DNA of 64,000 nucleotides, taken from contig NZ_FOJG01000002.1 of NCBI RefSeq assembly GCF_900110835.1, positions 2,446,979-2,510,978 on the forward strand, written 5' to 3'. The notes beneath the pieces are model-generated. The model was not told where the DNA came from and ran no database searches. It was given only the letters and a program-made list of their open reading frames with translations. Shown piece after piece: positions 1 to 64,000 of the stretch; within the stretch, counting starts at the first letter, position 1, and each line of letters opens with the position of its first letter. The stretch is from Chitinophaga arvensicola. GTDB lineage: Bacteria > Bacteroidota > Bacteroidia > Chitinophagales > Chitinophagaceae. Both the position numbers and the translations under genes were made by a program.

Positions 1-1447
1 TCAGTAACCTGTTTTTAATTGCCGATAGTTCATCAATATGGGGAAAAGGTATCCGATACTGACTCACAAGACGCTGAAACTGATTTATGAGGCTCTGAAG
101 ACTTGTAAACCTCACAGGATGCGTTGAAACTGTACCGTTGGTATCCTTGACCCTGAAAAACCACGAATCGTTGTTATCGGAAATAGCAAACTTATCCTTC
201 GCAATCACCATCGCACTATTCTCTCCATCATCCGCAGCAAATCCTGGATGCACAGTATTTTCGGGCAATATAATTCTCAAAATACGCTCAAATTCCTTTC
301 TCAAATAATTTGCGCTTGCGGGGTAATCGCAGTGAATGAAGTGAAATTCGGCTCTTTCCTTGTAAGTATCAGAGCGCCTGATGAATGGTCTATCAGGCTG
401 CTGGGCATGATTATCTACATAAAACTCAAAATGCTTCCATCTTTTCTTCAGGTAACTTTTCGCTACTACAAACCATTCCCTGTCATATGTTGTAAGGAAA
501 ATCTGAAAATCACGGAAAGAACTTCCATCACCAAGATCTTCTGCCGACAGAATTTTTATAAGGGGAATTCTGTTGGACATATCAAGCCCTGTAAAAATAT
601 CATCCAGAAAAAGAAGTCTGATCGTAGCAGGAGGTAATGTCAATAAATGGGCAAGATATACAGATATGGCCATAGAGGTTAATCTTGCCTCATTCAGAAA
701 CTCATGATGTCCTGATATATTAGTTCCAAACATACTTACATCAAAAGATATTCCGGGCGCTATAACATTTCCATCGAGAACTCGGGAATCAGTATATACT
801 ATACTGAGTTCGCATTCCCTATGAAATATGGAAAGAAGCATATTAGCTTTTGACTGTAAATTTTCAAGCAATGCATAAGCATTCAGATTATAATCATCAA
901 TATCCCGCTGCTGCCTGTTTGTAACGACCTTTTCCCATAAATCACCGAATGACATTTTATTAGCAGGATTCACAGGTGCCGGCAATTCCAGATCGGTAAA
1001 AAGTCCGTTTGTCCCCAGGAAAAAAGCAGTCAGATCAGGCATTTCTTCATTCTCTCTGAAATGCAGTTTCAAAAGATCTCTGTAACTGATAAATCCTTTC
1101 AGGATATTTGCCTCCCTTATCAGATGGCTGGTTGATGTGTTGGTCAGGGCAGGGTCTGACGAGAAGTAAATACTCTGCCCATCCTCCAGCACTATACGGA
1201 TGTGGGGCGGATCAGACACATTATCCTGCTTACAGAAAAGATTCCTTTTGAAGATATGTGCATTAGATTTCCCTGACAGGAAAAGGTCTTTCAATCCCTT
1301 GTAAAGGGAAGATTTCCCACTTCCATTCTCTCCATAGATCAAAAGATTCTCCCCGAGTGGGAGATCAATCTGATATCTTTCCTTTTCTTCATCATTATGA
1401 TTCAGAAAAGCACGGTAATTGCTAACCAGGATAGTTTTAATTTTCAT
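1..1447 (-). CDS. SMC/RecF-like AAA ATPase of a defence operon (3' end outside window)
   Basis: The minus-strand frame is open from an ATG at 1447 to the window edge, giving about 482 visible codons with no stop. The N-terminus has the ABC/SMC-type Walker A GENGSGKSS at residues 39-47. A Walker B-like LFLDDIFTGLD lies near residues 281-291 and is followed by an Asn/Arg/Ile-rich helix. The architecture is that of RecF/SbcC-like AAA_15/AAA_23 ATPases common in phage-defence loci. Further on, a stretch with ANYLRKEFERIL resembles the C-terminal region of such ATPases. No TOPRIM or nuclease motif is visible in the part present. The gene starts 11 bases after the Z1 stop, so it is the fifth cistron of the operon. 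It probably works with the Z1 and GHKL proteins; that role is inferred. A C-terminal nuclease beyond the window cannot be excluded. Confidence 0.8.
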   Translation of the reverse strand, partial: MKIKTILVSNYRAFLNHNDEEKERYQIDLPLGENLLIYGENGSGKSSLYKGLKDLFLSGKSNAHIFKRNLFCKQDNVSDPPHIRIVLEDGQSIYFSSDPALTNTSTSHLIREANILKGFISYRDLLKLHFRENEEMPDLTAFFLGTNGLFTDLELPAPVNPANKMSFGDLWEKVVTNRQQRDIDDYNLNAYALLENLQSKANMLLSIFHRECELSIVYTDSRVLDGNVIAPGISFDVSMFGTNISGHHEFLNEARLTSMAISVYLAHLLTLPPATIRLLFLDDIFTGLDMSNRIPLIKILSAEDLGDGSSFRDFQIFLTTYDREWFVVAKSYLKKRWKHFEFYVDNHAQQPDRPFIRRSDTYKERAEFHFIHCDYPASANYLRKEFERILRIILPENTVHPGFAADDGENSAMVIAKDKFAISDNNDSWFFRVKDTNGTVSTHPVRFTSLQSLINQFQRLVSQYRIPFPHIDELSAIKNRLL

Positions 1448-1458
1448 AACGGGTCATA

Positions 1459-4400
1459 CTACAGATTTCTGTACATATAGTTAATCTTGTCAATGGCAGT
1501 AACTGCATACACCGCTTTTTTTATACTGCTGTCGGGTTTATTCATACTGTCATAGTATGATTGAAATTGTTCCAACGAGTTAACAAAGGTTGGAAGCATA
1601 TCCAATTCATCCAGCACTGATAATTTACTTCTACTAAACTCCTCAGAAAAATAAATTTCCAACACTGCTACATCTAACACATTAATGAAGTAGGATGCTA
1701 ATTTAGCTGATTCCCGGGAAAGCTGTTTTGATTTGAGAACCTGAATGCTTCTGACCAATGTCTCTATCCCTTTATTTCCAATGGCCCTTCTGTCAATTGG
1801 AAAATCTTTCACAATGGAGACTGTATCCTTCGCACCGCTATTCCTACGTTTATAATCGTAGGCAAATACAACTGAGTTCAACAGTGCACTTAAATACGCA
1901 GCAGGAACACCATCAATGCTGATTGCAATACAGTCTTCATAAATTACATATTTACCGAAATAAAGACCAAAAGCCTGGTCTGAATATATTCGGGGAGCAA
2001 TCACAACACCTTCACCTGCATCCAAAGCACTGCCATTCACAACCCAAAATTCCGATTCTGCCTTTAGATAGTACCGTTCAATATCTTCTGCCCTGAACAA
2101 CGGGAAACTGTCCTCAGGCCTGATAGCTGCAGGGACAGCTATTACCTGGCTGTCATTTTTCTTCAGCGTGGTGCTGAAGGTAACCTTTGTTCCATCGATA
2201 TGAAAATCCTTGAGCATTTTATTTACCCCTCCCAGTCCATCTAAAAAAGAATCCAAATCTTGCTGAAGTCTGTCAACTTCGTCTTCTGTCTCGATTAACA
2301 GTTCATCCTCATTCTGCTCATCCAGTTCCTCCGGGTAATTCAATTCTTTCAGGAATTGCTCATTTACCGCATACTCGATTGGCGTATCTTTTGAAATATC
2401 AGGAAAACTTATGGCAAGCCCTATCAGAGGCAATTCTGCAACAGGGGGCTTTCCCTTTTCGGGTATATTGTCCAGGACATAAATTAACAATAGCCCATTT
2501 GAAACTGGCCTTTGCTCTCTGATACGTGAAGGAGAGGGGATGCTCACCCGTCCGGCATCCTTTCCTGCTTTGGCAGCATCTACGATGGTATTATCCATCG
2601 CTCTTTTGATCTGATCATCTGTCAAATCAATGAATTCATGCCTGGGATCAATCAACCGCGATTTCGCAATTGTATAGTTATAGCGATCTCCCTTATCGGC
2701 CCTTCGGGTTTTACCAACTTTTACATCTTTGTTAATGTCAAACCTACCAGCATCTTCCGTATTAGTAATCAGTACAATTGTCCAGTTGCATAATACTGAC
2801 TGATTAATTTGCGCCGCGATATATCTGGTAATCAGCACCCGGTTGAAAGAAGGTTGATCCGTGATGAAATCATTGAGGTAGTCAAGCACCTGGTCTACAT
2901 TATCTTTCCCTTGCCAGATATAATGATTTTTAAAGCTGGATTCGGTATTCGGAGCAATACCAGGAGGGCCAATTTCATTTATTAGCCGAAGCGTTCTGTT
3001 ATAGTTTTGCAGATGACGTTTTCGATCATTCTTTTTAAATGTATAGGTTTCTATCAAAATCCCGGAAAAACTCAGTTCCATGATTTTCTTATACCGAAAT
3101 TTATTGGCAGCAGTAATCACCAATGAGCCGGGATGCGTTCTTACCTTCAGCCCATATTCTGCAGGGATGCGGCCAAGGTCACTCATGTGATCAAATTCAG
3201 CCTTCATTTCTTCCGTCGCAATGGTAATATGTCTGTACCAATCTACCATCTCACTGCTCGTAAATAGCCTGCAGAGATCCAGGTAACCCGGCCGGTATCC
3301 AAACCAGCGTCCCATCTGCATGAGCGTATCGTACATTTTTGATGCACGTAGAAAATAGCTTATAGTCAATCCTTCCAGAGTAAGACCACGTGAAAGCTTG
3401 TTACCTCCCACCGCAATCACCGACAATCCGGATTCCCGATTATCATAATAGTCTAATGGCCGGATATTTTTATGTTCCAGATTTTCAATCCGGGTATCTC
3501 CATGTACCGCTCTCACTTCAATTTTGGCCGTTGCCGGATGCAGATGAGGCAGCAGGTCCAACCAGTCAAGGGTAACGATGCCTTTGTCCCTTACCAGCCC
3601 GTTATCAATGATCTGTCGTGTAACAGGTACAAATTCATTTACCCAGAGTACCTCAAGTTCACGGAGAAAACAAGGGTCACTCAGCTCTACTTTGCCTGCA
3701 TAATCCTTTACAACTTCCAGAACCAGATCCGCGATACGATCCTGCCAGGATGTGAATCTTGACATATGGACAAGCATTGAATTATGCTCTTTTTCCTGTC
3801 CTCTTGCCCTTCTGGCGGCACATGTCAGAAAAAAACATCTGACGGCCTTTTTCAGGCTGGGCGGAAGATCTGTCATCCGGGAATCCGTCAACCCAGGACC
3901 GGGCACAAAGGCTTTATGTCCTTCTTTTATATAGGAATCATAATCGTCTACTATTTCGTACAGTTTCACAAATTCTTCCGACTGATCAGCACTCTTGTTG
4001 CCATCCACAAAGAATACCTTCTCAGGCCCGATATAATTGGAAGGAGCAGGTATGTTGACAATAAAATTCTTCGGAAAAATATCTTCACCCAGCGTAAAAG
4101 CCATATTGTTCACAGAGTATTTCAACCCCTTCTCATCCTCGCCTCCACCCTGCTTGATAAATATGTTTGCGTAAGGTGTGGCAGTATAACCAATATATAC
4201 GCTTTTCTCAAACAATTTTATCATCGCCCTTATACAGGCATTAACGCCGGAAACCTGGCTTCTGCTGATATTTATTGACGCGTTATCTGCCTCATCATCA
4301 ATAATAAGTAAAGGGACATTCTTAATCAGCTTCATCTGATCACTCATTGTTTCCCCCCTGCTATACAGCCACCCAAGAAGATTTCTCAATACTGTCACAT

Positions 4401-5142
4401 TCTTTTTAACTGTAATAATAACGGGATCATTTCCTCTTATATTAGTCCCTGATTTTTCGGAAGCCTGACGGCTGAAATCACCATCTATCGCATTTGTAGT
4501 CAAAGAATGTGCAGCCAGATTAGGGTTAATTCTCCCTACTCCAATCCTGTTACTTGTCTGACTCAGACTGCGTGCCTGTTGTGTATCAAATCCAAGAAAT
4601 CCCTCATCAATGCGCAATTGAGTCTGCGAACGCAGACTATTATGGACACCGGCTAGTACAATGATTATTTTGTATCCTACATCTGCCGCTTTACAGATTA
4701 AGCCTATATAATTCCCCGTTTTGCCGGATTGTACCTGTCCGACAATCAACCCTCGTTTATCATATCGTTCACTTGTTCCTGGTTCCGGTAACCGGTCCAG
4801 AATATCATCCGTCAGGTTATCCAGTTTGTTGATTGTATCGGGCGCATAATTTTTCTTCTCCAGTAACCTTCTATACCGATTCCAGAAACTCCAGGATACA
4901 TTTGCCTTTGCATTTTTAACCCAGGGTTCTGGTCTTGTATCATCAAGTATTCTATACTGATCTGAAAAAACCGCGAACAGGGTTTCAAGTTCTTCCTGCA
5001 TCCTGGCAAGCAACGGCACATCCAGTCCGAATAACAGATTAGCCCTGGCGATTGTTTCCCTGATGTAATCTGCATTGATTATTTCAGTTGTGCCGGAAAG
5101 CAGGGTTATACATACATTCTTTGCCTGGTCATAATTACTCAT
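1459..5142 (-). CDS. Z1-domain helicase-like protein with C-terminal TRD-like module
   Basis: This 1227-aa protein has a superfamily II-like ATPase core: Walker A GQVQSGKT at 135-142, Walker B DDEAD at 282-286, YTATPYAN at 319-326 and the arginine-finger motif QMGRWFGYR near 605-615. Together these are the signature of Z1 proteins, which occur with MutL-like ATPases in restriction-modification-like defence islands. The protein looks longer than a bare Z1 protein. After an acidic helical linker (about 940-990), residues about 1010-1130 contain YLSALLNSVVFAYDY and, after a short basic loop, IVKDFPI. That pattern resembles the TaqI-like C-terminal target-recognition domain of N6-adenine methyltransferases. 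No methyltransferase catalytic motif is present. The start codon overlaps the GHKL gene stop as ATGA, indicating translational coupling. The Z1 call is confident; the tail assignment is an inference. Confidence 0.85.
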   Translation of the reverse strand: MSNYDQAKNVCITLLSGTTEIINADYIRETIARANLLFGLDVPLLARMQEELETLFAVFSDQYRILDDTRPEPWVKNAKANVSWSFWNRYRRLLEKKNYAPDTINKLDNLTDDILDRLPEPGTSERYDKRGLIVGQVQSGKTGNYIGLICKAADVGYKIIIVLAGVHNSLRSQTQLRIDEGFLGFDTQQARSLSQTSNRIGVGRINPNLAAHSLTTNAIDGDFSRQASEKSGTNIRGNDPVIITVKKNVTVLRNLLGWLYSRGETMSDQMKLIKNVPLLIIDDEADNASINISRSQVSGVNACIRAMIKLFEKSVYIGYTATPYANIFIKQGGGEDEKGLKYSVNNMAFTLGEDIFPKNFIVNIPAPSNYIGPEKVFFVDGNKSADQSEEFVKLYEIVDDYDSYIKEGHKAFVPGPGLTDSRMTDLPPSLKKAVRCFFLTCAARRARGQEKEHNSMLVHMSRFTSWQDRIADLVLEVVKDYAGKVELSDPCFLRELEVLWVNEFVPVTRQIIDNGLVRDKGIVTLDWLDLLPHLHPATAKIEVRAVHGDTRIENLEHKNIRPLDYYDNRESGLSVIAVGGNKLSRGLTLEGLTISYFLRASKMYDTLMQMGRWFGYRPGYLDLCRLFTSSEMVDWYRHITIATEEMKAEFDHMSDLGRIPAEYGLKVRTHPGSLVITAANKFRYKKIMELSFSGILIETYTFKKNDRKRHLQNYNRTLRLINEIGPPGIAPNTESSFKNHYIWQGKDNVDQVLDYLNDFITDQPSFNRVLITRYIAAQINQSVLCNWTIVLITNTEDAGRFDINKDVKVGKTRRADKGDRYNYTIAKSRLIDPRHEFIDLTDDQIKRAMDNTIVDAAKAGKDAGRVSIPSPSRIREQRPVSNGLLLIYVLDNIPEKGKPPVAELPLIGLAISFPDISKDTPIEYAVNEQFLKELNYPEELDEQNEDELLIETEDEVDRLQQDLDSFLDGLGGVNKMLKDFHIDGTKVTFSTTLKKNDSQVIAVPAAIRPEDSFPLFRAEDIERYYLKAESEFWVVNGSALDAGEGVVIAPRIYSDQAFGLYFGKYVIYEDCIAISIDGVPAAYLSALLNSVVFAYDYKRRNSGAKDTVSIVKDFPIDRRAIGNKGIETLVRSIQVLKSKQLSRESAKLASYFINVLDVAVLEIYFSEEFSRSKLSVLDELDMLPTFVNSLEQFQSYYDSMNKPDSSIKKAVYAVTAIDKINYMYRNL

Positions 5143-6641
5143 AAGCTCGCAATTAACTCTGGATATTCATTAAATGGTTCTATTAAAATTAATCTGGATT
5201 TTACCTCCCCAGGCGTAGATGTTCTGATCAATACACCATACATTTCTTTCAACAACTTCTTTAACTCCTTCAATTTCTCACCCTCAAAAGGCCTGCTGAC
5301 ATCTTCGACATTCTGCCCCGCAGAAAAGTCCAGTACATTTACCGGAACTGTTTCTTCCAGCAAATGAAGCAGGGGAGAAAGATTTGTCTGAACAGAATTC
5401 AGTACCACCGGATGATTTCTGTTGATTTCATAAAATCGGTGTCCATGTTTCTGTTTTTCGAACCATACAGGTTGAAAGTTTTCCTCCGTGATGTTTTTCC
5501 TGCTAATTATTTTTCCTTTATGATTATAAACTTCAGCGGATTTAGAACATATTGCCGCAGCATATGCTTTAATTCTATCAATATATCCGACGGGCAGACG
5601 GGCGATTGATTTTTTAATATCAATCTGCCATTCTCCATCCATTGAATTTGGGAGATCCAGCATTATACGAGACAATGTATAAAGTTTCTGCTTACGCAAT
5701 AAGCCTAACCAACTCCCTCCCAGCAACAACCTCTCATTCCTGTAAACATAGAATCCTTGCTGGGCATACCATCCATTTATTCCCTCGGCACGCTCATAAT
5801 CGCCCCTCGCCAATTTTGACTGATGTGGTAAGACAAAACCACGAAGTTTAACCCGCCCGTTATCAAGCAATTCTTCAGGAAAGCTTTGTGTTGCAGAATG
5901 TGTCGGGAGAAATGGATTCCAGGGTTCTATTTCACGCCCCTGAAAGTAGATCTTAACCTTCCTGCTTTCCAAAAAGCGATGATAAACAAGTCCCAGATGT
6001 CTCTTGGCCTTTATCATGACTTCTTCGAATAACTTCTGAGCTTTGGGGTCATCTTTCCGGACACCACCTACCAAACGGTCCAGATCATTCCATAAAACAA
6101 TTGTTCCGGATTCCAGTTTTCCAAGTTCATCAGCCCAGTCTCCCTTTGGCATGTATTCCAATAATTCCCACTTTCGTGAATGATCACATACAAAGTCGAG
6201 ATCCCATGTAAGAAATACAACCTGTTGCTCTGCCCTTCTGGACATAACTGAAAACATTTTGCATTGGGAAAATGACGCAGTTTTTAACCCAAGACCAAAT
6301 CGCCCAAGATCTTCCGAGGCTCGTTCGTCTTCAGGATCTTTGCTTCCAGGTCTCATTGCCTCCAACAATTCAGCATCGTTCATACCACAACCATCATCCA
6401 TAAAGGCGACAGAAGTTTCTGAACCGGACCATACATAATTAATCCAGATGCTTTTTGCGCCTGCCGATATAGAGTTATCTAGTATATCTGCCATAGCTGC
6501 TTCCAGACTGTAACCTATAGCCCGTAAAGATTTGAGGATCTGGGGCGCTGCAGGGTCAGCAGTTCTGGTGCTGTAAAGGGAATAGTCCATTCGCATCACG
6601 TAAAATTTATATATCACATGGGTTACACAGTAAGAATCCAT
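5139..6641 (-). CDS. MutL/MORC-like GHKL ATPase
   Basis: A GHKL ATPase of 500 aa. The Bergerat fold is clear: N-box ADILDNSISA with D55 and N56, G1 box DDGCGM at 82-87, and G2 box LGRFGLGLK at 112-120. The phrase ILKSLRAIGYSLE before the N-box is typical of the MutL/MORC-like ATPases found beside Dcm, Vsr and Z1 genes, rather than of mismatch-repair MutL, whose C-terminal endonuclease domain is not seen. The protein probably acts as an ATP-driven DNA clamp for the system (inference from the family). The first 15 residues look unlike a protein N-terminus, so translation may begin at Met16 (6596) or Met18 (6590). It overlaps the Z1 gene by 4 bases and follows the methyltransferase gene after 91 bases. 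Confidence 0.85.
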   Translation of the reverse strand: MDSYCVTHVIYKFYVMRMDYSLYSTRTADPAAPQILKSLRAIGYSLEAAMADILDNSISAGAKSIWINYVWSGSETSVAFMDDGCGMNDAELLEAMRPGSKDPEDERASEDLGRFGLGLKTASFSQCKMFSVMSRRAEQQVVFLTWDLDFVCDHSRKWELLEYMPKGDWADELGKLESGTIVLWNDLDRLVGGVRKDDPKAQKLFEEVMIKAKRHLGLVYHRFLESRKVKIYFQGREIEPWNPFLPTHSATQSFPEELLDNGRVKLRGFVLPHQSKLARGDYERAEGINGWYAQQGFYVYRNERLLLGGSWLGLLRKQKLYTLSRIMLDLPNSMDGEWQIDIKKSIARLPVGYIDRIKAYAAAICSKSAEVYNHKGKIISRKNITEENFQPVWFEKQKHGHRFYEINRNHPVVLNSVQTNLSPLLHLLEETVPVNVLDFSAGQNVEDVSRPFEGEKLKELKKLLKEMYGVLIRTSTPGEVKSRLILIEPFNEYPELIASL

Positions 6642-6732
6642 AGGGATACTCTACACCTGCCCTGATATCACTTAAGTAATATACGATTTTGAGGGGTTGC
6701 ACGGTAATTATCTATAAAATTCATCCTTCTCT

Positions 6733-8352
6733 TCAATAAAAAATGTCCTGCACAATCTGAGCAATTTGATAAGCCAGATACGGCGGCACGGCATTGCCAA
6801 CCTGATGAAATTGTTGCGTACGCTCCCCGCAAAAGTAGTAGTTGTCAGGAAATGTTTGCGCCCTTGCAGATTCTCTTACAGTAAGACTTCTGCATTGAAC
6901 CGGATCATAATGTATAAAATAGTGACCGTCTTTGGCAATATGGCTCGTAATGGTCGTTGCAGAAGAGTCTGGCAACTGCACCCGGAATCTGTCTGAGAAT
7001 TTCCCCGAGTCGGCATTCTCATGATCAGGCAACAGATCAGCGCCAGCTTTCTTATAATCTTCCATTCTCGGAAAATTGCCATTCACCTCTACATAACGCG
7101 CAGCAAACAGATAGCGTTTAAGATCCTGTACCAAATGCTTCCTGGATACATGATGCATTACACCGTTCAATCTGTCATCTGCATACCAGCTCCTCAACGG
7201 ATGACCAACTTTAAGATTGAATTTCCCAGGCCCCATAAACTCCTTCCCAAGGCTTGACGGATATACAATACCTTCCCTATCCTCCTCAATTTTCAATATC
7301 CTGTCAACCTGCCGGGTATATCTCTGAATATACCTCAGCCACCTTTCCTCATTATCCTCCACATTTTTATAGTGTCTTTTCTTTTTCTCATTGCCTTCCT
7401 CATCCTGAATGGTAGTGATATGGGAAAATTCCTTTGTTACACCGCTTCGAATAACAGGAAGACTTCCGATCACCGATTTTAACGTCACCTCCTTTTGCTT
7501 TTGAAGAACCTTACGGGGAGCGCTGATGTCTTCTCTTACCCCAAGCAAAATCACTCTGTGTCTTTTCTGAGGAACCCCATAGTCTTCAGCTTTTATTATA
7601 AAATCTCTCGGGTCATAGGAAGGTGTGCCATAAAGATCATACTGCGTAGGTTTTGTAGTAAGCGAATATATCCTGTACTTTATCATTTTCTTCTTTGCAT
7701 CAATAGTCTCGCCTTCAGAAATGCAAGCTGAGACGGGATCCGAAAGATCTTTCAAAATTCTACCGAACACATATTCTTCCTCCGTCTGAGCAGACAATAG
7801 CCCCTTCACATTTTCCATTACAAATACTGCGGGCTTATGAACAGCTATAATTCGAAGATATTCTTTATATAAACCAACTCGTTTATCCTTACTGCTGTCA
7901 AGTTTCTTCTCCTGTCTCCTTGACCGTCCAGCCAGTGAATAAGCCTGGCAAGGAGGCCCACCAATCAAAACCCAGTCCCCGGCCCCCCTGAGTACTCTTG
8001 ATATTCTTTTATCTACCTCTTCATTGCTGACGCCGTTTGTATCCTTTTCATCGGGATCTCCCAAAGTACCGCACCATGCCTCATCAGCAGCAAGTCTGGC
8101 TTCACCAGGGTACAATTCATACAATTCCTCCAGCGAGATTTTGCCTCTGACAAACTGATAATATTCCTCCGGTACTTCTCCAACAGGAAATTGTCTGAAA
8201 AAACTTCTAAGCTGTAATGTTTGGTGTGCATAGGAATCTTTTTCAATGGATAATTTGATCTTGAAAACCCTTTCATGTCTGGAGTTAAACACCGATGAAA
8301 ATCCTTCACCCAATCCTCCGGGCCCTGCGAAAATGTCAATTATTGGTATCAT
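6733..8352 (-). CDS. DNA (cytosine-5)-methyltransferase
   Basis: This 539-aa C5-cytosine methyltransferase transfers methyl from S-adenosylmethionine to cytosine in DNA. Motif I is DIFAGPGGLGEGF at 6-18. Motif IV is GGPPCQAYS with catalytic C135, motif VI is ENVKG at 180-184, and motifs IX-X (RESARAQTFPDNY, then QVGNAVPPYLA) close the C-terminus. It is longer than a minimal Dcm-type enzyme because of extra sequence between motifs I and IV and a long variable region before motif IX, which should hold the target-recognition domain. It sits 17 bases after the vsr gene, which fits a self-marking enzyme for the adjacent restriction-like genes. The recognition sequence cannot be read from the gene. 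All key residues are intact, so it is probably active. Confidence 0.93.
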   Translation of the reverse strand: MIPIIDIFAGPGGLGEGFSSVFNSRHERVFKIKLSIEKDSYAHQTLQLRSFFRQFPVGEVPEEYYQFVRGKISLEELYELYPGEARLAADEAWCGTLGDPDEKDTNGVSNEEVDKRISRVLRGAGDWVLIGGPPCQAYSLAGRSRRQEKKLDSSKDKRVGLYKEYLRIIAVHKPAVFVMENVKGLLSAQTEEEYVFGRILKDLSDPVSACISEGETIDAKKKMIKYRIYSLTTKPTQYDLYGTPSYDPRDFIIKAEDYGVPQKRHRVILLGVREDISAPRKVLQKQKEVTLKSVIGSLPVIRSGVTKEFSHITTIQDEEGNEKKKRHYKNVEDNEERWLRYIQRYTRQVDRILKIEEDREGIVYPSSLGKEFMGPGKFNLKVGHPLRSWYADDRLNGVMHHVSRKHLVQDLKRYLFAARYVEVNGNFPRMEDYKKAGADLLPDHENADSGKFSDRFRVQLPDSSATTITSHIAKDGHYFIHYDPVQCRSLTVRESARAQTFPDNYYFCGERTQQFHQVGNAVPPYLAYQIAQIVQDIFY

Positions 8353-8369
8353 TATATCTTTATATGCTA

Positions 8370-8795
8370 CTATTTTTTCCTTTCCTTAATTCTGATCAGA
8401 ATATCCATAAGACAACCAGGTCTTCTGTCCTTCTTTAAATCACATTCCCACACTACAAGTACGTTCCAGCCTAACTGCTGTAAACGCTCTGTTACAACAA
8501 CATCATTTGAGACAGTCTTGTTGATTTTGTCCAACCACCACTCCGTTTTCGTTTTGGGAACAACAAAATATTTACAACCGGTGTGCCCATGCCAAAAGCA
8601 TCCATTTACAAACAAAACTGTTTTGTATTTCGGGAAAACTATATCTGGCCTACCCGGTAATTTTTTATCATGCAGTTTATACCTTATCCCCTGAGAAAAG
8701 AGAAACTTACGCACCACCAGCTCTGGTTTGGTATCTTTCCCTTTTATCCTGCTCATATTGTAACTTCTTCGCTCACGGGTGTGTACATCTGTCAT
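8370..8795 (-). CDS. vsr: Very short patch repair (Vsr)-type endonuclease
   Basis: A 141-aa protein that matches Vsr over its whole length. It shows MSRIKGKDTKPELVVRKFL near the N-terminus, catalytic D51 in LPGRPDIVF and H69 in CFWHGH. Zn-binding candidates are C66, H71, C74 and C118. Classical Vsr nicks T:G mismatches produced by deamination of 5-methylcytosine, which fits the adjacent cytosine methyltransferase. In MutL-like/Z1 islands a Vsr-fold protein has also been proposed to be the restriction nuclease, and the two roles cannot be separated here. It is the first cistron of the minus-strand operon, about 165 bases from the 3' end of the tRNA-Ser gene. No strong -7/-33 pair was found upstream; the loose match TAGTTTTTG at 8851-8859 on the minus strand has one base too many. 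Confidence 0.93.
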   Translation of the reverse strand: MTDVHTRERRSYNMSRIKGKDTKPELVVRKFLFSQGIRYKLHDKKLPGRPDIVFPKYKTVLFVNGCFWHGHTGCKYFVVPKTKTEWWLDKINKTVSNDVVVTERLQQLGWNVLVVWECDLKKDRRPGCLMDILIRIKERKK

Positions 8796-8920
8796 AATTA
8801 TCTGAATAGATGTTACTATTTCAACTTCTGCTAATGTAATCTATTAAGATCAAAAACTAATACCGATTTAATCGTCATAAGGACACCCGAAGCATGAGGA
8901 TAGTGGCTCCAATATGGCGT

Positions 8921-8959
8921 AAAAAAAAGGAGTAATCATTGAATGATTACTCCTTTTTT
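8921..8959 (-). terminator. Terminator after tRNA-Ser
   Basis: An 18-bp perfect inverted repeat (8923-8940 with 8942-8959) has a GGAGTAATCATT core flanked by A and T runs. It starts 2 bases beyond the 3' end of tRNA-Ser. It would stop tRNA transcription before the defence operon, so that operon should have its own promoter. The A/T flanks make it potentially bidirectional. Confidence 0.8.
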
Positions 8960-8960
8960 G

Positions 8961-9045
8961 CGGAGAGTCAGGGATTCGAACCCCGGGACCTGTTACAGTC
9001 AACAGTTTTCAAGACTGCCGCAATCGACCGCTCTGCCAACTCTCC
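8961..9045 (-). tRNA. tRNA-Ser (UGA)
   Basis: On the minus strand the 85-base sequence folds as a class II tRNA. The acceptor stem is GGAGAGT paired with ACTCTCC, with discriminator G. The anticodon loop is CTTGAAA with anticodon TGA, a long variable arm is present and the T loop is GGTTCGAATCC. The long variable arm and TGA anticodon identify serine. Its 3' end faces the defence operon. A repeated copy of the 3' end, as expected of an att site, was not found inside the window. Confidence 0.95.
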
Positions 9046-9134
9046 AGGGACGCAAAAGTATAAAAGAAATTGAAAACAACAAAAAATTTGGCAACTATTT
9101 TTAAGAACAGCCACCATAGCGGATTTACCAAACA

Positions 9135-9171
9135 ATAAATCCCGGCCTACAATAAGTAAACCGGGATTTAT
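9135..9171 (-). terminator. Terminator of the RND efflux operon
   Basis: An 11-bp perfect inverted repeat, ATAAATCCCGG (9135-9145) with CCGGGATTTAT (9161-9171), encloses a 15-base loop. It lies about 100 bases beyond the outer-membrane factor stop and is the best terminator candidate for the efflux operon. Confidence 0.65.
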
Positions 9172-9175
9172 CTGC

Positions 9176-9264
9176 TGCGAATGACGGACCTAAGCGATCT
9201 TCATCTTTCGTAATGATTCAAAAAATTCACCTGTTGGCCATTCGCTTTGATCCGTCATTCGCAT
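9176..9264 (-). other. Long interrupted hairpin with 24-codon in-frame ORF
   Basis: A 13-bp perfect inverted repeat (9176-9188 with 9251-9263) has an inner 6-bp pairing AAGCGA/TCGCTT (9192-9197 with 9242-9247). On the minus strand an ATG at 9264 opens a 24-codon frame ending in TAG at 9190. This frame is in register with the upstream outer-membrane factor gene, whose TAA is separated from it by one TTG codon. It could be a structured 3' untranslated region, a readthrough extension, a mobile palindromic repeat or chance. Nothing shows that it is translated. Confidence 0.35.
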
Positions 9265-9267
9265 CAA

Positions 9268-10686
9268 TTATTTCCATCCACCGCCCAAAGAACGGTATAG
9301 ATCTACCATTGCACTTAACCGCTGACGGTCAATATCAGCCTGACCCAGTTCTGCCTGCAGGGCACGTGACTGAGCAGTGATTACTTCCAGGTAATTTGCC
9401 ATACCGCTACGGAACAGCATTTGCGCCTGTTGTACAGCCAACTGGGAAGTATTTACCTGGCGAAGGGCGATTTCCTGTTGTGATTTCACTTTGTCCAACC
9501 GGATCAATGCATCACTCACTTCTCCAATTGCCTGTAAGGCTAACTGACGGAAAGATAATACTGCGGATTCCCGGCGGATCTTAGCCACTTCCAACTGAGT
9601 TTTCAATTCTCTGCGTTGGAAAATAGGCTGGGTAAGACTACCAGCCACTGTTCCGAACAGCGATGCAGGCATCGTAAACCAGCTACTCGCCTTAAAGGCA
9701 TTTAAGCCTCCGCTGGCGGTGATCGACAGGCTAGGATACATGGCGCCCTGCGCAACTCCTACACGTGCATTTGCAGCCACTAATGCCATTTCCTGGGATC
9801 TAACATCCGGGCGACGACTGATCAGTTCTGCCGGCACGCCTGAAGGCAGGAATGCTGGTACATCAAAGCTGCTTAACTGGCTGGTACGACTCACCGGACC
9901 AGGTAATTCACCTGTTAAAATACGCAGCGCATTTTCCTGGATAGCAATACCTTGCTCTAACTGAGGTACAAGTAATTCGGCCTGCTGTTGCTGGCTGATA
10001 GCCTGTTGAACCCCAAGCTCAGTTACCTCGCCTGCAGTTTTCTGCAGTTGTATCATTTTTACAACGGTATCGCTGAGGGCTAAGTTCCTTTTAGCTATCT
10101 GCAACTGGTTATCCAGCATTAACAGGTTAAAATAACTGTTAGCAACGGAAGCAACCAGGCCTGTTTGCACAGCGTGCTGCCCTTCGTAGGTCTGCAGGTA
10201 ATCAGCCAGGGCAGCTTCTTTCTGACGACGGATTTTTCCCCAGACATCAATTTCCCAGGAAAGACCAGCACCCAGGTTATAATCTTCCAGGTGTTCTCCC
10301 AGGTTGTTGGCCGCAAGGTTCACACCTGTAAAACTATTCTTCGACGGGAAATTGGTACTTGCAGATGCAGTTCCATTAATGGAAGGCAACCAGGCAGCTT
10401 TTGCCTGACGTAAGAACGATTGTGCCTCTTCTACCCTTTTAACTGCAATCAGTAAATCATAGTTACTTGTCAGCGCCTTACCTATTAACTGTTGCAGCGT
10501 TGCATCAGTAAAGAACTGGTTCCAGGCAATACTGGCAATGCTACTATCTGATGGTGCTGCCGTGTTGTTGTACTGTTCGGGCAGCGCCACCGGTGGCCGC
10601 TCGTAATTGCGGCCAACCCGGCATGCTGCTAATCCTACAACTAAGGAGAACAACAAAAAGTAAAATGAGCTATATCTTGTTTTCAT
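9268..10686 (-). CDS. RND efflux outer-membrane factor lipoprotein (OprM/NodT family)
   Basis: This 472-aa TolC-like outer-membrane channel component has a lipoprotein signal ending in LVVGLAAC, so C22 is the likely lipidated residue. The following RVGRNYERPPVALPEQY is the standard start of mature NodT/CusC-family proteins. Two internally similar OEP halves are visible, with ELISRRPDVRSQEMALVAANARVGVAQ in the middle. The C-terminus LYRSLGGGW is also typical. It is the last gene of the operon, 41 bases after the RND pump gene. It would form the exit duct for the inner-membrane pump and the adaptor encoded upstream. Confidence 0.93.
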   Translation of the reverse strand: MKTRYSSFYFLLFSLVVGLAACRVGRNYERPPVALPEQYNNTAAPSDSSIASIAWNQFFTDATLQQLIGKALTSNYDLLIAVKRVEEAQSFLRQAKAAWLPSINGTASASTNFPSKNSFTGVNLAANNLGEHLEDYNLGAGLSWEIDVWGKIRRQKEAALADYLQTYEGQHAVQTGLVASVANSYFNLLMLDNQLQIAKRNLALSDTVVKMIQLQKTAGEVTELGVQQAISQQQQAELLVPQLEQGIAIQENALRILTGELPGPVSRTSQLSSFDVPAFLPSGVPAELISRRPDVRSQEMALVAANARVGVAQGAMYPSLSITASGGLNAFKASSWFTMPASLFGTVAGSLTQPIFQRRELKTQLEVAKIRRESAVLSFRQLALQAIGEVSDALIRLDKVKSQQEIALRQVNTSQLAVQQAQMLFRSGMANYLEVITAQSRALQAELGQADIDRQRLSAMVDLYRSLGGGWK

Positions 10687-10727
10687 TTGTCTTTTTTCTG
10701 ATTCTAATAATAGATAATGCTAATGTT

Positions 10728-13700
10728 TTAGTGCACCAGCTTTGCTTCATGTCCTGCTTCCACTTCCACTATCGGCTTGCGGCTGATTTTCTCTTGCAGG
10801 AACTGGAAGATTACAAACAGCACAGGTATGATGAATACCCCCAGGACCACACCGGTAAACATGCCACCTACAGTACTCCAACCAATGGAATGATTTCCTT
10901 TGGCAGATGCACCCTGTGTAAAGATTAATGGCAACATACCAACAATAAATGCAAAGGAAGTCATCAATATTGGACGAAGACGAAGCTGTGCTGCTTCCAA
11001 AGCCGCCTCAACAAGCTTATAGCCTGCCTTTCGCCGCTGTACCGCAAACTCCACAATCAGGATCGCATTTTTAGCCAATAAACCTATCAGCATGATCATA
11101 CCTATTTGTACGTAGATATTGCCCTCTATGCCACTAAAGCCGATGAAACTATATACACCTAATATACCCGTAGGTACAGTAAGGATTACTGCCAGCGGCA
11201 GGATATAGCTTTCATACTGTGCAGCCAGCAGGAAGAATACGAACAATACACTCAATAAAAACACGAACGCAGTCTGGTTCCCTGCTCTTATCTCTTCCCT
11301 CGTAATACCCGTAAACTCATAGGCATATCCTTTGGGCAATGAATTTTTCGATACTTCTCCAATGGCTTTAATTACATCACCGGTACTATAACCTGGTTTG
11401 GGTGTAGCATTAATGGTAACAGCACCATACAGGTTGTTTCGTGTAACTGTTTCCGGACCATATACACGTGTGAATTTGGCCACTGTGCTTACCGGTACCA
11501 TCGTACCCAGGTTGTTTTTTACGTAAATAGCATCCAACGAACTTTTATCCATCCGGTATGAAACGTCGGCCTGCGCCATTACGCGGCTATATTTACCGAA
11601 ACGGTTAAAGTCTGATACGAAACTACTACCATAGTAGGTTTGCAGCGTATTCAACAAATCACCAACAGATACACCCAATTGTTTCACTTTTATTTCATCT
11701 ATATCAATTGTGTATTGTGGGTTACCTGTATTAAAGGTAGTGAACGCACTTGCCACTTCCGGCCGCTGACTTAATGCACCAACAAAACCCCATGCCGTTC
11801 CTGCCAATTTCTCCAGTGATCCGTTTGCTCTGTCCTGCAACATCATTTCTACCCCGCTCACGTTACCGAAACCTTGTATTGTTGGAAAACCAACAAAGAA
11901 AGTTAAGGCATCATGTACTTGCATTGATTTGCCTAACAAACCGCCTGCAATAACAGTAGGGTCTTTTACAACACCTCTCTCTTTACGATCTTTTAATCTT
12001 ACGAAGATCGCAGCATTAGGAGAAGCGTTCGCATTTGTTACGAAGTTCATCCCATTTGCAGCCCAAACATCACTCACAGCCTCATCATTCATCGTAATTT
12101 TACTAATCTGGCTCGTTGCATTCTCCGTTCTGCTAAGTGAACTTCCGGGAGGTGTTTGGGTAATACCAACTACGAAGCCTTGATCCTCATCCGGAATAAA
12201 CCCGGTAGGTGTTGTTTTGATCAGCCAAAAAGTAGCAACCACCACAAGCAGTAATCCGGTAATGGCCACCCATCTGTTCTTCAACAGAAATTTAATGCTC
12301 CGTATATATCTTGCCGTCATTGCATTAAAAGCGGTATTAAACGCATGGAAGAAGCGGGCACCAAAACCCTTTTTCTCTCCACCTTCGCCGATATGCTGAT
12401 TCTTTAAGAATAAAGCACACAACGCCGGACTTAGCGTTAACGCATTCACCGCAGAAATAACGATCGCAATGGCCAGTGTAAAAGCGAATTGTTTATAAAA
12501 CACCCCTGCAGGACCTTGTACAAAGCTCACTGGTACAAACACGGCTGCCATTACCAATGTGATTGAAACAATCGCACCGGATATCTCATTCATCGTTTTT
12601 ACTGTTGCCTCTCTCGCCGGTAAATGCTCACGTTCCATCGTTGAGTGTACAGCCTCCACAACCACAATGGCATCATCCACCACAATACCGATAGCCAGTA
12701 CCAATGCGAACAATGTAAGCAGGTTAATGCTAAAGCCGAATAATTGTAAGAAGAAGAAGGTACCTATAATCGAAACCGGAACAGCAATTACCGGGATCAA
12801 TGTAGAGCGCACATCTTGCAGGAAAACGAAAACCACGATGGCCACCAGGATGAACGCAATGATCAGTGTTTCTTTTACCTGGTCGATGGATGCATCCAAA
12901 AACTCTTTCGAGTTATACATGATCTTAAACTTCATACCATCAGGTAACGCCTTGTCAAATTCTCCAATCTGTCTTTCCAGTTCGGTAAGAATTTCATTGG
13001 CATTGGAACCCGGTGTCTGCAAAATACCAAAACCAGTAGCAGGCTTACCATCGAGCAAATTCGAGGCAGTGTAAGTATAGCCACCAAGTTCAACCCTGGC
13101 CAGATCTTTAAGGCGAAGAACAGAACCATCGTTCTTTGCCTTAATCACCATATTCTCATACTCCTCAGGCTTATTTAACTTTCCCTTATACTTAATAATA
13201 TACTCGAAAGATTCTTTACTACTTTGTCCCAAACGTCCTGGTGCAGCCTCTACGTTCTGATCTCTGATTGCATTCATCACCTCTGTTGTAGAGAGATTAT
13301 TAGCAACAAGCCTATCGGGTTTCAACCAGATACGCATCGAGTAATCTTTTGAACCAAACGGCTGTACCTGTGCTACCCCTGGTATACGTTGTAACTGAGG
13401 GATGATATTAATTCTTGCATAGTTATTTAAGAACAGTTCGTTATACTTAACGCTATCCTCGCTGTATATCGCCACAAACATCAGGAAGCTGCTCTGCACT
13501 TTCTGTGTGGAAAGCCCGGCTTGTAATACTTCGGGAGGTAACTGGCTATTAGCTTTAGATACGCGGTTTTGCACGTTTACCGCCGCAATATCAGGATCCG
13601 TTCCTTGTTTAAAATAAACTGTCAAGATGTAGCTACCATCGTTGTTGGAATTGGAGGTCATGTACGTCATGTTCTCCACACCATTTACCGATTCTTCTAT

Positions 13701-13892
13701 CGGGGTAGCAACTGTACGGGCTATCACCTCCCCGTTGGCGCCGGGGTAATTGGCTATAACCTGTACAGATGGCGGCGCAATCTCAGGAAATAAAGCCGTA
13801 GGCAGGGAGAATAAAGACAACCCTCCCAGTATAACCAATATGATAGAAATAACCGTTGATAACACCGGCCTTTCAATAAATCGTTTTAACAT
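10728..13892 (-). CDS. Hydrophobe/amphiphile efflux RND pump (AcrB-like)
   Basis: An inner-membrane proton-driven multidrug exporter of about 1054 aa, the standard HAE1 length. The start MLKRFIERPVLSTVISIILVILGGLSL is the canonical first helix. The paired acidic residues of the proton relay are in LAIGIVVDDAIVVVEAV. Porter and docking domains are complete in both halves, and the last helices include GLLAKNAILIVEFA. The open frame extends three codons upstream to a TTG at 13901, but the ATG at 13892 gives the usual N-terminus. The 136-base gap to the adaptor gene shows no clear terminator, so the three genes are probably co-transcribed. The substrate cannot be predicted. Confidence 0.95.
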   Translation of the reverse strand: MLKRFIERPVLSTVISIILVILGGLSLFSLPTALFPEIAPPSVQVIANYPGANGEVIARTVATPIEESVNGVENMTYMTSNSNNDGSYILTVYFKQGTDPDIAAVNVQNRVSKANSQLPPEVLQAGLSTQKVQSSFLMFVAIYSEDSVKYNELFLNNYARINIIPQLQRIPGVAQVQPFGSKDYSMRIWLKPDRLVANNLSTTEVMNAIRDQNVEAAPGRLGQSSKESFEYIIKYKGKLNKPEEYENMVIKAKNDGSVLRLKDLARVELGGYTYTASNLLDGKPATGFGILQTPGSNANEILTELERQIGEFDKALPDGMKFKIMYNSKEFLDASIDQVKETLIIAFILVAIVVFVFLQDVRSTLIPVIAVPVSIIGTFFFLQLFGFSINLLTLFALVLAIGIVVDDAIVVVEAVHSTMEREHLPAREATVKTMNEISGAIVSITLVMAAVFVPVSFVQGPAGVFYKQFAFTLAIAIVISAVNALTLSPALCALFLKNQHIGEGGEKKGFGARFFHAFNTAFNAMTARYIRSIKFLLKNRWVAITGLLLVVVATFWLIKTTPTGFIPDEDQGFVVGITQTPPGSSLSRTENATSQISKITMNDEAVSDVWAANGMNFVTNANASPNAAIFVRLKDRKERGVVKDPTVIAGGLLGKSMQVHDALTFFVGFPTIQGFGNVSGVEMMLQDRANGSLEKLAGTAWGFVGALSQRPEVASAFTTFNTGNPQYTIDIDEIKVKQLGVSVGDLLNTLQTYYGSSFVSDFNRFGKYSRVMAQADVSYRMDKSSLDAIYVKNNLGTMVPVSTVAKFTRVYGPETVTRNNLYGAVTINATPKPGYSTGDVIKAIGEVSKNSLPKGYAYEFTGITREEIRAGNQTAFVFLLSVLFVFFLLAAQYESYILPLAVILTVPTGILGVYSFIGFSGIEGNIYVQIGMIMLIGLLAKNAILIVEFAVQRRKAGYKLVEAALEAAQLRLRPILMTSFAFIVGMLPLIFTQGASAKGNHSIGWSTVGGMFTGVVLGVFIIPVLFVIFQFLQEKISRKPIVEVEAGHEAKLVH

Positions 13893-14028
13893 AAATAACA
13901 ATTATGGTTGCGGTATGTCCGCGCGAACACAAACAGTGCATGTGTGTAACAACACTGCCTGCGTCGCAATTTGAATAATGTTGTGTGTAAACGTTCTTAG
14001 CACTGGCGTGCCTACACGCTTAATTATT

Positions 14029-15222
14029 TTAAAGCAGTGGTTTTGTTTTCAACAAACTATCAATAGATACCATCTGCGGCTGAATAACAACGCCATCTCT
14101 TAAACCGCCCATCATCAGAGTAGATTGAGAAGATAATACAATCCTGTCTCCCTCCTTTACGCCATCAGTAACGAAATAGTAATTAGACGTTTTGCCGGAA
14201 ATGGTAAGTGGTTTTGTAACGATTTTATTGCTATCGGCCACTGTATAGACTAACACTTTGTCCTGCAATTCAAACGTGGCTTCCTGAGGAATTACCAACG
14301 CAGCAGCATGTAAAGTAGGTACTCTCACTTTACCGGTACTACCACTTCTGAGTACTCCCTGTGCATTAGGAAAGCTGGCACGTAAACTAATTGCACCGAT
14401 AGTTTTGTCAAACTGCCCTTCCACTATTTCGACCTTTCCTTTTTCAGGATAAACACTGCCATCTGCCAGGATTAATTCTACTGCTGGCATTCCTTTTACT
14501 TTTTCAGCAATGCTATTACCTGGATATTTTTCCTTGAATTTGAGGAAATCTGTTTCACTCAAAGAAAAATAAACACGCATATCCTTTACTTCAGAAATAG
14601 TTGTCAGTGCGCCTGCCATGCCTCTGCTAACAAGGCTTCCTGTTTTAAAAGGAATACTACCTACATAACCATCGCTCGGTGCACTAATATTTGTGAACCC
14701 AAGGTTGATACGGGCAGCTTCTACCTGGGCCTGTGCCTGGGCAACATTCGCTTTCGCTGAATTGTAACTTGCTTCGGCCGATTTTAACTGAACATCCGAT
14801 ACCACATTATTACTAAGTAACGGTTTCAATTTATCAACGTTGATTTGTGCATTCTCCAATGCCGCTGTTGCAGCTTGCAAATTTGCAGTGGCAGTGTTGA
14901 GTTGCTCTACATATGGCCTTCTGTCGATCGTGAAAAGTGTTTGACCTTTACTAACGTAAGCGCCTTCATCTACCGAAATATTCGTTAGATAACCATCTAC
15001 CTGTGGCCTTATTTCCACATCACGGGTTCCTTCTACCGAAGCAGAGAAATCCTGGAACGTTGTAGCAGGTAAAGTAGTTGCTTTAATTACAGGCAGAGAT
15101 GCCGCCTTCGGTGCTTCTGTTTTTGCCTGAGATGCACCGCATCCTGATAAAACAGCCAGAATGATAGCGCTATAGAGTATGCCTGCCGGCAATTTTGTTA
15201 ATGTTGATTTCAATGAATTCAT
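14029..15222 (-). CDS. RND efflux periplasmic adaptor (AcrA-like)
   Basis: A 397-aa membrane-fusion protein that links the RND pump to the outer-membrane factor. A lipoprotein signal ends in LAVLSGC (C28). The lipoyl half-motifs are VDGYLTNISVDEGAYVSKGQ and NISAPSDGYVGSIPFKTG, separated by a coiled-coil hairpin rich in Ala, Asn and Gln (about 105-170). Beta-barrel and membrane-proximal domains follow. It is the first gene of the efflux operon. The 341-base upstream region separates it from the AraC-type regulator on the same strand. Confidence 0.94.
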   Translation of the reverse strand: MNSLKSTLTKLPAGILYSAIILAVLSGCGASQAKTEAPKAASLPVIKATTLPATTFQDFSASVEGTRDVEIRPQVDGYLTNISVDEGAYVSKGQTLFTIDRRPYVEQLNTATANLQAATAALENAQINVDKLKPLLSNNVVSDVQLKSAEASYNSAKANVAQAQAQVEAARINLGFTNISAPSDGYVGSIPFKTGSLVSRGMAGALTTISEVKDMRVYFSLSETDFLKFKEKYPGNSIAEKVKGMPAVELILADGSVYPEKGKVEIVEGQFDKTIGAISLRASFPNAQGVLRSGSTGKVRVPTLHAAALVIPQEATFELQDKVLVYTVADSNKIVTKPLTISGKTSNYYFVTDGVKEGDRIVLSSQSTLMMGGLRDGVVIQPQMVSIDSLLKTKPLL

Positions 15223-15563
15223 ACGATTTTTTTTTTAAACTTCTAAACAATAAGGATCCCATCACGATTCATGCACAGTTTAATGTGTACATGAGTCGTA
15301 GCAATCAATAAGTGACAGCAGTTGGGTAGTGTAAATACAGGTAGGAGCCCGCAATACTCAGTCACCGGTAATGTTACAGCACATTACAAGCATGAGTACA
15401 GCAATATGTTACTACTGTAAAAAAGAAATTGAAGGTTGCGGTAGGCCGCTAAAAAATTCTCATCGGTTCTCAAATTTTAAATGATGCACGGGCGACATCA
15501 TTATTTTAAACACAATGCAAAAATAGATATTTAAAGTTAACGCAAGCTTAAATTATTACGGGT
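15223..15563 (-). promoter_or_regulatory. Leader and candidate promoter of the efflux operon
   Basis: This 341-base non-coding stretch lies between the AraC regulator stop and the adaptor start. On the minus strand a TTG at 15545-15543 and a TATTTTTG at 15525-15518, separated by 17 bases, match the Bacteroidota -33/-7 pattern. The transcript would then have a leader of about 290 bases. The interrupted repeat AATGATG...CATCATT at 15480-15502 lies just inside that leader and could be a weak terminator of the regulator gene or an operator. No riboswitch fold was recognised. Confidence 0.4.
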
Positions 15564-16451
15564 TTAGTTGTACTTTTCACGGATACTCTTTTGAAAAGAG
15601 GCCGGTGTAAACCCGGAATGCTTTTTAAAGAAACGGTTGAAATAGGCATCATCCTCAAAATTCAACTGCGACGCAATCTGCTTGATGGAGTGCTCTCCCC
15701 AATACAGTAACCGCTTTGCTTCCATAATCCGCTTCTCATCGATGATAAATTTTGCATTTCTTCCGAGTAACGCTTTCACTGTGTCATTCAAATGTCCCGG
15801 CGAAACATACAACATTTCTGCATAGTCAGATACCTGTGCTTTTTCATGAAAATGCTGGTCTACCAGGATCTTAAACTGCCGCGCCATATTATATTGCGAA
15901 CTCTCTGCATTCATCCAGTTACCCGATGGTTCGGAAATCCGGCCACAGGCAATCACAAAAGCATTTAATAAATTACGGATAATAGCATCCTTGCGTAATT
16001 TGTCGCTGTTATACTCCTTGCGGATCAGGTCTGCATAAGACAACACTTCTTCCAGCTGATCTTCTGTAAGCGGTACCATACCGGAACTGAAAATGCAGCG
16101 CCAGCAGCTAACGACTCCCTGCATTTCAGGAACCAGGAAGTCGTTAGTGAAATAGAGATTGATCAGCTCCGCATCAGAGGTCATCTCATGCTGATGCACC
16201 TGGTTAGGTTCCATCAGCATCAACGCCGGTGCTTCCATCTCATATTTCTTAAAGTCAATCACCTGCGTAATACGACCTTTAATTAATATATCTATACTAT
16301 ATCCGTTATGCCGGTGTGGTACATTCATTTCCCCTACACAAACCTCAGAACCTCTCCACTCACCCATAAAAAAATGAGCGCCATCAGTATAATCACAGTT
16401 ATAAACCTGCACATCAGAAATACGTGTTGCAACACTTGCTACTGCTTCCAT
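15564..16451 (-). CDS. AraC-family transcriptional regulator
   Basis: A 295-aa protein with an N-terminal cupin-like sensing domain (about 1-150, with PHRHNGYSIDILIKG) and a C-terminal double helix-turn-helix (about 195-290). The C-terminus reads IASQLNFEDDAYFNRFFKKHSGFTPASFQKS, the classic AraC signature. It is encoded immediately upstream of the RND efflux operon on the same strand, so it is the natural candidate to control that operon. This rests on position only. The ligand is unknown. Confidence 0.88.
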   Translation of the reverse strand: MEAVASVATRISDVQVYNCDYTDGAHFFMGEWRGSEVCVGEMNVPHRHNGYSIDILIKGRITQVIDFKKYEMEAPALMLMEPNQVHQHEMTSDAELINLYFTNDFLVPEMQGVVSCWRCIFSSGMVPLTEDQLEEVLSYADLIRKEYNSDKLRKDAIIRNLLNAFVIACGRISEPSGNWMNAESSQYNMARQFKILVDQHFHEKAQVSDYAEMLYVSPGHLNDTVKALLGRNAKFIIDEKRIMEAKRLLYWGEHSIKQIASQLNFEDDAYFNRFFKKHSGFTPASFQKSIREKYN

Positions 16452-16577
16452 TGGTTTAATACTTTTCGGGTAATTGTTTGTTCAAATTTGACAGCGTAAA
16501 GGTAGCTGATTATACATCTTTCATCCAACTATACGCGGCATAGATAATTTCTATATCGCTATAGATGATCCGCTATA

Positions 16578-18698
16578 TCACTTTCCTTCATCTACTTTTT
16601 CCGCCGGTTTTTCCTGCACCAGTACAAGATCGCTCAGCTTCACATTAATCGGGATATTACCGATTTTCACAATGGCCCTTTTGTCGCGGATCTCCAGTAC
16701 TTTACCCACCTGCCGGTTGGTCACTATTTTTACCTGAGTTCCAACTTCTATCTGGCCCTTTATCTCTTCAAATTTATCCTGCACTTTTTTGTTGAGTTGC
16801 TCGCTGTGCTGCTTCTCACGGCGACGGAACAACAGAATTTCTGCCTGCTTCATTACTTTCTCCTTATCATCCGCACGCTTCCACTCTATCACGATCTGTT
16901 TCAGCTTACGCTCCATATCTTTCAGGTACTGGAGGTCATCTTCCTTGATCTGATTCTGTAATTTCAACAGGGTATATTGCTGCTGCTTGCGTTCTTTATC
17001 CGCAAGTATTTCATATTCCTTCTTCAAACGCTCATTTTCCTTCAGCAATTTCTGCAACTCTTTCTCTTTATGCTCTACTTTCTGGAGATCCTGTTCTGCT
17101 TTATTCAACAGCTTATCCAACTGAAAATGGCCTTCGTCTACCAGCTTCTTAGCCCGCGCAATGAGTGCCGGATTCAGCCCGATACGCTCTGCTATTGAGA
17201 AGGTATAGGAACTACCCGGCTTACCCACCATCAGTTTGTACATCGGCATCAGGGTTTGCTCATCGAAGCCCATGGCTCCGTTGATAATACCCTTCACCTT
17301 ATTGGCCATTACTTTCAGGTTTAGATAGTGCGTAGTAACTACCCCAAAGGCATGCTTCTTGGCCAGTTCTTCCATGATCACTTCGGCAAAAGCCCCACCC
17401 AGGTTGGGATCGGAACCACTACCCAGTTCATCGATGAAGAAAAGCGTCCGGCCATTGGCGCTCTCCATGAAATGTTTCATGTTCTTAAGATGGGAACTAT
17501 AAGTACTCAACTCAAATTCGAGCGATTGCGTATCCCCGATATGAATCATCAGTTGCTTGAAAATGCCTAACTGCGACGACGGATGTACCGGTACCAGTAA
17601 CCCGGATTGCAGCATCAACTGAATAAGACCGATGGTTTTCAGGGTCACGGTTTTACCACCGGCATTGGGTCCGCTGATCACCAGGATATGCGCATCCTTG
17701 TCCAGGTTGATATTTACCGGAATAGTAGGCTTGTTGTTCTTCCTGTTATACAACAGCAACAACGGATGATAAGCCTGTATAAGATTCAGCTGTGCATGCG
17801 GCAACAGCATGGGATAGTTCGCATCCATATCCAGCGCCAGTTTGGCCTTTCCACGGATAAAATCGAAGGTCCCGAGTATTTCATGGTATCCGTTCAGCAG
17901 GAAGGAATATCCGCTTAAAGCGGCCGTCATGGCCTTTAAGATGCGGTATACTTCGCGTCCTTCCTCTCTTTCGAGCGACTGGATATCATTATTGAGTTCT
18001 ATTGTTTCCTCCGGTTCCAGGAAAGATGTTTTCCGGGTATCGGATTCACCATGAATCAATCCTTTTACCATGCGCTTATTCTCTGCGTAGATCGCCACTA
18101 CCCGGCGGCCGTTGAGAAATGCTTCTTCCTGGTCGGCCAGGTAATTGAGTTTCTGCAACTTCTGCAGGATGCGGTCAAATACGCGGCGCAGCTCCGTGCG
18201 TTTACGGAACAGGGAAATACGGATGCGGGCCAGCTCAGGAGATGCGTTATCTCTTACCTGTCCCAGTTCATCCAATACCTCATCAATGGTAGCGGTGATC
18301 TTTTTCTCGTAATGGGTTTCTTTGATGACTTCGTACAGCGACGAATACTGGGTACGGCGGTCATGGTCAAAGAACCTGACGATGCTATGCATGCTCTCTG
18401 CCAGTTTACGCAGCAGCATGGCTTGTTCCCCGGTTAGTACTGCGCCCTCGATAGATAAAAGGCGCAGTTCTTTTTTCAGGTTCAGAATAAAATCGTTCGG
18501 AAAATTCTCCTGTAACAGGGTGAGTTGTTTATATTCATGTGCCTGTTGCAGGGCTGTTTTAACATAATCTATGTGCGTGTGCAGGCGGAGATCTGCGGCC
18601 ATTTCCTTGCCCAGTTCTGTTTTGCAATGCTCTTGCAGCAATGCCTGTACCTTATCGAATTCCAACTGCATCAACGCAGATTCAGGAAAATATTTCAA
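16578..18698 (-). CDS. MutS2-like ATPase lacking the Smr domain
   Basis: This 706-aa protein has the MutS2 layout. N-terminal clamp and lever helices come first. The ATPase has Walker A SGPNAGGKTVTLKT near 340-355, Walker B LFFIDELGSGSDP near 418-430 and the switch motif VVTTHYLNLK. A long basic coiled coil (about 530-640) and a small beta domain (VKIVTNRQVGKVLEIRDKRAIVKIG) follow. Typical MutS2 continues into an Smr nuclease domain; here the protein stops after DLVLVQEKPAEKVDEGK, and only 126 bases remain before the next gene. Translation most likely begins at TTG (18698), because the MutS2-like N-terminus KYFPESALMQLEFDKV needs it and an in-frame stop lies just upstream. MutS2 proteins act on recombination intermediates or stalled ribosomes; which applies here is not clear. 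Confidence 0.88.
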   Translation of the reverse strand: MKYFPESALMQLEFDKVQALLQEHCKTELGKEMAADLRLHTHIDYVKTALQQAHEYKQLTLLQENFPNDFILNLKKELRLLSIEGAVLTGEQAMLLRKLAESMHSIVRFFDHDRRTQYSSLYEVIKETHYEKKITATIDEVLDELGQVRDNASPELARIRISLFRKRTELRRVFDRILQKLQKLNYLADQEEAFLNGRRVVAIYAENKRMVKGLIHGESDTRKTSFLEPEETIELNNDIQSLEREEGREVYRILKAMTAALSGYSFLLNGYHEILGTFDFIRGKAKLALDMDANYPMLLPHAQLNLIQAYHPLLLLYNRKNNKPTIPVNINLDKDAHILVISGPNAGGKTVTLKTIGLIQLMLQSGLLVPVHPSSQLGIFKQLMIHIGDTQSLEFELSTYSSHLKNMKHFMESANGRTLFFIDELGSGSDPNLGGAFAEVIMEELAKKHAFGVVTTHYLNLKVMANKVKGIINGAMGFDEQTLMPMYKLMVGKPGSSYTFSIAERIGLNPALIARAKKLVDEGHFQLDKLLNKAEQDLQKVEHKEKELQKLLKENERLKKEYEILADKERKQQQYTLLKLQNQIKEDDLQYLKDMERKLKQIVIEWKRADDKEKVMKQAEILLFRRREKQHSEQLNKKVQDKFEEIKGQIEVGTQVKIVTNRQVGKVLEIRDKRAIVKIGNIPINVKLSDLVLVQEKPAEKVDEGK

Positions 18699-19129
18699 GT
18701 GTTAATATATTTAAAGTAAGAAGGCACCAACAATCTCAGGTATTGTTCGTGTCTGCGTAAAAGGTTTACGTTCATGCGCGTAAAAGCGCGGCCATCGTTG
18801 TGGCGGGGAAGTTTTATCCGGGAAAATTCTTAATTCTTGTTCATCAAATTGTCATTATGCTATATCAAACGTTATCCGGCAATTCCGGTTTTTGGACCTG
18901 TTCCTGCTGCTGCTGACGTATGCTTTTGGGTGGTTTTCAGGGCGCTCCTGGGTTCCTGGAAACTGCAAAAGAATGTTAAAGTTACTTAACTTGTCGTTCT
19001 CCTGCATCATATATTACGTAAATTATAAGAAACAAGGGGATCATAAAGATGGATGAAATGGCTGCAATCCTTATACAGTGCTGCATCCAGGACATATAAA
19101 AATAAATGCCATCTTGAAAATTTTATTTT
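18699..19129. other. Intergenic region between divergent mutS2-like and msrA genes
   Basis: These 431 bases contain no convincing gene. Short palindromes are present: CGTAAAAGGTTTACG at 18756-18770, 58 bases from the mutS2-like start, and AAGTTACTTAACTT at 18979-18992. No full TAnnTTTG promoter was found on either strand. The region must hold divergent promoters, but none can be assigned with confidence. Confidence 0.4.
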
Positions 19130-19777
19130 ATGAGGAAGTATTCAATATTCATCTGCCTGATCGCAATGGCCCTTTTCGCCTGTGCCCAATCAAAAAAAGA
19201 CCAAGTTGCCGGAGACATGGAAGTTAGCAAAGATCAAAAAACCGCCACCGCTACCTTTGGAGGCGGATGCTTCTGGTGTACAGAAGCGCAGTTCCAGGAG
19301 CTGGATGGCGTACTGAAAGTGGAATCCGGCTATGCCGGCGGAACGGTAGCCAATCCAACCTACGAACAGGTATGTAGCGGTACTACCGGTCATGCGGAAG
19401 TCATCCGCGTTACCTATGATCCGGCTAAAATCAAGTACGAAGACCTGTTACAGGCTTTCTGGCTCAGCCACGACCCTACCCAGCTCAACCGGCAGGGTAA
19501 CGATGTAGGCACCCAGTACCGCAGTATAATCTTCTATAATAGTGAAGACCAGAAAGAAAAAGCAGAGTTCTACAAGAAGAAATTACAGGAATCCGGCGCA
19601 TACGACAAACCGGTTGTCACAGAAATTGCACCGCTCACTGCCTTCTATGAAGCGGAAGATTACCACCAGAATTACTATAACCAGAATGGCTCACAACCGT
19701 ATTGCACCTTTGTGATCAAACCCAAACTGGAGAAATTCAGGAAGGCTTTTGCCGCCCATCTGAAGAAACAGCCCTGA
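19130..19777 (+). CDS. msrA: Peptide-methionine (S)-S-oxide reductase, lipoprotein form
   Basis: MsrA reduces methionine-S-sulfoxide in proteins. The catalytic motif GGGCFWCTE lies at 44-52 with catalytic C47. The family motifs GYAGG, TGHAEVIRVTYDP, HDPTQLNRQGNDVGTQYRS and the tail AEDYHQNYY are all present. The 215-aa protein begins with a lipoprotein signal (LIAMALFAC, C18), so it should be anchored in the cell envelope and repair oxidised periplasmic or outer-membrane proteins. It appears to be monocistronic. Confidence 0.95.
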   Translation: MRKYSIFICLIAMALFACAQSKKDQVAGDMEVSKDQKTATATFGGGCFWCTEAQFQELDGVLKVESGYAGGTVANPTYEQVCSGTTGHAEVIRVTYDPAKIKYEDLLQAFWLSHDPTQLNRQGNDVGTQYRSIIFYNSEDQKEKAEFYKKKLQESGAYDKPVVTEIAPLTAFYEAEDYHQNYYNQNGSQPYCTFVIKPKLEKFRKAFAAHLKKQP

Positions 19778-20003
19778 TAAAGACCACCTGTTTAAGTTTT
19801 CGGGAGATGAGAAACAGCAGTAGCTGTTTTTCATCTCCCGAAATTATATCCCTGAACCCTCAAAAAAGCCCGGACATTGTTCTCCGAAATAGCCGGATCC
19901 GGAAAAAACAACCCGTTTCACTCCTCCCCACTGCATTTAATCGCCAAAACCTAAAAAACTTTTATTAACTTATGCAGCAGTTATAAAAAAAGTTCCACCA
20001 TTA

Positions 20004-20423
20004 ATGAGCACTGAACAAGTATGTCCCTGGTGTGGCAGCACGGATGTGATCCGTACTATACCAGAAAAAGACCCATTTCACGTAATGGTTGTCTGCCAAC
20101 ACTGTCAAAAGGTAATTAATGACCCGGCCCCATTGGGAAAACAGAAAAATGCCTCCACGCAACGCGCTATCGAGGAAAAAACCGTACAACTAGCCATGCA
20201 CGGTGGCAAAATCGTCGCCATTAAGTACTATCTGACGGAAATGAATAAACTACCCGGCAACAATATCGGCCTCCGGGAGGCAAAAGATGCCGTGGAAAAC
20301 CTGATCTTTTCCCGTGGCCTCACCAGCGCCATCAAACAACCCAGTAAAAACGGCTGTGTCATTGTACTGATCGTCCTGGTCCTGGTCATAGCCAGTATCG
20401 TCTACTTCTATACCCACAGATAA
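20004..20423 (+). CDS. Zinc-ribbon membrane protein with L7/L12-C-terminal-like segment
   Basis: A 139-aa protein of unknown function. It has an N-terminal zinc ribbon (CPWC at 8-11 and CQHC at 32-35). A middle segment follows, GKIVAIKYYLTEMN then GLREAKDAVENL, which resembles the C-terminal domain of ribosomal protein L7/L12 (the KI..IK...R..TGLGLKEAKD..E pattern). A single C-terminal transmembrane helix, CVIVLIVLVLVIASIVYFY, would leave the zinc ribbon in the cytoplasm. The L7/L12 resemblance is read by eye and is the least certain part. The next gene, an Rrf2 regulator, appears to have its own promoter. Confidence 0.7.
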   Translation: MSTEQVCPWCGSTDVIRTIPEKDPFHVMVVCQHCQKVINDPAPLGKQKNASTQRAIEEKTVQLAMHGGKIVAIKYYLTEMNKLPGNNIGLREAKDAVENLIFSRGLTSAIKQPSKNGCVIVLIVLVLVIASIVYFYTHR

Positions 20424-20448
20424 ATTTTTCCGTTCCCCCCTATTATCG

Positions 20449-20456
20449 TACTTTTG
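20449..20456 (+). promoter_or_regulatory. -7 promoter element of the Rrf2 gene within a small palindrome
   Basis: TACTTTTG matches the Bacteroidota -7 consensus TAnnTTTG. It lies inside GTACTTTTGTAC (20448-20459), whose ends are self-complementary, and 25 bases before the ATG at 20481. A palindrome on the -7 box suggests autoregulation by the Rrf2 protein (inference). Confidence 0.5.
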
Positions 20457-20480
20457 TACTGTAATAAAGTCGATTACAGA

Positions 20481-20891
20481 ATGAACAACGGACGATTTCC
20501 CATATCACTGCATATTCTCACGCTGCTGGCCAGCGCGGAAGGGGAACTGTTGGCATCCGACTATATTGCCGGCAGCATCAACATTAACCCGGTACTGGTA
20601 CGCAAGGAGATCAGCAATCTCCGCAACCACGGATTGATAGAAAGCAAGGAAGGAAAAAACGGAGGCTCCACCCTGGCCAGATCTGCAGATAAGATCCGGC
20701 TCTCGGAAGTATACCATGCCGTTCAACAGGCTTCCCTGCTGGGAAACAGTAAAAATCAGCCCAACCCCGATTGTAATGTAGGGAAACAGATTAATCAGCA
20801 TCTGGACCACCTCTACCAGGAAATAGAAGGCGCCCTGCTGCACAAACTGGAAAAAATGAGCCTGGCCGATTTCCTGCGCCAGTTCCAATAA
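20481..20891 (+). CDS. Rrf2-family transcriptional regulator
   Basis: A winged-helix regulator of 136 aa. The N-terminus MNNGRFPISLHILTLLA is followed by SINPVLVRKEISNLRNHGLIESKEGKNGGSTLAR, which matches the Rrf2 recognition helix and wing. Only one cysteine (in NPDCNVG) is present, so it does not carry the three-cysteine Fe-S site of IscR or NsrR. The frame is open nine codons further upstream, but that would overlap the promoter -7 box at 20449-20456, so 20481 is preferred. The dioxygenase gene starts 42 bases downstream and is probably co-transcribed and controlled by it. Confidence 0.88.
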   Translation: MNNGRFPISLHILTLLASAEGELLASDYIAGSININPVLVRKEISNLRNHGLIESKEGKNGGSTLARSADKIRLSEVYHAVQQASLLGNSKNQPNPDCNVGKQINQHLDHLYQEIEGALLHKLEKMSLADFLRQFQ

Positions 20892-20933
20892 GTTTTTATC
20901 ATCAAAGGCATTGCTGCCATCAGGAGGAAGAGC

Positions 20934-21755
20934 ATGCAACTGAACGATCTCAGAAATATTACCAACGAATTCAAACACAGCACCAGGATGCCCGTGATGT
21001 TCATTGGTCATGGTAACCCCATGAACGGCATCCTGGAAAACGATTTTACCCGCGCCCTCGGTAAAATGGGCAAGGATTTGCCGCAACCACCCAGCGCTAT
21101 TCTTGTTATTTCTGCTCACTGGCTCACCAAAGGCACACATGTGCTGGTAGCTCCGCAACCGGAAACCATCCACGACTTCGGCGGATTTCCTGAAGCCCTG
21201 TATGCCGTTCAATACCCGGCCCCCGGCGCACCTGAACTGGCCCGCGAAACGAAACAACTTATTACCTCCACCCAGGTGATCGAAGACGGCCACTGGGGCC
21301 TTGACCATGGCTCCTGGACGGTATTAAAACATATGTATCCACTGGCAGATATACCCGTATACCAACTGAGTATCGATTATCATCAGCCACCGGAATACCA
21401 TTTCAAACTCGCCGCAGAACTCAAAGCATTGCGCGATAAAGGCGTATTGATCATGGGTAGCGGAAATATTGTACACAACCTCCGCCAGGTTGTTTTCACC
21501 GATAACGCCAAACCATTCGACTGGGCCATTGCCTTCGATGAAACGGTGAAAAAGAAACTGGAACAAGGCGCATTCAATGATCTGGTCAATTATCATACAC
21601 TGGGCAGGGAAGCACAGCTGTCTATTCCTACCAATGATCACTATCTCCCTATGATCTATACACTGGGACTGGTAGATAAACAGGAAGAAATACAATTCAC
21701 TTACGAAGAAATACAAAACGGCAGCATAAGTATGCGCTGTTTTAAAACCGCATAA
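20934..21755 (+). CDS. ygiD: Class III extradiol ring-cleavage dioxygenase (YgiD/DODA-like)
   Basis: A 273-aa LigB-fold enzyme of the 4,5-DOPA dioxygenase family. Candidate Fe/Zn ligands are the His in FIGHGNPM, in ISAHWLTKG, in GLDHGSWTVL and in GNIVHNLRQV, all placed as in YgiD. It would open catechol-type rings, but the physiological substrate is unknown. Pairing with an Rrf2 regulator suggests redox- or quinone-linked control, which is an inference. A strong terminator follows. Confidence 0.88.
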   Translation: MQLNDLRNITNEFKHSTRMPVMFIGHGNPMNGILENDFTRALGKMGKDLPQPPSAILVISAHWLTKGTHVLVAPQPETIHDFGGFPEALYAVQYPAPGAPELARETKQLITSTQVIEDGHWGLDHGSWTVLKHMYPLADIPVYQLSIDYHQPPEYHFKLAAELKALRDKGVLIMGSGNIVHNLRQVVFTDNAKPFDWAIAFDETVKKKLEQGAFNDLVNYHTLGREAQLSIPTNDHYLPMIYTLGLVDKQEEIQFTYEEIQNGSISMRCFKTA

Positions 21756-21771
21756 AAACATCCATTAAAAA

Positions 21772-21806
21772 AAGATGCCGCCCTTTTTGTAAAGTGGCGG
21801 CATCTT
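21772..21806. terminator. Bidirectional terminator between dioxygenase and TonB receptor genes
   Basis: An 11-bp perfect repeat, AAGATGCCGCC (21772-21782) with GGCGGCATCTT (21796-21806), is flanked by A and T runs. It sits between two convergent genes and can serve both. Confidence 0.85.
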
Positions 21807-21829
21807 CTTTTATATGATATCGGGAGATA

Positions 21830-24250
21830 TTAAAAACGGTATCCGATCGTCATCCTGAAATTACGTCTCGCTTCCACAATATAGCTGTAAATACCACCTG
21901 GAGCGGGTATAGACGCAGCTGTCAGCAACTTCTGATCGTTCAGCAGGTTATTCACCAGCAGGGAAACATTGTATTTTCCTTTTGCATAATTCAAACCGGC
22001 ATCTGCACGGAAATAATTCGGAATATTAGGTGTGGTAGAAGTGCTTCCTACTACCCTGTCTGCCAGCCACTGGATACCACCGCTCACGCCAAATCCATTC
22101 AGCAATCCTTTATTCAGCCTGTAGTTCAGCCAGGCATTGGTAATATGCTTTGCTGTGTTAGGCGTAATATTACCCAGCGTTTTCGTTTTTGCATTCGCCG
22201 GCTCTTTCGATATTTTGGAATCCGTGTAGGCGTAATTCAACGTGGCATTGAGTCCTGGTAAGATCTCACCATTTACATCTATTTCCACCCCTTTGGTTTC
22301 CGTTTCGCCCAGCTGCTCTTGCACATCTGCACCGCGACTGTCCTTAATATTCAGGGCAATCAGTGCATTCTGGCGTCTGATGCGATAAACAGAAGCAGAG
22401 GTCATCAGGCGGCCACCAAACCATTCTTTCTTAACACCGGCTTCAATATCCACGCCGGTAATAGGTTTGAAGGCATTCAAATTGGAATCCACTCCCGGTA
22501 CCGGTACAAAAGACTTATCAAATAATGCGTACACACTGGTGCTTTTATCTACAGAATAGCTCAGACCAACGCGTGGTGTTACTACATTGTCCTTCAGCTG
22601 CGCCGTTTTTGTTTTACCTACTGTTTCTGCATAGGTGAAACGCGCTGCCAGGGATAAACGCAGCTTATTATCAAAAAATCCGAGTTCATCCTGCAGGTAG
22701 GCAGACGTATAATTTACTACCGTAGCGTAGGTAGTTGCTCCGGCGCGGGTTCTCACGCTCTGGCTCCGGTCTATTTTAGGGATAGAGTCGAAGGCAATAC
22801 CGTAAATGGGATTGTACACGTTGAACGGCACGCCCTTAGGCAATTGCAGATAAGGCGTCAGTGTTCTGAAATCGCCCCAGAATTTCTTGTTACCCATATC
22901 AATGCCTCCCAATATCCGGTGACGTACAGACCCGGTATATTCTTCACCGGAAAAGGACGCCTGGGCAAAACGATTCTCTCCGGCTTCATCTCCCACACTG
23001 AAATAACGTTTCATATCGCCGTTATCTTCCATGCTGCCGGCCCATACGCTGTTGGCCACCATGCTGAAATTGAAGTAAGCTACCTGCGCATGCGCTTCCC
23101 ACCTGTCGTTCAGCTTATGATCGAAATAGAGATAAACGCTATGATCTCTCAGCTGACCAGGTTCAAGGGAAGGATCCCCGTAGAAGAAATCGTTGGAGAT
23201 ATTTTCATCCAGTAATTTCTTTTTGGAGAAGGCATAGTTACCGTTCGACAGGTACTTCGATCCCTGGAACGTATATTCGAGCGTAACGGAAGTACGATCA
23301 TCTACCAGGTATTTTAATACCGGCGCAAACAGGTACCTGTTGCTGTAATTGTATTTGGTATAGAAATCTTTCTGCTGACCGGCCACATTTAAGCGGTACA
23401 GCAGCTTTCCATCTTTACTCAGTTTTCCGTCGAAATCCAGTGCGGCCCGGTAAGTACTGAAACTTCCCATGCTGATGGTAGCCGAACCTTTCGTATTACC
23501 GGTTGGCTTTTTGGTCACCACATTATAGAACCCACCCGGCTCGCCATTGGCCAGCATAAATCCTGCAGGCCCTTTTACAAACTCAATACGCTCAATCATG
23601 GCAGCATCTTCTGCAGTGGGCCCCCAACTGGCTTCTATGTTCATACCATTACGGAAAGCCGGGATTTTAGAACCGCGCATCCTGATTTGTGCATACTGGT
23701 TATCCCAGTGCCCTACACGGCTGGCGCCACTCACATTGCGGGTAATACCATCTACAATGTCAAAAGCCTGCTGATCTGCCATCACGGTGTTGGAGATCAC
23801 CTGGATGTTTTGCGGTACTTCGAGAACAGGCGTTTTCAAACGCAGCGATCCGGAAAGACTATCATTCTTATAACGGTTCTTCATACCGTTGACAGTTACT
23901 TCCTTTAATTGCTTATCGGATGCTTCCAGCTGCAGTTGTACCTGAACAATCTGGTCCTTTATCACTTCCACTTCCTGTGTCAATGTTTTATACCCCATCA
24001 GCATAACCTGCAGGGTATAACGACCGGGAAGCATTCTTTTGAACACAAACTCTCCTTTTTCATTGGTGAGCGTTCCCTTATTTTTTTCTTTGATCTGAAC
24101 CGCTACATAGGCGGCCGGCGTGCCATCCGAAGTAATAACCACCCCTTTAATGGCAGATAATGGTTCTGTTTCAGCAGATGCCGTAACAGTAAAGAAAACC
24201 ATACATAAAAGGCATAGGGATGCGATACTCCGGTTGGTAAATAAAGACAT
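21830..24250 (-). CDS. TonB-dependent siderophore-type receptor
   Basis: An outer-membrane receptor of about 806 aa. A signal peptide (MSLFTNRSIASLCLLCMVFF...ASAE) is followed by a carboxypeptidase-regulatory-like domain (about 30-115), a plug domain (VPQNIQVISNTVMADQQ, then VKGPAGFMLANGEPGG) and a 22-strand-type barrel ending in NFRMTIGYRF. The plug phrases are those of FhuA/FpvA-like siderophore receptors. No separate signalling domain or adjacent sigma/anti-sigma pair is present, and no Fur box was recognised. The open frame reaches a TTG at 24259, but ATG at 24250 gives a proper signal peptide. The substrate is probably a ferric siderophore, by family resemblance. Confidence 0.9.
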   Translation of the reverse strand: MSLFTNRSIASLCLLCMVFFTVTASAETEPLSAIKGVVITSDGTPAAYVAVQIKEKNKGTLTNEKGEFVFKRMLPGRYTLQVMLMGYKTLTQEVEVIKDQIVQVQLQLEASDKQLKEVTVNGMKNRYKNDSLSGSLRLKTPVLEVPQNIQVISNTVMADQQAFDIVDGITRNVSGASRVGHWDNQYAQIRMRGSKIPAFRNGMNIEASWGPTAEDAAMIERIEFVKGPAGFMLANGEPGGFYNVVTKKPTGNTKGSATISMGSFSTYRAALDFDGKLSKDGKLLYRLNVAGQQKDFYTKYNYSNRYLFAPVLKYLVDDRTSVTLEYTFQGSKYLSNGNYAFSKKKLLDENISNDFFYGDPSLEPGQLRDHSVYLYFDHKLNDRWEAHAQVAYFNFSMVANSVWAGSMEDNGDMKRYFSVGDEAGENRFAQASFSGEEYTGSVRHRILGGIDMGNKKFWGDFRTLTPYLQLPKGVPFNVYNPIYGIAFDSIPKIDRSQSVRTRAGATTYATVVNYTSAYLQDELGFFDNKLRLSLAARFTYAETVGKTKTAQLKDNVVTPRVGLSYSVDKSTSVYALFDKSFVPVPGVDSNLNAFKPITGVDIEAGVKKEWFGGRLMTSASVYRIRRQNALIALNIKDSRGADVQEQLGETETKGVEIDVNGEILPGLNATLNYAYTDSKISKEPANAKTKTLGNITPNTAKHITNAWLNYRLNKGLLNGFGVSGGIQWLADRVVGSTSTTPNIPNYFRADAGLNYAKGKYNVSLLVNNLLNDQKLLTAASIPAPGGIYSYIVEARRNFRMTIGYRF

Positions 24251-24283
24251 ATAGGTCAATTAAGTGCGATGAAAAATCAGGCG

Positions 24284-24291
24284 CAAAAATA
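24284..24291 (-). promoter_or_regulatory. -7 element of the TonB receptor gene
   Basis: On the minus strand TATTTTTG fits TAnnTTTG. It lies 33 bases upstream of the ATG at 24250. No clear -33 TTG was found at the usual distance. Confidence 0.4.
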
Positions 24292-24370
24292 CAGTCGCCA
24301 TGATAAGTTCGTTTTCGGATTCGGGAAAATGGTTTACGCAAAACGGAAAATAATAGTGAGGAATACCACC

Positions 24371-24417
24371 AATAGTAAAGCGGCCGTATCAATATATGAT
24401 ACGGCCGCTTTACTATT
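24371..24417 (-). terminator. Terminator with 21-bp perfect stem after the FtsX-type permease
   Basis: The 21-base arms 24371-24391 and 24397-24417 are exactly complementary around a 5-base loop (ATATA), with a GC-rich core GCGGCCGTATC. It begins about 14 bases beyond the permease stop and isolates it from the TonB receptor gene. Confidence 0.85.
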
Positions 24418-24430
24418 TACTAACGAACAA

Positions 24431-26824
24431 TTACTCTGCTCTTAAACTCTTTACAGGATTGGCCGTTGCGGCTTTAAACGCATGCAGACTTACCGTAGCC
24501 AGTGCAATTACCACAATGGTGCCTCCTGTCAGCACAAATACCCAGATACTGATTCCTACATGATAGGCAAAATGATTCAACCAGCGATCCATGATCCACC
24601 AGGTGAGCGGGAAGGCCAATGCCGCAGCGACTAACAACAATTGCAGGAAATCTCTCGACAACAATTTTACAATGCTGGTTGTGGAAGCACCCAGGGTTTT
24701 ACGTACTCCTATTTCCTTAGTCCGTTGTACCGCTGTGAAAGCCGCCAGGCCAAAGAGTCCCAGGCTGGCAATAAACAGGGCCAGTACCGCAAACATCATA
24801 AAAATCACTTCCTGCTTCTGCTCCCCGGCATATTGTTTTGCGAAATTCTGATCCACAAAACTATAGCTGAATTCATGCGCAGGGTCGAAAGTGCGAAAAA
24901 TGTTTTCTATATATGCCACCGTAGCGGGAATACCGGTCTTTCCCACCTTTACATAAATATTATCCTCATCCCTCGCCTGTCCAGGCATCTGTAACACCAA
25001 TGGTGCTATTTTATGCTGTAAGGAATAAATATGGAAGTCCTTCATAACGCCTATTACTATACGCTCTTCGCGGCTGCCATCTGCATTGTTCATCAATTGT
25101 ACCCGTTTGCCGAGAGGCTGATCCCATTGCAGCGACTTTACCAGTGTTTCGTTTACCAGCACGGCATGCAGCCGGTCCGATTCACCGGTATCTGAAAAGT
25201 TGCGGCCGCTTTGCAAAGTAATTCCCATCGTTTTCAGATAGTCTGCATCTATCATATAATTCTGGGCCATATAGGTAGAATTCTGCATCCCGTTTTTTCC
25301 CTCAAAGTAGTAACCGTGTCCACCAATATCATTGCGCCCGATCGGATTGCTGGCCGATGCAACCGACAATACCTGCGGATTACGGAGCAACTGTTCTTTC
25401 AATGCCGGGATCCGGCTCCGCATTTGTTGATCTGGTATATGAAATGATAACACCTGGTCTTTATTAAAGCCCAGATTTTTGCGCATCACATATTGTAACT
25501 GGTCATAAGCCACCATGGTGCTGGCTGTTAACACAATGGCAATGATAAACTGAAACGTCACCAGGCCCTTACGGAAGCCCGCATGACTGGTACCGCCCAT
25601 CTTACCCTTCAGTGAATTAATGATCCGGAAGCCGGACATAAACACTGCCGGATAAATACCCGCCAGTAAACCAGTAAATACGGCCAGTAAGGCAATAACA
25701 CCCAGCGTTTTTACCACGCCAAACTGCCAGAGTATAATATGAGAGCCGGTAAAGGTATTGAACCAGGGCAATAACGCCGCTACGAGGCCCATCGCTATCA
25801 ATGCGGAGAAAAAGGTAAGCAACATGGATTCCGTCAGGAACATCCGTGCAATATCTTCACGGCCCGATCCCATACTTTTGCGCACACCCACTTCTTTTAC
25901 GCGGGTAGCAGCCCTCGCAGTAGCCAGGTTCATATAATTGATGCAGGCTATCAGAAGCGTGAGCAATCCTATACAAAGAAAAATATAGATATAAAGGATA
26001 TTTCCATTGGAGGAAATTTCATAGTCGAGGTGAGAGTGCAGGTGAATATCACGTACAGATTGCAGCTCCATTTTGTAGGTGACGTTTCCCATCCTTGGTT
26101 TTAAATACCGTTCAAAAAACGCCGGCAGCTTGTTTTCCAGTGTTCGTGCATCCGTACCCGGCTGTAATAACAGGTAGGTATATACGTTAAAATCCTGCCA
26201 GCCATTTTCATTGTAATGAGGAGGCAGTAAACGCAGTGCGCTGAACGACAAATGCGAATTGGCCGGCACATCCTCGATCACTGCCGTCACGGAATAGACG
26301 GTGCTGTCTTCCGTAAGTACCGTTTTTCCTACCGCATCACGCGCACCGCCCAGTAACTTTTCTGCGAGGCTGCGGGTCACTACCAGCGAGTTCGGCTGCG
26401 ATAAAGCACTGAATGCGTCCCCTTCTGCAAAAGGAAAACTAAAAACATCAAAGAAAGTACTGTCAACGAAAAGCATATCACCCACTTCGAGCTTCTTCTC
26501 GCCATATTTCAGCGCAGCGCCGCCTTCGGGATCTATGCGGGTAGTCTGCGCAATTTCCGGATAATCTTTTTTGAGCGCAGCGGCAAAAGGCGCGGAAGTG
26601 GTGGCCAGGTTCAGGTTTCCACCAGTCCAGGTAGCGCGGTTAACGGCCCTGTATATACGATCGGCGTGTGGAAGAAAATTATCATAGCTGGTTTCGCGTT
26701 GCACATACAGGAGCAGTAACCAGCAGGCCGCCATACCGATCGATAACCCGGCAATGTTGATCAGCGAATAATATTTAAACCGCAACAGGTTGCGCCAGGC
26801 TATCAGGAGATAATTACGAAACAT
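24431..26824 (-). CDS. MacB/FtsX-type ABC transporter permease
   Basis: A 797-aa permease with two FtsX domains. An N-terminal helix (YSLINIAGLSIGMAACWLLLLYV) precedes a large periplasmic MacB_PCD-like domain. Three helices follow in the middle, then a second periplasmic domain, and three C-terminal helices ending in FKAATANPVKSLRAE. The phrase ATRVKEVGVRKSMGSGREDIARMFLTES is the hallmark of Bacteroidota FtsX-like exporters of this size. No ATPase gene is adjacent, which is common for these large permeases. The substrate is unknown; peptide, lipid or antimicrobial export is possible. Confidence 0.9.
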   Translation of the reverse strand: MFRNYLLIAWRNLLRFKYYSLINIAGLSIGMAACWLLLLYVQRETSYDNFLPHADRIYRAVNRATWTGGNLNLATTSAPFAAALKKDYPEIAQTTRIDPEGGAALKYGEKKLEVGDMLFVDSTFFDVFSFPFAEGDAFSALSQPNSLVVTRSLAEKLLGGARDAVGKTVLTEDSTVYSVTAVIEDVPANSHLSFSALRLLPPHYNENGWQDFNVYTYLLLQPGTDARTLENKLPAFFERYLKPRMGNVTYKMELQSVRDIHLHSHLDYEISSNGNILYIYIFLCIGLLTLLIACINYMNLATARAATRVKEVGVRKSMGSGREDIARMFLTESMLLTFFSALIAMGLVAALLPWFNTFTGSHIILWQFGVVKTLGVIALLAVFTGLLAGIYPAVFMSGFRIINSLKGKMGGTSHAGFRKGLVTFQFIIAIVLTASTMVAYDQLQYVMRKNLGFNKDQVLSFHIPDQQMRSRIPALKEQLLRNPQVLSVASASNPIGRNDIGGHGYYFEGKNGMQNSTYMAQNYMIDADYLKTMGITLQSGRNFSDTGESDRLHAVLVNETLVKSLQWDQPLGKRVQLMNNADGSREERIVIGVMKDFHIYSLQHKIAPLVLQMPGQARDEDNIYVKVGKTGIPATVAYIENIFRTFDPAHEFSYSFVDQNFAKQYAGEQKQEVIFMMFAVLALFIASLGLFGLAAFTAVQRTKEIGVRKTLGASTTSIVKLLSRDFLQLLLVAAALAFPLTWWIMDRWLNHFAYHVGISIWVFVLTGGTIVVIALATVSLHAFKAATANPVKSLRAE

Positions 26825-26913
26825 CGGAAATAATTTAGGTTGATATCAATTTCACAAAGCTCTCTTCTGCAACTTGAAAAGCAAAAGCATGCCATCCTGG
26901 ATGTTCATTAAAA

Positions 26914-26960
26914 ATCAAAACCGAACAAATATAATTAAAATATATCTGTTCGGTTTTGAT
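26914..26960 (-). terminator. Terminator of the helicase-nuclease gene
   Basis: The 14-bp perfect repeat ATCAAAACCGAACA (26914-26927) with TGTTCGGTTTTGAT (26947-26960) starts 17 bases beyond the helicase stop. The loop contains CAAATATA, which is a TAnnTTTG match on the minus strand and might also serve the downstream permease gene. Confidence 0.75.
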
Positions 26961-26977
26961 ACAATATCTGTACGATA

Positions 26978-29900
26978 TTATGCCTTCAGCAATTCACCTT
27001 CCTGCTGCACCATGTTATTCTCTATACTGATATCAATCGCTTTCAGGATTTCCTCTTTCATTTCTTCGGTTACCCGGCTGTAGCCAAACATTTTAGCGAT
27101 AAAAGGCACGGCATCTTCCCGCTGGATGGCTACGGCATCTTTTACTACTTTTTCCAGCGCCACTCCTATTTCCTCTGCAGCAATATAATTGATCTTGCGG
27201 GCAGAAGAAGGCAGATGGCTGCGATTACGGACAACAGGCGTAGGCAGGGAAGTATCCCAGAGGAATTGGCCTTTGATTTTAATCCGTTTACTGGCATCAG
27301 AATGACGCACCGCATGCCGCAGTATTTCGCGGATACGCGGGCCTACCCTGGTAATCCCGGCGGCTTCTACCATCCGTCGTGCCAGTTCATCGAAATGCAC
27401 GGGGCTTTCCACTACTACTACCTGCTCTATCCAGTTACATAATTTTCCGATGGGAGAGAGATGAAATTCCTGCTCCCGAATTTCATCCGGCAACACAGCT
27501 GTTTCATACACGGGCACCTCTTCTTCAGTGATTGTAACCGCCTCCCGGGCCAACGCGGGTGGGGCTTCCTTCATCACATCTTCCGCTACCTGGTCGTCGA
27601 TGGCAGCTGCCGCTTTCGCTTTTTCAATGGCGGCTACCAGCCGGTTCAGTTCCCGCTCCGGATTACGGAACCAGTCGGTACTCCACACCCGGTGAATTTT
27701 CCAGCCGATCGCTTCCAGTACCTGTTGCCGCAACCGATCACGGTCGCGCGCAGAACGGGCAGAATGATAAGCGGCGCCATCACATTCTATTCCTAAAATA
27801 TAACGACCCGGGTTTTCTGCATCTACGATAGCCAGGTCTATATAAAATCCTTTTGATCCTATCTGTTTACGTACAATATATCCCAGGGCCTCCAGCTTCG
27901 CCGCTACATTCTCTTCGAAAGGACTATCCGCCGGAAGTCCTGTTTCTGCTGTCATATACAGCTTTCCATGCTGGGCGAAGTAAAGGAAGTTTTTGAGCGA
28001 CTGGATACCATAGCTTTTGGTCCGGTTGATATCGATGTCATCCGCCGTGATGTTGGTGAACACCTCGCAACGCGTCTTTGCCCGTGTAATCAGTACATTC
28101 AGCCTGCGCTCACCACCTTCATTATTCAGCGGTCCGAACGACATGGCCACATAGCCTTCTTCCGTACGTCCGTAACCGATAGAGATAAAGATCACATCTC
28201 TTTCATCTCCCTGTACATTTTCCAGGTTTTTCACAAAGAATGGTTCATCCTGATGCGCCATGAAGAAGGATTCCAGCTCGGGCGACTTACGCCGGCGCAA
28301 CTCCAGGGCGTCACTGATGGCTTGTCGCTGCGAAGTACTGAACGCCACTACACCCAAACTCAGCGCCGGATTTTTTCGTGCATGCTCCATCACCGCATCA
28401 GCCACTATCTCCGCTTCCTTTGGATTGGTGCGGGTTTTACCACGATCATACGCGGTATCTTTCAGGTGATGAAACACCAGTCCTTTTCTTTCTTTATTGC
28501 CGGGACTAGGGAAGATCACCAGCTTGTTTTCATAAAACTCATGATTCGATAAAGTAATCAGCGATTCATGGCGGCTTCTGTAATGCCAGCGCAGCATACG
28601 TTGCGGCGCACCCTGGGCGTCGCATAGGCCAAGAATGCTCTGCATATCAGCAGTCACATTTTCTTCATCATCGGTTTCTTTTGTGAGTGAATCGAAGAAA
28701 CTGGTAGGGGGTAATTGTTTATTATCTCCCACTACCACCAACTGCTTACCACGCAAAATGGCGCCCAGCGCTTCTACCGGCTTCACCTGACTGGCTTCAT
28801 CAAAAATCACCAGGTCAAATTCCAATGTAGCAGGCGGTAAGAAATTAGCGATGGATAAAGGGCTCATCATAAATACCGGCTTAATGGCCTGTATTGCCAG
28901 TCCCGCTTCCTGCATAAGTTTGCGGATGGGCATATGACGTGCTTTCTTGTTAAATTCTGTACGGAGAATATTTACCTGTCCACCAGCATCTGCACGGGGC
29001 ATCTGCTCCCAATGTTGCAGTGCGGCACGGGCACGGTTATACTGTAAGTTCAGCACATCCAGTTTACGGAACTGTTGCACGATTTCTTCATGACCGGCGC
29101 GTTCAAACTTGCGCAGCGACGGTTGTGATTTTACAGCTGTTTCCACCAGGTATTCATACCAGGTTTTCTGCAGCGCCGTTGTCAGCAATCTATCGCCTCC
29201 TTCCCACTCTCTGACCACACTGATCAGGCATCCCAGTTGTTCCTGTATAGCCGTTTCCGTTATATTGTTCCAGGCAATCAGGTGATGTATTTCCGGTAAG
29301 CGGTCGGCCCATGTTTGCAGCTGCACCTGTTGTGCCTCCAATAGCTCCGGGAAATAACCGGGCGCCATTTCCAGTCGTTGCAGTACCGCTGTAACCCGCT
29401 GTTGCTGATCTACCAGCAACTGTGTCAGCTGCTGCTGATCTGCTGCAGCCGTTGCCGCATCGCGGTGGCTATGCAGCCAGGTGGCCACTTCCGGCGGACA
29501 GTTCCCTGCCGCAATACGTGTATGCAATTCCGTTAGATACGTGGTCCCTTCTCTCAAAGCGGCCCAGTCGGTATGTGATTTCTGCCAGCGGCTACCGAAC
29601 AGACTGCGTCCTAATGCTGCATGCTCTTTCAGGAGGGCATCCTGACGCCGGAACTCCATGATGGCCTCTACATACTGTAATTTTTCTTCGTTATCATCCG
29701 GCAATGATTGCTTACACAAGGCTGCCAGCTGACGGTTACTTCGTTTATAAGACCCTATTAAAAACTTATACCACTTATGACCGTGTGCCAGCAAGTCCTG
29801 ACGTACTTCCATCATATTCTGTTCCCATGCTTCGGGAATAAATACTTCCTGATATTGCTCCTGAACGGCAGTAGCGGCTTCGCCTGCTGCCAGCCACTCT

Positions 29901-31606
29901 GTAATATCCTGTTTCTGCTGTAGCCATGCCTTGTTCAGTATATCCAGTTCCTGGAGATCCGGCTGTCTGGCCAGCAATTCGCAGATGCCAATCAACACGT
30001 GTACAGCAGGAATATGATGAGGAGCCGGAATACCCATTTTTCCTGCAATAACAGCAACGGTTTGCTGTAATGCAATCTGGGCGGCCAGAGCGTCTTTTAG
30101 TATCTGGATAAAAGCAGTTTGCTCGTGTGGCAGTAATACCGTTAAGCGGCTACCACGGAAAATAAGATTAGCCGGCACCCCGATTTCCTGCAAACAGGCC
30201 TGTATGCGCAAAGCCATTGCGGTAGCCTTATTCATGGCCGGGGCATCCCAGCTGGCAATATCGGGTAACTGCAGCGGCGGTAGTTCAATACCTGCAGTAG
30301 CTTCGTTTAACCGTAACAGGTAGCCTATCACCTGGTGGGCCGTTAAACCACTTTTTTCAATGGCCCCGTTCACCGACAGGCAATAGTCATTTAATTCCTT
30401 TTTATAATTCTCTAAGAGTAGTACTTCTTCCTGTAGTTTCTGGATAGATGGGCGGCCCAGCTCCAGTACTTTTCGCAGCTCCTGGTGCAATTCCTTTTTA
30501 TTGGCCTTATGGCTATGCAGCTCCAGGCAGGCTTCTCCCAGCTGAATATTATCCAAACGCCGTTTTACCACCTCAAGTGCGGCCATTTTCTCTGCTACAA
30601 ACAATACTTTCTTACCGCGACCAATGGCATCTGCGATGATATTGGTAATGGTCTGTGATTTGCCTGTTCCCGGAGGGCCCTGTATCACCAGGTTGCGGCC
30701 TTCCTCTACCGACAGCATCGCCATAATCTGGGAACTATCGGCATCCACTACCTGGAACAATTCATGCGCGGGCGTTTCGTTGTCGATAAATACATCATCA
30801 GACAGCTGGGATAGATTATCCTGAAATCCGCCACCAAAAAGGCTCTGGATCACAGGGTGTGTCAACATATCATCGTCCTGCTGCCATTTGGAGGCATCCA
30901 GGTCATTATAGATCATAAACTTACCAAAAGAGAAAAAGCCGAGTTCAATGGTATCCGGAACAACTTTCCATCCCGGCATAGGCTCCACTGCGGTCGCCAC
31001 TTCCGCCAGGTAAGCATTTACATCAAAATCTTCCGCATCGGGAAGATCCGGGATATCCAGGTTAAAATCGGCCTTCATTTTTGCCTGCAGCGAGATGTTG
31101 GTACCTACTTCTTCCAGCGAATATTTGATCCGGAAACGCTCTCTCGCACTGGAGCGGTCCAGCAATACCGGTACCATGATCAGCGGTGCGTAGCGGGCTT
31201 CTTCGCTGCCGACTTCGTACCATTGCAGCATTCCCAGGGAAATATACAGGATATTCACCCCCTGTTCTTCCATGCTCATCCTCGCGGCGTAGTACGTATT
31301 CAGGAGCCGGGCATGTAAAGTGACCTGGTTTTCATTGGTTTGTAACCGGGTATCAGTAATCGCATCTTTCGATACCGGTTCATTGTATTGCACCGTTTCT
31401 TCTTCGGGCTTTTTTTCCGGGCGTCCCAGGAACGACAGGGTTTTACACTCCCGCACCAATATCTCGTAAATGGCGGCAGATTGTTCTTCTACTATATGTA
31501 AACCTTTGCCGGCTGGCAACTTGTAATTCAACAATGGATTTCTGAGGCCCAGATCCAGTAACTCCTTCCTGGATGCTTCAAGCCTGGTTAATATGGATGC
31601 GATCAT
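26978..31606 (-). CDS. DUF4011 / SF1 helicase / MTES_1575 nuclease / DUF3320 protein
   Basis: A giant 1542-aa protein. The N-terminal DUF4011 region begins MIASILTRLEASRKELLDLGLRNPLLNY. The split SF1 helicase has Walker A QGPPGTGKSQT near 308-318, Walker B FDEASQVKPVEALGA near 935, GDNKQLPPTSFF, and a late NVLITRAKTRCEVF motif. Between the helicase halves lies a long helical insertion (about 400-850). Near 1265-1330 a PD-(D/E)XK-like domain of the MTES_1575/Vsr-like kind reads GIECDGAAYHSARSARDRDRLRQ. The C-terminal DUF3320-like module covers about 1400-1500. Such helicase-nuclease fusions are frequent in genomic islands and are suspected phage-defence or plasmid-control factors. Here it stands alone with its own promoter and terminator. 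The domain order is clear; the biological role is inference. Confidence 0.87.
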   Translation of the reverse strand: MIASILTRLEASRKELLDLGLRNPLLNYKLPAGKGLHIVEEQSAAIYEILVRECKTLSFLGRPEKKPEEETVQYNEPVSKDAITDTRLQTNENQVTLHARLLNTYYAARMSMEEQGVNILYISLGMLQWYEVGSEEARYAPLIMVPVLLDRSSARERFRIKYSLEEVGTNISLQAKMKADFNLDIPDLPDAEDFDVNAYLAEVATAVEPMPGWKVVPDTIELGFFSFGKFMIYNDLDASKWQQDDDMLTHPVIQSLFGGGFQDNLSQLSDDVFIDNETPAHELFQVVDADSSQIMAMLSVEEGRNLVIQGPPGTGKSQTITNIIADAIGRGKKVLFVAEKMAALEVVKRRLDNIQLGEACLELHSHKANKKELHQELRKVLELGRPSIQKLQEEVLLLENYKKELNDYCLSVNGAIEKSGLTAHQVIGYLLRLNEATAGIELPPLQLPDIASWDAPAMNKATAMALRIQACLQEIGVPANLIFRGSRLTVLLPHEQTAFIQILKDALAAQIALQQTVAVIAGKMGIPAPHHIPAVHVLIGICELLARQPDLQELDILNKAWLQQKQDITEWLAAGEAATAVQEQYQEVFIPEAWEQNMMEVRQDLLAHGHKWYKFLIGSYKRSNRQLAALCKQSLPDDNEEKLQYVEAIMEFRRQDALLKEHAALGRSLFGSRWQKSHTDWAALREGTTYLTELHTRIAAGNCPPEVATWLHSHRDAATAAADQQQLTQLLVDQQQRVTAVLQRLEMAPGYFPELLEAQQVQLQTWADRLPEIHHLIAWNNITETAIQEQLGCLISVVREWEGGDRLLTTALQKTWYEYLVETAVKSQPSLRKFERAGHEEIVQQFRKLDVLNLQYNRARAALQHWEQMPRADAGGQVNILRTEFNKKARHMPIRKLMQEAGLAIQAIKPVFMMSPLSIANFLPPATLEFDLVIFDEASQVKPVEALGAILRGKQLVVVGDNKQLPPTSFFDSLTKETDDEENVTADMQSILGLCDAQGAPQRMLRWHYRSRHESLITLSNHEFYENKLVIFPSPGNKERKGLVFHHLKDTAYDRGKTRTNPKEAEIVADAVMEHARKNPALSLGVVAFSTSQRQAISDALELRRRKSPELESFFMAHQDEPFFVKNLENVQGDERDVIFISIGYGRTEEGYVAMSFGPLNNEGGERRLNVLITRAKTRCEVFTNITADDIDINRTKSYGIQSLKNFLYFAQHGKLYMTAETGLPADSPFEENVAAKLEALGYIVRKQIGSKGFYIDLAIVDAENPGRYILGIECDGAAYHSARSARDRDRLRQQVLEAIGWKIHRVWSTDWFRNPERELNRLVAAIEKAKAAAAIDDQVAEDVMKEAPPALAREAVTITEEEVPVYETAVLPDEIREQEFHLSPIGKLCNWIEQVVVVESPVHFDELARRMVEAAGITRVGPRIREILRHAVRHSDASKRIKIKGQFLWDTSLPTPVVRNRSHLPSSARKINYIAAEEIGVALEKVVKDAVAIQREDAVPFIAKMFGYSRVTEEMKEEILKAIDISIENNMVQQEGELLKA

Positions 31607-31628
31607 AATGGCAATAATAAAACACTAC

Positions 31629-31636
31629 AAATATAA
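31629..31636 (-). promoter_or_regulatory. -7 element of the helicase-nuclease gene
   Basis: TATATTTG on the minus strand fits TAnnTTTG and lies 22 bases upstream of the ATG at 31606, implying a short leader of about 15 bases. A -33 element is not obvious. Confidence 0.45.
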
Positions 31637-31763
31637 TTTTTATAAACGGGGAAGAAGTAGATGAAGTATACAAAAAAGGAAATTACTATGTTTTTCCGCA
31701 TAGCCGTTCCCGTGAATAGTCCAATTCCTATCTTTGATCCCGAAACCAAACCCCTTCTCCTAT

Positions 31764-32177
31764 ATGAATACAAGATCACTGATTTCGCTATCTACTTTTG
31801 TGCTGTTAATGTTTACCGGCCTGGTTATTCTCGGTTTATGGGGCTGCCCCCAGTACAGGGTATACTCCCAGCGCATGGAAGGAGAAGCCCTGCTGGCGCA
31901 TGCCCAGGCTTCAAAAGAAGTAGCTGTGGCAGAAGCCCGTGCCAAAATGGAGAGTGCCGCCATGCTGGCCGCCGCAGATACAATCCGCGCCCATGGCGTA
32001 GCCCGGTCCAACCAGATTATCGGTGAATCATTGCGCAATAATGAAGCATACCTGCACTGGCTCTGGATCGATAACATTGAGAAAAATCCTCAGGCAGTGA
32101 TTTATGTACCAACAGAGGCTAATTTACCGATACTGGAAGCCGGCAGAAGACCGTGGCTGAAGGATACTGCCAGATAA
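31764..32177 (+). CDS. Small SPFH/prohibitin-like membrane protein
   Basis: A 137-aa protein. One N-terminal membrane segment (LISLSTFVLLMFTGLVILGLW) is followed by YSQRMEGEALLAHAQASKEVAVAEARAKMESA. That Ala/Glu-rich helix is like the post-SPFH coiled coil of stomatin/prohibitin proteins. The C-terminus YVPTEANLPILEAGR also resembles their ends. The SPFH core itself is missing, so this is a minimal relative whose role is unknown. The start at 31764 places the membrane segment at the N-terminus; the frame is open ten codons further upstream. Confidence 0.7.
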   Translation: MNTRSLISLSTFVLLMFTGLVILGLWGCPQYRVYSQRMEGEALLAHAQASKEVAVAEARAKMESAAMLAAADTIRAHGVARSNQIIGESLRNNEAYLHWLWIDNIEKNPQAVIYVPTEANLPILEAGRRPWLKDTAR

Positions 32178-32190
32178 CCCAACATCTTAT

Positions 32191-32226
32191 AAAAAGAAAG
32201 ACCAGGATATCCTGGTCTTTCTTTTT
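32191..32226. terminator. Perfect palindromic bidirectional terminator
   Basis: The 36-base segment is exactly self-complementary, with a GACCAGGATATCCTGGTC core flanked by A-rich and T-rich ends. It lies between the convergent SPFH-like and ubiD genes and can stop both transcripts. Confidence 0.88.
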
Positions 32227-32236
32227 ATTTTATTTA

Positions 32237-34075
32237 CTATATAATTCCGTGTAGTACGCCACCTTTTTTGCCCAACTCATCGACCCTGGCCTCTGTAGCC
32301 GCATCTTTGATTAATGGCGGCGCATGATGAGGCTTGATCCGTGCATCAATGATCAATGGCCCTCTGCACCCCCAATGTTTATGAGAGATAAAGCTATCAA
32401 TACCGTGTATATCATGCGAAGGATTACTACGGGTAAAAGTCACCCACACAAAATTATCGATATTCGCAGCAGTAAAACCGGCATCATCACACAATACCAT
32501 CAACGGCAAACCTTCGGTAGACGATGATTTGAGGTGATCGTTGAGAATGGCTACCTGTTGCAGCGTATCACGCTCACTGCTATAAGACGGCGCCTCCACT
32601 GCCAATACGCCAGGCATCACCAGTTTAAATTGTGTGAAAGGGCGTGGCAGACCGAATTCCGGGGGAAGTTCCCGCCATAGCTCACGGCGCTTATCACCCG
32701 CTGCAGCAATCGCTACTTTACTACCTGCATTCAGATCACTGCCGGTATAATCAAGCGTATCGATGGTGGTGTTGGTATAGAAATGCAGATCACGGGTAAG
32801 ATCCACACGCTCCAGCATATGTATCAGAAATCCTGCAATATCGTGTACATGCAGCGATGGATTATCTTCTTTTGCAGAAATGAACAGGTATTTGGCCAGG
32901 CTCAACTGATTGCTGCCGAGAATATGGTTTGCAATCGTCAATATCTCCTGGGGCTTGCGTTCCTTCAGATAAGGCGTATACCGTTCACTTCCGATGGCGA
33001 ACAACAAAGGATGTACACCTGCCGCATCCACCGCATGAATTTCATGTACACCCGGTATCTCTTTCGGGATAGCATTACCGGTAATTTCATGGATGAGGGC
33101 GCCGAAACTGGTATCTTCCTGCGGCGGCCTGCCCACTACTGTAAACGACCAGATGGGATTCTTTTTATGATATACCCGGTTTACCTTCATCAGGGGAAAA
33201 GGATGCGTGAGACTGTAGTAACCCAGGTGATCGCCGAAAGGCCCTTCCGGCTTGTTCTCATTCGGCATCACAGTTCCTGTAATCACAAAATCTGCATCTG
33301 CAGAAATACAAAAACCTTCCTCATCATAAAAATAACGGAAGCGGCGGTTACCGAGTGCACCAGCGAACGTCATTTCTGACAGTCCCTCCGGTAGCGGCAT
33401 CACCGCCGATAACGGGTGCGAAGGCGGACCACCTACAAAAATACTCACCTTCAGCGGCTGGCCTTTTGCATTGGCTTTGGTTTGATGAATACCAATACCA
33501 CGATGCAGCTGGTAATGCAAGCCTGCTTCCTTATCGGGAATATAATCATTTCCTCCCAGTTGGATACGATACATACCCAGGTTGGCATTCATGATACCTG
33601 GTTTATCCGGATCTTCGGTATATACCTGTGGCATGGTTACAAAAGGGCCACCATCCATAGGCCAGTTAAGAATCTGCGGCAATTCACTGATCCGTGTACG
33701 GCCAAAACTGATGGGCGCATTTTTTCCTACTTTCATCGGCAACGCCGACAAAGCAGTAGCGGCCACATTCAGGTAGCTGAAAGGACGTTTGATGGCCTTT
33801 ACCGGATCTCCTTTAATATCTACCAGTATCTTGATTTTCTCCAGCGTATCGCGGAACATGAATTTAGAACGGTCGAGGGTACCGAAAAGATTGGATACAG
33901 CAGGGAAAGGACTTCCCTTCACATTTTCAAAAAACAGTGCCGGCCCCTGGTGCTCATACACACGCAGATGAATGGCCGCCATTTCCAGATGCGGATCCAC
34001 TTCCTGCTTTATGCGGATTAAATGTCCATTTCTTTCCAGATCGTTAACGCAGTCCTGTAAACTTTTGTACCCCAT
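32237..34075 (-). CDS. UbiD-family prenylated-FMN decarboxylase
   Basis: A 612-aa UbiD-fold enzyme. Family marks include LRVYEHQGPALFFENVKG, GMYRIQLGGNDY, GGPPSHPLSAVMPLPEG, PFGDHLGYYSLTHPFP and the C-terminal DDAGFTAANIDNFVWVTFTRSNPSHDIHG. UbiD enzymes decarboxylate aromatic or unsaturated acids using prenylated FMN. In Bacteroidota proteins of this length are usually annotated as acting in quinone biosynthesis. No ubiX-like gene is in the window. Substrate assignment to menaquinone or another pathway is uncertain. Confidence 0.9.
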   Translation of the reverse strand: MGYKSLQDCVNDLERNGHLIRIKQEVDPHLEMAAIHLRVYEHQGPALFFENVKGSPFPAVSNLFGTLDRSKFMFRDTLEKIKILVDIKGDPVKAIKRPFSYLNVAATALSALPMKVGKNAPISFGRTRISELPQILNWPMDGGPFVTMPQVYTEDPDKPGIMNANLGMYRIQLGGNDYIPDKEAGLHYQLHRGIGIHQTKANAKGQPLKVSIFVGGPPSHPLSAVMPLPEGLSEMTFAGALGNRRFRYFYDEEGFCISADADFVITGTVMPNENKPEGPFGDHLGYYSLTHPFPLMKVNRVYHKKNPIWSFTVVGRPPQEDTSFGALIHEITGNAIPKEIPGVHEIHAVDAAGVHPLLFAIGSERYTPYLKERKPQEILTIANHILGSNQLSLAKYLFISAKEDNPSLHVHDIAGFLIHMLERVDLTRDLHFYTNTTIDTLDYTGSDLNAGSKVAIAAAGDKRRELWRELPPEFGLPRPFTQFKLVMPGVLAVEAPSYSSERDTLQQVAILNDHLKSSSTEGLPLMVLCDDAGFTAANIDNFVWVTFTRSNPSHDIHGIDSFISHKHWGCRGPLIIDARIKPHHAPPLIKDAATEARVDELGKKGGVLHGII

Positions 34076-34107
34076 GAGTAATGCCGGTTATGTATAATAA
34101 AGCGGAG

Positions 34108-34115
34108 CAAAACTA
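34108..34115 (-). promoter_or_regulatory. -7 element of the ubiD-family gene
   Basis: TAGTTTTG on the minus strand fits TAnnTTTG and lies 32 bases before the ATG at 34075. No -33 partner was found. Confidence 0.4.
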
Positions 34116-34163
34116 CGCAAGTTTAGGGAGAAATCGGGGAAGCCCGGTGGGATGGGAGATCAA

Positions 34164-34194
34164 AAAAGTGGTAGGCAAACCGCCTGGCACTTTT
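34164..34194 (-). terminator. Possible terminator downstream of the orphan immunity-like gene
   Basis: The imperfect hairpin AAAAGTG-GT-AGGC with GCCT-GG-CACTTTT lies about 135 bases beyond the stop of the 34330-34827 gene and before the ubiD-family promoter. The distance makes the assignment tentative. Confidence 0.4.
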
Positions 34195-34329
34195 CCATTT
34201 TACGGCAACAACAATAATAGTATTTTATTAACAGGGACCGCGCGCTGACTCAACCAATATTTTACAATCCTAACAGACAACACAATTCCTGCTACTGAAA
34301 ACGATAATATTACGAACTAACTGATTAGT

Positions 34330-34827
34330 CTATTCTTTCGTACTCTCAAAAGATTTTTCAGGTTTAATGGATATTACGTATCGCCATGCCGCTTTATTGC
34401 TTGCCCAGATACTGCGGTCTTTCCTGAAATAGTCATAACTCACTTCAGGATACCCTGTTTTTCCAAATAAAAAAGAATAACTACTCGTGTCTACAGCACC
34501 ATTATTCTCGAGTGCCACTTCAAAAATAAATGGTTCTGTCCATTGCTCCATATCATTTTCTATACCCCATATTGCTATTCCTTTGATGGACAGACTATGA
34601 TCTGTTAAATTGAAATCTGTTATAAGACTATCATCCATCCATCTTATCGATATCCATTTATCATTATCCTCTCTTAAATGAGCCCCTAGCAAACCAACTA
34701 ATAAAAATGAAGTATTTCCAAGATACTCATTAAAATACTCCATTGGTCCCGCAATTTTCTTTGTTATTGGAATACATCGATTCAATTCAGATTCCAACAT
34801 CTCCCTAATCTCTTCAAGTGATTTCAT
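34330..34827 (-). CDS. Unknown 165-aa protein, possible orphan immunity protein
   Basis: I do not recognise the family. The product is cytoplasmic in character, acidic, and rich in Trp and Tyr, with no signal peptide or membrane segment. It is typical in size and composition of SUKH/Imm-type immunity proteins, but no diagnostic motif was found. It directly follows the remnant of an Rhs N-terminus. The Rhs fragment stop at 34885 and this ATG lie in the same reading frame, 57 bases apart. A plausible reading is that the toxin body was deleted and the immunity gene kept (inference). Confidence 0.55.
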   Translation of the reverse strand: MKSLEEIREMLESELNRCIPITKKIAGPMEYFNEYLGNTSFLLVGLLGAHLREDNDKWISIRWMDDSLITDFNLTDHSLSIKGIAIWGIENDMEQWTEPFIFEVALENNGAVDTSSYSFLFGKTGYPEVSYDYFRKDRSIWASNKAAWRYVISIKPEKSFESTKE

Positions 34828-34884
34828 ATTATCATAATTTACTTCTGGTTCAGAAATTTCTTTATTGATTGAAGTAGCTCCTGC

Positions 34885-35136
34885 TCAGCGCCGGTGTCCC
34901 AACGAAATAGGAATCGTCAGGCCCCGGGTTTTAATTTCATAAATAGGTATATTAATATTAACGGTTACCGTCTGGTAATCTACCTGATCTACCGTGGCTC
35001 CCAGATTAAGATCCGACATAGTTGGAGGACTTCCTACCGCGCCAGTTTGTTGTTTATTAAAAACCACCTACGCAGGAACTGCAACACTAAAAAATAGGCA
35101 GACGCAGGAACAAACAATCAGTTGCTTCAATTGCAT
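34885..35136 (-). pseudogene. Remnant of an Rhs/YD-repeat protein N-terminus
   Basis: An ATG at 35136 opens a clean signal peptide (MQLKQLIVCSCVCLFFSVAVPA) that ends at an in-frame TAG. The same frame then continues with TGAVGSPPTMSDLNLGA and VNINIPIYEIKTRGLTIPISLG. These phrases are characteristic of the first 100 residues of secreted Bacteroidota Rhs-repeat proteins, where IPISL normally leads into the first beta strands of the shell. Here the frame stops four codons later (GHRR, TGA) and nothing of the thousand-residue-scale body is left. The nonsense codon and the truncation make this a pseudogene. Confidence 0.65.
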
Positions 35137-35370
35137 AGCTATAGGGCATTATTTTGAGTGGAATATTAATAGTCTATGTTACTTATCAGGGCTAATACTA
35201 CAGCATCAGGAGAGACTATTTCCGGTAAAATAACAGAAATAGTCTGAAATTTCTCCTGAACCTAATTAAAATACATCATTTCCATAAAATCGGACACAGG
35301 CAACATGACAGGATTGCAAAAATACAAAGCTGCGTTTCAATACGTTGGACAATCCTTTTCATTTATTCCT

Positions 35371-35378
35371 TATTTTTG
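35371..35378 (+). promoter_or_regulatory. -7 element of the DUF6882-like gene
   Basis: TATTTTTG matches TAnnTTTG, with a TTG at 35345-35347 23 bases upstream as a -33 candidate. It places transcription start near 35385 and supports the ATG at 35402 rather than the longer open frame from 35345. Confidence 0.55.
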
Positions 35379-35401
35379 CTTGTAACCCAAAAAATAATGT
35401 C

Positions 35402-36133
35402 ATGAGTTTTTTAAAGAAATTATTCGGGAAAGAGGAAGAATCCCCCAAAGACAATCCGCTTCAATCAGCAAACCAGGAACACGGAAAAACAGAACAGGAA
35501 CTGCTGGAACAATATGGTGGTATCGGCCTAGACAAACAACGCAATCTCTACGAAGTGATCGGCAATAACGCATGGAATGCAGATCTCAGCAAAGGAGAGA
35601 TCAGTTTTGGCGGTCAACTTGCTTTTCCCATCCAGGTACTTGGCACTTTTTCCCACTCCTCGAAAACCTGGCTATGGGCATGGGCCAATGATAAATCAAG
35701 TATTCCACCCAACCTGCTGCAACAAGCCCTGTATCTGAAAAATCATGGTGAAGCACATGAAATTCCACTGCTGAAACATAGTGAATTTGATGCGGAGATC
35801 AATGACCTTCACCTGATTGGTATGATCGCTTCCGGAATGTTCAATACCAGTGCCTATTACCTGGCGGATTATGGTCAGGGCATTATGCTGGTTACTTTTC
35901 AATCAGCGATCATAGATAAAAACAACAGCAACGATGTTGCGAGGATTAGCACCGTTTTTCCGGAACTCATTTCCACTTTTGAAACGAATCACCGGAATGC
36001 TTTTAAAAACTATGTAACGCGCAAAGGCTACACGATAGATCAACAGGAGAACCAGATCGTAGCAGAAAATAATGGTAAAAGAATTACTGCGGCATTTGAT
36101 GAGTTGTCGAGGTTGACAAAGCTACAGGCGTAA
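35402..36133 (+). CDS. DUF6882-like cytoplasmic protein
   Basis: A 243-aa protein starting MSFLKKLFGKEEESP. The middle has SHSSKTWLWAWANDKSSIPPNLLQQA and LIGMIASGMFNTSAYYLADYGQG, phrases I associate with DUF6882. The function is unknown. No signal peptide is present. It lies in an accessory patch beside the Rhs remnant, and a degraded copy of its own 3' end is present about 1 kb downstream (37087-37253). The family name is from memory of sequence style and was not searched. Confidence 0.7.
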   Translation: MSFLKKLFGKEEESPKDNPLQSANQEHGKTEQELLEQYGGIGLDKQRNLYEVIGNNAWNADLSKGEISFGGQLAFPIQVLGTFSHSSKTWLWAWANDKSSIPPNLLQQALYLKNHGEAHEIPLLKHSEFDAEINDLHLIGMIASGMFNTSAYYLADYGQGIMLVTFQSAIIDKNNSNDVARISTVFPELISTFETNHRNAFKNYVTRKGYTIDQQENQIVAENNGKRITAAFDELSRLTKLQA

Positions 36134-36160
36134 GTGCAACCAGTATTATTTGAAACTATT

Positions 36161-36204
36161 AATAAAAATGGACCACTCTCTTTGAGGCGTGGTCCATTTT
36201 TATT
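36161..36204. terminator. Bidirectional terminator
   Basis: The 16-bp perfect arms AATAAAAATGGACCAC (36161-36176) and GTGGTCCATTTTTATT (36189-36204) surround a 12-base loop between the convergent DUF6882-like and lipoprotein genes. Confidence 0.85.
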
Positions 36205-36247
36205 ATCTATTTACAAGGAAGACATTGACCTTAGATATATTTTCCCT

Positions 36248-36709
36248 TTACTCCTTAAACTTTGAGTTTTTCCTGACAAATTTCATATTTCTTTCTTCAA
36301 AAGAAACTTCAACATCAGTTCGTATAATCAATGTATCATTATCATAAATATCCATCATTCGTTTATCCGAATCTAGTATAATCTTATTCCCAATTTTCGC
36401 TTTAAAAGGTACATAACCATAAAACTCTGCGTACTCTCCCCGTAGTCTATACGGGAATATGGCACCTTTTATAGAATCATAAAACTCATTTATACTTGCG
36501 GATGAGACCTTTATCCCTATAATCCCATAATCGTGGTTGCCCGAGGCTTTCAACCAAACTATTTCTCCGGAGAACTTTACATGATTCAGTATGCGGGCTT
36601 TTGCCTGCATATATTCCGGAGATCCGACATTACCATTACAGGAAGTAATGGTAATCATGAGCATAGCGGCTATTACAATTAGAAACTTGTTTTGTGTCAT
36701 ACTATTCAT
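36248..36709 (-). CDS. Hypothetical lipoprotein
   Basis: A 153-aa protein with a lipoprotein signal ending in MITITSC (C24), so it is exported and lipid-anchored. The mature part is basic and beta-rich, with no recognised domain. Met4 at 36700 is an alternative start that leaves the lipobox intact. It lies in the variable patch between the two tRNA-Arg-side pseudogenes and may be accessory. Confidence 0.65.
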   Translation of the reverse strand: MNSMTQNKFLIVIAAMLMITITSCNGNVGSPEYMQAKARILNHVKFSGEIVWLKASGNHDYGIIGIKVSSASINEFYDSIKGAIFPYRLRGEYAEFYGYVPFKAKIGNKIILDSDKRMMDIYDNDTLIIRTDVEVSFEERNMKFVRKNSKFKE

Positions 36710-37086
36710 CTGTTAGCGCTGATATTTGTATATAACCGATTTGCGAAGGAAAAGAAACATTGGAGCAGATGTATTCTCTGCGAATTTATATACTTTACAA
36801 AAAAGATACTTATCCCCTCACTTTATAAATTTCATAATACTTAATCATTATTGTTTCGATGATCTATACAAAGATATCGTAAAAGTATCTCCCAAAATTT
36901 ATTTTGCGTCCTAACACTAATGTACACGTTTTGCTAATCAAGGCGGCTCTTTGCTCTTGTAATATTTCCGTGGTGTTGAACTTTTTAAAATATAGCTTGT
37001 ATCGATTACTATTTTATACCTCATTACAGCCATGGGCAATTGAATAGCCTCCATATGCTTTTGAGGATTACCATAAAAACCAATGG

Positions 37087-37253
37087 TAGATTACAGCCAG
37101 GGAGCTTTGAGATGAACCATCAACCACCTTTGAAAACTGTGCAAAAAATAAAGGATATACGATTGATCAGCAGGGGACAGCAGAGAAAAACGGTGTAAAA
37201 ATGACAACGCGGTATTTGATGCATTATGCAGGTTAACAAAATTGCAGGCGTAA
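37087..37253 (+). pseudogene. Degenerate 3' fragment of a DUF6882-like paralogue
   Basis: The stretch aligns by eye with the 3' end of the intact gene at 35402-36133. It contains VDYSQG matching ADYGQG, then an internal deletion, NHQ matching NHR, GYTIDQQ identical, EKNG matching ENNG and, after a frameshift, AVFDALCRLTKLQA followed by TAA, matching AAFDELSRLTKLQA and its TAA. At least two frame changes and one deletion are needed, so no protein is made. Confidence 0.8.
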
Positions 37254-37313
37254 GTAATAGTGAAGCTGCACACGCAAAGCAAACAACCTATTATAAACCT
37301 GCTTAAAAAAATA

Positions 37314-37336
37314 AAGCCTGCATAAAATGCAGGCTT
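37314..37336 (-). terminator. Terminator after tRNA-Arg
   Basis: A 9-bp perfect stem, AAGCCTGCA with TGCAGGCTT around loop TAAAA, lies 8 bases from the tRNA 3' end. On the minus strand it is followed by a T-rich tract. Confidence 0.75.
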
Positions 37337-37343
37337 CTTTCTG

Positions 37344-37417
37344 TGTCCCGGATTGGATTCGAACCAATGACCTACTGCTTAGAAGGCAGTTGCTCTATCC
37401 AGCTGAGCTACCGAGAC
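37344..37417 (-). tRNA. tRNA-Arg (UCU)
   Basis: On the minus strand the 74 bases fold as a class I tRNA. The acceptor GTCTCGG pairs with CCGGGAC (one G-T pair), the discriminator is A, the D arm contains GCTCAGCTGGATAGAGC, the anticodon loop is CTTCTAA with anticodon TCT, and the T loop is GGTTCGAATCC. Its 3' side faces the decayed 34-37 kb patch. Confidence 0.95.
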
Positions 37418-37552
37418 TTACATCTCTCTTTTCCCTTGAAATGTGAAATAAATTGCTATATTTATCTCGCGTTTTGGGAGTGCAAATTTATGTAAATTTC
37501 TCTCAATAAATCAAATTTAATTTATTTTTCTTTAAATATTGATGTGAACACT

Positions 37553-38224
37553 ATGGATGTACAAATAGAATCTAGCTGGAAGGAAGCGCTGAAAGATGAA
37601 TTTCATAAGGCCTATTTCGATCAGATCGTCATGTTTCTGAAACATGAAAAAGCATTGGGTAAAGTAATCTATCCCGCCGGTAACCTGATCTTTAATGCTT
37701 TTGATAAAACCCCGATAGACCAGGTAAAGGTAGTGATCCTCGGCCAGGATCCTTATCACGGTGCAGGACAAGCGCATGGACTCAGCTTCTCCGTACCGGA
37801 TGGCGTAAAACCTCCACCCTCTCTCGTAAATATTTACAAAGAAATGAAAACAGACCTCGGTCTGGAAATCCCTACCAGCGGAAATCTCACCAAATGGGCA
37901 GAAAACGGTGTGTTGCTGTTGAACGCATTCCTTACCGTTCGCGCAGGAGAACCTGCCTCTCATAGCAAAATAGGCTGGGGCGATTTCACGGATGCGGTAA
38001 TACGAAAAATTTCCGAGCAGCGCAGTGATGTCGTATTCCTGCTCTGGGGACGCTTTGCACAGGATAAACAATATCTCATCGACGCCACGAAACATCATAT
38101 CTTACAAGCAGCACACCCCTCACCTTTCAGTGCTGATAAAGGATTTTTTGGATGCAGGCATTTCTCCAGGACCAATGAAATTCTCGGTAAAGCAGGAATA
38201 GCACCGGTAGACTGGAGACTATAA
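37553..38224 (+). CDS. ung: Uracil-DNA glycosylase
   Basis: A family 1 enzyme that removes uracil from DNA, about 223 aa. The catalytic water-activating motif GQDPYHG and the HPSPFSADKGFFGCRHF loop are both intact. LLLNAFLTVRAGEPASH is the usual central strand. The frame extends to a GTG at 37544, but ATG at 37553 (MDVQIESSWK) gives the typical Ung N-terminus. It is followed after 10 bases by a plsC-like gene, probably in one transcript. Confidence 0.96.
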   Translation: MDVQIESSWKEALKDEFHKAYFDQIVMFLKHEKALGKVIYPAGNLIFNAFDKTPIDQVKVVILGQDPYHGAGQAHGLSFSVPDGVKPPPSLVNIYKEMKTDLGLEIPTSGNLTKWAENGVLLLNAFLTVRAGEPASHSKIGWGDFTDAVIRKISEQRSDVVFLLWGRFAQDKQYLIDATKHHILQAAHPSPFSADKGFFGCRHFSRTNEILGKAGIAPVDWRL

Positions 38225-38234
38225 AACTAACGTT

Positions 38235-38978
38235 ATGTTTAAAAATATCTTCGGCAGAATATTCGCAGCATGGATGTTACTGATGTTCGCAGTGACCATG
38301 CTGGTCATTTTCATCCCCGTCTGGATTATTTCCTTCTGGCCGGAACCCCGCAAAACAAAGGGCTTCCTCGCTATCGGCCGGATATGGATGAAAGTATACA
38401 TGCCGCTGATCGGTTGCCCTGTACGCAAGAAAGGCATGGAATATTTCGCACCCGGACAAACATATGTAGTCGTATGTAATCACAATTCATTGATCGATGT
38501 GCCTGTAACGTCTGCCGAAATTCCTGGTATCAACAAAACACTGGCAAAGGCGTCTATGGGCAAAATACCGCTGTTTGGCGTATTATACCGTATCGGCGGG
38601 ATCCTGGTAGACCGCAGCAGTGAAGCCAGCCGTAAACAGAGTATTATTGATATGAAACATGCCCTTAGCCTGGGCATTCATATCCTGTTATACCCGGAAG
38701 GCACCCGTAACCGCACCGATCAACCGTTAAAGGATTTCTATGATGGCGCATTTGCTTTGGCAATAGATACACAAACGCCCCTCATGCCATCCCTGCTCTT
38801 TCACACCAAAAAAATATTACCTGTAGGAAAGAAATTTTATGCCTGGCCACATCATATTGCCTTTCATTTCCTGCCACCACTGCCCACTACAGGACTCACA
38901 AAAGATGATCTGCCTGCTTTTAAAGAGAAAGTATTCCGGCTGATGTGGGATTATTATCTGGCAAACAACACGAAATAA
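38235..38978 (+). CDS. plsC: 1-acyl-sn-glycerol-3-phosphate acyltransferase (PlsC-like)
   Basis: A 247-aa membrane-bound acyltransferase. An N-terminal hydrophobic segment (MLLMFAVTMLVIFIPVWIISF) precedes the HX4D catalytic motif NHNSLID. Motif II-like GGILVDR and motif III EGTRNR follow. PlsC makes phosphatidic acid from lysophosphatidic acid at the inner membrane. It is co-directional with ung. A strong terminator follows. Confidence 0.92.
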   Translation: MFKNIFGRIFAAWMLLMFAVTMLVIFIPVWIISFWPEPRKTKGFLAIGRIWMKVYMPLIGCPVRKKGMEYFAPGQTYVVVCNHNSLIDVPVTSAEIPGINKTLAKASMGKIPLFGVLYRIGGILVDRSSEASRKQSIIDMKHALSLGIHILLYPEGTRNRTDQPLKDFYDGAFALAIDTQTPLMPSLLFHTKKILPVGKKFYAWPHHIAFHFLPPLPTTGLTKDDLPAFKEKVFRLMWDYYLANNTK

Positions 38979-38990
38979 TCACTTCGTATA

Positions 38991-39027
38991 AAAGAAAAAG
39001 GATCGCTTCATGCGATCCTTTTTCTTT
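38991..39027. terminator. Bidirectional terminator between plsC and lptD
   Basis: The 16-bp perfect arms AAAGAAAAAGGATCGC (38991-39006) and GCGATCCTTTTTCTTT (39012-39027) have a 5-base loop. The genes on both sides converge here. Confidence 0.88.
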
Positions 39028-39041
39028 TATATCATGCGGTG

Positions 39042-41816
39042 TTACAAATCCTGGAACTGTCTCGATCGGTTTATCCTGAGATCCCGCAGGATACCTGCTT
39101 TAGGATTAATCGTAATACTGAACTGCCGGAAAGTACCAAACGGAATCAGGTTAATCGACATCTGCCAACAGTGCAGATCCCGCGAAATATACATATTCGT
39201 ATAGGCGATCTGCATATTCGTAAAATCAAAACCACTGTTCAAACCGATCTTCCATTTTGGCGTAAGGCTGAAATCACCGTTAAAGCTCACATATTGCGTG
39301 ATACGTCTTACTACACCACCAGAATCTGGGATGATGGTATTGGTATAAGATAAGCTATAGGAGAGATCCAGGCGCCATGGAATATCAAAATCCACATACT
39401 CGCCCGGATTGTTACGGACCATCTGCAACTGCCGCTGTTGCGCAGCAAAAGCGGCGTCGGCGCCCTGCACATTCTCCATGGAATCAATCTTTTCTTCCTT
39501 CGCCTTCGCTTTTTTATCCTTCGATTGGAAAGAGGTACTCATGGAAATGCTGGCGTTGGTTAAGCGGCCTAAGCTCAGCTTACCCTGCTGCCATACGTAT
39601 TTATCAAGGCGTCGTCCACGGTTATCCACCTGGTAAGGATCCAGGTTACCGCTCGCCGAAATGTTCAGTTTGTCGAACAGGTTGGTACGGGCATATAAAC
39701 TGAAAGTAGACAGTTTAAAGGAATCGGCCACCAGGTTATAACTGCCATTGATACCAAAACCATCCAGTAACTTCACTTTCCGCTCATGGTTACCTGTTGT
39801 ATCTTTTTTAGAAAATACCTTCATCTCCAGGTTATTATCCAATCCAAAGTTCAAACCGCCAAAAGCACCCGGAGAAGGCACCCCGATGATAGCCCCATCG
39901 AATTTGGATACCATTTGTTTATCCCCGTCCTTATTGTATTGCAATTCGTAATAGTTCTTGCTGTTCAGGTCCGGACGGTAACTGGCGCTCAGTGTAGGCC
40001 GCATTACGTGACGGATCGCTTTGATCTTCGAGGTCTTACTGAACTGGTACATACCATACAGCGCAGTAGACAAAGACATGCTGGCACTGATATCACGGGC
40101 GGCAAAGAATCCGGCCTGGTAGGCAGTATCAATAGCTCCGTTGGTACCAGTACCCGGGTTGAACTTGTTGGGATCCCATTTACGGTTAAACTGCTTCGTG
40201 TACCAGTATTCGGTATAGTTGATCCCTGGCGATAAGGTGAATGTTTTGAACACCGGGATGGAGAATGAAATCGGAATATTGTGCTGCATGCCCGTTTGCA
40301 TCGCATCGAACATGGCCTGCTTGCCAAACAGCGAATCCTTAAAATTAGCCTGGTTACGCAGGATTGTATTATAGGACACACCGATTTTCTCATACCATTT
40401 TGGCGTACCTACCATTTCCTTTGGCTGGAAAGGATAGATCGTATTCACCGTGAAAGTCGCATCCGGGAAGGAAATAGACACATCCCGGGTACTTAAGTTC
40501 TGGGAATGGTTCAAACCCATAGTAAGGTTATATGGCTTCCCCTGCCAAGTTTTGGAATACGTAATGGACGATCCGATGTTATTGTTTACACGGGTATTGT
40601 AATCATACACGTTGTATTTGTTATAGGAAGAGGTTCCAAAGTTCACCGCTGCGCCAAAGTTCACGCCCGGACGGGCCTTACTGTCCATGCTATGGTTCCA
40701 GGTAATACGGAAATCTTTGGAGGTACTGAACTCCGATTTCACTGCCGGATCTCCGAAACGGGTATTGGCAAAACTCAGGTTAAGCCCCCCGCTGTACTTA
40801 TACCGCTTTCGGTAAGTCGGGCTACCTGTCAGGCTCCAGCTGCCATAAGAGTACACATCCCCTCTCATGGTCAGGTCAAAATGCTCCCCCAGGCCAATGT
40901 AGTACCCCCCGTTTTCAAGACCAATCCCTTTCTGCTGGTTCACCACATATTGTGGAGGCAGGATCCCGGAACGCTGTCCCTGGGTAATAGGAAAAATAGC
41001 AAAAGGTATAAATAAAGGTGTGGGGATGCCCTCTATTTCCAGGTTAGCCGGACCGGAAATAACCAGTTTATCAGGTATTACCTTGATTTTACGGGCCCGG
41101 AAGCTAAAGTGGGGCGTATCCAGGTTACATGTGGTATAACCGTTTTTAAAACCAAAAATAGTGTTATCCGCCGCCTTTTTGGTCTGCTGGCTATGAATGT
41201 AGCCTTCGCCATACTGGGAGCGCGTATTATAGATCTTTGCCTTCTGGGAGGTAAAATTGTATTTCAGGGTATCCGATTCAAAGCTCTGTCCCCCGTCGTT
41301 CATCACCGGGCCGCCAAACAGCTTGCCGGCGGTATCTTTCGCGTTCGTGGCCTCCAGGATACCTGTTTCCTGGTCAAAATTCATTTTTTCCGCAGAAAGA
41401 TCAATCGTTTTGTACTTTGTGTTGGCAGCACCGTATAAATAAAAGCGTTTATCGGATACCACCAGGATAATGGAGTCCTTCGCCTTATAATTTACGGGCG
41501 CATCCAGCGTGTCTTTTGATATCTTTGGAATAAATAAGGTATCTACTGTTGTTCCACCGCTGGTATCCAAGCCCTTTGATAATTGGGTAGAATCAGCTAT
41601 AGTAGGGGGAATTGCTGCCGGCTTTGGAATTTTGCCCGTATCTTTCCGGATCAGCGGGGTCGTATCTGCCAAACTTTTGTTAAAAAACGATACAGCTTGT
41701 GGCCTTACGCCTGCAACTGCATCTATAATAAAGGGAATGGCGATGAACATACCGGCAAAAACCAGGTATGTATGTCGAAAAAACTTTTTATAATTATTTT
41801 TGTAGCTAGCGTTCAT
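39042..41816 (-). CDS. lptD: LPS-assembly outer-membrane protein (LptD-like)
   Basis: A 924-aa protein with an N-terminal hydrophobic segment. An LptA-like beta-jellyroll (about 115-240: SDKRFYLYGAANTKYKT, MNFDQETGILEATN, FESDTLKYNFTSQKAKIYN) is followed by a large C-terminal beta barrel. The phrase IEGIPTPLFIPFAIFPITQGQRSGILPPQ corresponds to the conserved junction of LptD. It would insert lipopolysaccharide or lipo-oligosaccharide into the outer leaflet. It is divergent from an amidase-MCE-OstA cluster, which adds an LptA-type partner. Confidence 0.9.
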   Translation of the reverse strand: MNASYKNNYKKFFRHTYLVFAGMFIAIPFIIDAVAGVRPQAVSFFNKSLADTTPLIRKDTGKIPKPAAIPPTIADSTQLSKGLDTSGGTTVDTLFIPKISKDTLDAPVNYKAKDSIILVVSDKRFYLYGAANTKYKTIDLSAEKMNFDQETGILEATNAKDTAGKLFGGPVMNDGGQSFESDTLKYNFTSQKAKIYNTRSQYGEGYIHSQQTKKAADNTIFGFKNGYTTCNLDTPHFSFRARKIKVIPDKLVISGPANLEIEGIPTPLFIPFAIFPITQGQRSGILPPQYVVNQQKGIGLENGGYYIGLGEHFDLTMRGDVYSYGSWSLTGSPTYRKRYKYSGGLNLSFANTRFGDPAVKSEFSTSKDFRITWNHSMDSKARPGVNFGAAVNFGTSSYNKYNVYDYNTRVNNNIGSSITYSKTWQGKPYNLTMGLNHSQNLSTRDVSISFPDATFTVNTIYPFQPKEMVGTPKWYEKIGVSYNTILRNQANFKDSLFGKQAMFDAMQTGMQHNIPISFSIPVFKTFTLSPGINYTEYWYTKQFNRKWDPNKFNPGTGTNGAIDTAYQAGFFAARDISASMSLSTALYGMYQFSKTSKIKAIRHVMRPTLSASYRPDLNSKNYYELQYNKDGDKQMVSKFDGAIIGVPSPGAFGGLNFGLDNNLEMKVFSKKDTTGNHERKVKLLDGFGINGSYNLVADSFKLSTFSLYARTNLFDKLNISASGNLDPYQVDNRGRRLDKYVWQQGKLSLGRLTNASISMSTSFQSKDKKAKAKEEKIDSMENVQGADAAFAAQQRQLQMVRNNPGEYVDFDIPWRLDLSYSLSYTNTIIPDSGGVVRRITQYVSFNGDFSLTPKWKIGLNSGFDFTNMQIAYTNMYISRDLHCWQMSINLIPFGTFRQFSITINPKAGILRDLRINRSRQFQDL

Positions 41817-41831
41817 GTGTTATGGCGGCCA

Positions 41832-41865
41832 CAAACCTACAAGATTTTATACAATTTATTACAAA
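41832..41865 (-). promoter_or_regulatory. Candidate lptD promoter
   Basis: On the minus strand TTTG (41865-41862) and TAGGTTTG (41839-41832) are separated by 22 bases. The -7 box ends 15 bases before the ATG at 41816, implying a very short leader. The repeat TTACAA/TTGTAA (41859-41864 with 41873-41878) overlaps the -33 side. Confidence 0.4.
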
Positions 41866-41992
41866 TGGTAACTTGTAATGTTTGTAAGGTAATATAAGGA
41901 AAGGTAGTGGAAACACGCATGGAGCAAGCGGATTATTAATTTAACAGATAAACTTATTTTTTTATTTTTTGTGATAAACAGCACCCATTAAA

Positions 41993-43237
41993 ATGAGAAT
42001 CATGTGCTGGAACCGATTTTGGATTTTAGGACTGGGAACACTATTCACCTGTACCTTTTTTATTCAGGCCAAAAATAATCCCGTTTCTGACAAACAGGAC
42101 AAGCCTATACGAACTATTGTGATTGATGCCGGCCACGGCGGTGAAGATCCCGGTGCCAAAGGCAGCTATTCTACCGAAAAACAGGTCACCCTCGAAGTAG
42201 CCCTGAAACTGGGGAAAATCCTGGAAGAAAATATGCCCGATGTAAAGGTGGTGTATACACGAAAAACCGACCGCTTCGACGATCCCCGGAAAAAAGCCCA
42301 GATCGCCAACGATAATAAAGGCGAACTGTTCGTGTCTATCCACTGTAACTCTACCGGTAAAATCCGCAAGGTAACCGGTTATAAAACCGTATACCATAAG
42401 AAAGGAAAAAAGAAAGTAGCTGTAAAACAACCTATATACGCTTATTATCCCAGCAATGCAAAAGGCACGGAAACGTATATATGGGCTACCAGCAAGAATA
42501 ACGCTAAAATGGAGTCCCTCAAACAAAACTCTGTAATCGTACTCGACGCTGAATCCGAAGAAACAAAACAACTGATGGACGATACCGATCCGGAAACCTT
42601 CATCCTCCTCAATACCCTGAGAAACGCCTACTTCGACCAAAGCCTCCGCCTGTCTACCCTCATCGAAGATGAGTTTACCCGGGTAGGACGTATCAGCCGG
42701 GGCGCCAGACAAAGGAATGAAAAGGGTATCTGGGTGCTGTCTGCCACCGCTATGCCAAGCGTACTGGTGGAGTTAGGCTTTATCAGCAACCCGGAAGAGG
42801 AAGACTACCTCAACTCCAACAACGGACAACAGGAACTGGCCAATTGTATCTATAAAGCCATTAAGCGTTACCGCGAGGAACTCGACAGGTTTACGAATAA
42901 CCGCAATACCCAGCAGTCTACCACCAAAAACAATGGTAAAAACAACAATACCACTGCTTACCTCAAGGCTACCAGCAACAGTAAAGAAAACAGATCTGCC
43001 CCGGCTTCCGGCGACAGGTACTGCGTTCAACTGCTGATCACTGATAAATTCTATAAACCAGGAGCTTCCATTTTCAGGAAGCTCCATGGTGATATCAACC
43101 GCCAACCCATCGTGATGAATAAAAAAAAACTCAACAAATATATCTGGGGACGGTTTAAAACGGACGAACAAGCCTCCGGCGCCCTCCGCAAAGCCCGCAA
43201 ACTGGGTTTCAAAGATGCTTTCGTAACTTCCTGCTAA
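41993..43237 (+). CDS. N-acetylmuramoyl-L-alanine amidase with SPOR-like C-terminus
   Basis: A 414-aa Amidase_3 enzyme cleaving the amide bond between muramic acid and the stem peptide. An N-terminal signal segment is followed by TIVIDAGHGGEDPGAKG with the first Zn ligand. Also visible are the SIHCNST His motif, VLVELGFISNPEEEDYL and a long insertion with lysine-rich loops (about 125-160). After an Asn/Thr-rich linker, residues about 345-414 (YCVQLLITDKFYKPGA, GRFKTDEQASGALRKARKLGFKDAFV) look like a SPOR peptidoglycan-binding domain. Divergent from lptD and followed by MCE and OstA-like genes. Confidence 0.9.
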   Translation: MRIMCWNRFWILGLGTLFTCTFFIQAKNNPVSDKQDKPIRTIVIDAGHGGEDPGAKGSYSTEKQVTLEVALKLGKILEENMPDVKVVYTRKTDRFDDPRKKAQIANDNKGELFVSIHCNSTGKIRKVTGYKTVYHKKGKKKVAVKQPIYAYYPSNAKGTETYIWATSKNNAKMESLKQNSVIVLDAESEETKQLMDDTDPETFILLNTLRNAYFDQSLRLSTLIEDEFTRVGRISRGARQRNEKGIWVLSATAMPSVLVELGFISNPEEEDYLNSNNGQQELANCIYKAIKRYREELDRFTNNRNTQQSTTKNNGKNNNTTAYLKATSNSKENRSAPASGDRYCVQLLITDKFYKPGASIFRKLHGDINRQPIVMNKKKLNKYIWGRFKTDEQASGALRKARKLGFKDAFVTSC

Positions 43238-43334
43238 TCATACTACCTACCCCTTCCCCATCATTATTTCCCCCCTTTCCTCTTTTTTATTACCAACATT
43301 TTGACACGATCACTTCCCGTGCACGCTTTTTGAT

Positions 43335-43342
43335 TATTTTTG
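43335..43342 (+). promoter_or_regulatory. -7 element of the MCE/OstA operon
   Basis: TATTTTTG matches TAnnTTTG, 20 bases before the MCE start. The nearest upstream TTTTG (43299-43303) is too distant for a normal -33 element, so only the -7 box is supported. Confidence 0.45.
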
Positions 43343-43362
43343 CGTGAACGTATACGAATCTC

Positions 43363-44361
43363 ATGCTCAAATTATCTAATGAAACCAAAGTAGGTGTACT
43401 AACGGTGCTGGGTATAACCTTACTTGTACTGGGCTTTAATTTATTGAAAGGAAAAAGCCTTTTTTCACATAATAAAACCATTTATGCCGTATATCAGCAG
43501 GTAAACGGCTTACAGCCAGCCAATGCTGTACAGGTAAATGGACTGGTAGTAGGTAACGTAGCCAACCTCGAAGTAATGGATAAAGATGCCTCCCGCATCC
43601 TGGTAGCCATCACCATTACCAAAAAAATTGAAATTCCCCGCAACTCCGTAGCCCGCATCAGCAGCGACCTGCTTGGTACCAAAACCGTGCAGCTCGACCT
43701 GGGTAACGCCGGCGAATATCTGAAAAGCGGCGATACCATCTACGCAGCAGTGGACGGCTCCATGACAGACGCCCTCAAAGAACAGCTTAACCCGCTGGTG
43801 AAAAAACTGGAAGGCACCCTGTCTAACATCGACTCCGTACTCATGTCCGTAAATGCTATCCTCGATACTACCGCTAAAGGTAACCTCCAGGATGCCATCC
43901 GTAACCTGAACAGCACCATGCGCAATTTCACGCATACTTCCGCCTCATTGAATAGTATGCTGGATCCCGACAACGGCAACATCCAGAAAACATTCAACAA
44001 CCTGGCTGCTGTAACCGGTAACCTGAAAGACAACAACGCAAAAATTACAGGCATCCTCGATAACGCACAGAAAGCCACCGACGCACTGGCCAAAGGCAAT
44101 ATCGACAAAACACTGCAGCAACTGCAGCAAACTGCCACCAACCTGAACCAGACCATCGCGAAACTCAATAACACCGACGGAACCGCCGGTCTGCTGCTCA
44201 ACGACAAAAAAGTGTATAACAACCTTCAGTACTCATTGGGTAACCTGAATAAACTGCTGGAAGACCTCCGGGTAAATCCTAAACGTTACGTACACTTCTC
44301 CCTGTTCGGCAAAAAAGATAAAACGAAACCGTTACCTTCTGACTCAATAGCGGTACAATAA
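43363..44361 (+). CDS. MCE/MlaD-family lipid transport protein
   Basis: A 332-aa protein with one N-terminal membrane helix (VGVLTVLGITLLVLGFNLL) followed by an MCE domain (about 35-120: YAVYQQVNGLQPANAVQVNGLVVG, RNSVARISSDLLGTKTVQLDLG). A long helical C-terminus with Asn-rich heptads covers about 135-300. MCE proteins form periplasmic rings that carry lipids between membranes. The other Mla components are not in the window. The OstA-like gene starts 9 bases later, so the two are co-transcribed. Confidence 0.9.
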   Translation: MLKLSNETKVGVLTVLGITLLVLGFNLLKGKSLFSHNKTIYAVYQQVNGLQPANAVQVNGLVVGNVANLEVMDKDASRILVAITITKKIEIPRNSVARISSDLLGTKTVQLDLGNAGEYLKSGDTIYAAVDGSMTDALKEQLNPLVKKLEGTLSNIDSVLMSVNAILDTTAKGNLQDAIRNLNSTMRNFTHTSASLNSMLDPDNGNIQKTFNNLAAVTGNLKDNNAKITGILDNAQKATDALAKGNIDKTLQQLQQTATNLNQTIAKLNNTDGTAGLLLNDKKVYNNLQYSLGNLNKLLEDLRVNPKRYVHFSLFGKKDKTKPLPSDSIAVQ

Positions 44362-44370
44362 TAAGATTCA

Positions 44371-46257
44371 ATGCATCGATACATAAAATCAGGGATTTTT
44401 CTGGCCGTCATCTGCTTCTTCGCAGGGACGGCCAGCGCCCAGTTTCCGGCCCAACCAAAGCCGAAACCCGGGTCAGTAATAGAAATCATACACTCGGATT
44501 CACTGATCATGAATGACAAAGATTCAATCAGTATCACCCGCTTCATCGGCAACGCCGTTTTCAAACAGGGGACTACCCTGTTTACCTGCGACAGCGCCGT
44601 AAAAGACAATAAGACCAATATTATCGACGCATATGGACATATCCATATCAACCAGGCCGATAGCGTACACATCTACGGTAACTACCTGAACTACGATGCC
44701 AATACCCGCATTGCACTCCTCACGGAAAATGCAAAACTGACAGACGGAAAAGTAACCATCACCGGCCCGGAACTACAGTACGACATGAACGCCAAAATTG
44801 GTTCCTATACCAAAACCGGCCAGCTTGTCAATGGCAAAAGTGTACTCACCAGCGATGAAGGATACTATTACACCGATACCAAAGAAATGCACTTCATACG
44901 GAATGTATTACTGGTAGACCCGGAATATACCCTGAGCACAAGTGAACTGCGCTATAATACCGATACGAAAATAGCCACCATCTTAGCCCCTACCACCATC
45001 AACAGTAACGACAAAAGCGTGATGTACGTCACCAGTGGCTACTATAACACGGAGAAAGGTTATGGCAACTTCGATAACCGCCCCACCATTGAAGATAGCT
45101 CCGGCACTATCACCGCCGATAATATCGAAATGGATAAGCTCACCGGAATGGCCTATGCCACCGGGAATATGGTTTATAAAGATACCGCCCGCAAAATGTC
45201 ACTGCTGGCCAACAAAGGCATCGCAAATCAACGCGAGAAAACAATTCTGGCCATCCAGAAACCTTTGCTGATCATGGAAAAGAGTAAAGACACCGTGTAT
45301 ATGTCTGCCGACACCCTGTTTTCGGGCGTCATCAAACCAGGCGACAGCTTGTCTATTCCGTCTGTAGCAGGATTGAAACGTATACCGGAATCTCCTACCA
45401 AGAATCTGAAAACGATCAAAAATATACGACCGCCGGAACGGTTTACCGCTACCATCTCTCCCATTGCCCTGGGAGATTCCATTGCGCGGCGACAACAGGA
45501 AAACGTAGCCGGCAACGTGATGGCGTTTATCGCAGATAGCACACTTTCCAAAACCAGGCAAAAAATGGATTCCGGCCTGGTAAAAACAGTGAAAGTAGCG
45601 CCCATCAAAGATATCGTGATGCGTGATTCCCTCCCGGGAATCAAACATCATGCAGACAGCATGGCCCTCTCTGCACCAAAAGATACCGCCGAACAACGCT
45701 ACATACTGGCTTATCATAACGTAAAAATATTCTCCGATTCCCTGCAGGGCGTGGCAGATAGCGTATACTACTCCTCCCAGGATTCCGTGTTCCGCCTGTT
45801 TGGTAAACCTGTACTCTGGTCTAATAATACCACCCAGCTGAGCGGCGATACCATCCTGATGTTCACAAAAAATCAGACCGCGGATAAAATGCTGCTGAAA
45901 ACGAACGGCTTTATTATCAATGAAGCCGGCCCGGGAATGTTCAACCAGATCAAAGGCAATGTTATCACCGGTTATGTGCTGGGAGAAACACTCGACTGGA
46001 TGCACGTGGAAGGAAATGCAGAAACGATCAACTTTATCAAAGACAAATTAGGCGCCTATATGAGCGTCAATAAAGCCCAATGCGCTATTATCAATATCTT
46101 CTTTAAAAAAGGAGAAGTAGAAAAAGTAGTGCAGATCAAAGACGTGGAAGGTACCGTGTATCCGTTTACACAACGCCCTATGGAACAGCTTCAACTGGAA
46201 AATTTCAAATGGGACATCAAACGGCAACCTAAAACGAAATATGAATTAATGAAATAA
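44371..46257 (+). CDS. OstA/LptA-like periplasmic protein
   Basis: A 628-aa exported protein. A signal peptide (SGIFLAVICFFAGTASAQ) is followed by LptA/OstA-type repeating beta strands, with SISITRFIGNAVFKQGTTLFTCDSAV and later MSLLANKGIANQREKTILAIQKPLLIM. Two OstA-like blocks are suggested (about 35-290 and about 440-600), separated by a low-complexity linker. It probably forms part of the lipopolysaccharide bridge to LptD, whose gene lies 2.6 kb upstream on the other strand. That partnership is inferred from family and location. Confidence 0.87.
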   Translation: MHRYIKSGIFLAVICFFAGTASAQFPAQPKPKPGSVIEIIHSDSLIMNDKDSISITRFIGNAVFKQGTTLFTCDSAVKDNKTNIIDAYGHIHINQADSVHIYGNYLNYDANTRIALLTENAKLTDGKVTITGPELQYDMNAKIGSYTKTGQLVNGKSVLTSDEGYYYTDTKEMHFIRNVLLVDPEYTLSTSELRYNTDTKIATILAPTTINSNDKSVMYVTSGYYNTEKGYGNFDNRPTIEDSSGTITADNIEMDKLTGMAYATGNMVYKDTARKMSLLANKGIANQREKTILAIQKPLLIMEKSKDTVYMSADTLFSGVIKPGDSLSIPSVAGLKRIPESPTKNLKTIKNIRPPERFTATISPIALGDSIARRQQENVAGNVMAFIADSTLSKTRQKMDSGLVKTVKVAPIKDIVMRDSLPGIKHHADSMALSAPKDTAEQRYILAYHNVKIFSDSLQGVADSVYYSSQDSVFRLFGKPVLWSNNTTQLSGDTILMFTKNQTADKMLLKTNGFIINEAGPGMFNQIKGNVITGYVLGETLDWMHVEGNAETINFIKDKLGAYMSVNKAQCAIINIFFKKGEVEKVVQIKDVEGTVYPFTQRPMEQLQLENFKWDIKRQPKTKYELMK

Positions 46258-46277
46258 TTTTCGAAAGATAAAAACCT

Positions 46278-46307
46278 GGAAATGGCTTCTTCACAGAAGC
46301 CATTTCC
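46278..46307 (+). terminator. Terminator of the MCE/OstA operon
   Basis: A 13-bp perfect stem, GGAAATGGCTTCT with AGAAGCCATTTCC around loop TCAC, lies 20 bases beyond the OstA-like stop. Confidence 0.8.
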
Positions 46308-46353
46308 AATATTACATCTCTCCGAAATCATCTTTTCACCAAAATAATTTACT

Positions 46354-47565
46354 GTGATCCGGAAAACTGTCGACATCATCCGAAAAACGCTGATATCCCC
46401 TATCCACACTTTTTTAAAGGATAGCCGTGCGGTGGGAATTGTACTGATGATATGTACTCTCATATCTATGGTATTGGCCAATTCAGCAGTACAGGATGCA
46501 TATGTTGGCTTCTGGAATACCCTGTTTAATCCGGCTGGTGGACATCACTACGAATATTACTCACTTCATCTGCCCAACTCCTGGCTGTTATGGATAAACG
46601 ATGGTATGATGGTGCTGTTCTTTTTCCTGGTAGGCATGGAAATAAAAAGAGAATTAACCGTAGGAGAACTATCCTCCCTGCGCAAATCTATCTTGCCCGT
46701 ACTGGCAGCTATCGGCGGAATGCTTTTCCCCGCGCTGATCTTCACGCTCTTTAATAAAAACACACCTTACGCTCACGGCTGGGGTATTCCGATGGCCACC
46801 GACATTGCATTCTCACTCGGCATCCTGTCCCTGCTGGGAAGAAGAGTACCGGTAGGACTAAAGATTTTCCTGATGGCACTGGCTATTATTGATGACCTGG
46901 GCGCTATCCTCACCATCGCCATCTTTTATACACCGCACCTCGACCTGAAATATTTACTGATCGGTGGCGGCGTATTACTGATCCCCGTATTACTGAATTA
47001 CCTGAAAGTACAACGGCTGATATTTTATTATATCCCCGGTATCATCCTGTGGTATTGTCTTTTCAACTCCGGTGTACACGCTACTATCGCAGGGGTATTA
47101 CTGGCCTTCTGTATTCCGCAACAACGTATAGCCGATCTCGTACATAGCCTCCATGATCCGGTAAATTTTATGATCATGCCTGTATTTGCGCTGGCCAATA
47201 CCGCCATACAATTACCGTCAGATATCGCCGGTGCACTGCAAAATAATATCAGCTATGGTATCATTGCCGGGCTGGTACTCGGAAAGCCACTCGGTATTTT
47301 TATCATGTCGTTTGCTGCGGTAAAACTGAAACTGGCTAGCCTCCCCTCAAAGTCAGGCTGGCTACAGCTTGCAGGCGTCGGTCTAATTGCCGGCATCGGA
47401 TTTACCATGTCTATTTTTATCTCCTCACTGGCTTACCTGGAAAGGGAATTACAGATCATCGCCATTATGTCTGTTATTGTAGCATCCCTCGTTGCAGGCA
47501 TCGCAGGATTTATTTTTCTGCGCATGCTGAAACCGGTTGGCATTGTTCTTGCAAAGCATCCGTGA
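46354..47565 (+). CDS. nhaA: Na+/H+ antiporter NhaA
   Basis: A 403-aa NhaA-family antiporter that exports Na+ in exchange for protons. Hallmarks are FFFLVGMEIKRELTVGEL, PMATDIAFSLGILSLLG with the transport Asp, and LAIIDDLGAILTIAIFY with the paired DD of the ion site. GIGFTMSIFISSLAY is in a late helix. Translation probably begins at GTG (46354), because an in-frame TAA lies two codons upstream and the next ATG would remove the first amphipathic segment. Confidence 0.94.
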   Translation: MIRKTVDIIRKTLISPIHTFLKDSRAVGIVLMICTLISMVLANSAVQDAYVGFWNTLFNPAGGHHYEYYSLHLPNSWLLWINDGMMVLFFFLVGMEIKRELTVGELSSLRKSILPVLAAIGGMLFPALIFTLFNKNTPYAHGWGIPMATDIAFSLGILSLLGRRVPVGLKIFLMALAIIDDLGAILTIAIFYTPHLDLKYLLIGGGVLLIPVLLNYLKVQRLIFYYIPGIILWYCLFNSGVHATIAGVLLAFCIPQQRIADLVHSLHDPVNFMIMPVFALANTAIQLPSDIAGALQNNISYGIIAGLVLGKPLGIFIMSFAAVKLKLASLPSKSGWLQLAGVGLIAGIGFTMSIFISSLAYLERELQIIAIMSVIVASLVAGIAGFIFLRMLKPVGIVLAKHP

Positions 47566-47650
47566 TTTAATTTTCGTCGTGTATATACTTTAGAGGACAT
47601 GCCAACGTTTCTCAACGTATATTTTTAAGTTTCATTCAAACAACACATCT

Positions 47651-48178
47651 ATGAAAAAAGTCGTGTTACTTTTTAGCCTTATTGCTATGCTCGCAGTTCA
47701 GGCAAACGCGCAGAAGAAAAAAAGCTACCAGAGCAGTGATCCATCCAATTATGAAACAGCACTGGGTGTCCGTTTAAACCCATGGGTAGTGGGCTTTACC
47801 ATTAAACATTTTATTCAGGGACCTCATGCCATCGAAGGTATCGTGAGCACCAATCACTCACACAGATCCAACGTTACTTTTACTGCATTATACGAATACA
47901 ACTGGAATATAGGTTTACCTGAACTGAACATGTATGCCGGTGGTGGTGCGCATGTGGGCTTCTACGACCGTCGTGATTATGATTGGGATCGTTATGTAGA
48001 CAAAGGGAAAGGCACCTATGTATCACCCGGCCTGGATGCGATCATTGGTATCGAATATACTTTCAAGAAAATTCCTTTAAACATCAGTGCTGATCTGAAA
48101 CCTTACGTACAGTTTGTTGGACCCACCAACTATCTTGGTGAGGAGATCGGCGGTGTGTCTGCCAGATATACTTTCTAA
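47651..48178 (+). CDS. Small outer-membrane beta-barrel protein
   Basis: A 175-aa protein with a signal peptide (KKVVLLFSLIAMLAVQANAQ). Alternating hydrophobic strands end in GGVSARYTF, an aromatic C-terminus typical of outer-membrane barrels. The size suggests an 8-stranded barrel. The function is unknown. An imperfect terminator hairpin follows at 48199-48233. Confidence 0.75.
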   Translation: MKKVVLLFSLIAMLAVQANAQKKKSYQSSDPSNYETALGVRLNPWVVGFTIKHFIQGPHAIEGIVSTNHSHRSNVTFTALYEYNWNIGLPELNMYAGGGAHVGFYDRRDYDWDRYVDKGKGTYVSPGLDAIIGIEYTFKKIPLNISADLKPYVQFVGPTNYLGEEIGGVSARYTF

Positions 48179-48198
48179 ACCGGCGACCACTTCATTAC

Positions 48199-48233
48199 AA
48201 ACGGATCATGAGGCAAGCATGGTCCGTTTTTTT
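48199..48233 (+). terminator. Terminator after the beta-barrel gene
   Basis: AAACGGATCATG pairs imperfectly with CATGGTCCGTTT and is followed by a T run. It overlaps the 5' part of the open frame of the next gene, which argues against a start there and for the ATG at 48277. Confidence 0.7.
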
Positions 48234-48276
48234 ATGTTCCTTATTTTGGAGTATTTTTAGTGTTCAACTACCGGAC

Positions 48277-49794
48277 ATGAAAATCTTCTCCGCTGCACAG
48301 ATCAGAGAGGCAGATGCCTTCACCATCGCCCATGAGCCCATCAGCAGCACACACCTGATGGAAAGAGCCGCAGGTAAATGCGCAGCATGGCTGGAAGAAC
48401 ACTACTCCACCGCGCATCCCATGTATATTTTTTGCGGGAAAGGAAATAACGGGGGAGATGGACTGGTCATAGCCCGTTTACTGCTGCAGCACGGCTACCA
48501 GGTTTATACCGGCATACTCCAGCATAGCAGCCGTGCCAGTGCCGACCACGATATACAACTGCAACTGCTCCAACAACAATATCCTTTCACTATTCATACT
48601 ATCGGCGATGTATCCGATTTCCCGGAACTACCAGCGAATGCCGTCATCATAGATGCTATTTTTGGTACTGGTATCAGTCGCCCGGTAGACGGATGGGTAG
48701 CCGGCATCATCCACCAGATCAACGATCAGCGGCAGAAACATCCCATCGTCGCCATAGATATGCCTTCCGGCCTCAGCGCAGATGAAAGTAGCCTGCATAC
48801 CCCGGTGATACAGGCGCATAACACCCTTAGCTTTGAATTTTATAAACTGGCTTTCCTCCTCCCGGAAAATGCCGCCTGCACAGGCGCAGTGTCTGTTTTA
48901 CCTATCGGATTGCATCCGGATTACATAACGCAAACGCCCGTACGCTATCACCTGGCCGACCGGGAAATGATGCGGACCATTTACCGGCCACGGGATCCGT
49001 TTGCACACAAAGGAACCTACGGCCATGCCCTGCTCATTGCCGGCAGCTACGGAAAAATGGGCGCCGCCGTGCTCAGCGCCCGGGCCTGTTTACGCGCAGG
49101 CGTTGGCTTACTCACCTGTCATGTGCCCCAATGTGGCACCCAGATCATGCAGATCAGTGAGCCCGCAGCCATGTGCATCACCGACGAAGACACGCATTTC
49201 AGTACGCATTTCCACCGCAACGTGCGGACAGCCGGCTATAAAGCCGTTGGCATAGGCCCCGGACTGGATAAACAACCTGGTACCGCCAAGTCGCTGGAAG
49301 TACTGATGGACGAATGGCAACGCCCCATGGTCATCGATGCAGACGCCCTCAATCTTCTTTCCGTATATCCATACCTGTTATATAAGGTACCCAAAGGCAG
49401 TATCCTCACCCCCCATCCCAAAGAATTTGAACGTCTTTTCGGAAAAACAGAAAATGAGGTACAACGGTTGCAACAGTTATCGGAGCAGGCCGTCAACCTG
49501 CAGCTTTATATTTTACTGAAAGGCCGCTACACTGCAGTAGCTTGCCCGGATGGCGCCGTATACTTTAATAATACCGGTAACCCTGGCATGGCAACGGGCG
49601 GCAGTGGCGATGTACTTACCGGCATCCTCACCGGTTTACTGGCGCAGGAATACACCCCCAAAGCGGCCGTCCTGCTGGGCGTGTGGCTGCACGGCTATGC
49701 GGGCGACCTCGCCGCAGCACAGCTCTCCCAGGAGGCCATGACCGCAGGAGATATTATCAGTTACCTGGGTAAAGCATTCCAGGAAGGGATCTGA
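48277..49794 (+). CDS. nnr: Bifunctional NAD(P)HX epimerase/dehydratase
   Basis: A 505-aa fusion that repairs hydrated NAD(P)H. The N-terminal epimerase (YjeF_N, about 1-215) has MKIFSAAQIREAD, CGKGNNGGDGLVIARLL and DAIFGTGISRPV. The C-terminal ADP-dependent dehydratase (about 225-500) has FAHKGTYGHALLIAGSYGKMGAAVL, DADALNLLS, ILTPHPKEFERLFG and NPGMATGGSGDVLTGILTGLLAQ. The fused order is that of E. coli Nnr. The start at 48277 avoids the preceding terminator and matches the standard N-terminus. Confidence 0.95.
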   Translation: MKIFSAAQIREADAFTIAHEPISSTHLMERAAGKCAAWLEEHYSTAHPMYIFCGKGNNGGDGLVIARLLLQHGYQVYTGILQHSSRASADHDIQLQLLQQQYPFTIHTIGDVSDFPELPANAVIIDAIFGTGISRPVDGWVAGIIHQINDQRQKHPIVAIDMPSGLSADESSLHTPVIQAHNTLSFEFYKLAFLLPENAACTGAVSVLPIGLHPDYITQTPVRYHLADREMMRTIYRPRDPFAHKGTYGHALLIAGSYGKMGAAVLSARACLRAGVGLLTCHVPQCGTQIMQISEPAAMCITDEDTHFSTHFHRNVRTAGYKAVGIGPGLDKQPGTAKSLEVLMDEWQRPMVIDADALNLLSVYPYLLYKVPKGSILTPHPKEFERLFGKTENEVQRLQQLSEQAVNLQLYILLKGRYTAVACPDGAVYFNNTGNPGMATGGSGDVLTGILTGLLAQEYTPKAAVLLGVWLHGYAGDLAAAQLSQEAMTAGDIISYLGKAFQEGI

Positions 49795-49975
49795 CAACTT
49801 TATTTTTTTTCCCCGGAAATACTGATTCATGGCTCATGTGTACAATAATTTTATTTACTGCGTACACAATTAATAATTTATGTTTTATATTCATTTGAGA
49901 TATTTTTTTGGAATCCTATAACTTTTTAACTAATAAACTCTTTTTGTCAACCACGTATAAATAAATTTCGCTTAC

Positions 49976-52183
49976 ATGAATATAGTTTACCTCGTTCCAT
50001 GTTTTGGATTATTGGCTTTGCTATTTACGGCTGTTAAAAGCTCCTGGGTGTCACGTCAGGATGCAGGTAACGAAAAAATGAAAGAGATAGCTCAGCATAT
50101 TGCTGAAGGCGCTATGGCATTTCTTAAAGCTGAGTATAAAGTCCTTATTTACTTCGTTATTATTGCCGCCCTGCTGTTGGGCTATATGGGCGCTACCCAT
50201 GAAAACTCGCACTGGTCTATCGCACTGGCCTTTGTGATAGGGGCTGTATTTTCCGCTACCGCTGGTTTCATCGGAATGAAAATAGCCACCAAAGCCAACG
50301 TACGCACCGCGCATGCGGCACGTACCAGCCTGGCCAAAGCCCTCCAGGTATCGTTTACCGGCGGCTCCGTAATGGGTATGGGCGTAGCCGGTCTGGCCGT
50401 ACTCGGACTCGGCTCCTTATTTATTATACTGAAAGCATACTTCGGGGCAGAAGCCAATACCGCTGAGATGATCAAAAGCATTGAAGTCCTCACCGGCTTC
50501 TCTCTCGGCGCTGAAAGTATTGCCCTGTTTGCCCGTGTAGGCGGTGGTATCTATACCAAAGCAGCCGATGTGGGCGCCGACCTGGTAGGTAAGGTAGAAG
50601 CCGGCATTCCGGAAGATGATCCGCGCAACCCCGCTACTATTGCGGATAACGTAGGCGATAACGTAGGTGACGTAGCCGGTATGGGCGCCGATTTGTTCGG
50701 TTCCTATGTGGCCACGGTATTAGCTACCATGGTATTGGGTTCTGAAACCATTTCCCATGATAATTTTGGCGGTATTGCCCCCATCCTGCTCCCAATGATT
50801 ATTGCCGGCGCCGGTATCCTTTTCTCTATGGTCGCCACTTTCTTTGTACGCATCAGCGAAACTTCCGGACTGAGTACCAGTGTAGTGCAAAAAGCACTGA
50901 ACATGGGTAACTGGGGTTCTATTATATTAACCGCCATCGTTTCTTACTTCCTGGTGAACTGGATCCTGCCGGACAGCGCAATGACCCTCCGTGGTCACGA
51001 CTTTACCCGTGGACAGGTGTTTGGTGCTATCCTCGTTGGACTGGCAGTGGGTACCGTAATCAGTATTATTACGGAATACTATACAGCGATGGGTAAACGC
51101 CCGGTGAAATCTATCATCCGTCAATCTGCTACCGGTGCTGCTACCAATATTATTGGTGGTTTATCTGTGGGGATGGAATCCACTACCCTGCCCATCATTG
51201 TGCTGGCAGCCGGTATCATGGGCTCCTTCCACCTGGCCGGATTATACGGCGTGGCCATTGCCGCTGCAGGTATGATGGCCACCACAGCGATGCAGCTGGC
51301 CATCGATGCCTTCGGTCCTATTGCTGATAACGCCGGTGGTATTGCCGAAATGAGCGAACTGCCGAAAGAAGTAAGGGAAAAAACAGATATCCTTGATGCA
51401 GTGGGTAACACCACCGCCGCTACCGGTAAGGGTTTTGCCATTGCTTCTGCTGCCCTCACTGCCCTGGCGCTGTTTGCGGCCTTTGTAGGCGTAGCCGGTA
51501 TCTCAGGTATCGATATTTATAAAGCCAACGTACTCGCGGGCTTGTTTGTAGGTGCGATGATTCCGTTCATCTTCTCCTCCCTCGCTATCGCGGCCGTAGG
51601 TCGTGCTGCCATGGCCATGGTGGAAGAAGTACGACGCCAGTTCCGCGAAATACCCGGCATCATGGAAGGTACCGGTAAACCGGAATACGATAAATGCGTG
51701 GCAATCTCCACCCAGGCCTCTATCCGTGAAATGATGCTGCCTGGCGCTATTGCCCTGATTTCCCCACTCCTGGTAGGTTTCCTGGCTGGTCCGGAAGTAC
51801 TGGGCGGTTTCCTGGCCGGTGCTACCGTGAGCGGTGTACTGATGGGTCTCTTCCAGAACAATGCCGGTGGCGCCTGGGATAACGCCAAAAAATCTTTCGA
51901 GAAAGGCGTGGAAATCAACGGCGAAACATATTATAAAAAATCAGAACCACATAAAGCTTCTGTAACCGGCGATACTGTAGGTGATCCGTTTAAAGATACC
52001 TCTGGTCCGTCTATGAACATCCTCATCAAACTGATGTCTATCGTGTCATTGGTGATTGCACCTACCCTGGCGCAGATGTATCATACCAAAGATGTACCGG
52101 CAACGCCTACTGCGAAAACGATCCCCACAGCACCAGCAGCCAAAACAGTGGCAGCTGTTTACCCGGTGGTAGAAAAGAAATAA
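49976..52183 (+). CDS. hppA: Membrane-bound K+-dependent pyrophosphatase, probably Na+-pumping
   Basis: A 735-aa integral membrane pyrophosphatase that couples PPi hydrolysis to ion transport. The substrate site is visible in [15 protein letters not shown] and in [19 protein letters not shown], and near the C-terminus in [17 protein letters not shown]. The diagnostic [10 protein letters not shown] (477-486) has Ala at the position where K+-independent enzymes have Lys, so K+ dependence is expected. Na+ rather than H+ pumping is likely from family membership but is not proven by this reading. A Pro/Thr/Ala-rich tail of about 35 residues extends past the last helix. Confidence 0.93.
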
Positions 52184-52198
52184 ACATACACATAACAT

Positions 52199-52242
52199 AA
52201 AAGCAAGGGCTGACTAAAATATTTTAGTCAGCCCTTGCTTTT
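52199..52242 (+). terminator. Terminator of the pyrophosphatase gene
   Basis: A palindrome with 20-base arms (52201-52220 and 52221-52240), extended by AA/TT on each side, has the core GGGCTGACTAAAAT. It lies 15 bases beyond the stop and is followed by a T run. Confidence 0.85.
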
Positions 52243-52266
52243 TAAAAAATCCTTCCTACCTTCGTA

Positions 52267-52287
52267 CTGTAATTATTTTTATTACAG
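52267..52287. promoter_or_regulatory. Operator-like inverted repeat upstream of the oxidoreductase gene
   Basis: CTGTAAT and ATTACAG are perfectly complementary around a 7-base T-rich spacer, 109 bases before the oxidoreductase start. It may be an operator; the protein that would bind is unknown. Confidence 0.3.
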
Positions 52288-52395
52288 ATCAAGCGGATCT
52301 GTTTTTTTATCCGCCAAACTGTAATATTTATCGTAACAATTAAAACAATCAGCACGGGCAGGCTGTATTACTTATCACTACAAAAAATAAAAATT

Positions 52396-53025
52396 ATGAA
52401 AGTTGCCATCATCGGAGCATCCGGATTTATAGGATCAGCCATTTTAAACGAAGCGCTGAGCAGAGGTCATGAAGTAACAGCTATTGTGCGTAACCCCGAA
52501 AAAATTACTGTTACCAACCCACATCTCACCGTAAAAAAGGGAGACGCCACCAATGAAGCGGAATTAACTACCCTGCTGACTGGAAACGAAGCCGTGATCA
52601 GCTCTTACAGTGCACACGACTCCGTTACCTATCTCAAAGCCATCAACGCTATTATCAATGCCACCAAAAAAGCTGGTATTACCCGCTTCCTCGCGGTAAG
52701 CGGTGCTGGCAGCCTCGAAGTGAAACCAGGCGTACAATTGCTGGATACCCCGGAATTTCCGGCCGAATGGAAAGCTGGCGCCTCTGCCACCCGCGACGCA
52801 TTTAACGTAATTAAACAGTCTGCCGACCTGGATTGGACCGTATTAAGTCCCGCCATGATGATAGAACCCGGTGAACGTACCGGCAAATTCCGCTTAGGCA
52901 CAGACCAGGTAGTGTTCAATGATAAAGGAGAGAGCAGGATTTCTACTGCAGATTATGCAGTAGCCTTATTGGATGAACTGGAACAACCAGAACATATCAA
53001 ACAAAGATTCACACTGGCTTATTAA
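52396..53025 (+). CDS. Atypical SDR NAD(P)-binding oxidoreductase
   Basis: A 209-aa single-domain Rossmann protein. The dinucleotide motif is IIGASGFIGSAIL at residues 5-17, and FLAVSGAGSL follows in the middle. LSPAMMIEPGERTGKFRLG near the C-terminus is typical of the NAD(P)H-binding/NmrA-like short atypical SDR family (YwnB-like). The active Tyr-Lys pair of classical SDRs is absent, so it may be a flavin or biliverdin reductase-like enzyme or a redox sensor. It appears to be monocistronic. Confidence 0.85.
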   Translation: MKVAIIGASGFIGSAILNEALSRGHEVTAIVRNPEKITVTNPHLTVKKGDATNEAELTTLLTGNEAVISSYSAHDSVTYLKAINAIINATKKAGITRFLAVSGAGSLEVKPGVQLLDTPEFPAEWKAGASATRDAFNVIKQSADLDWTVLSPAMMIEPGERTGKFRLGTDQVVFNDKGESRISTADYAVALLDELEQPEHIKQRFTLAY

Positions 53026-53064
53026 AATAGCTGACAGGAACAGGAGGATCCCTGTTCCTGTTTT

Positions 53065-54063
53065 TTAACCCCTGATTTTACCGGGGCTGACACCAAATTT
53101 TTTACGGAAGGCGGTGCTGAAATGCTGGGGAGAAGAATAACCTGCCTGCTCGGCAATCATCGCCATAGGCAAAGTTCCCGACAGCACCAGTTCCCTGGCT
53201 AATTCCAGGCGGTGATCGTTCAGGTAACCAAATACTGTATTATCAAAAACCGCTTTGAAGCCGGATTTCAGCTTAAACTCATTCAATCCTGTTTTACGGG
53301 CCAGCTGCTCCAGGCTGAGCGGCTGTTGCATGTGCTGCAACAACAGGTCCCTGGCGTAATATAGCTTTTCCACGTCCTGTGGATTGATCTTGGCAGATAA
53401 AGAAATGCCAGTAGCGGTGGCCGTTTCCACCTGCTCGCATTGCAATGCCAGCAGTTCTATGGCTTTCGACTGTAAAAACAGCTTTTTCAATCCTCCCTGG
53501 AATCGGCACTGACGCACTTCTTCCATAACCATCCGCATACGCGGCGTAATCCGGGGATTGATCTTGTCGGCCAGCCGGGCCGACTTATTACCCGCCACAT
53601 GATTGGCTAACCCATCCAGCACTTTTCCATTATTTTCTGCCAGCTCCAGGAAACGGGACGGCGTAAAACTCATTCCGAAAAAAAGAATGTCCCGCTGCTT
53701 CTTTACGGCCGCACTGTCTGCCTCTCCCGGGCTGAACATCAGGTTATGCTCCAGCGTGGAAAACCTGAAATGATCTGAAATCCCCTCCATACGGGTGGTA
53801 ATATCACCCTGTTCCATAAAAAGCATCATCACACGGGGTTCCCGGTAATCCGAAAGGATATTGATATTTTTATATACTTCTGCTTTGCAACAGGCAATAC
53901 TGGTACCTTCAAAATTAAATTCGTGTACGGTAGCAGCCCCAAAATCCTCCCGCATCACCTGGGTTTCTTCAATCATTCCCCTGGATCGGATCTTATGGTA
54001 ATCGAAAGGCATGTCCTCCGTTAACAGTACCTGGTTGGCTTCATCTGTAATAACTACGCCCAT
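53065..54063 (-). CDS. AraC-family transcriptional regulator
   Basis: A 332-aa protein with a C-terminal AraC double helix-turn-helix (about 232-330: LEQLARKTGLNEFKLKSGFKAVF, then MAMIAEQAGYSSPQHFSTAFRKKFGVSPGKIRG). The N-terminal part (about 1-200) is a sensing domain without recognised motif; it resembles the PchR-like regulators of Bacteroidota. Two 18-bp direct repeats lie directly upstream of its start and may be its binding sites. It is divergent from a small 70-aa gene, which is a likely target. Confidence 0.88.
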   Translation of the reverse strand: MGVVITDEANQVLLTEDMPFDYHKIRSRGMIEETQVMREDFGAATVHEFNFEGTSIACCKAEVYKNINILSDYREPRVMMLFMEQGDITTRMEGISDHFRFSTLEHNLMFSPGEADSAAVKKQRDILFFGMSFTPSRFLELAENNGKVLDGLANHVAGNKSARLADKINPRITPRMRMVMEEVRQCRFQGGLKKLFLQSKAIELLALQCEQVETATATGISLSAKINPQDVEKLYYARDLLLQHMQQPLSLEQLARKTGLNEFKLKSGFKAVFDNTVFGYLNDHRLELARELVLSGTLPMAMIAEQAGYSSPQHFSTAFRKKFGVSPGKIRG

Positions 54064-54066
54064 AAA

Positions 54067-54105
54067 ATAATCCGTTTCGTATAATTGATAATCCGTCTCG
54101 TGTAA
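54067..54105. promoter_or_regulatory. Tandem AraC-type operator repeats
   Basis: Two direct repeats, 54067-54084 and 54088-54105, share 16 of 18 positions (ATAATCCGTyTCGTrTAA). Their starts are 21 bases apart, about two helical turns. They lie in the 110-base divergent region between the AraC gene and the 70-aa gene. The spacing and tandem arrangement are those expected for AraC-family dimers. Confidence 0.55.
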
Positions 54106-54173
54106 CAGTTATATGGGATAACAGCAGCAAATTTGCATAAAAATATTCCGATTCATCAAAAAAACAAAAACCT

Positions 54174-54386
54174 ATGTTGGGAATATTCCGTACCAATATT
54201 ACAACTGTTCAGGATAGAAACAACGTTATTAACGCCATTTCAGCACAATTTGCCATCAATGCCTGCAGTGTAGACCTGGAAGACTGCGATAAAGTATTGC
54301 GTATAGACAGTCCCCAATCTCTGACCGAACAAACCATCATCGACTTTGTAAGCCTGATGGGATTTAACTGTGCAATACTGGATTAA
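54174..54386 (+). CDS. Small HMA-like-fold protein
   Basis: A 70-aa protein with alternating strand and helix pattern (FRTNITTVQDRNNVINAISAQF, CSVDLEDCDKVLRI, EQTIIDFVSLMGFNCAIL). This looks like the beta-alpha-beta-beta-alpha-beta fold of heavy-metal-associated proteins, but it has no CXXC metal site. It is divergent from an AraC regulator and followed by a clear terminator, so it is a real gene. The function is unknown. Confidence 0.7.
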   Translation: MLGIFRTNITTVQDRNNVINAISAQFAINACSVDLEDCDKVLRIDSPQSLTEQTIIDFVSLMGFNCAILD

Positions 54387-54406
54387 CGAAGCATTTTCTT
54401 CAGATA

Positions 54407-54445
54407 AAAGCGAAAAGGAAGGCCACTGGTCTTCCTTTTCGCTTT
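54407..54445 (+). terminator. Terminator of the 70-aa gene
   Basis: The 15-bp perfect arms AAAGCGAAAAGGAAG (54407-54421) and CTTCCTTTTCGCTTT (54431-54445) lie 20 bases past the stop. Confidence 0.8.
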
Positions 54446-54503
54446 ATTGACGTTATAACACATTCATGCATGAAAAAAATAATTTATTAACGTAGGGGTA
54501 CAA

Positions 54504-54511
54504 TACTTTTG
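54504..54511 (+). promoter_or_regulatory. -7 element of the TonB receptor/DUF4249 operon
   Basis: TACTTTTG fits TAnnTTTG, 63 bases before the ATG at 54575. The open frame extends back to 54509, inside this box, so the downstream ATG with a proper signal peptide is preferred. Confidence 0.5.
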
Positions 54512-54574
54512 CAACGTCTTATATGCATGCTACGAAAATGCAATAGATCTAATATAAAACCGCATTTGATTTTT

Positions 54575-56959
54575 ATGAAAACTAAGGCAACCATGTTGCT
54601 GTCGCTGCTGCTCATGATCCTGGCAGGACAATCAACAAACGCACAGCAGCAACGTTATACCGTAAGCGGCTATGTAAAAGACAAACAAAACGGAGAAAGC
54701 CTGGTGGGCATCTCTATTGGTAAACCCGGCACCACAACAGGTACCGTTACTAACCAGTATGGGTTTTACTCCCTGACACTCCCCGCCGGAGACCATGAAC
54801 TGCAGTTCACCTATATGGGATATGGTACCTACAAAACAACGGTGAGCCTGAAAAAGAATATCACCATCGATGTGAGCATGGAATCCACCAGCAGCCAGCT
54901 CAATGTGGTAACCGTAAATGGCCTGAAACAGGAAAAAACCGTCAATACCCTCAATACCAGTATCAATAAACTGGATATCGCGCAAATGAAAAAGATGCCC
55001 ACCTTCATGGGTGAAGTAGACGTTTTGCGGGCCATTCAGACGCTCCCCGGCGTAAATACAGTAGGCGAAGGCGCTTCCGGCTTCAACGTACGCGGTGGTA
55101 ACAGCGATGAAAACCTCATCCTCCTGGACGAAGCGCCGGTATACAATTCAACCCACATGCTCGGTTTCTTCTCTGTATTCAACCCGGATGCCGTGAAAAG
55201 CCTCAACCTCATCAAAGGTGGCTTCCCCGCTGAATATGGTGGCAGAACCTCCTCTGTACTGGATATCCGCATGAAAGACGGTAATAACCAGAAGTTTGAC
55301 GTAAACGGTGGTATCGGTAACATCTTCAGCCGCCTCTCAGTAGAAGGCCCGCTGGTAAAAGATAAATCCTCCTTCATCGTGGCTGCCAGAAGATCTTATA
55401 TAGATCTGCTGATGAAGCCATTTGTAAAAGGAGATATGAAAGATACCAAACTCAATTTCTACGATATCACCGCTAAAGCCAACTACAAATTTGATAAAAA
55501 CAACTCCCTGTTTGTAAGTGGTTATTTCGGAAGAGATGTTTTCGGCTTTGGTAAACAAGTAAATATGAACTGGGGCAACAGTACTGCCACCGTGAGATGG
55601 AACCACGTTTTCACCAACCGCTTGTTCATGAACTTCACTACTTATTATAGTAAGTACGACTATAGCCTCAGCTTCAACAACGAAAGCAAGAAGGAAAAAA
55701 CCAATGAAGATTCACAGGCCTACGACTGGACTTCCAATATCATCAACTACGGCGTAAAACCTTCCTTTACTTATTATATCAATTCCTCCAACAGCCTGCA
55801 CTTCGGCGTACAGGGTATCTATTATACCTTCAAACCAGGTACCGGTATCAGTAAAGATGGTTCAACCGAACATGTCAAACAGATCAACGATCAACATGCG
55901 CTGGAATCTGCTGTATACCTGGATCATGAGTATAAGCCATCAAAGAAATTCGGTATCCAGTACGGCGGCCGCCTTTCTGCTTATCAGTTCATAGGTAAAG
56001 GAACCGCTTACTACTACGCTGATACCACCCCCGGTATCCGTAAAAGGCTCATTGGTACCAAAGACTATAACGGTAATGACCTGATCAAAGGATACTATTA
56101 TTTTGAACCAAGAATCAGCGCCCGTTATGCGTTTTCAGACGAACATGCTGTAAAGCTGGCCTATAGCAGAACTACCCAGTTCATGCACCAGCTCTCCAAT
56201 ACTGCATCGCCCACACCATTGGATATCTGGACACCGAGCACCAACAACATCAAACCAATGGTAGCCGACCAGTATACCGCAGGTTATTTCTATAATGCGC
56301 CTAACGACGCATATGAATTTTCAGCAGAAGTATTTTACAAGAAAACCGACAACCAGGTCGATTACATCGATAATGCCAACCTCCAGCTGAATCCCCAGAT
56401 CGAAGCAGATCTGTTGCCTTCTGAAGGACGCGCCTACGGACTGGAACTGTATCTGAAAAAAGATATCGGTAAAACCACCGGTTGGGTAAGCTACACCCTG
56501 TCACGTACTGAAAGAAAAACGCCAGGTATCAGCATGAACGAGTGGTTCCTGAACCGCTACGACCGTACCCATAACCTGAACCTGGTATTAACACATACTT
56601 TCACCAAACGCACTTCCCTGTCGGCCAACTGGGTATTTGCCTCCGGCACACCAGGTACTTTTGCGGACAACAGACTGGAATTCCAGGACTGGGATATTCC
56701 TTACAACAGTACCGAAAAAAGAAACAACTATCGCTTGCCGGCCTACCACAGACTTGATCTGTCGATGACACTCAAAGGCAAACAACTGAAACGCTGGAAA
56801 GGAGAATGGGTGTTTTCACTCTATAACGTGTATGGACGCAGAAATGCCTACACCATCTACTTCAAACAGAATGAAGATGATCCTACCCAGAGAGAAGCTA
56901 CCCGCTTGTCTATCATAGGATCCATCATTCCAGGTATCACATACAACTTTAAGTTCTAA
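54575..56959 (+). CDS. TonB-dependent receptor with carboxypeptidase-regulatory domain
   Basis: An outer-membrane receptor of about 794 aa. A signal peptide (MKTKATMLLSLLLMILAGQS...NAQ) is followed by a CarboxypepD_reg-like domain (about 25-105). The plug has VDVLRAIQTLPGVNTVGEGASGFNVRGGNSDENLILLDEAPVYN. The barrel ends in IPGITYNFKF. This plug type is the one regularly found upstream of DUF4249 lipoproteins, and a DUF4249 gene follows directly. The substrate is unknown. No sigma/anti-sigma regulator is adjacent. Confidence 0.9.
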   Translation: MKTKATMLLSLLLMILAGQSTNAQQQRYTVSGYVKDKQNGESLVGISIGKPGTTTGTVTNQYGFYSLTLPAGDHELQFTYMGYGTYKTTVSLKKNITIDVSMESTSSQLNVVTVNGLKQEKTVNTLNTSINKLDIAQMKKMPTFMGEVDVLRAIQTLPGVNTVGEGASGFNVRGGNSDENLILLDEAPVYNSTHMLGFFSVFNPDAVKSLNLIKGGFPAEYGGRTSSVLDIRMKDGNNQKFDVNGGIGNIFSRLSVEGPLVKDKSSFIVAARRSYIDLLMKPFVKGDMKDTKLNFYDITAKANYKFDKNNSLFVSGYFGRDVFGFGKQVNMNWGNSTATVRWNHVFTNRLFMNFTTYYSKYDYSLSFNNESKKEKTNEDSQAYDWTSNIINYGVKPSFTYYINSSNSLHFGVQGIYYTFKPGTGISKDGSTEHVKQINDQHALESAVYLDHEYKPSKKFGIQYGGRLSAYQFIGKGTAYYYADTTPGIRKRLIGTKDYNGNDLIKGYYYFEPRISARYAFSDEHAVKLAYSRTTQFMHQLSNTASPTPLDIWTPSTNNIKPMVADQYTAGYFYNAPNDAYEFSAEVFYKKTDNQVDYIDNANLQLNPQIEADLLPSEGRAYGLELYLKKDIGKTTGWVSYTLSRTERKTPGISMNEWFLNRYDRTHNLNLVLTHTFTKRTSLSANWVFASGTPGTFADNRLEFQDWDIPYNSTEKRNNYRLPAYHRLDLSMTLKGKQLKRWKGEWVFSLYNVYGRRNAYTIYFKQNEDDPTQREATRLSIIGSIIPGITYNFKF

Positions 56960-56980
56960 TTGTCCAAAATTCAAGATCAG

Positions 56981-57844
56981 ATGAAAAAATCATTATTCCT
57001 CATATTGTTTGCTGCTGTGGCAGGTCTTACGGCCTGCGAAGACAAGATCGACCTGAATATTGCAAAAGGAATATCCTATCCGGTACTGGATGCATGGATC
57101 ACTACTGAAAAGGGTGTTCAGACGATTAAATTTACCATGTCTGTACCTTATACAGATAACAATCCGGCGCCGATCATTGATGATGCAAAAATCACCCTCT
57201 TCGATCTGACTAGCGGTGAATCTTATCCATTTGCATTCAAAGACAATAAATACACCTACGATGCCAGCGCTAAAGCCATAGGCGTGATCGGACACGGATA
57301 CAAACTGCATGTAGAGCTGAAAGGTGAAATATTCGAAGCGTTCGACAGCATCAAAAGGGTATCACCCATTGATTCCATCACTTACGAATTCAAAAAGAAA
57401 GAAGAAGCCATTAGCGGTAAAGAGGGTTATTACGCCACTTTCTATGCGAAAGATCTTCCCGGGGCGACTGATTATTCCTGGGTACGCTCTTACCGGAATG
57501 ATACCATCAGACGTCTCGAGGACAACTTCGCGATAGATGGTGGATTTGACGAAGGCATTACAGATGGTGATAATTTCCTTTTGCCGATCAGAGAAGGTAT
57601 CACGGACTATTCCAAACCTTTCCAGCAGAATGAAAAGGTGATCATAAGAATGCTCTCCCTTACCCGTCCAAGCTACGATTTCCTTACCCAGGTGAACGCC
57701 CAGGTAAATGCCGGCGGCCTCTTTGCCAAAGTACTGGAAAACGTAAAAAGCAATGTACAGAATACCACCCCTTCCGGCAAAGGAAGAATCCTGGGCTGGT
57801 TTGGTACCTCAGCTGTTAGCCGGGCGGAGAAGACGTTTAAATAG
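56981..57844 (+). CDS. DUF4249 lipoprotein
   Basis: A lipoprotein of 287 aa. The signal KSLFLILFAAVAGLTAC puts the lipidated Cys at 19. It is followed by EDKIDLNI, the common start of DUF4249 proteins, then by alternating beta strands with VLDAWITTEKGVQTIKFTMSVPY. It follows its TonB-dependent receptor with a 21-base gap and probably acts as its surface partner, as SusD-like proteins do for SusC, but the family is different. The frame extends to a TTG at 56960; the ATG at 56981 gives the lipobox. Confidence 0.88.
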   Translation: MKKSLFLILFAAVAGLTACEDKIDLNIAKGISYPVLDAWITTEKGVQTIKFTMSVPYTDNNPAPIIDDAKITLFDLTSGESYPFAFKDNKYTYDASAKAIGVIGHGYKLHVELKGEIFEAFDSIKRVSPIDSITYEFKKKEEAISGKEGYYATFYAKDLPGATDYSWVRSYRNDTIRRLEDNFAIDGGFDEGITDGDNFLLPIREGITDYSKPFQQNEKVIIRMLSLTRPSYDFLTQVNAQVNAGGLFAKVLENVKSNVQNTTPSGKGRILGWFGTSAVSRAEKTFK

Positions 57845-57863
57845 TTAGTAATACCTATATGCG

Positions 57864-57900
57864 AAATGCAGCGGAGAAAAGCAATTTCTCCGCTGCATTT
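57864..57900 (+). terminator. Terminator of the receptor/DUF4249 operon
   Basis: The 16-bp perfect arms AAATGCAGCGGAGAAA (57864-57879) and TTTCTCCGCTGCATTT (57885-57900) have a 5-base loop and a following T-rich stretch. It lies 20 bases past the stop. Confidence 0.85.
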
Positions 57901-57967
57901 TTGCTTTATGCACAGCGGGAAGACCGGCAAAAATTCAGTAACTTCCATAACAGAAAGTAATTACACC

Positions 57968-58846
57968 ATGGCTCCCGACCTGATAACATATGCCATTCCA
58001 GGATTTGTGCTGCTCCTGCTGCTGGAAATAGTTTTTACTACCATTGATAAAAGGAATATGTACGAACCCAAAGATGCCCTTAGCAGTATCGCTATGGGCC
58101 TGGGCAATGTGTTTATCGGCATTTTTACCAAAGCAGTTATTTTCGGCGTTTATCTCTTCATTTATCAATACCGGCTGTTTACTTTCGGCTTTACCTGGTG
58201 GGCCTGGGTGTTGTGCTTTTTTGCAGATGACTTCAGTTACTACTGGTTTCACCGCTGCAGTCACCAGATCAGGTTTTTCTGGGCCTCACATGTGATCCAT
58301 CATTCTTCGGAGAAATACAATCTCGCCACTGCTTTACGACAGAACTGGACCGGGAATCTTACCGGCACCTTCGTGTTCTGGCTATGGATGCCGCTGCTCG
58401 GATTTCATCCGGTGATGGTAATGAGTATGCAGGCCATCAGCCTGATTTACCAGTTCTGGATCCATACAGAAGTAATTCACCGGCTGCCAGCTCCCATTGA
58501 ATTCATTTTCAATACGCCCTCTCATCACCGCGTGCATCACGGCTCCGACATTGATTATCTCGACCGGAACCATGCCGGCATCCTCATTATCTGGGATCGC
58601 CTGTTTGGCACGTTTACGCCGGAAAAACAACGCCCGGTATATGGCCTTACCAAAAATATCCATACCTATAACCCCTTCCGGATTGCTACCCACGAATGGG
58701 TAGATATCTGGCGCGATGTTCGGCAGGTCCGCTCTCTCCGGGAGGCGATCGGGTATGTATTCAATGCACCCGGCTGGAGCGCCGATGGCAGCAGGAAAAC
58801 TACCCGTGAGTTAAGGAAAGAGCTGGAACAAAACACCACAGGCTGA
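57968..58846 (+). CDS. Sterol desaturase / fatty acid hydroxylase family protein
   Basis: A membrane di-iron enzyme of 292 aa. The histidine boxes are HRCSH in YYWFHRCSHQ, HVIHH in the next strand, and HRVHHG in SHHRVHHG. Four or so hydrophobic segments surround them (FVLLLLLEIVF, GIFTKAVIFGVYLFIY, FVFWLWMPLLG). The family hydroxylates or desaturates lipids at the membrane; the substrate is unknown. The frame is open 34 codons upstream, but that part overlaps the previous terminator, so the ATG at 57968 is preferred. Confidence 0.88.
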   Translation: MAPDLITYAIPGFVLLLLLEIVFTTIDKRNMYEPKDALSSIAMGLGNVFIGIFTKAVIFGVYLFIYQYRLFTFGFTWWAWVLCFFADDFSYYWFHRCSHQIRFFWASHVIHHSSEKYNLATALRQNWTGNLTGTFVFWLWMPLLGFHPVMVMSMQAISLIYQFWIHTEVIHRLPAPIEFIFNTPSHHRVHHGSDIDYLDRNHAGILIIWDRLFGTFTPEKQRPVYGLTKNIHTYNPFRIATHEWVDIWRDVRQVRSLREAIGYVFNAPGWSADGSRKTTRELRKELEQNTTG

Positions 58847-59127
58847 TCCAACATGCAAATCATCCGGGCAATTTTGCGCAACATGCTTCTCAGATTGTAC
58901 AGAGAATAACGTTGTTACTAGCTCCTTAATCGCTCCATTTCCTGTCCCCCAATACTTCCATTCCACTCAGAGTACCTCCGGCAACCTGCAAAAGACAACA
59001 TTGCTATCAGTTCTCCAACCACTCCCATAGGCGCTTCCCGCCTTCACATCATACCCGCTCCACTCCTACCATATCACTTCTCCATTTGTTAAAAAAAGAG
59101 CAATTTCAAAAAAATACACCCGAATAT
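58847..59127. other. Intergenic region upstream of the BlaI/M56 operon
   Basis: No gene was found. The stretch is Cys/Ser/Pro-codon-like when read in frame but has no long open frame and no clear terminator for the preceding gene. The regulatory part begins at 59128. Confidence 0.35.
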
Positions 59128-59175
59128 TTTGCTATTACGAAAACTATCGTACATTTGTTTACGAAGATATTCGTA
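59128..59175 (+). promoter_or_regulatory. Promoter with two BlaI-type operators
   Basis: A -33 TTTG (59128-59131) and -7 TACATTTG (59150-59157), 18 bases apart, fit the Bacteroidota consensus. Two BlaI/MecI-like dyads frame it: TACGAAAACTATCGTA at 59136-59151 (one mismatch between the arms) overlaps the -7 box, and TACGAAGATATTCGTA at 59160-59175 (perfect 6+4+6) follows it. Binding would block transcription, indicating autorepression of the operon. Confidence 0.75.
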
Positions 59176-59204
59176 CAACAATTGATCATCCATAAATCAT
59201 TGCT

Positions 59205-59594
59205 TTGAAACAGATCAGGCCTACAGAAAGTGAATTAGAAATCCTGGGGGTACTCTGGGAAAAAGGCCCCAGCACCGTTCGCGAGGTACATGATATCTTA
59301 TCTCAGACGAAAGATGCAGGTTACACCACTACCCTTAAACTGATGCAGATCATGCATGAGAAAGAGCTGTTGCAACGCGATACCAGCAGCAAAACACATG
59401 TATATACTGCCGCCATTTCACAGCAAAAAACACAACAACAGTTACTGAACAAAATGATAGATACCGTCTTTGGCGGATCTGCCTCCCAATTAGTGATGCA
59501 GGCCCTTGGTCATCATCAGTCGTCTGAAGAAGAAATCGAAAAGATCCGGCAATATCTGACTGCAATCGAAAAACAACAAAAGGACAACAGGTAA
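59205..59594 (+). CDS. BlaI/MecI/CopY-family repressor
   Basis: A 129-aa winged-helix repressor. The sequence PTESELEILGVLWEKGPSTVREVHDIL contains the recognition helix, and AGYTTTLKLMQIMHEKELLQRD the wing. The C-terminal part is the dimerisation helix pair that includes the cleavage region in BlaI. Translation starts at TTG (59205), because an in-frame TAA lies only three codons upstream and no ATG is available. It overlaps no gene and leaves 10 bases to the M56 peptidase gene. BlaI proteins bind TACGAA-type dyads, and two are in its promoter. Confidence 0.9.
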   Translation: MKQIRPTESELEILGVLWEKGPSTVREVHDILSQTKDAGYTTTLKLMQIMHEKELLQRDTSSKTHVYTAAISQQKTQQQLLNKMIDTVFGGSASQLVMQALGHHQSSEEEIEKIRQYLTAIEKQQKDNR

Positions 59595-59604
59595 ATCTAG
59601 TACT

Positions 59605-62019
59605 ATGAATCTATTACCTATTACGGGCGACTTTGTACGCGCCCTTGGTTGGACGATCCTTCATTCCATGTGGCAGGCCTTCTTTATCTATGCCTGTCTG
59701 CGGATAGTATTCAAACTCTGGCCACAGGCGGGCGCACGGATAAAATACAATCTGTCGCTCCTCTCCCTCTCCGGAATATTTACCTGGTTTCTTGCCACCT
59801 TGTATATGCATGTACAACGGTTACAGGAAGCAAGAGAAACCGCCATTCAGATCACAGGCAACAATGCTATACACGAACCCATTCACATTACTGCCGTGTA
59901 TCCCAGCCAGGAGCCTTTGATATGGCTGTTTCCCAATCTTGAACTTTGTTTTCCCATCCTGGTAACACTTTATATTACCGGTATGGCAGCCATGACCGGC
60001 AAACTGCTGTCGGATTTATTTCAACTCCGGAAGATACGCACCACCAGGATAGAGCCCATGGGTGCGGCCTGGGAGAAACACCTCGATAAACTGGCAGCAC
60101 AGCTGCAGATTCCCCGCAAGGTGAAACTCCTGATCTCCAGACATGTACAGGTTCCGGTGATGCTTGGTTTCCTTAAACCTCTCATCCTCCTGCCTGTAGC
60201 GATGGTGAACAATCTTTCCGAAGCCCAGCTGGAAGCAGTTTTGCTACACGAACTCGCCCATATCAAACGCAATGATTATCTGTTGAATATCTTCCAATCA
60301 ATTGTTGAAACGATTCTCTTCTTCAATCCTTTTATATGGCTGATTTCCAAAATCATCCGTATGGAAAGGGAACATTGTTGCGACGACCTGGTCATTGCCA
60401 GTACCGTCCAGCCGCTGCAATACGCACATGCACTGGTGGCGTTGGAAGAATACCGACTTACGGCCAACCGGCTTACCATGGCTGCTGCAGACAGTAAACA
60501 ACATCTGTTTCACCGCATTAAACGCATCATGGAAATGAAAACTAAACATCTTAATTATAGCCAGAAATTCTTAGCTGTACTCATCATCGCCACCGGCCTT
60601 GTATCCATTGCCTGGTTAAATCCTGCTAAAGGGAAAGATAACAGTACACAGCAACCAGCTGCGATAACAAAAAAAGTAACCGCTAATAGCAGCAACGAGA
60701 CAAAAGCAGCTGTAGCAACATCGCCCATCAATAGCTTCTATCAACAGTTGGATGCCATTGCATGCGACAGCACCATACCGGCGCCCGCTGCACCTCCAAC
60801 GCCACCTGAGCCGCCTGCTCCGGCTCCGGCACCTGATCCGGCCCCTTCACCCAACCAGACGCCTGTAGCAGCCCCCCTTGCCCCGCTGGCTCCTTTACAG
60901 GGAGATCTCTCTACTGACCTCTCAGATATCGTGGTGGTAGATATGAGTAATGTAAAAGCAGATGTAAAAACAAACGTACAGGTAAACAAAAACGTCAATC
61001 ATCAATCCTCTTTCAGTTATCAGTTCCAGCAGCCCAATAAAGAAGAGATCATTAAACAGGTCAAAGAAGCGCAGAAAAGCATGCAGCTGGCAATGAAACA
61101 AATGAAGAATGTGGATGTAAAGAAAATGCAGGCGGAAATAGCGGAAGCTACCAAAAATATCAACTGGCAGGAACTTTCGGAAGAAACACGCAAAGCAAGA
61201 GAGGAAAGCATCAAAGCACTGAACAATATCGACTGGACCCAGATTACCAACGCACAAAAAGAAGCAACGGAAGCCCTGAATAAAATTGACTTCACTGCAC
61301 TCAATAACCAACTGACATCTGCCGCAATGGGCGCCAATTCCAAAGCGATCTATGAAAAAATAAGGCAGGATGTAAAAGCTGGCTTCCAGGCTGCAGACGT
61401 ATCCCGGCAATATGCTGCTGCCTCCATGGATGAAGTAAGGAAGAACAGAGCCTCAGCCCTTGCAAACGCAGCAAAGGTAAGAGCCGATGCCGGCCGCCAG
61501 CGGGAAGCGGTTGCCAAAGGCAAAGGAATGCCCCTGGATACAACCGGAAAATCCATAGAAGCGGCTAAACGACAGAAAGAAGCAGCCGAAAGAGCCGCTG
61601 AAGGCGACAGACGTGCCAAAGAAGGTGCGGAAAGAGCGAAAGATGCGGAGAGAAGACAAAAAGAAGCTGCGGAGAGAGGCGCCGAAAGAGCGAAAGATAT
61701 GGAAAGAAGACAAAAAGAAGCGGCTGAAAGAGCAGCAGAATCCGAAAAACGTGTGAAAGAATCCATAGAACGCGCCAAAGAAAGCGCAGAAAGAGCCAAA
61801 GCAGCACAAACCGGCTATAAAGAAATGATCAGCCAGATGGCCGCCGAAAAACTGCTTGACGCCAATAACTATAAACTGGAAAAAAACGACAACGGACTTT
61901 TCATCAATGGGGTAAAACAACCAGACAACATTGCCGGCAAGTATAGCAAATACCTGCAGGGCAAACAGATTACGATGACCAGCAATATGGAGACCCGTCG
62001 TACAGAGATAAAAAACTGA
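59605..62019 (+). CDS. M56-family (BlaR1-like) membrane metallopeptidase with coiled-coil sensor arm
   Basis: An 804-aa membrane protein. Transmembrane segments occupy the first 320 residues. The zinc motif HELAH is at 215-219 in VLLHELAHIKRNDYLLN, followed by EREHCCDDLVI. After the last helix (about 325-345) comes a Pro/Ala-rich linker (392-432). A very long Lys/Glu/Ala/Arg helical region follows (about 470-750), with repeating RQKEAAERA and RAKDAERR units. A short C-terminal module ends the protein. In BlaR1 the periplasmic end is a penicillin-binding domain; here none is present, so the signal is different. On activation it should cut the BlaI-type repressor encoded upstream (family inference). 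Confidence 0.88.
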   Translation: MNLLPITGDFVRALGWTILHSMWQAFFIYACLRIVFKLWPQAGARIKYNLSLLSLSGIFTWFLATLYMHVQRLQEARETAIQITGNNAIHEPIHITAVYPSQEPLIWLFPNLELCFPILVTLYITGMAAMTGKLLSDLFQLRKIRTTRIEPMGAAWEKHLDKLAAQLQIPRKVKLLISRHVQVPVMLGFLKPLILLPVAMVNNLSEAQLEAVLLHELAHIKRNDYLLNIFQSIVETILFFNPFIWLISKIIRMEREHCCDDLVIASTVQPLQYAHALVALEEYRLTANRLTMAAADSKQHLFHRIKRIMEMKTKHLNYSQKFLAVLIIATGLVSIAWLNPAKGKDNSTQQPAAITKKVTANSSNETKAAVATSPINSFYQQLDAIACDSTIPAPAAPPTPPEPPAPAPAPDPAPSPNQTPVAAPLAPLAPLQGDLSTDLSDIVVVDMSNVKADVKTNVQVNKNVNHQSSFSYQFQQPNKEEIIKQVKEAQKSMQLAMKQMKNVDVKKMQAEIAEATKNINWQELSEETRKAREESIKALNNIDWTQITNAQKEATEALNKIDFTALNNQLTSAAMGANSKAIYEKIRQDVKAGFQAADVSRQYAAASMDEVRKNRASALANAAKVRADAGRQREAVAKGKGMPLDTTGKSIEAAKRQKEAAERAAEGDRRAKEGAERAKDAERRQKEAAERGAERAKDMERRQKEAAERAAESEKRVKESIERAKESAERAKAAQTGYKEMISQMAAEKLLDANNYKLEKNDNGLFINGVKQPDNIAGKYSKYLQGKQITMTSNMETRRTEIKN

Positions 62020-62050
62020 TTTACTGTCATTCTATTGCAGATTACATCCG

Positions 62051-62085
62051 TACCATTACCGTTCATACGGTAATGGTATTTTTTA
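62051..62085 (+). terminator. Terminator of the BlaI/M56 operon
   Basis: The 12-bp perfect stem TACCATTACCGT with ACGGTAATGGTA around loop TCAT is followed by a T run, 32 bases past the M56 stop. Confidence 0.85.
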
Positions 62086-62100
62086 TTATAGGGGTTCACT

Positions 62101-62108
62101 TATCTTTA
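62101..62108 (+). promoter_or_regulatory. Possible -7 element of the C1 peptidase gene
   Basis: TATCTTTA is one base from TAnnTTTG and lies 26 bases before the ATG at 62134, after the preceding terminator. Confidence 0.3.
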
Positions 62109-62133
62109 GGATAATAATTTAATGAGATAGTTT

Positions 62134-63264
62134 ATGAAAGCATTTTGTTTTACCCTTGCCATGTTTGCCGCTGTAGCGGCGAATGCACAGGAAAAGGGCA
62201 TTACCATCAGCAACCTGGAAAACGGAAAAATCAACGCGGCCACACCGGTTAAAAACCAGGGCATGACAGGCACCTGCTGGTCTTTCTCCTCTACTTCTAT
62301 GGTAGAATCGGAGTGTTTGCGTAAAGGACTGCCCGAACTGGACCTGTCCGAAATGTTTACCGCCCGCAATATCTATATAGAAAAAGCAAAAAACTATGTG
62401 CGCCGTCAGGGATTTGCCCGTTTTGATGAAGGCGGCCTCGCACACGATGTGATCCACTCCATTGCTACCTATGGCATTGAGCCCGAAAGCGTTTACAGTG
62501 GCCTTAAAGGAAACGCCACCATTCATAACCATTCAGAAATGGTGGTGTCCATGAAAAAATACCTGGATAGCATCATTAAGGTATCTCCGGTACCAGACAA
62601 CTGGGTTTCCCAGTTTACCGGTATACTCGATCAATACATGGGCGCTCCCCCGGCTACTTTTGAATACAATGGAAAAACCTATACGCCGCAAACCTTTGCT
62701 AAAGAAGTGGTAAAATTCAACGAAGACGATTACGTCTTCCTGACTTCTTTCACTCACCACCCTTTTTACAAATCCTTTATACTGGAAGTACCGGACAACT
62801 TCTCCAACGGCGCCTACTATAACATACCACTGAAGGAACTGACCAGTATCACGGAAACAGCTCTCCAAAAAGGCTATACGGTATTATGGGATGCCGATGT
62901 GAGCAATCATGGATTCGCCAGTAGCAAAGGCTTCGCCCTGTTCACCTCCCCGGATGCCGGCGCTAAAAAAGACAGCATAGATCCGGATATAACAGAAGCT
63001 GCATATACCCAGGATTCACGTCAAAAACTCTACGAGGAACTGATTACACAGGATGATCACCTGATGCATATTACCGGGATTGAAAAATCACCAAAAGGTA
63101 AAACCTTCTTCCTGGTAAAAAATTCATGGGGTAAAAACTCCAGTCCGTTTGGCGGCTATATGAATGTATCGGAAGCTTATTTCGCTGTAAATACGATTAC
63201 CATTGTAGTACCAAAAGCTGCACTGGATAAAACACTCCAAAAGAGATATACCAGCAACAACTAG
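62134..63264 (+). CDS. C1-family cysteine peptidase (bleomycin hydrolase/PepC-like), exported
   Basis: A 376-aa papain-fold peptidase with a signal peptide (KAFCFTLAMFAAVAANAQ). The oxyanion Gln and catalytic Cys are in PVKNQGMTGTCWSFS with C48. The catalytic His is in WDADVSNHGFA near 259 and the Asn in FLVKNSWG near 329. The order and spacing are those of PepC/bleomycin hydrolase, in which aminopeptidase activity depends on the C-terminus. Unlike cytoplasmic PepC it carries a signal peptide and should act in the periplasm or outside the cell. It appears to be monocistronic. Confidence 0.92.
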   Translation: MKAFCFTLAMFAAVAANAQEKGITISNLENGKINAATPVKNQGMTGTCWSFSSTSMVESECLRKGLPELDLSEMFTARNIYIEKAKNYVRRQGFARFDEGGLAHDVIHSIATYGIEPESVYSGLKGNATIHNHSEMVVSMKKYLDSIIKVSPVPDNWVSQFTGILDQYMGAPPATFEYNGKTYTPQTFAKEVVKFNEDDYVFLTSFTHHPFYKSFILEVPDNFSNGAYYNIPLKELTSITETALQKGYTVLWDADVSNHGFASSKGFALFTSPDAGAKKDSIDPDITEAAYTQDSRQKLYEELITQDDHLMHITGIEKSPKGKTFFLVKNSWGKNSSPFGGYMNVSEAYFAVNTITIVVPKAALDKTLQKRYTSNN

Positions 63265-63333
63265 TGCGCGTACGCCCTTCATACTACGCATATATGGCGC
63301 CACACATTGCTGTCCATAAACATGCATGACAAA

Positions 63334-63393
63334 GCGCAAAGAAATTTTCACGGTTGTATTCAGTTGCGATTGCCCCGTAAAATTTCTTTGCGC
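63334..63393. terminator. Bidirectional terminator between C1 peptidase and acylphosphatase genes
   Basis: GCGCAAAGAAATTTTCACGG pairs with CCGTAAAATTTCTTTGCGC with one bulged base, around a loop of about 21 bases. It lies between convergent genes, about 70 bases from the first stop. Confidence 0.75.
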
Positions 63394-63479
63394 CAGTTGT
63401 CTACCGGTCACGGATAACTTTTTGTCTGCGATTAATTGGCATAGGTAAACGAGCACCTGCTGTTACCGGACCAGGGGAT

Positions 63480-63767
63480 TTATGAATAAAGGATAGTAAA
63501 CCCTTTGATATGTTCTACCTCTCCGTCAGTGATCTCCACTTCCCTCACTGCCGCCATAGCTGGTCCCGACCTGCACCAGGCAATAAAATCTTCCATCTTT
63601 TCCGCTGTTCCCTCTGCCAGTATCCACACACTTCCATCCAGCAAATTTTTTACTTGTCCCTGTACCTGCATTGAATCGGCTACACGCTTTGCATTAGCTC
63701 TGAATCCTACTCCCTGCACACGGCCCTTCACAATGATTTCCTTGTGTACAATTGTCCTGGTTGCCAT
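63480..63767 (-). CDS. acyP: Acylphosphatase
   Basis: A 95-aa enzyme hydrolysing acyl phosphates. The active-site loop VKGRVQGVGFRANAKRVA has the catalytic Arg and the phosphate-binding turn. The catalytic Asn is in GQVKNLLDGSVWILAEG. The frame is open 21 codons upstream, but MATRTIVHKEIIVKGRVQ from ATG 63767 is the usual N-terminus. It is convergent with the C1 peptidase gene. Confidence 0.93.
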   Translation of the reverse strand: MATRTIVHKEIIVKGRVQGVGFRANAKRVADSMQVQGQVKNLLDGSVWILAEGTAEKMEDFIAWCRSGPAMAAVREVEITDGEVEHIKGFTILYS

Positions 63768-64000
63768 AAATTTATAACGATTTACCCCGTAATGGTCTTC
63801 TTCGGATGGGGTTATACCACATGAATACAAGACACACTAAAGAACTTACTAAATTTCCGTCAAAGATACAAACAACCAGAAAACTAATTACAAATCTGCC
63901 GCCTTCAAGGCATACTGATCGGGAAGAATTGGTAAAACAAACAACTATCTGAACCAGGATTTACCGGATTAAGGACCCGCAGCACCAACGAAAGGGTGTA
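63768..64000. other. A+T-rich end of the window without a supported gene
   Basis: These 233 bases carry no recognisable gene. A 43-codon open frame near 63822-63953 on the plus strand begins ATGAATACAAG but has no family similarity I can see and is not called. No repeat or structured element was noticed. Confidence 0.4.

Follow-up and report, generated by a model that had tools for sequence, protein, structure and literature searches.

The locus analysed here combines genes for Z1, MutL-like, Dcm and Vsr proteins with a gene for an AAA ATPase, and it raises the question of which of two further partners, DUF4420 and AIPR, has been replaced, and by what. The original prediction was that five tightly spaced genes on one strand form an operon of the Z1/MutL-like/Dcm/Vsr kind whose effectors are differently arranged, and that a tail on Z1 together with the AAA ATPase stands in for both partners. 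All five genes are on the minus strand at the expected place in the 64,000-nucleotide stretch that we analysed (the window), with gaps of 17, 91, -4 and 11 bp from Vsr to AAA and with family matches far above chance; Pfam, PADLOC and the neighbouring genes bear out an operon of this kind with an altered effector arrangement. The complete operon has six genes, in the order Vsr-Dcm-GHKL-Z1-AAA-AIPR. The AAA gene runs out of the window to the left and ends 443 bases beyond window base 1; the next gene, separated by a gap of 9 bp, encodes a 695-aa AIPR protein (at 453 to 2540 bases beyond the same point; PF10592, 2.6e-92; PADLOC MzaE, 9.6e-81). Since this gene directly adjoins the AAA gene, AIPR has not been displaced, and that half of the proposal falls.

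The half concerning DUF4420 stands. The model of DUF4420/MzaD, the PD-(D/E)XK protein (PF14390), has no match in the whole genome, under a search that matched two known carriers at 2.5e-79 and 2.0e-82; 14 named control genomes were uninformative because none of them holds DUF4420. A DUF4420 profile that we built found nothing in six frames of the surrounding stretches and, like Pfam and PADLOC, nothing in either the tail of Z1 or the AAA protein; a DUF4420 hidden in the AAA protein is ruled out by the same three empty searches, and one hidden in the Z1 tail by hhalign (0.2 per cent). With AIPR present and DUF4420 absent, including to the left of the window, the locus fits neither the standard Mza layout nor one from which both proteins are gone. 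The place of DUF4420 alone has been filled, by a target-recognition domain (TRD) fused to Z1 and a linked ABC-type ATPase with a HEPN-like C-terminal region.

The genes for the remaining proteins are readily assigned. The first gene encodes a Vsr-type endonuclease of 141 aa (8370..8795, minus strand; TIGR00632, 6.6e-43, above the curated cut-off; Pfam Vsr, 2.2e-35), of a family that repairs sites of deaminated 5-methylcytosine. The second encodes Dcm, a C5-cytosine DNA methyltransferase of 539 aa (6733..8352, minus strand; PF00145, 3.2e-45; TIGR00675, above its cut-off), with PCQ at residue 134 and ENV at residue 180, which we take to be methyltransferase motifs. The third encodes an MzaB-like GHKL ATPase of 500 aa (5139..6641, minus strand; Pfam HATPase_c_3, 1.1e-28; PADLOC MzaB, 1.7e-99), whose two PDB matches, MORC4 (2.1e-4) and MORC3 (0.0081), mark it as MORC/paraMORC-like. 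The 1,227-aa product of the Z1 gene (1459..5142, minus strand; Pfam Z1, 6.5e-78) begins with a Z1/MzaC-like superfamily-2 core (residues 1-930; 2353..5142), in which DTLMQMGRWFG at residue 605 fits the motif DThhQXuRhFG. NCBIfam scores fall below the Mza cut-offs for the GHKL protein (MzaB, 405 bits against 850), Z1 (MzaC, 625 against 1500) and AIPR (MzaE, 353 against 1050), and sequence searches of the PDB with Z1 or AIPR returned no match. Of the six operon proteins, Vsr is the only one in which Pfam, PADLOC and NCBIfam recognised a DNA nuclease, and scanning these six brought up no MzaA (sigma factor).

The PADLOC match of Z1 to MzaC (7.8e-159) covers residues 65-930 and stops there, and the tail of about 300 aa that follows is therefore real. 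An AlphaFold2 model of residues 914-1227 (pTM 0.80) matches in fold CamA (Z 14.1, 3.3 A over 196 residues), BpuSI (Z 10.5), M.TaqI (10.2) and HsdS (10.1); by title, 46 of 50 rows of the fold search are DNA-modification or restriction enzymes or S subunits. A profile of seven such tails matches the C-termini of type IIG methyltransferases (best 1.6e-20), as does hhalign (99.6 per cent; controls 0.1-11.5). By modelled fold and profile, the tail is a TaqI-type TRD, with the TaqI_C-like part at about residues 957-1120 (1783..2274, minus strand) and a helical part at about residues 1121-1227 (1459..1782, minus strand). PF12950 did not match the window Z1, and its match to the Z1 of a relative, L086, was below the cut-off (0.014). 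AIPR and Dcm were rejected as origins of the tail (hhalign 11.5 and 0.1 per cent). The helical end is common to other proteins encoded just before relatives of the AAA protein, and we presume that this protein docks there.

The AAA gene (1..1447 in the window, minus strand, encoding residues 1-482 of 629; Pfam AAA_21, 1.5e-6) specifies an ABC ATPase whose head was compared by fold using a model of its L086 relative, the rows of the VIA-align search covering residues 1-359. The head is of Rad50/SMC type (Z up to 19.7), matching Rad50, cohesin, condensin and RecF. It also weakly resembles AriA-type (OLD) ATPases, and PMC12839542 cautions that OLD heads have been mistaken for Rad50/SMC. Beyond the head, invariance is limited to Arg383, Glu387 and His487, each conserved in all 39 aligned rows (38 distinct sequences, since L040 and L093 are the same protein; the cut or broken genes of L029, L032 and L038, and L107, a near-copy of L106, were left out), and a serine precedes the histidine in 37 of the 39. 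In the window protein these are Ser486 and His487, which fall just outside the window. This Arg-x3-Glu plus (Ser)His is, at the level of sequence, the pattern of the RloC/PrrC anticodon-nuclease triad. The weak Pfam matches of the C-terminal region are most often to the HEPN clan, none of whose models passes its cut-off (DUF4145 in 5 of 38 sequences, best 1.1e-4; HEPN in 5 of 38, best 0.0017), then to TPR_2 (4), with no Pfam match at all for the window protein itself. PF13166, the RloC/PrrC-type model, did not match the AAA protein, and no PrrC/RloC model was among its listed PADLOC matches; against RloC relatives, hhalign was not significant for the C-terminal region (probability 0.1-0.2), and at full length (89.8) the ATPase part alone aligns. 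A PDB search with the C-terminal region gave 13 weak rows, mostly designed or unrelated helical chains, among which no HEPN nuclease was named. From an architecture that is itself observed, we infer that the protein may act as an RNase.

The same head could instead serve a machine that acts on DNA alone. The ABC protein would then be an SMC-like clamp or loader that aids DNA translocation or looping by Z1 and the GHKL protein after recognition by the TRD, its C-terminal domain would be structural, and AIPR, Vsr or a host nuclease would cut the DNA. The head matches Rad50, cohesin, condensin and RecF, which are DNA-acting proteins, relatives of the AAA protein sit with PLD-SNF2 and GmrSD-like proteins that are possible DNA cutters, and the C-terminal region lacks a profile match to RloC. 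However, that the sole invariant residues past the head should be Arg-x3-Glu and His is unexpected for a purely structural domain, and Vsr is the only DNA nuclease recognised in the operon. We consider this explanation unlikely.

A different role is conceivable for the tail, mainly as bait: phage anti-restriction proteins (Ocr-type DNA mimics or Stp-like peptides) would bind it and so trigger the ABC-HEPN-like arm. Precedents are described for PrrC, which is silenced by a type I restriction-modification enzyme and freed by the phage anti-restriction peptide Stp, and for PARIS, in which AriA senses Ocr and unleashes a tRNA-cutting nuclease. The fold matches of the tail include BrxX/PglX and EcoKI bound to Ocr, and the AAA head is weakly similar to AriA, an OLD-type ATPase (PADLOC 1.8e-6). 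Against a mere bait, sequence identity between tails correlates with identity between Dcm proteins after core identity is removed (r 0.60; 8 of 5040 permutations; seven loci, one of 24 tests), with no such correlation for GHKL, AAA or AIPR over the same seven loci. The narrow TRD segment covaries with Dcm weakly over all seven loci (774 of 5040) and strongly when L084 is left out (3 of 720); for the helical end, the values are 0.55 (475 of 5040) and -0.02. This covariation suggests that the TRD still reads sequence, and we regard a guard function as improbable.

Whether the five genes recur as a unit was a check proposed for the original prediction, and they do: the Z1 tail, AAA, AIPR, GHKL and Dcm occur together in seven loci, and Vsr was seen in five of these. 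That the AAA gene is a chance passenger without a role in a standard Mza-like locus is accordingly a reading of very low probability, largely refuted by the recurrence of tail and AAA together in all seven loci, with the Z1 and AAA genes overlapping or at most 11 bp apart in each, and by the presence of AAA relatives behind two other types of protein with related C-termini, even though the operon occupies an accessory site (none of its genes was found within the 4-7 kb that follow the matching TolC-like gene in any of the six other congeners examined). In 20 loci the AAA relative directly follows an IIG methyltransferase and in 8 a GmrSD-like protein, and the sampled C-termini of these two types resemble the Z1 tail. 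A contig scan with a single AAA protein found no match and one with an alignment of three found 22 loci, a number that is no census, because the scan used two short peptide patterns. Viral contigs yielded no relative; three plasmid records match AAA and 39 match Z1, with coverage of the protein in no case above 80 per cent.

The order in which the arrangement arose can be approached through the Z1 core. Of the 17 testable loci whose Z1 has no tail, 16 contain DUF4420, and E, D and ExK are invariant in all 15 aligned proteins from the DUF4420 place of other loci. DUF4420 was not found in the genomes of the other variant loci either, L084 excepted, leaving six without it; L084 has DUF4420 as well as the TRD-Z1/AAA pair. 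In a midpoint-rooted tree, from which L072 (a fragment) and L076 (divergent) were omitted, the seven tailed cores are separate from 16 tail-less ones (bootstrap 100), and L084 is the first branch among the variants (bootstrap 95). We infer that gain of the pair preceded loss of DUF4420, an order that fits L084 keeping both and branching first.

We propose that in this variant a DNA nuclease has been replaced by a TRD that senses DNA and an ABC-HEPN-like effector that cuts RNA, a model to which we give about equal weight for and against. Dcm would mark a host sequence, which the TRD on Z1 would recognise wherever the mark is missing; remodelling of the complex by the two ATPases, GHKL and Z1, would follow, and the ABC head would receive the signal by way of the helical end of Z1. 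RNA, probably tRNA, would then be cleaved by the C-terminal HEPN-like domain, which bears the RloC/PrrC-type Arg-Glu-His triad, and the phage would be kept from growing while the cell is sacrificed. AIPR may be a further effector, and Vsr would repair deaminated 5-methylcytosine sites. More tentatively, and with some doubt, TRD, helical end and ABC-HEPN ribonuclease may form a portable cassette, carried on unrelated heads (Z1, IIG methyltransferase and GmrSD), that converts sequence-specific DNA sensing into RNA cleavage and has fully displaced the DNA-cutting nuclease of the Mza-like operon here.

The apparent swap of effectors in stages, from DUF4420 alone in ordinary loci, through DUF4420 plus the pair in L084, to the pair alone in six loci, offers a way to test how a restriction system might turn from DNA cleavage to RNA cleavage. 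Should the TRD-ABC pair function behind all three heads, the way in which PrrC couples restriction to tRNA cleavage would be an example of a more general modular principle, and if the cassette reading is true, a classical restriction system would have become a DNA-triggered suicide system that stops translation. With seven loci and the tail-Dcm covariation to work from, it becomes possible to test directly how Mza-like systems select their sites and tell self from non-self.

Our literature search, in which coverage of subscription journals was limited, found no earlier description of the variant arrangement, but parts of it resemble known systems. For RloC, the pattern Arg-X3-Glu-X36-52-His is described, with serine often preceding the histidine and alanine mutants inactive (PMC2610378). 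The AAA protein shares with RloC/PrrC an ABC head (Rad50-like in RloC), an invariant C-terminal Arg-x3-Glu and (Ser)His and, with PrrC, an association with restriction-modification enzymes (PMC2610378). Unlike RloC/PrrC, it has a longer Glu-His gap (99 residues in the window protein, 98-99 in the variant, 56-115 across the family), an extra beta-rich C-terminal part (in the L086 model, where pLDDT is below 50 over residues 405-448) and no conserved zinc-hook CxxC (one chance CxxC among 39 rows), and it neither matches PF13166 nor shows, in its C-terminal region, a significant profile match to RloC relatives. The operons of PLD-SNF2, type IIG (Eco57I-TaqI_C) methyltransferase and AAA that we found in Bacteroidota, for which we met no name in the literature search, likewise pair a protein that ends in a related TRD and helical part with a following member of this AAA family, but the tail is on an adenine-methyltransferase-type protein, not Z1, and Dcm, GHKL and AIPR were not found within the stretches examined. 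With MzaABCDE and related Type I/II systems, as outlined in PMC9523054, the locus shares homologues of MzaB, MzaC and MzaE in the same order, but it has no MzaD and scores under the NCBIfam Mza cut-offs. With the Z1-type MORC/paraMORC restriction-modification operons, in the account of Iyer, Abhiman and Aravind (2008; PMC2292703), which lists AIPR among genes of restriction-modification operons, it shares GHKL, Dcm, Vsr and a superfamily-2 protein that carries DThhQXuRhFG; it differs in having no nuclease of restriction-endonuclease fold with E-D-ExK (DUF4420) and in the additional TRD on Z1 and ABC-HEPN-like protein. We read the locus as a new and recurrent form of the Z1/paraMORC cytosine restriction-modification family, of which Mza is a member.

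The original prediction described five same-strand genes, and the gene calls in the window place all of them, on the minus strand, where it had put them: Vsr (8370-8795), Dcm (6733-8352), a GHKL ATPase (5139-6641), a Z1 protein of 1227 aa (1459-5142), and an AAA protein, an ABC-ATPase of 629 aa whose minus-strand gene starts at 1447 and runs leftwards to end 443 bases before the first base of the window. Nine bp past the AAA gene, outside the left edge of the window, we found a gene for an AIPR protein of 695 aa (PF10592, 2.6e-92; MzaE, 9.6e-81), so the operon is Vsr-Dcm-GHKL-Z1-AAA-AIPR. In this 8.3 Mb genome (three contigs), the operon is preceded by an RND efflux/TolC-like pair (window 9268-13901), as it is in the congener G585 (L083:1-3360). 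In all six other congeners examined (L138-L143), different genes occupy the 4-7 kb behind the TolC-like gene that matches best, and the position of the operon therefore looks like an accessory site.

Z1 matches, including that of the window genome, occur in 14 of 395 genomes of the phylum and 8 of 147 genomes of the family, which leaves 18 genomes besides the window's own. Most of the loci in these genomes (L063-L080) have the order Vsr/Dcm-GHKL-Z1-(about 330 aa)-AIPR; the Z1 proteins are 882-1018 aa long (one fragment, 512), and none of them matches the C-terminal tail of about 300 aa found on the window Z1 protein. A library check of selected loci identified the ~330-aa gene as DUF4420, an MzaD-type PD-(D/E)XK nuclease, both by Pfam (2e-82 in L077; 1.2e-79 in L084, a locus of the congener G546) and by PADLOC MzaD matches (L077, L079 and L084; 4.2e-25 to 2.3e-20), and E, D and ExK residues are common to 15 aligned proteins from this place, L084 included. 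With L063 left out because a contig end cuts the locus, 17 ordinary loci can be tested, and 16 of them carry DUF4420, 14 as judged from gene position and alignment and two from a profile match (L073 and L076); it is absent from L067. The Z1 locus of L067 (L067:13279-17779), with neither DUF4420 nor AAA found, has its AIPR gene about 110 bp past Z1.

The AAA gene is present in 3 of 79 congeners, own genome included. G585 has the same six genes as the window operon, adjoining the same efflux genes; G546 has GHKL, tailed Z1, AAA, DUF4420 and AIPR, with divergent Dcm and Vsr genes (L084:4692-6378) that point away from these five; its Dcm, a protein of 433 aa, belongs to a different type (37-39 per cent identity to the Dcm of the other loci). 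A wider pattern scan with three AAA proteins, using one genome per species for 84,980 species, returned 22 AAA loci, four of which combine tailed Z1 and AAA: those of Sinomicrobium pectinilyticum, a Bacteroidales MAG, a Flavobacteriales MAG and Aquiflexum lacus. In all seven variant loci, Z1 is 1207-1266 aa long and the AAA gene overlaps the Z1 gene or starts at most 11 bp after it; Vsr is present in five, with none in the available stretches of L086 and L089. The seven variant Z1 cores are separated with bootstrap 100 in a tree of 23 cores, where L084 is the first branch among them (bootstrap 95). A genome-wide search that matches two known carriers did not find DUF4420 in the six variant genomes other than that of L084, two of the six being MAGs and completeness figures covering two. 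The simplest history is that tail and AAA were gained and DUF4420 was lost afterwards. Just upstream of GHKL, L086 has a NOV_C (NO VEIN C-terminal) gene (L086:4077-4868; 2.1e-14); genes of similar size occupy this position in L087 and L088, and L077 has a gene of 259 aa that looks alike.

A profile of the seven tails matches the C-termini of Eco57I-type (IIG) methyltransferases (best 1.6e-20) that are encoded just upstream of other AAA relatives; Pfam TaqI_C is found in all six of these partners scanned, and the same model falls below its cut-off on all Z1 tails scanned. Profile-profile comparison gave 99.6 per cent for the tail against 12 IIG partners, and 96.9 and 88.6 per cent (the latter over 134 columns) against two sets of four GmrSD-like partners, versus 0.2 for DUF4420, 11.5 for AIPR and 0.1 for Dcm. 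The predicted tail structure (pTM 0.80) matches CamA (Z 14.1, 3.3 A, 196 residues), and further M.BseCI, BrxX, BpuSI, M.TaqI, HsdS and MmeI; by title, 46 of 50 structure-match rows are DNA-modification or restriction enzymes or specificity subunits, the others being two of Esub1, whose title gives no role, and two of designed helical proteins. These profile and predicted-structure matches identify the tail as a DNA target-recognition domain (TRD) with a helical end (residues ~1121-1227). The tail is far more variable than the Z1 core, with identities of 26-55 against 60-73 per cent between the window protein and the others.

Among 41 distinct AAA loci, own excluded, the gene directly upstream encodes an IIG methyltransferase in 20, a GmrSD-like protein in eight, Z1 in six and another protein in six, with a contig edge or no gene in one. 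A PLD-SNF2 protein lies further upstream in 15 of the 20 IIG cases (duplicate L093 left out), and the contig ends there in several of the other five. For the 18 AAA relatives from the phylum and family samples, own excluded (L027-L044), Z1 core, GHKL, Dcm, Vsr and AIPR had no match in stretches of 10-20 kb. A Nostoc plasmid match pairs an annotated AAA ATPase with a TaqI-like C-terminal specificity protein. The operon of PLD-SNF2 helicase, IIG Eco57I-TaqI_C methyltransferase and AAA (L027-L044 and L090-L104; for example, L034:8766-17268) is mostly from Bacteroidota, often with 4-bp overlaps; PADLOC models match its parts piecemeal only, and our literature searches found no name for it. GmrSD_N (DUF262) proteins of ~1000 aa are directly followed by AAA in L091 (6859-11881), L097, L098 and L099-L103; the domain was confirmed in those checked (L091, L099 and L101), with a weak TaqI_C match in L091. 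The AAA relatives at L029:2102-3553, L032:9188-9805 and L038:9752-10846 are broken or cut short, and two of them contain an in-frame stop, which gives the impression that the partner is disappearing from these loci.

The AAA protein has a Rad50/SMC-like head in the model of the L086 relative (Foldseek best 3.2e-9; Z up to 19.7, rows over residues 1-359). Beyond the head, only Arg383, Glu387 and His487 are fully invariant in an alignment of 39 rows (38 distinct sequences) that covers every context, and Ser precedes the His in 37 of the 39. The anticodon nuclease RloC has a Rad50-like ATPase domain and the signature Arg-X3-Glu-X36-52-His, often with Ser before the His, and Ala at any of the three residues abolished its activity (Davidov and Kaufmann, PMC2610378). 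Asn-x2-Arg-x3-Glu and Ser-His are likewise invariant in 12 proteins of the window's phylum that match the RloC/PrrC-type model PF13166, and the corresponding Asn is present in 30 of the 39 AAA rows. However, the Glu-His gap of the AAA family (56-115) is longer than that of RloC, and hhalign gave no significant match between its C-terminal region and that of RloC/PrrC-type proteins. The HEPN superfamily includes RloC/PrrC and DUF4145 (PMC3710099); models of the HEPN clan match only weakly, each in 5 of 38 AAA members, and not at all in the window protein; TPR_2 matches in four are probably chance. We describe the protein as ABC-HEPN-like, with a putative RNase role; assignment of its head to Rad50/SMC rather than the OLD type is provisional, because OLD-type heads have been mistaken for Rad50/SMC (PMC12839542) and the window head also gives weak AriA matches. 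Elsewhere in the window's own genome, L118 (G000:C1:104005-106200) encodes a PF13166 (RloC/PrrC-type) match (7.6e-141) with the Arg-x3-Glu ... Ser-His pattern.

We compared pairwise identities among the seven variant loci by permutation, with core identity regressed out. The tail follows Dcm (r 0.60, 8 of 5040 permutations, or 14 of 5040 in an earlier run on rounded values; 0.64, 10 of 720, without L084) and shows no such correlation with GHKL, AAA or AIPR (r -0.13 to 0.03). The TRD segment alone gave 0.37 with Dcm (774 of 5040) for all loci and 0.79 (3 of 720) without L084. For the helical end, values were 0.55 with Dcm (475 of 5040), 0.42 with AIPR (562) and 0.39 with AAA (432) for all loci, and 0.61 with AIPR (46 of 720), 0.47 with AAA (50), 0.47 with GHKL (63) and -0.02 with Dcm without L084. 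As 24 tests on seven related loci, these sequence comparisons are suggestive, no more, of a TRD that may read the Dcm-marked site.

Taking as established the gene content and recurrence of the variant, the predicted TRD fold, the ABC head, the invariant triad and the absence of DUF4420, we propose as most likely a scheme in which Dcm would mark self, the TRD on Z1 would read unmarked DNA, GHKL and Z1 would remodel the complex using ATP, and the helical end would signal to the ABC-HEPN-like protein, which would cleave RNA, probably tRNA, and so abort infection. Since AIPR has been described with an N-terminal HEPN domain (PMC3506569), it could possibly provide a second toxic arm. Our literature searches found no description of a TRD on Z1, or of an operon of this kind that includes this ABC protein, and the modular cassette behind the variant that joins them is possibly more general. 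The ordinary form of the operon, with an RE-fold/DUF4420-type gene, is described by Iyer 2008 (PMC2292703) and in PMC9523054, which prints the family as 'DUF4220'; for the proposed scheme there is a precedent in PrrC, an ABC-HEPN nuclease that a restriction enzyme keeps in check.
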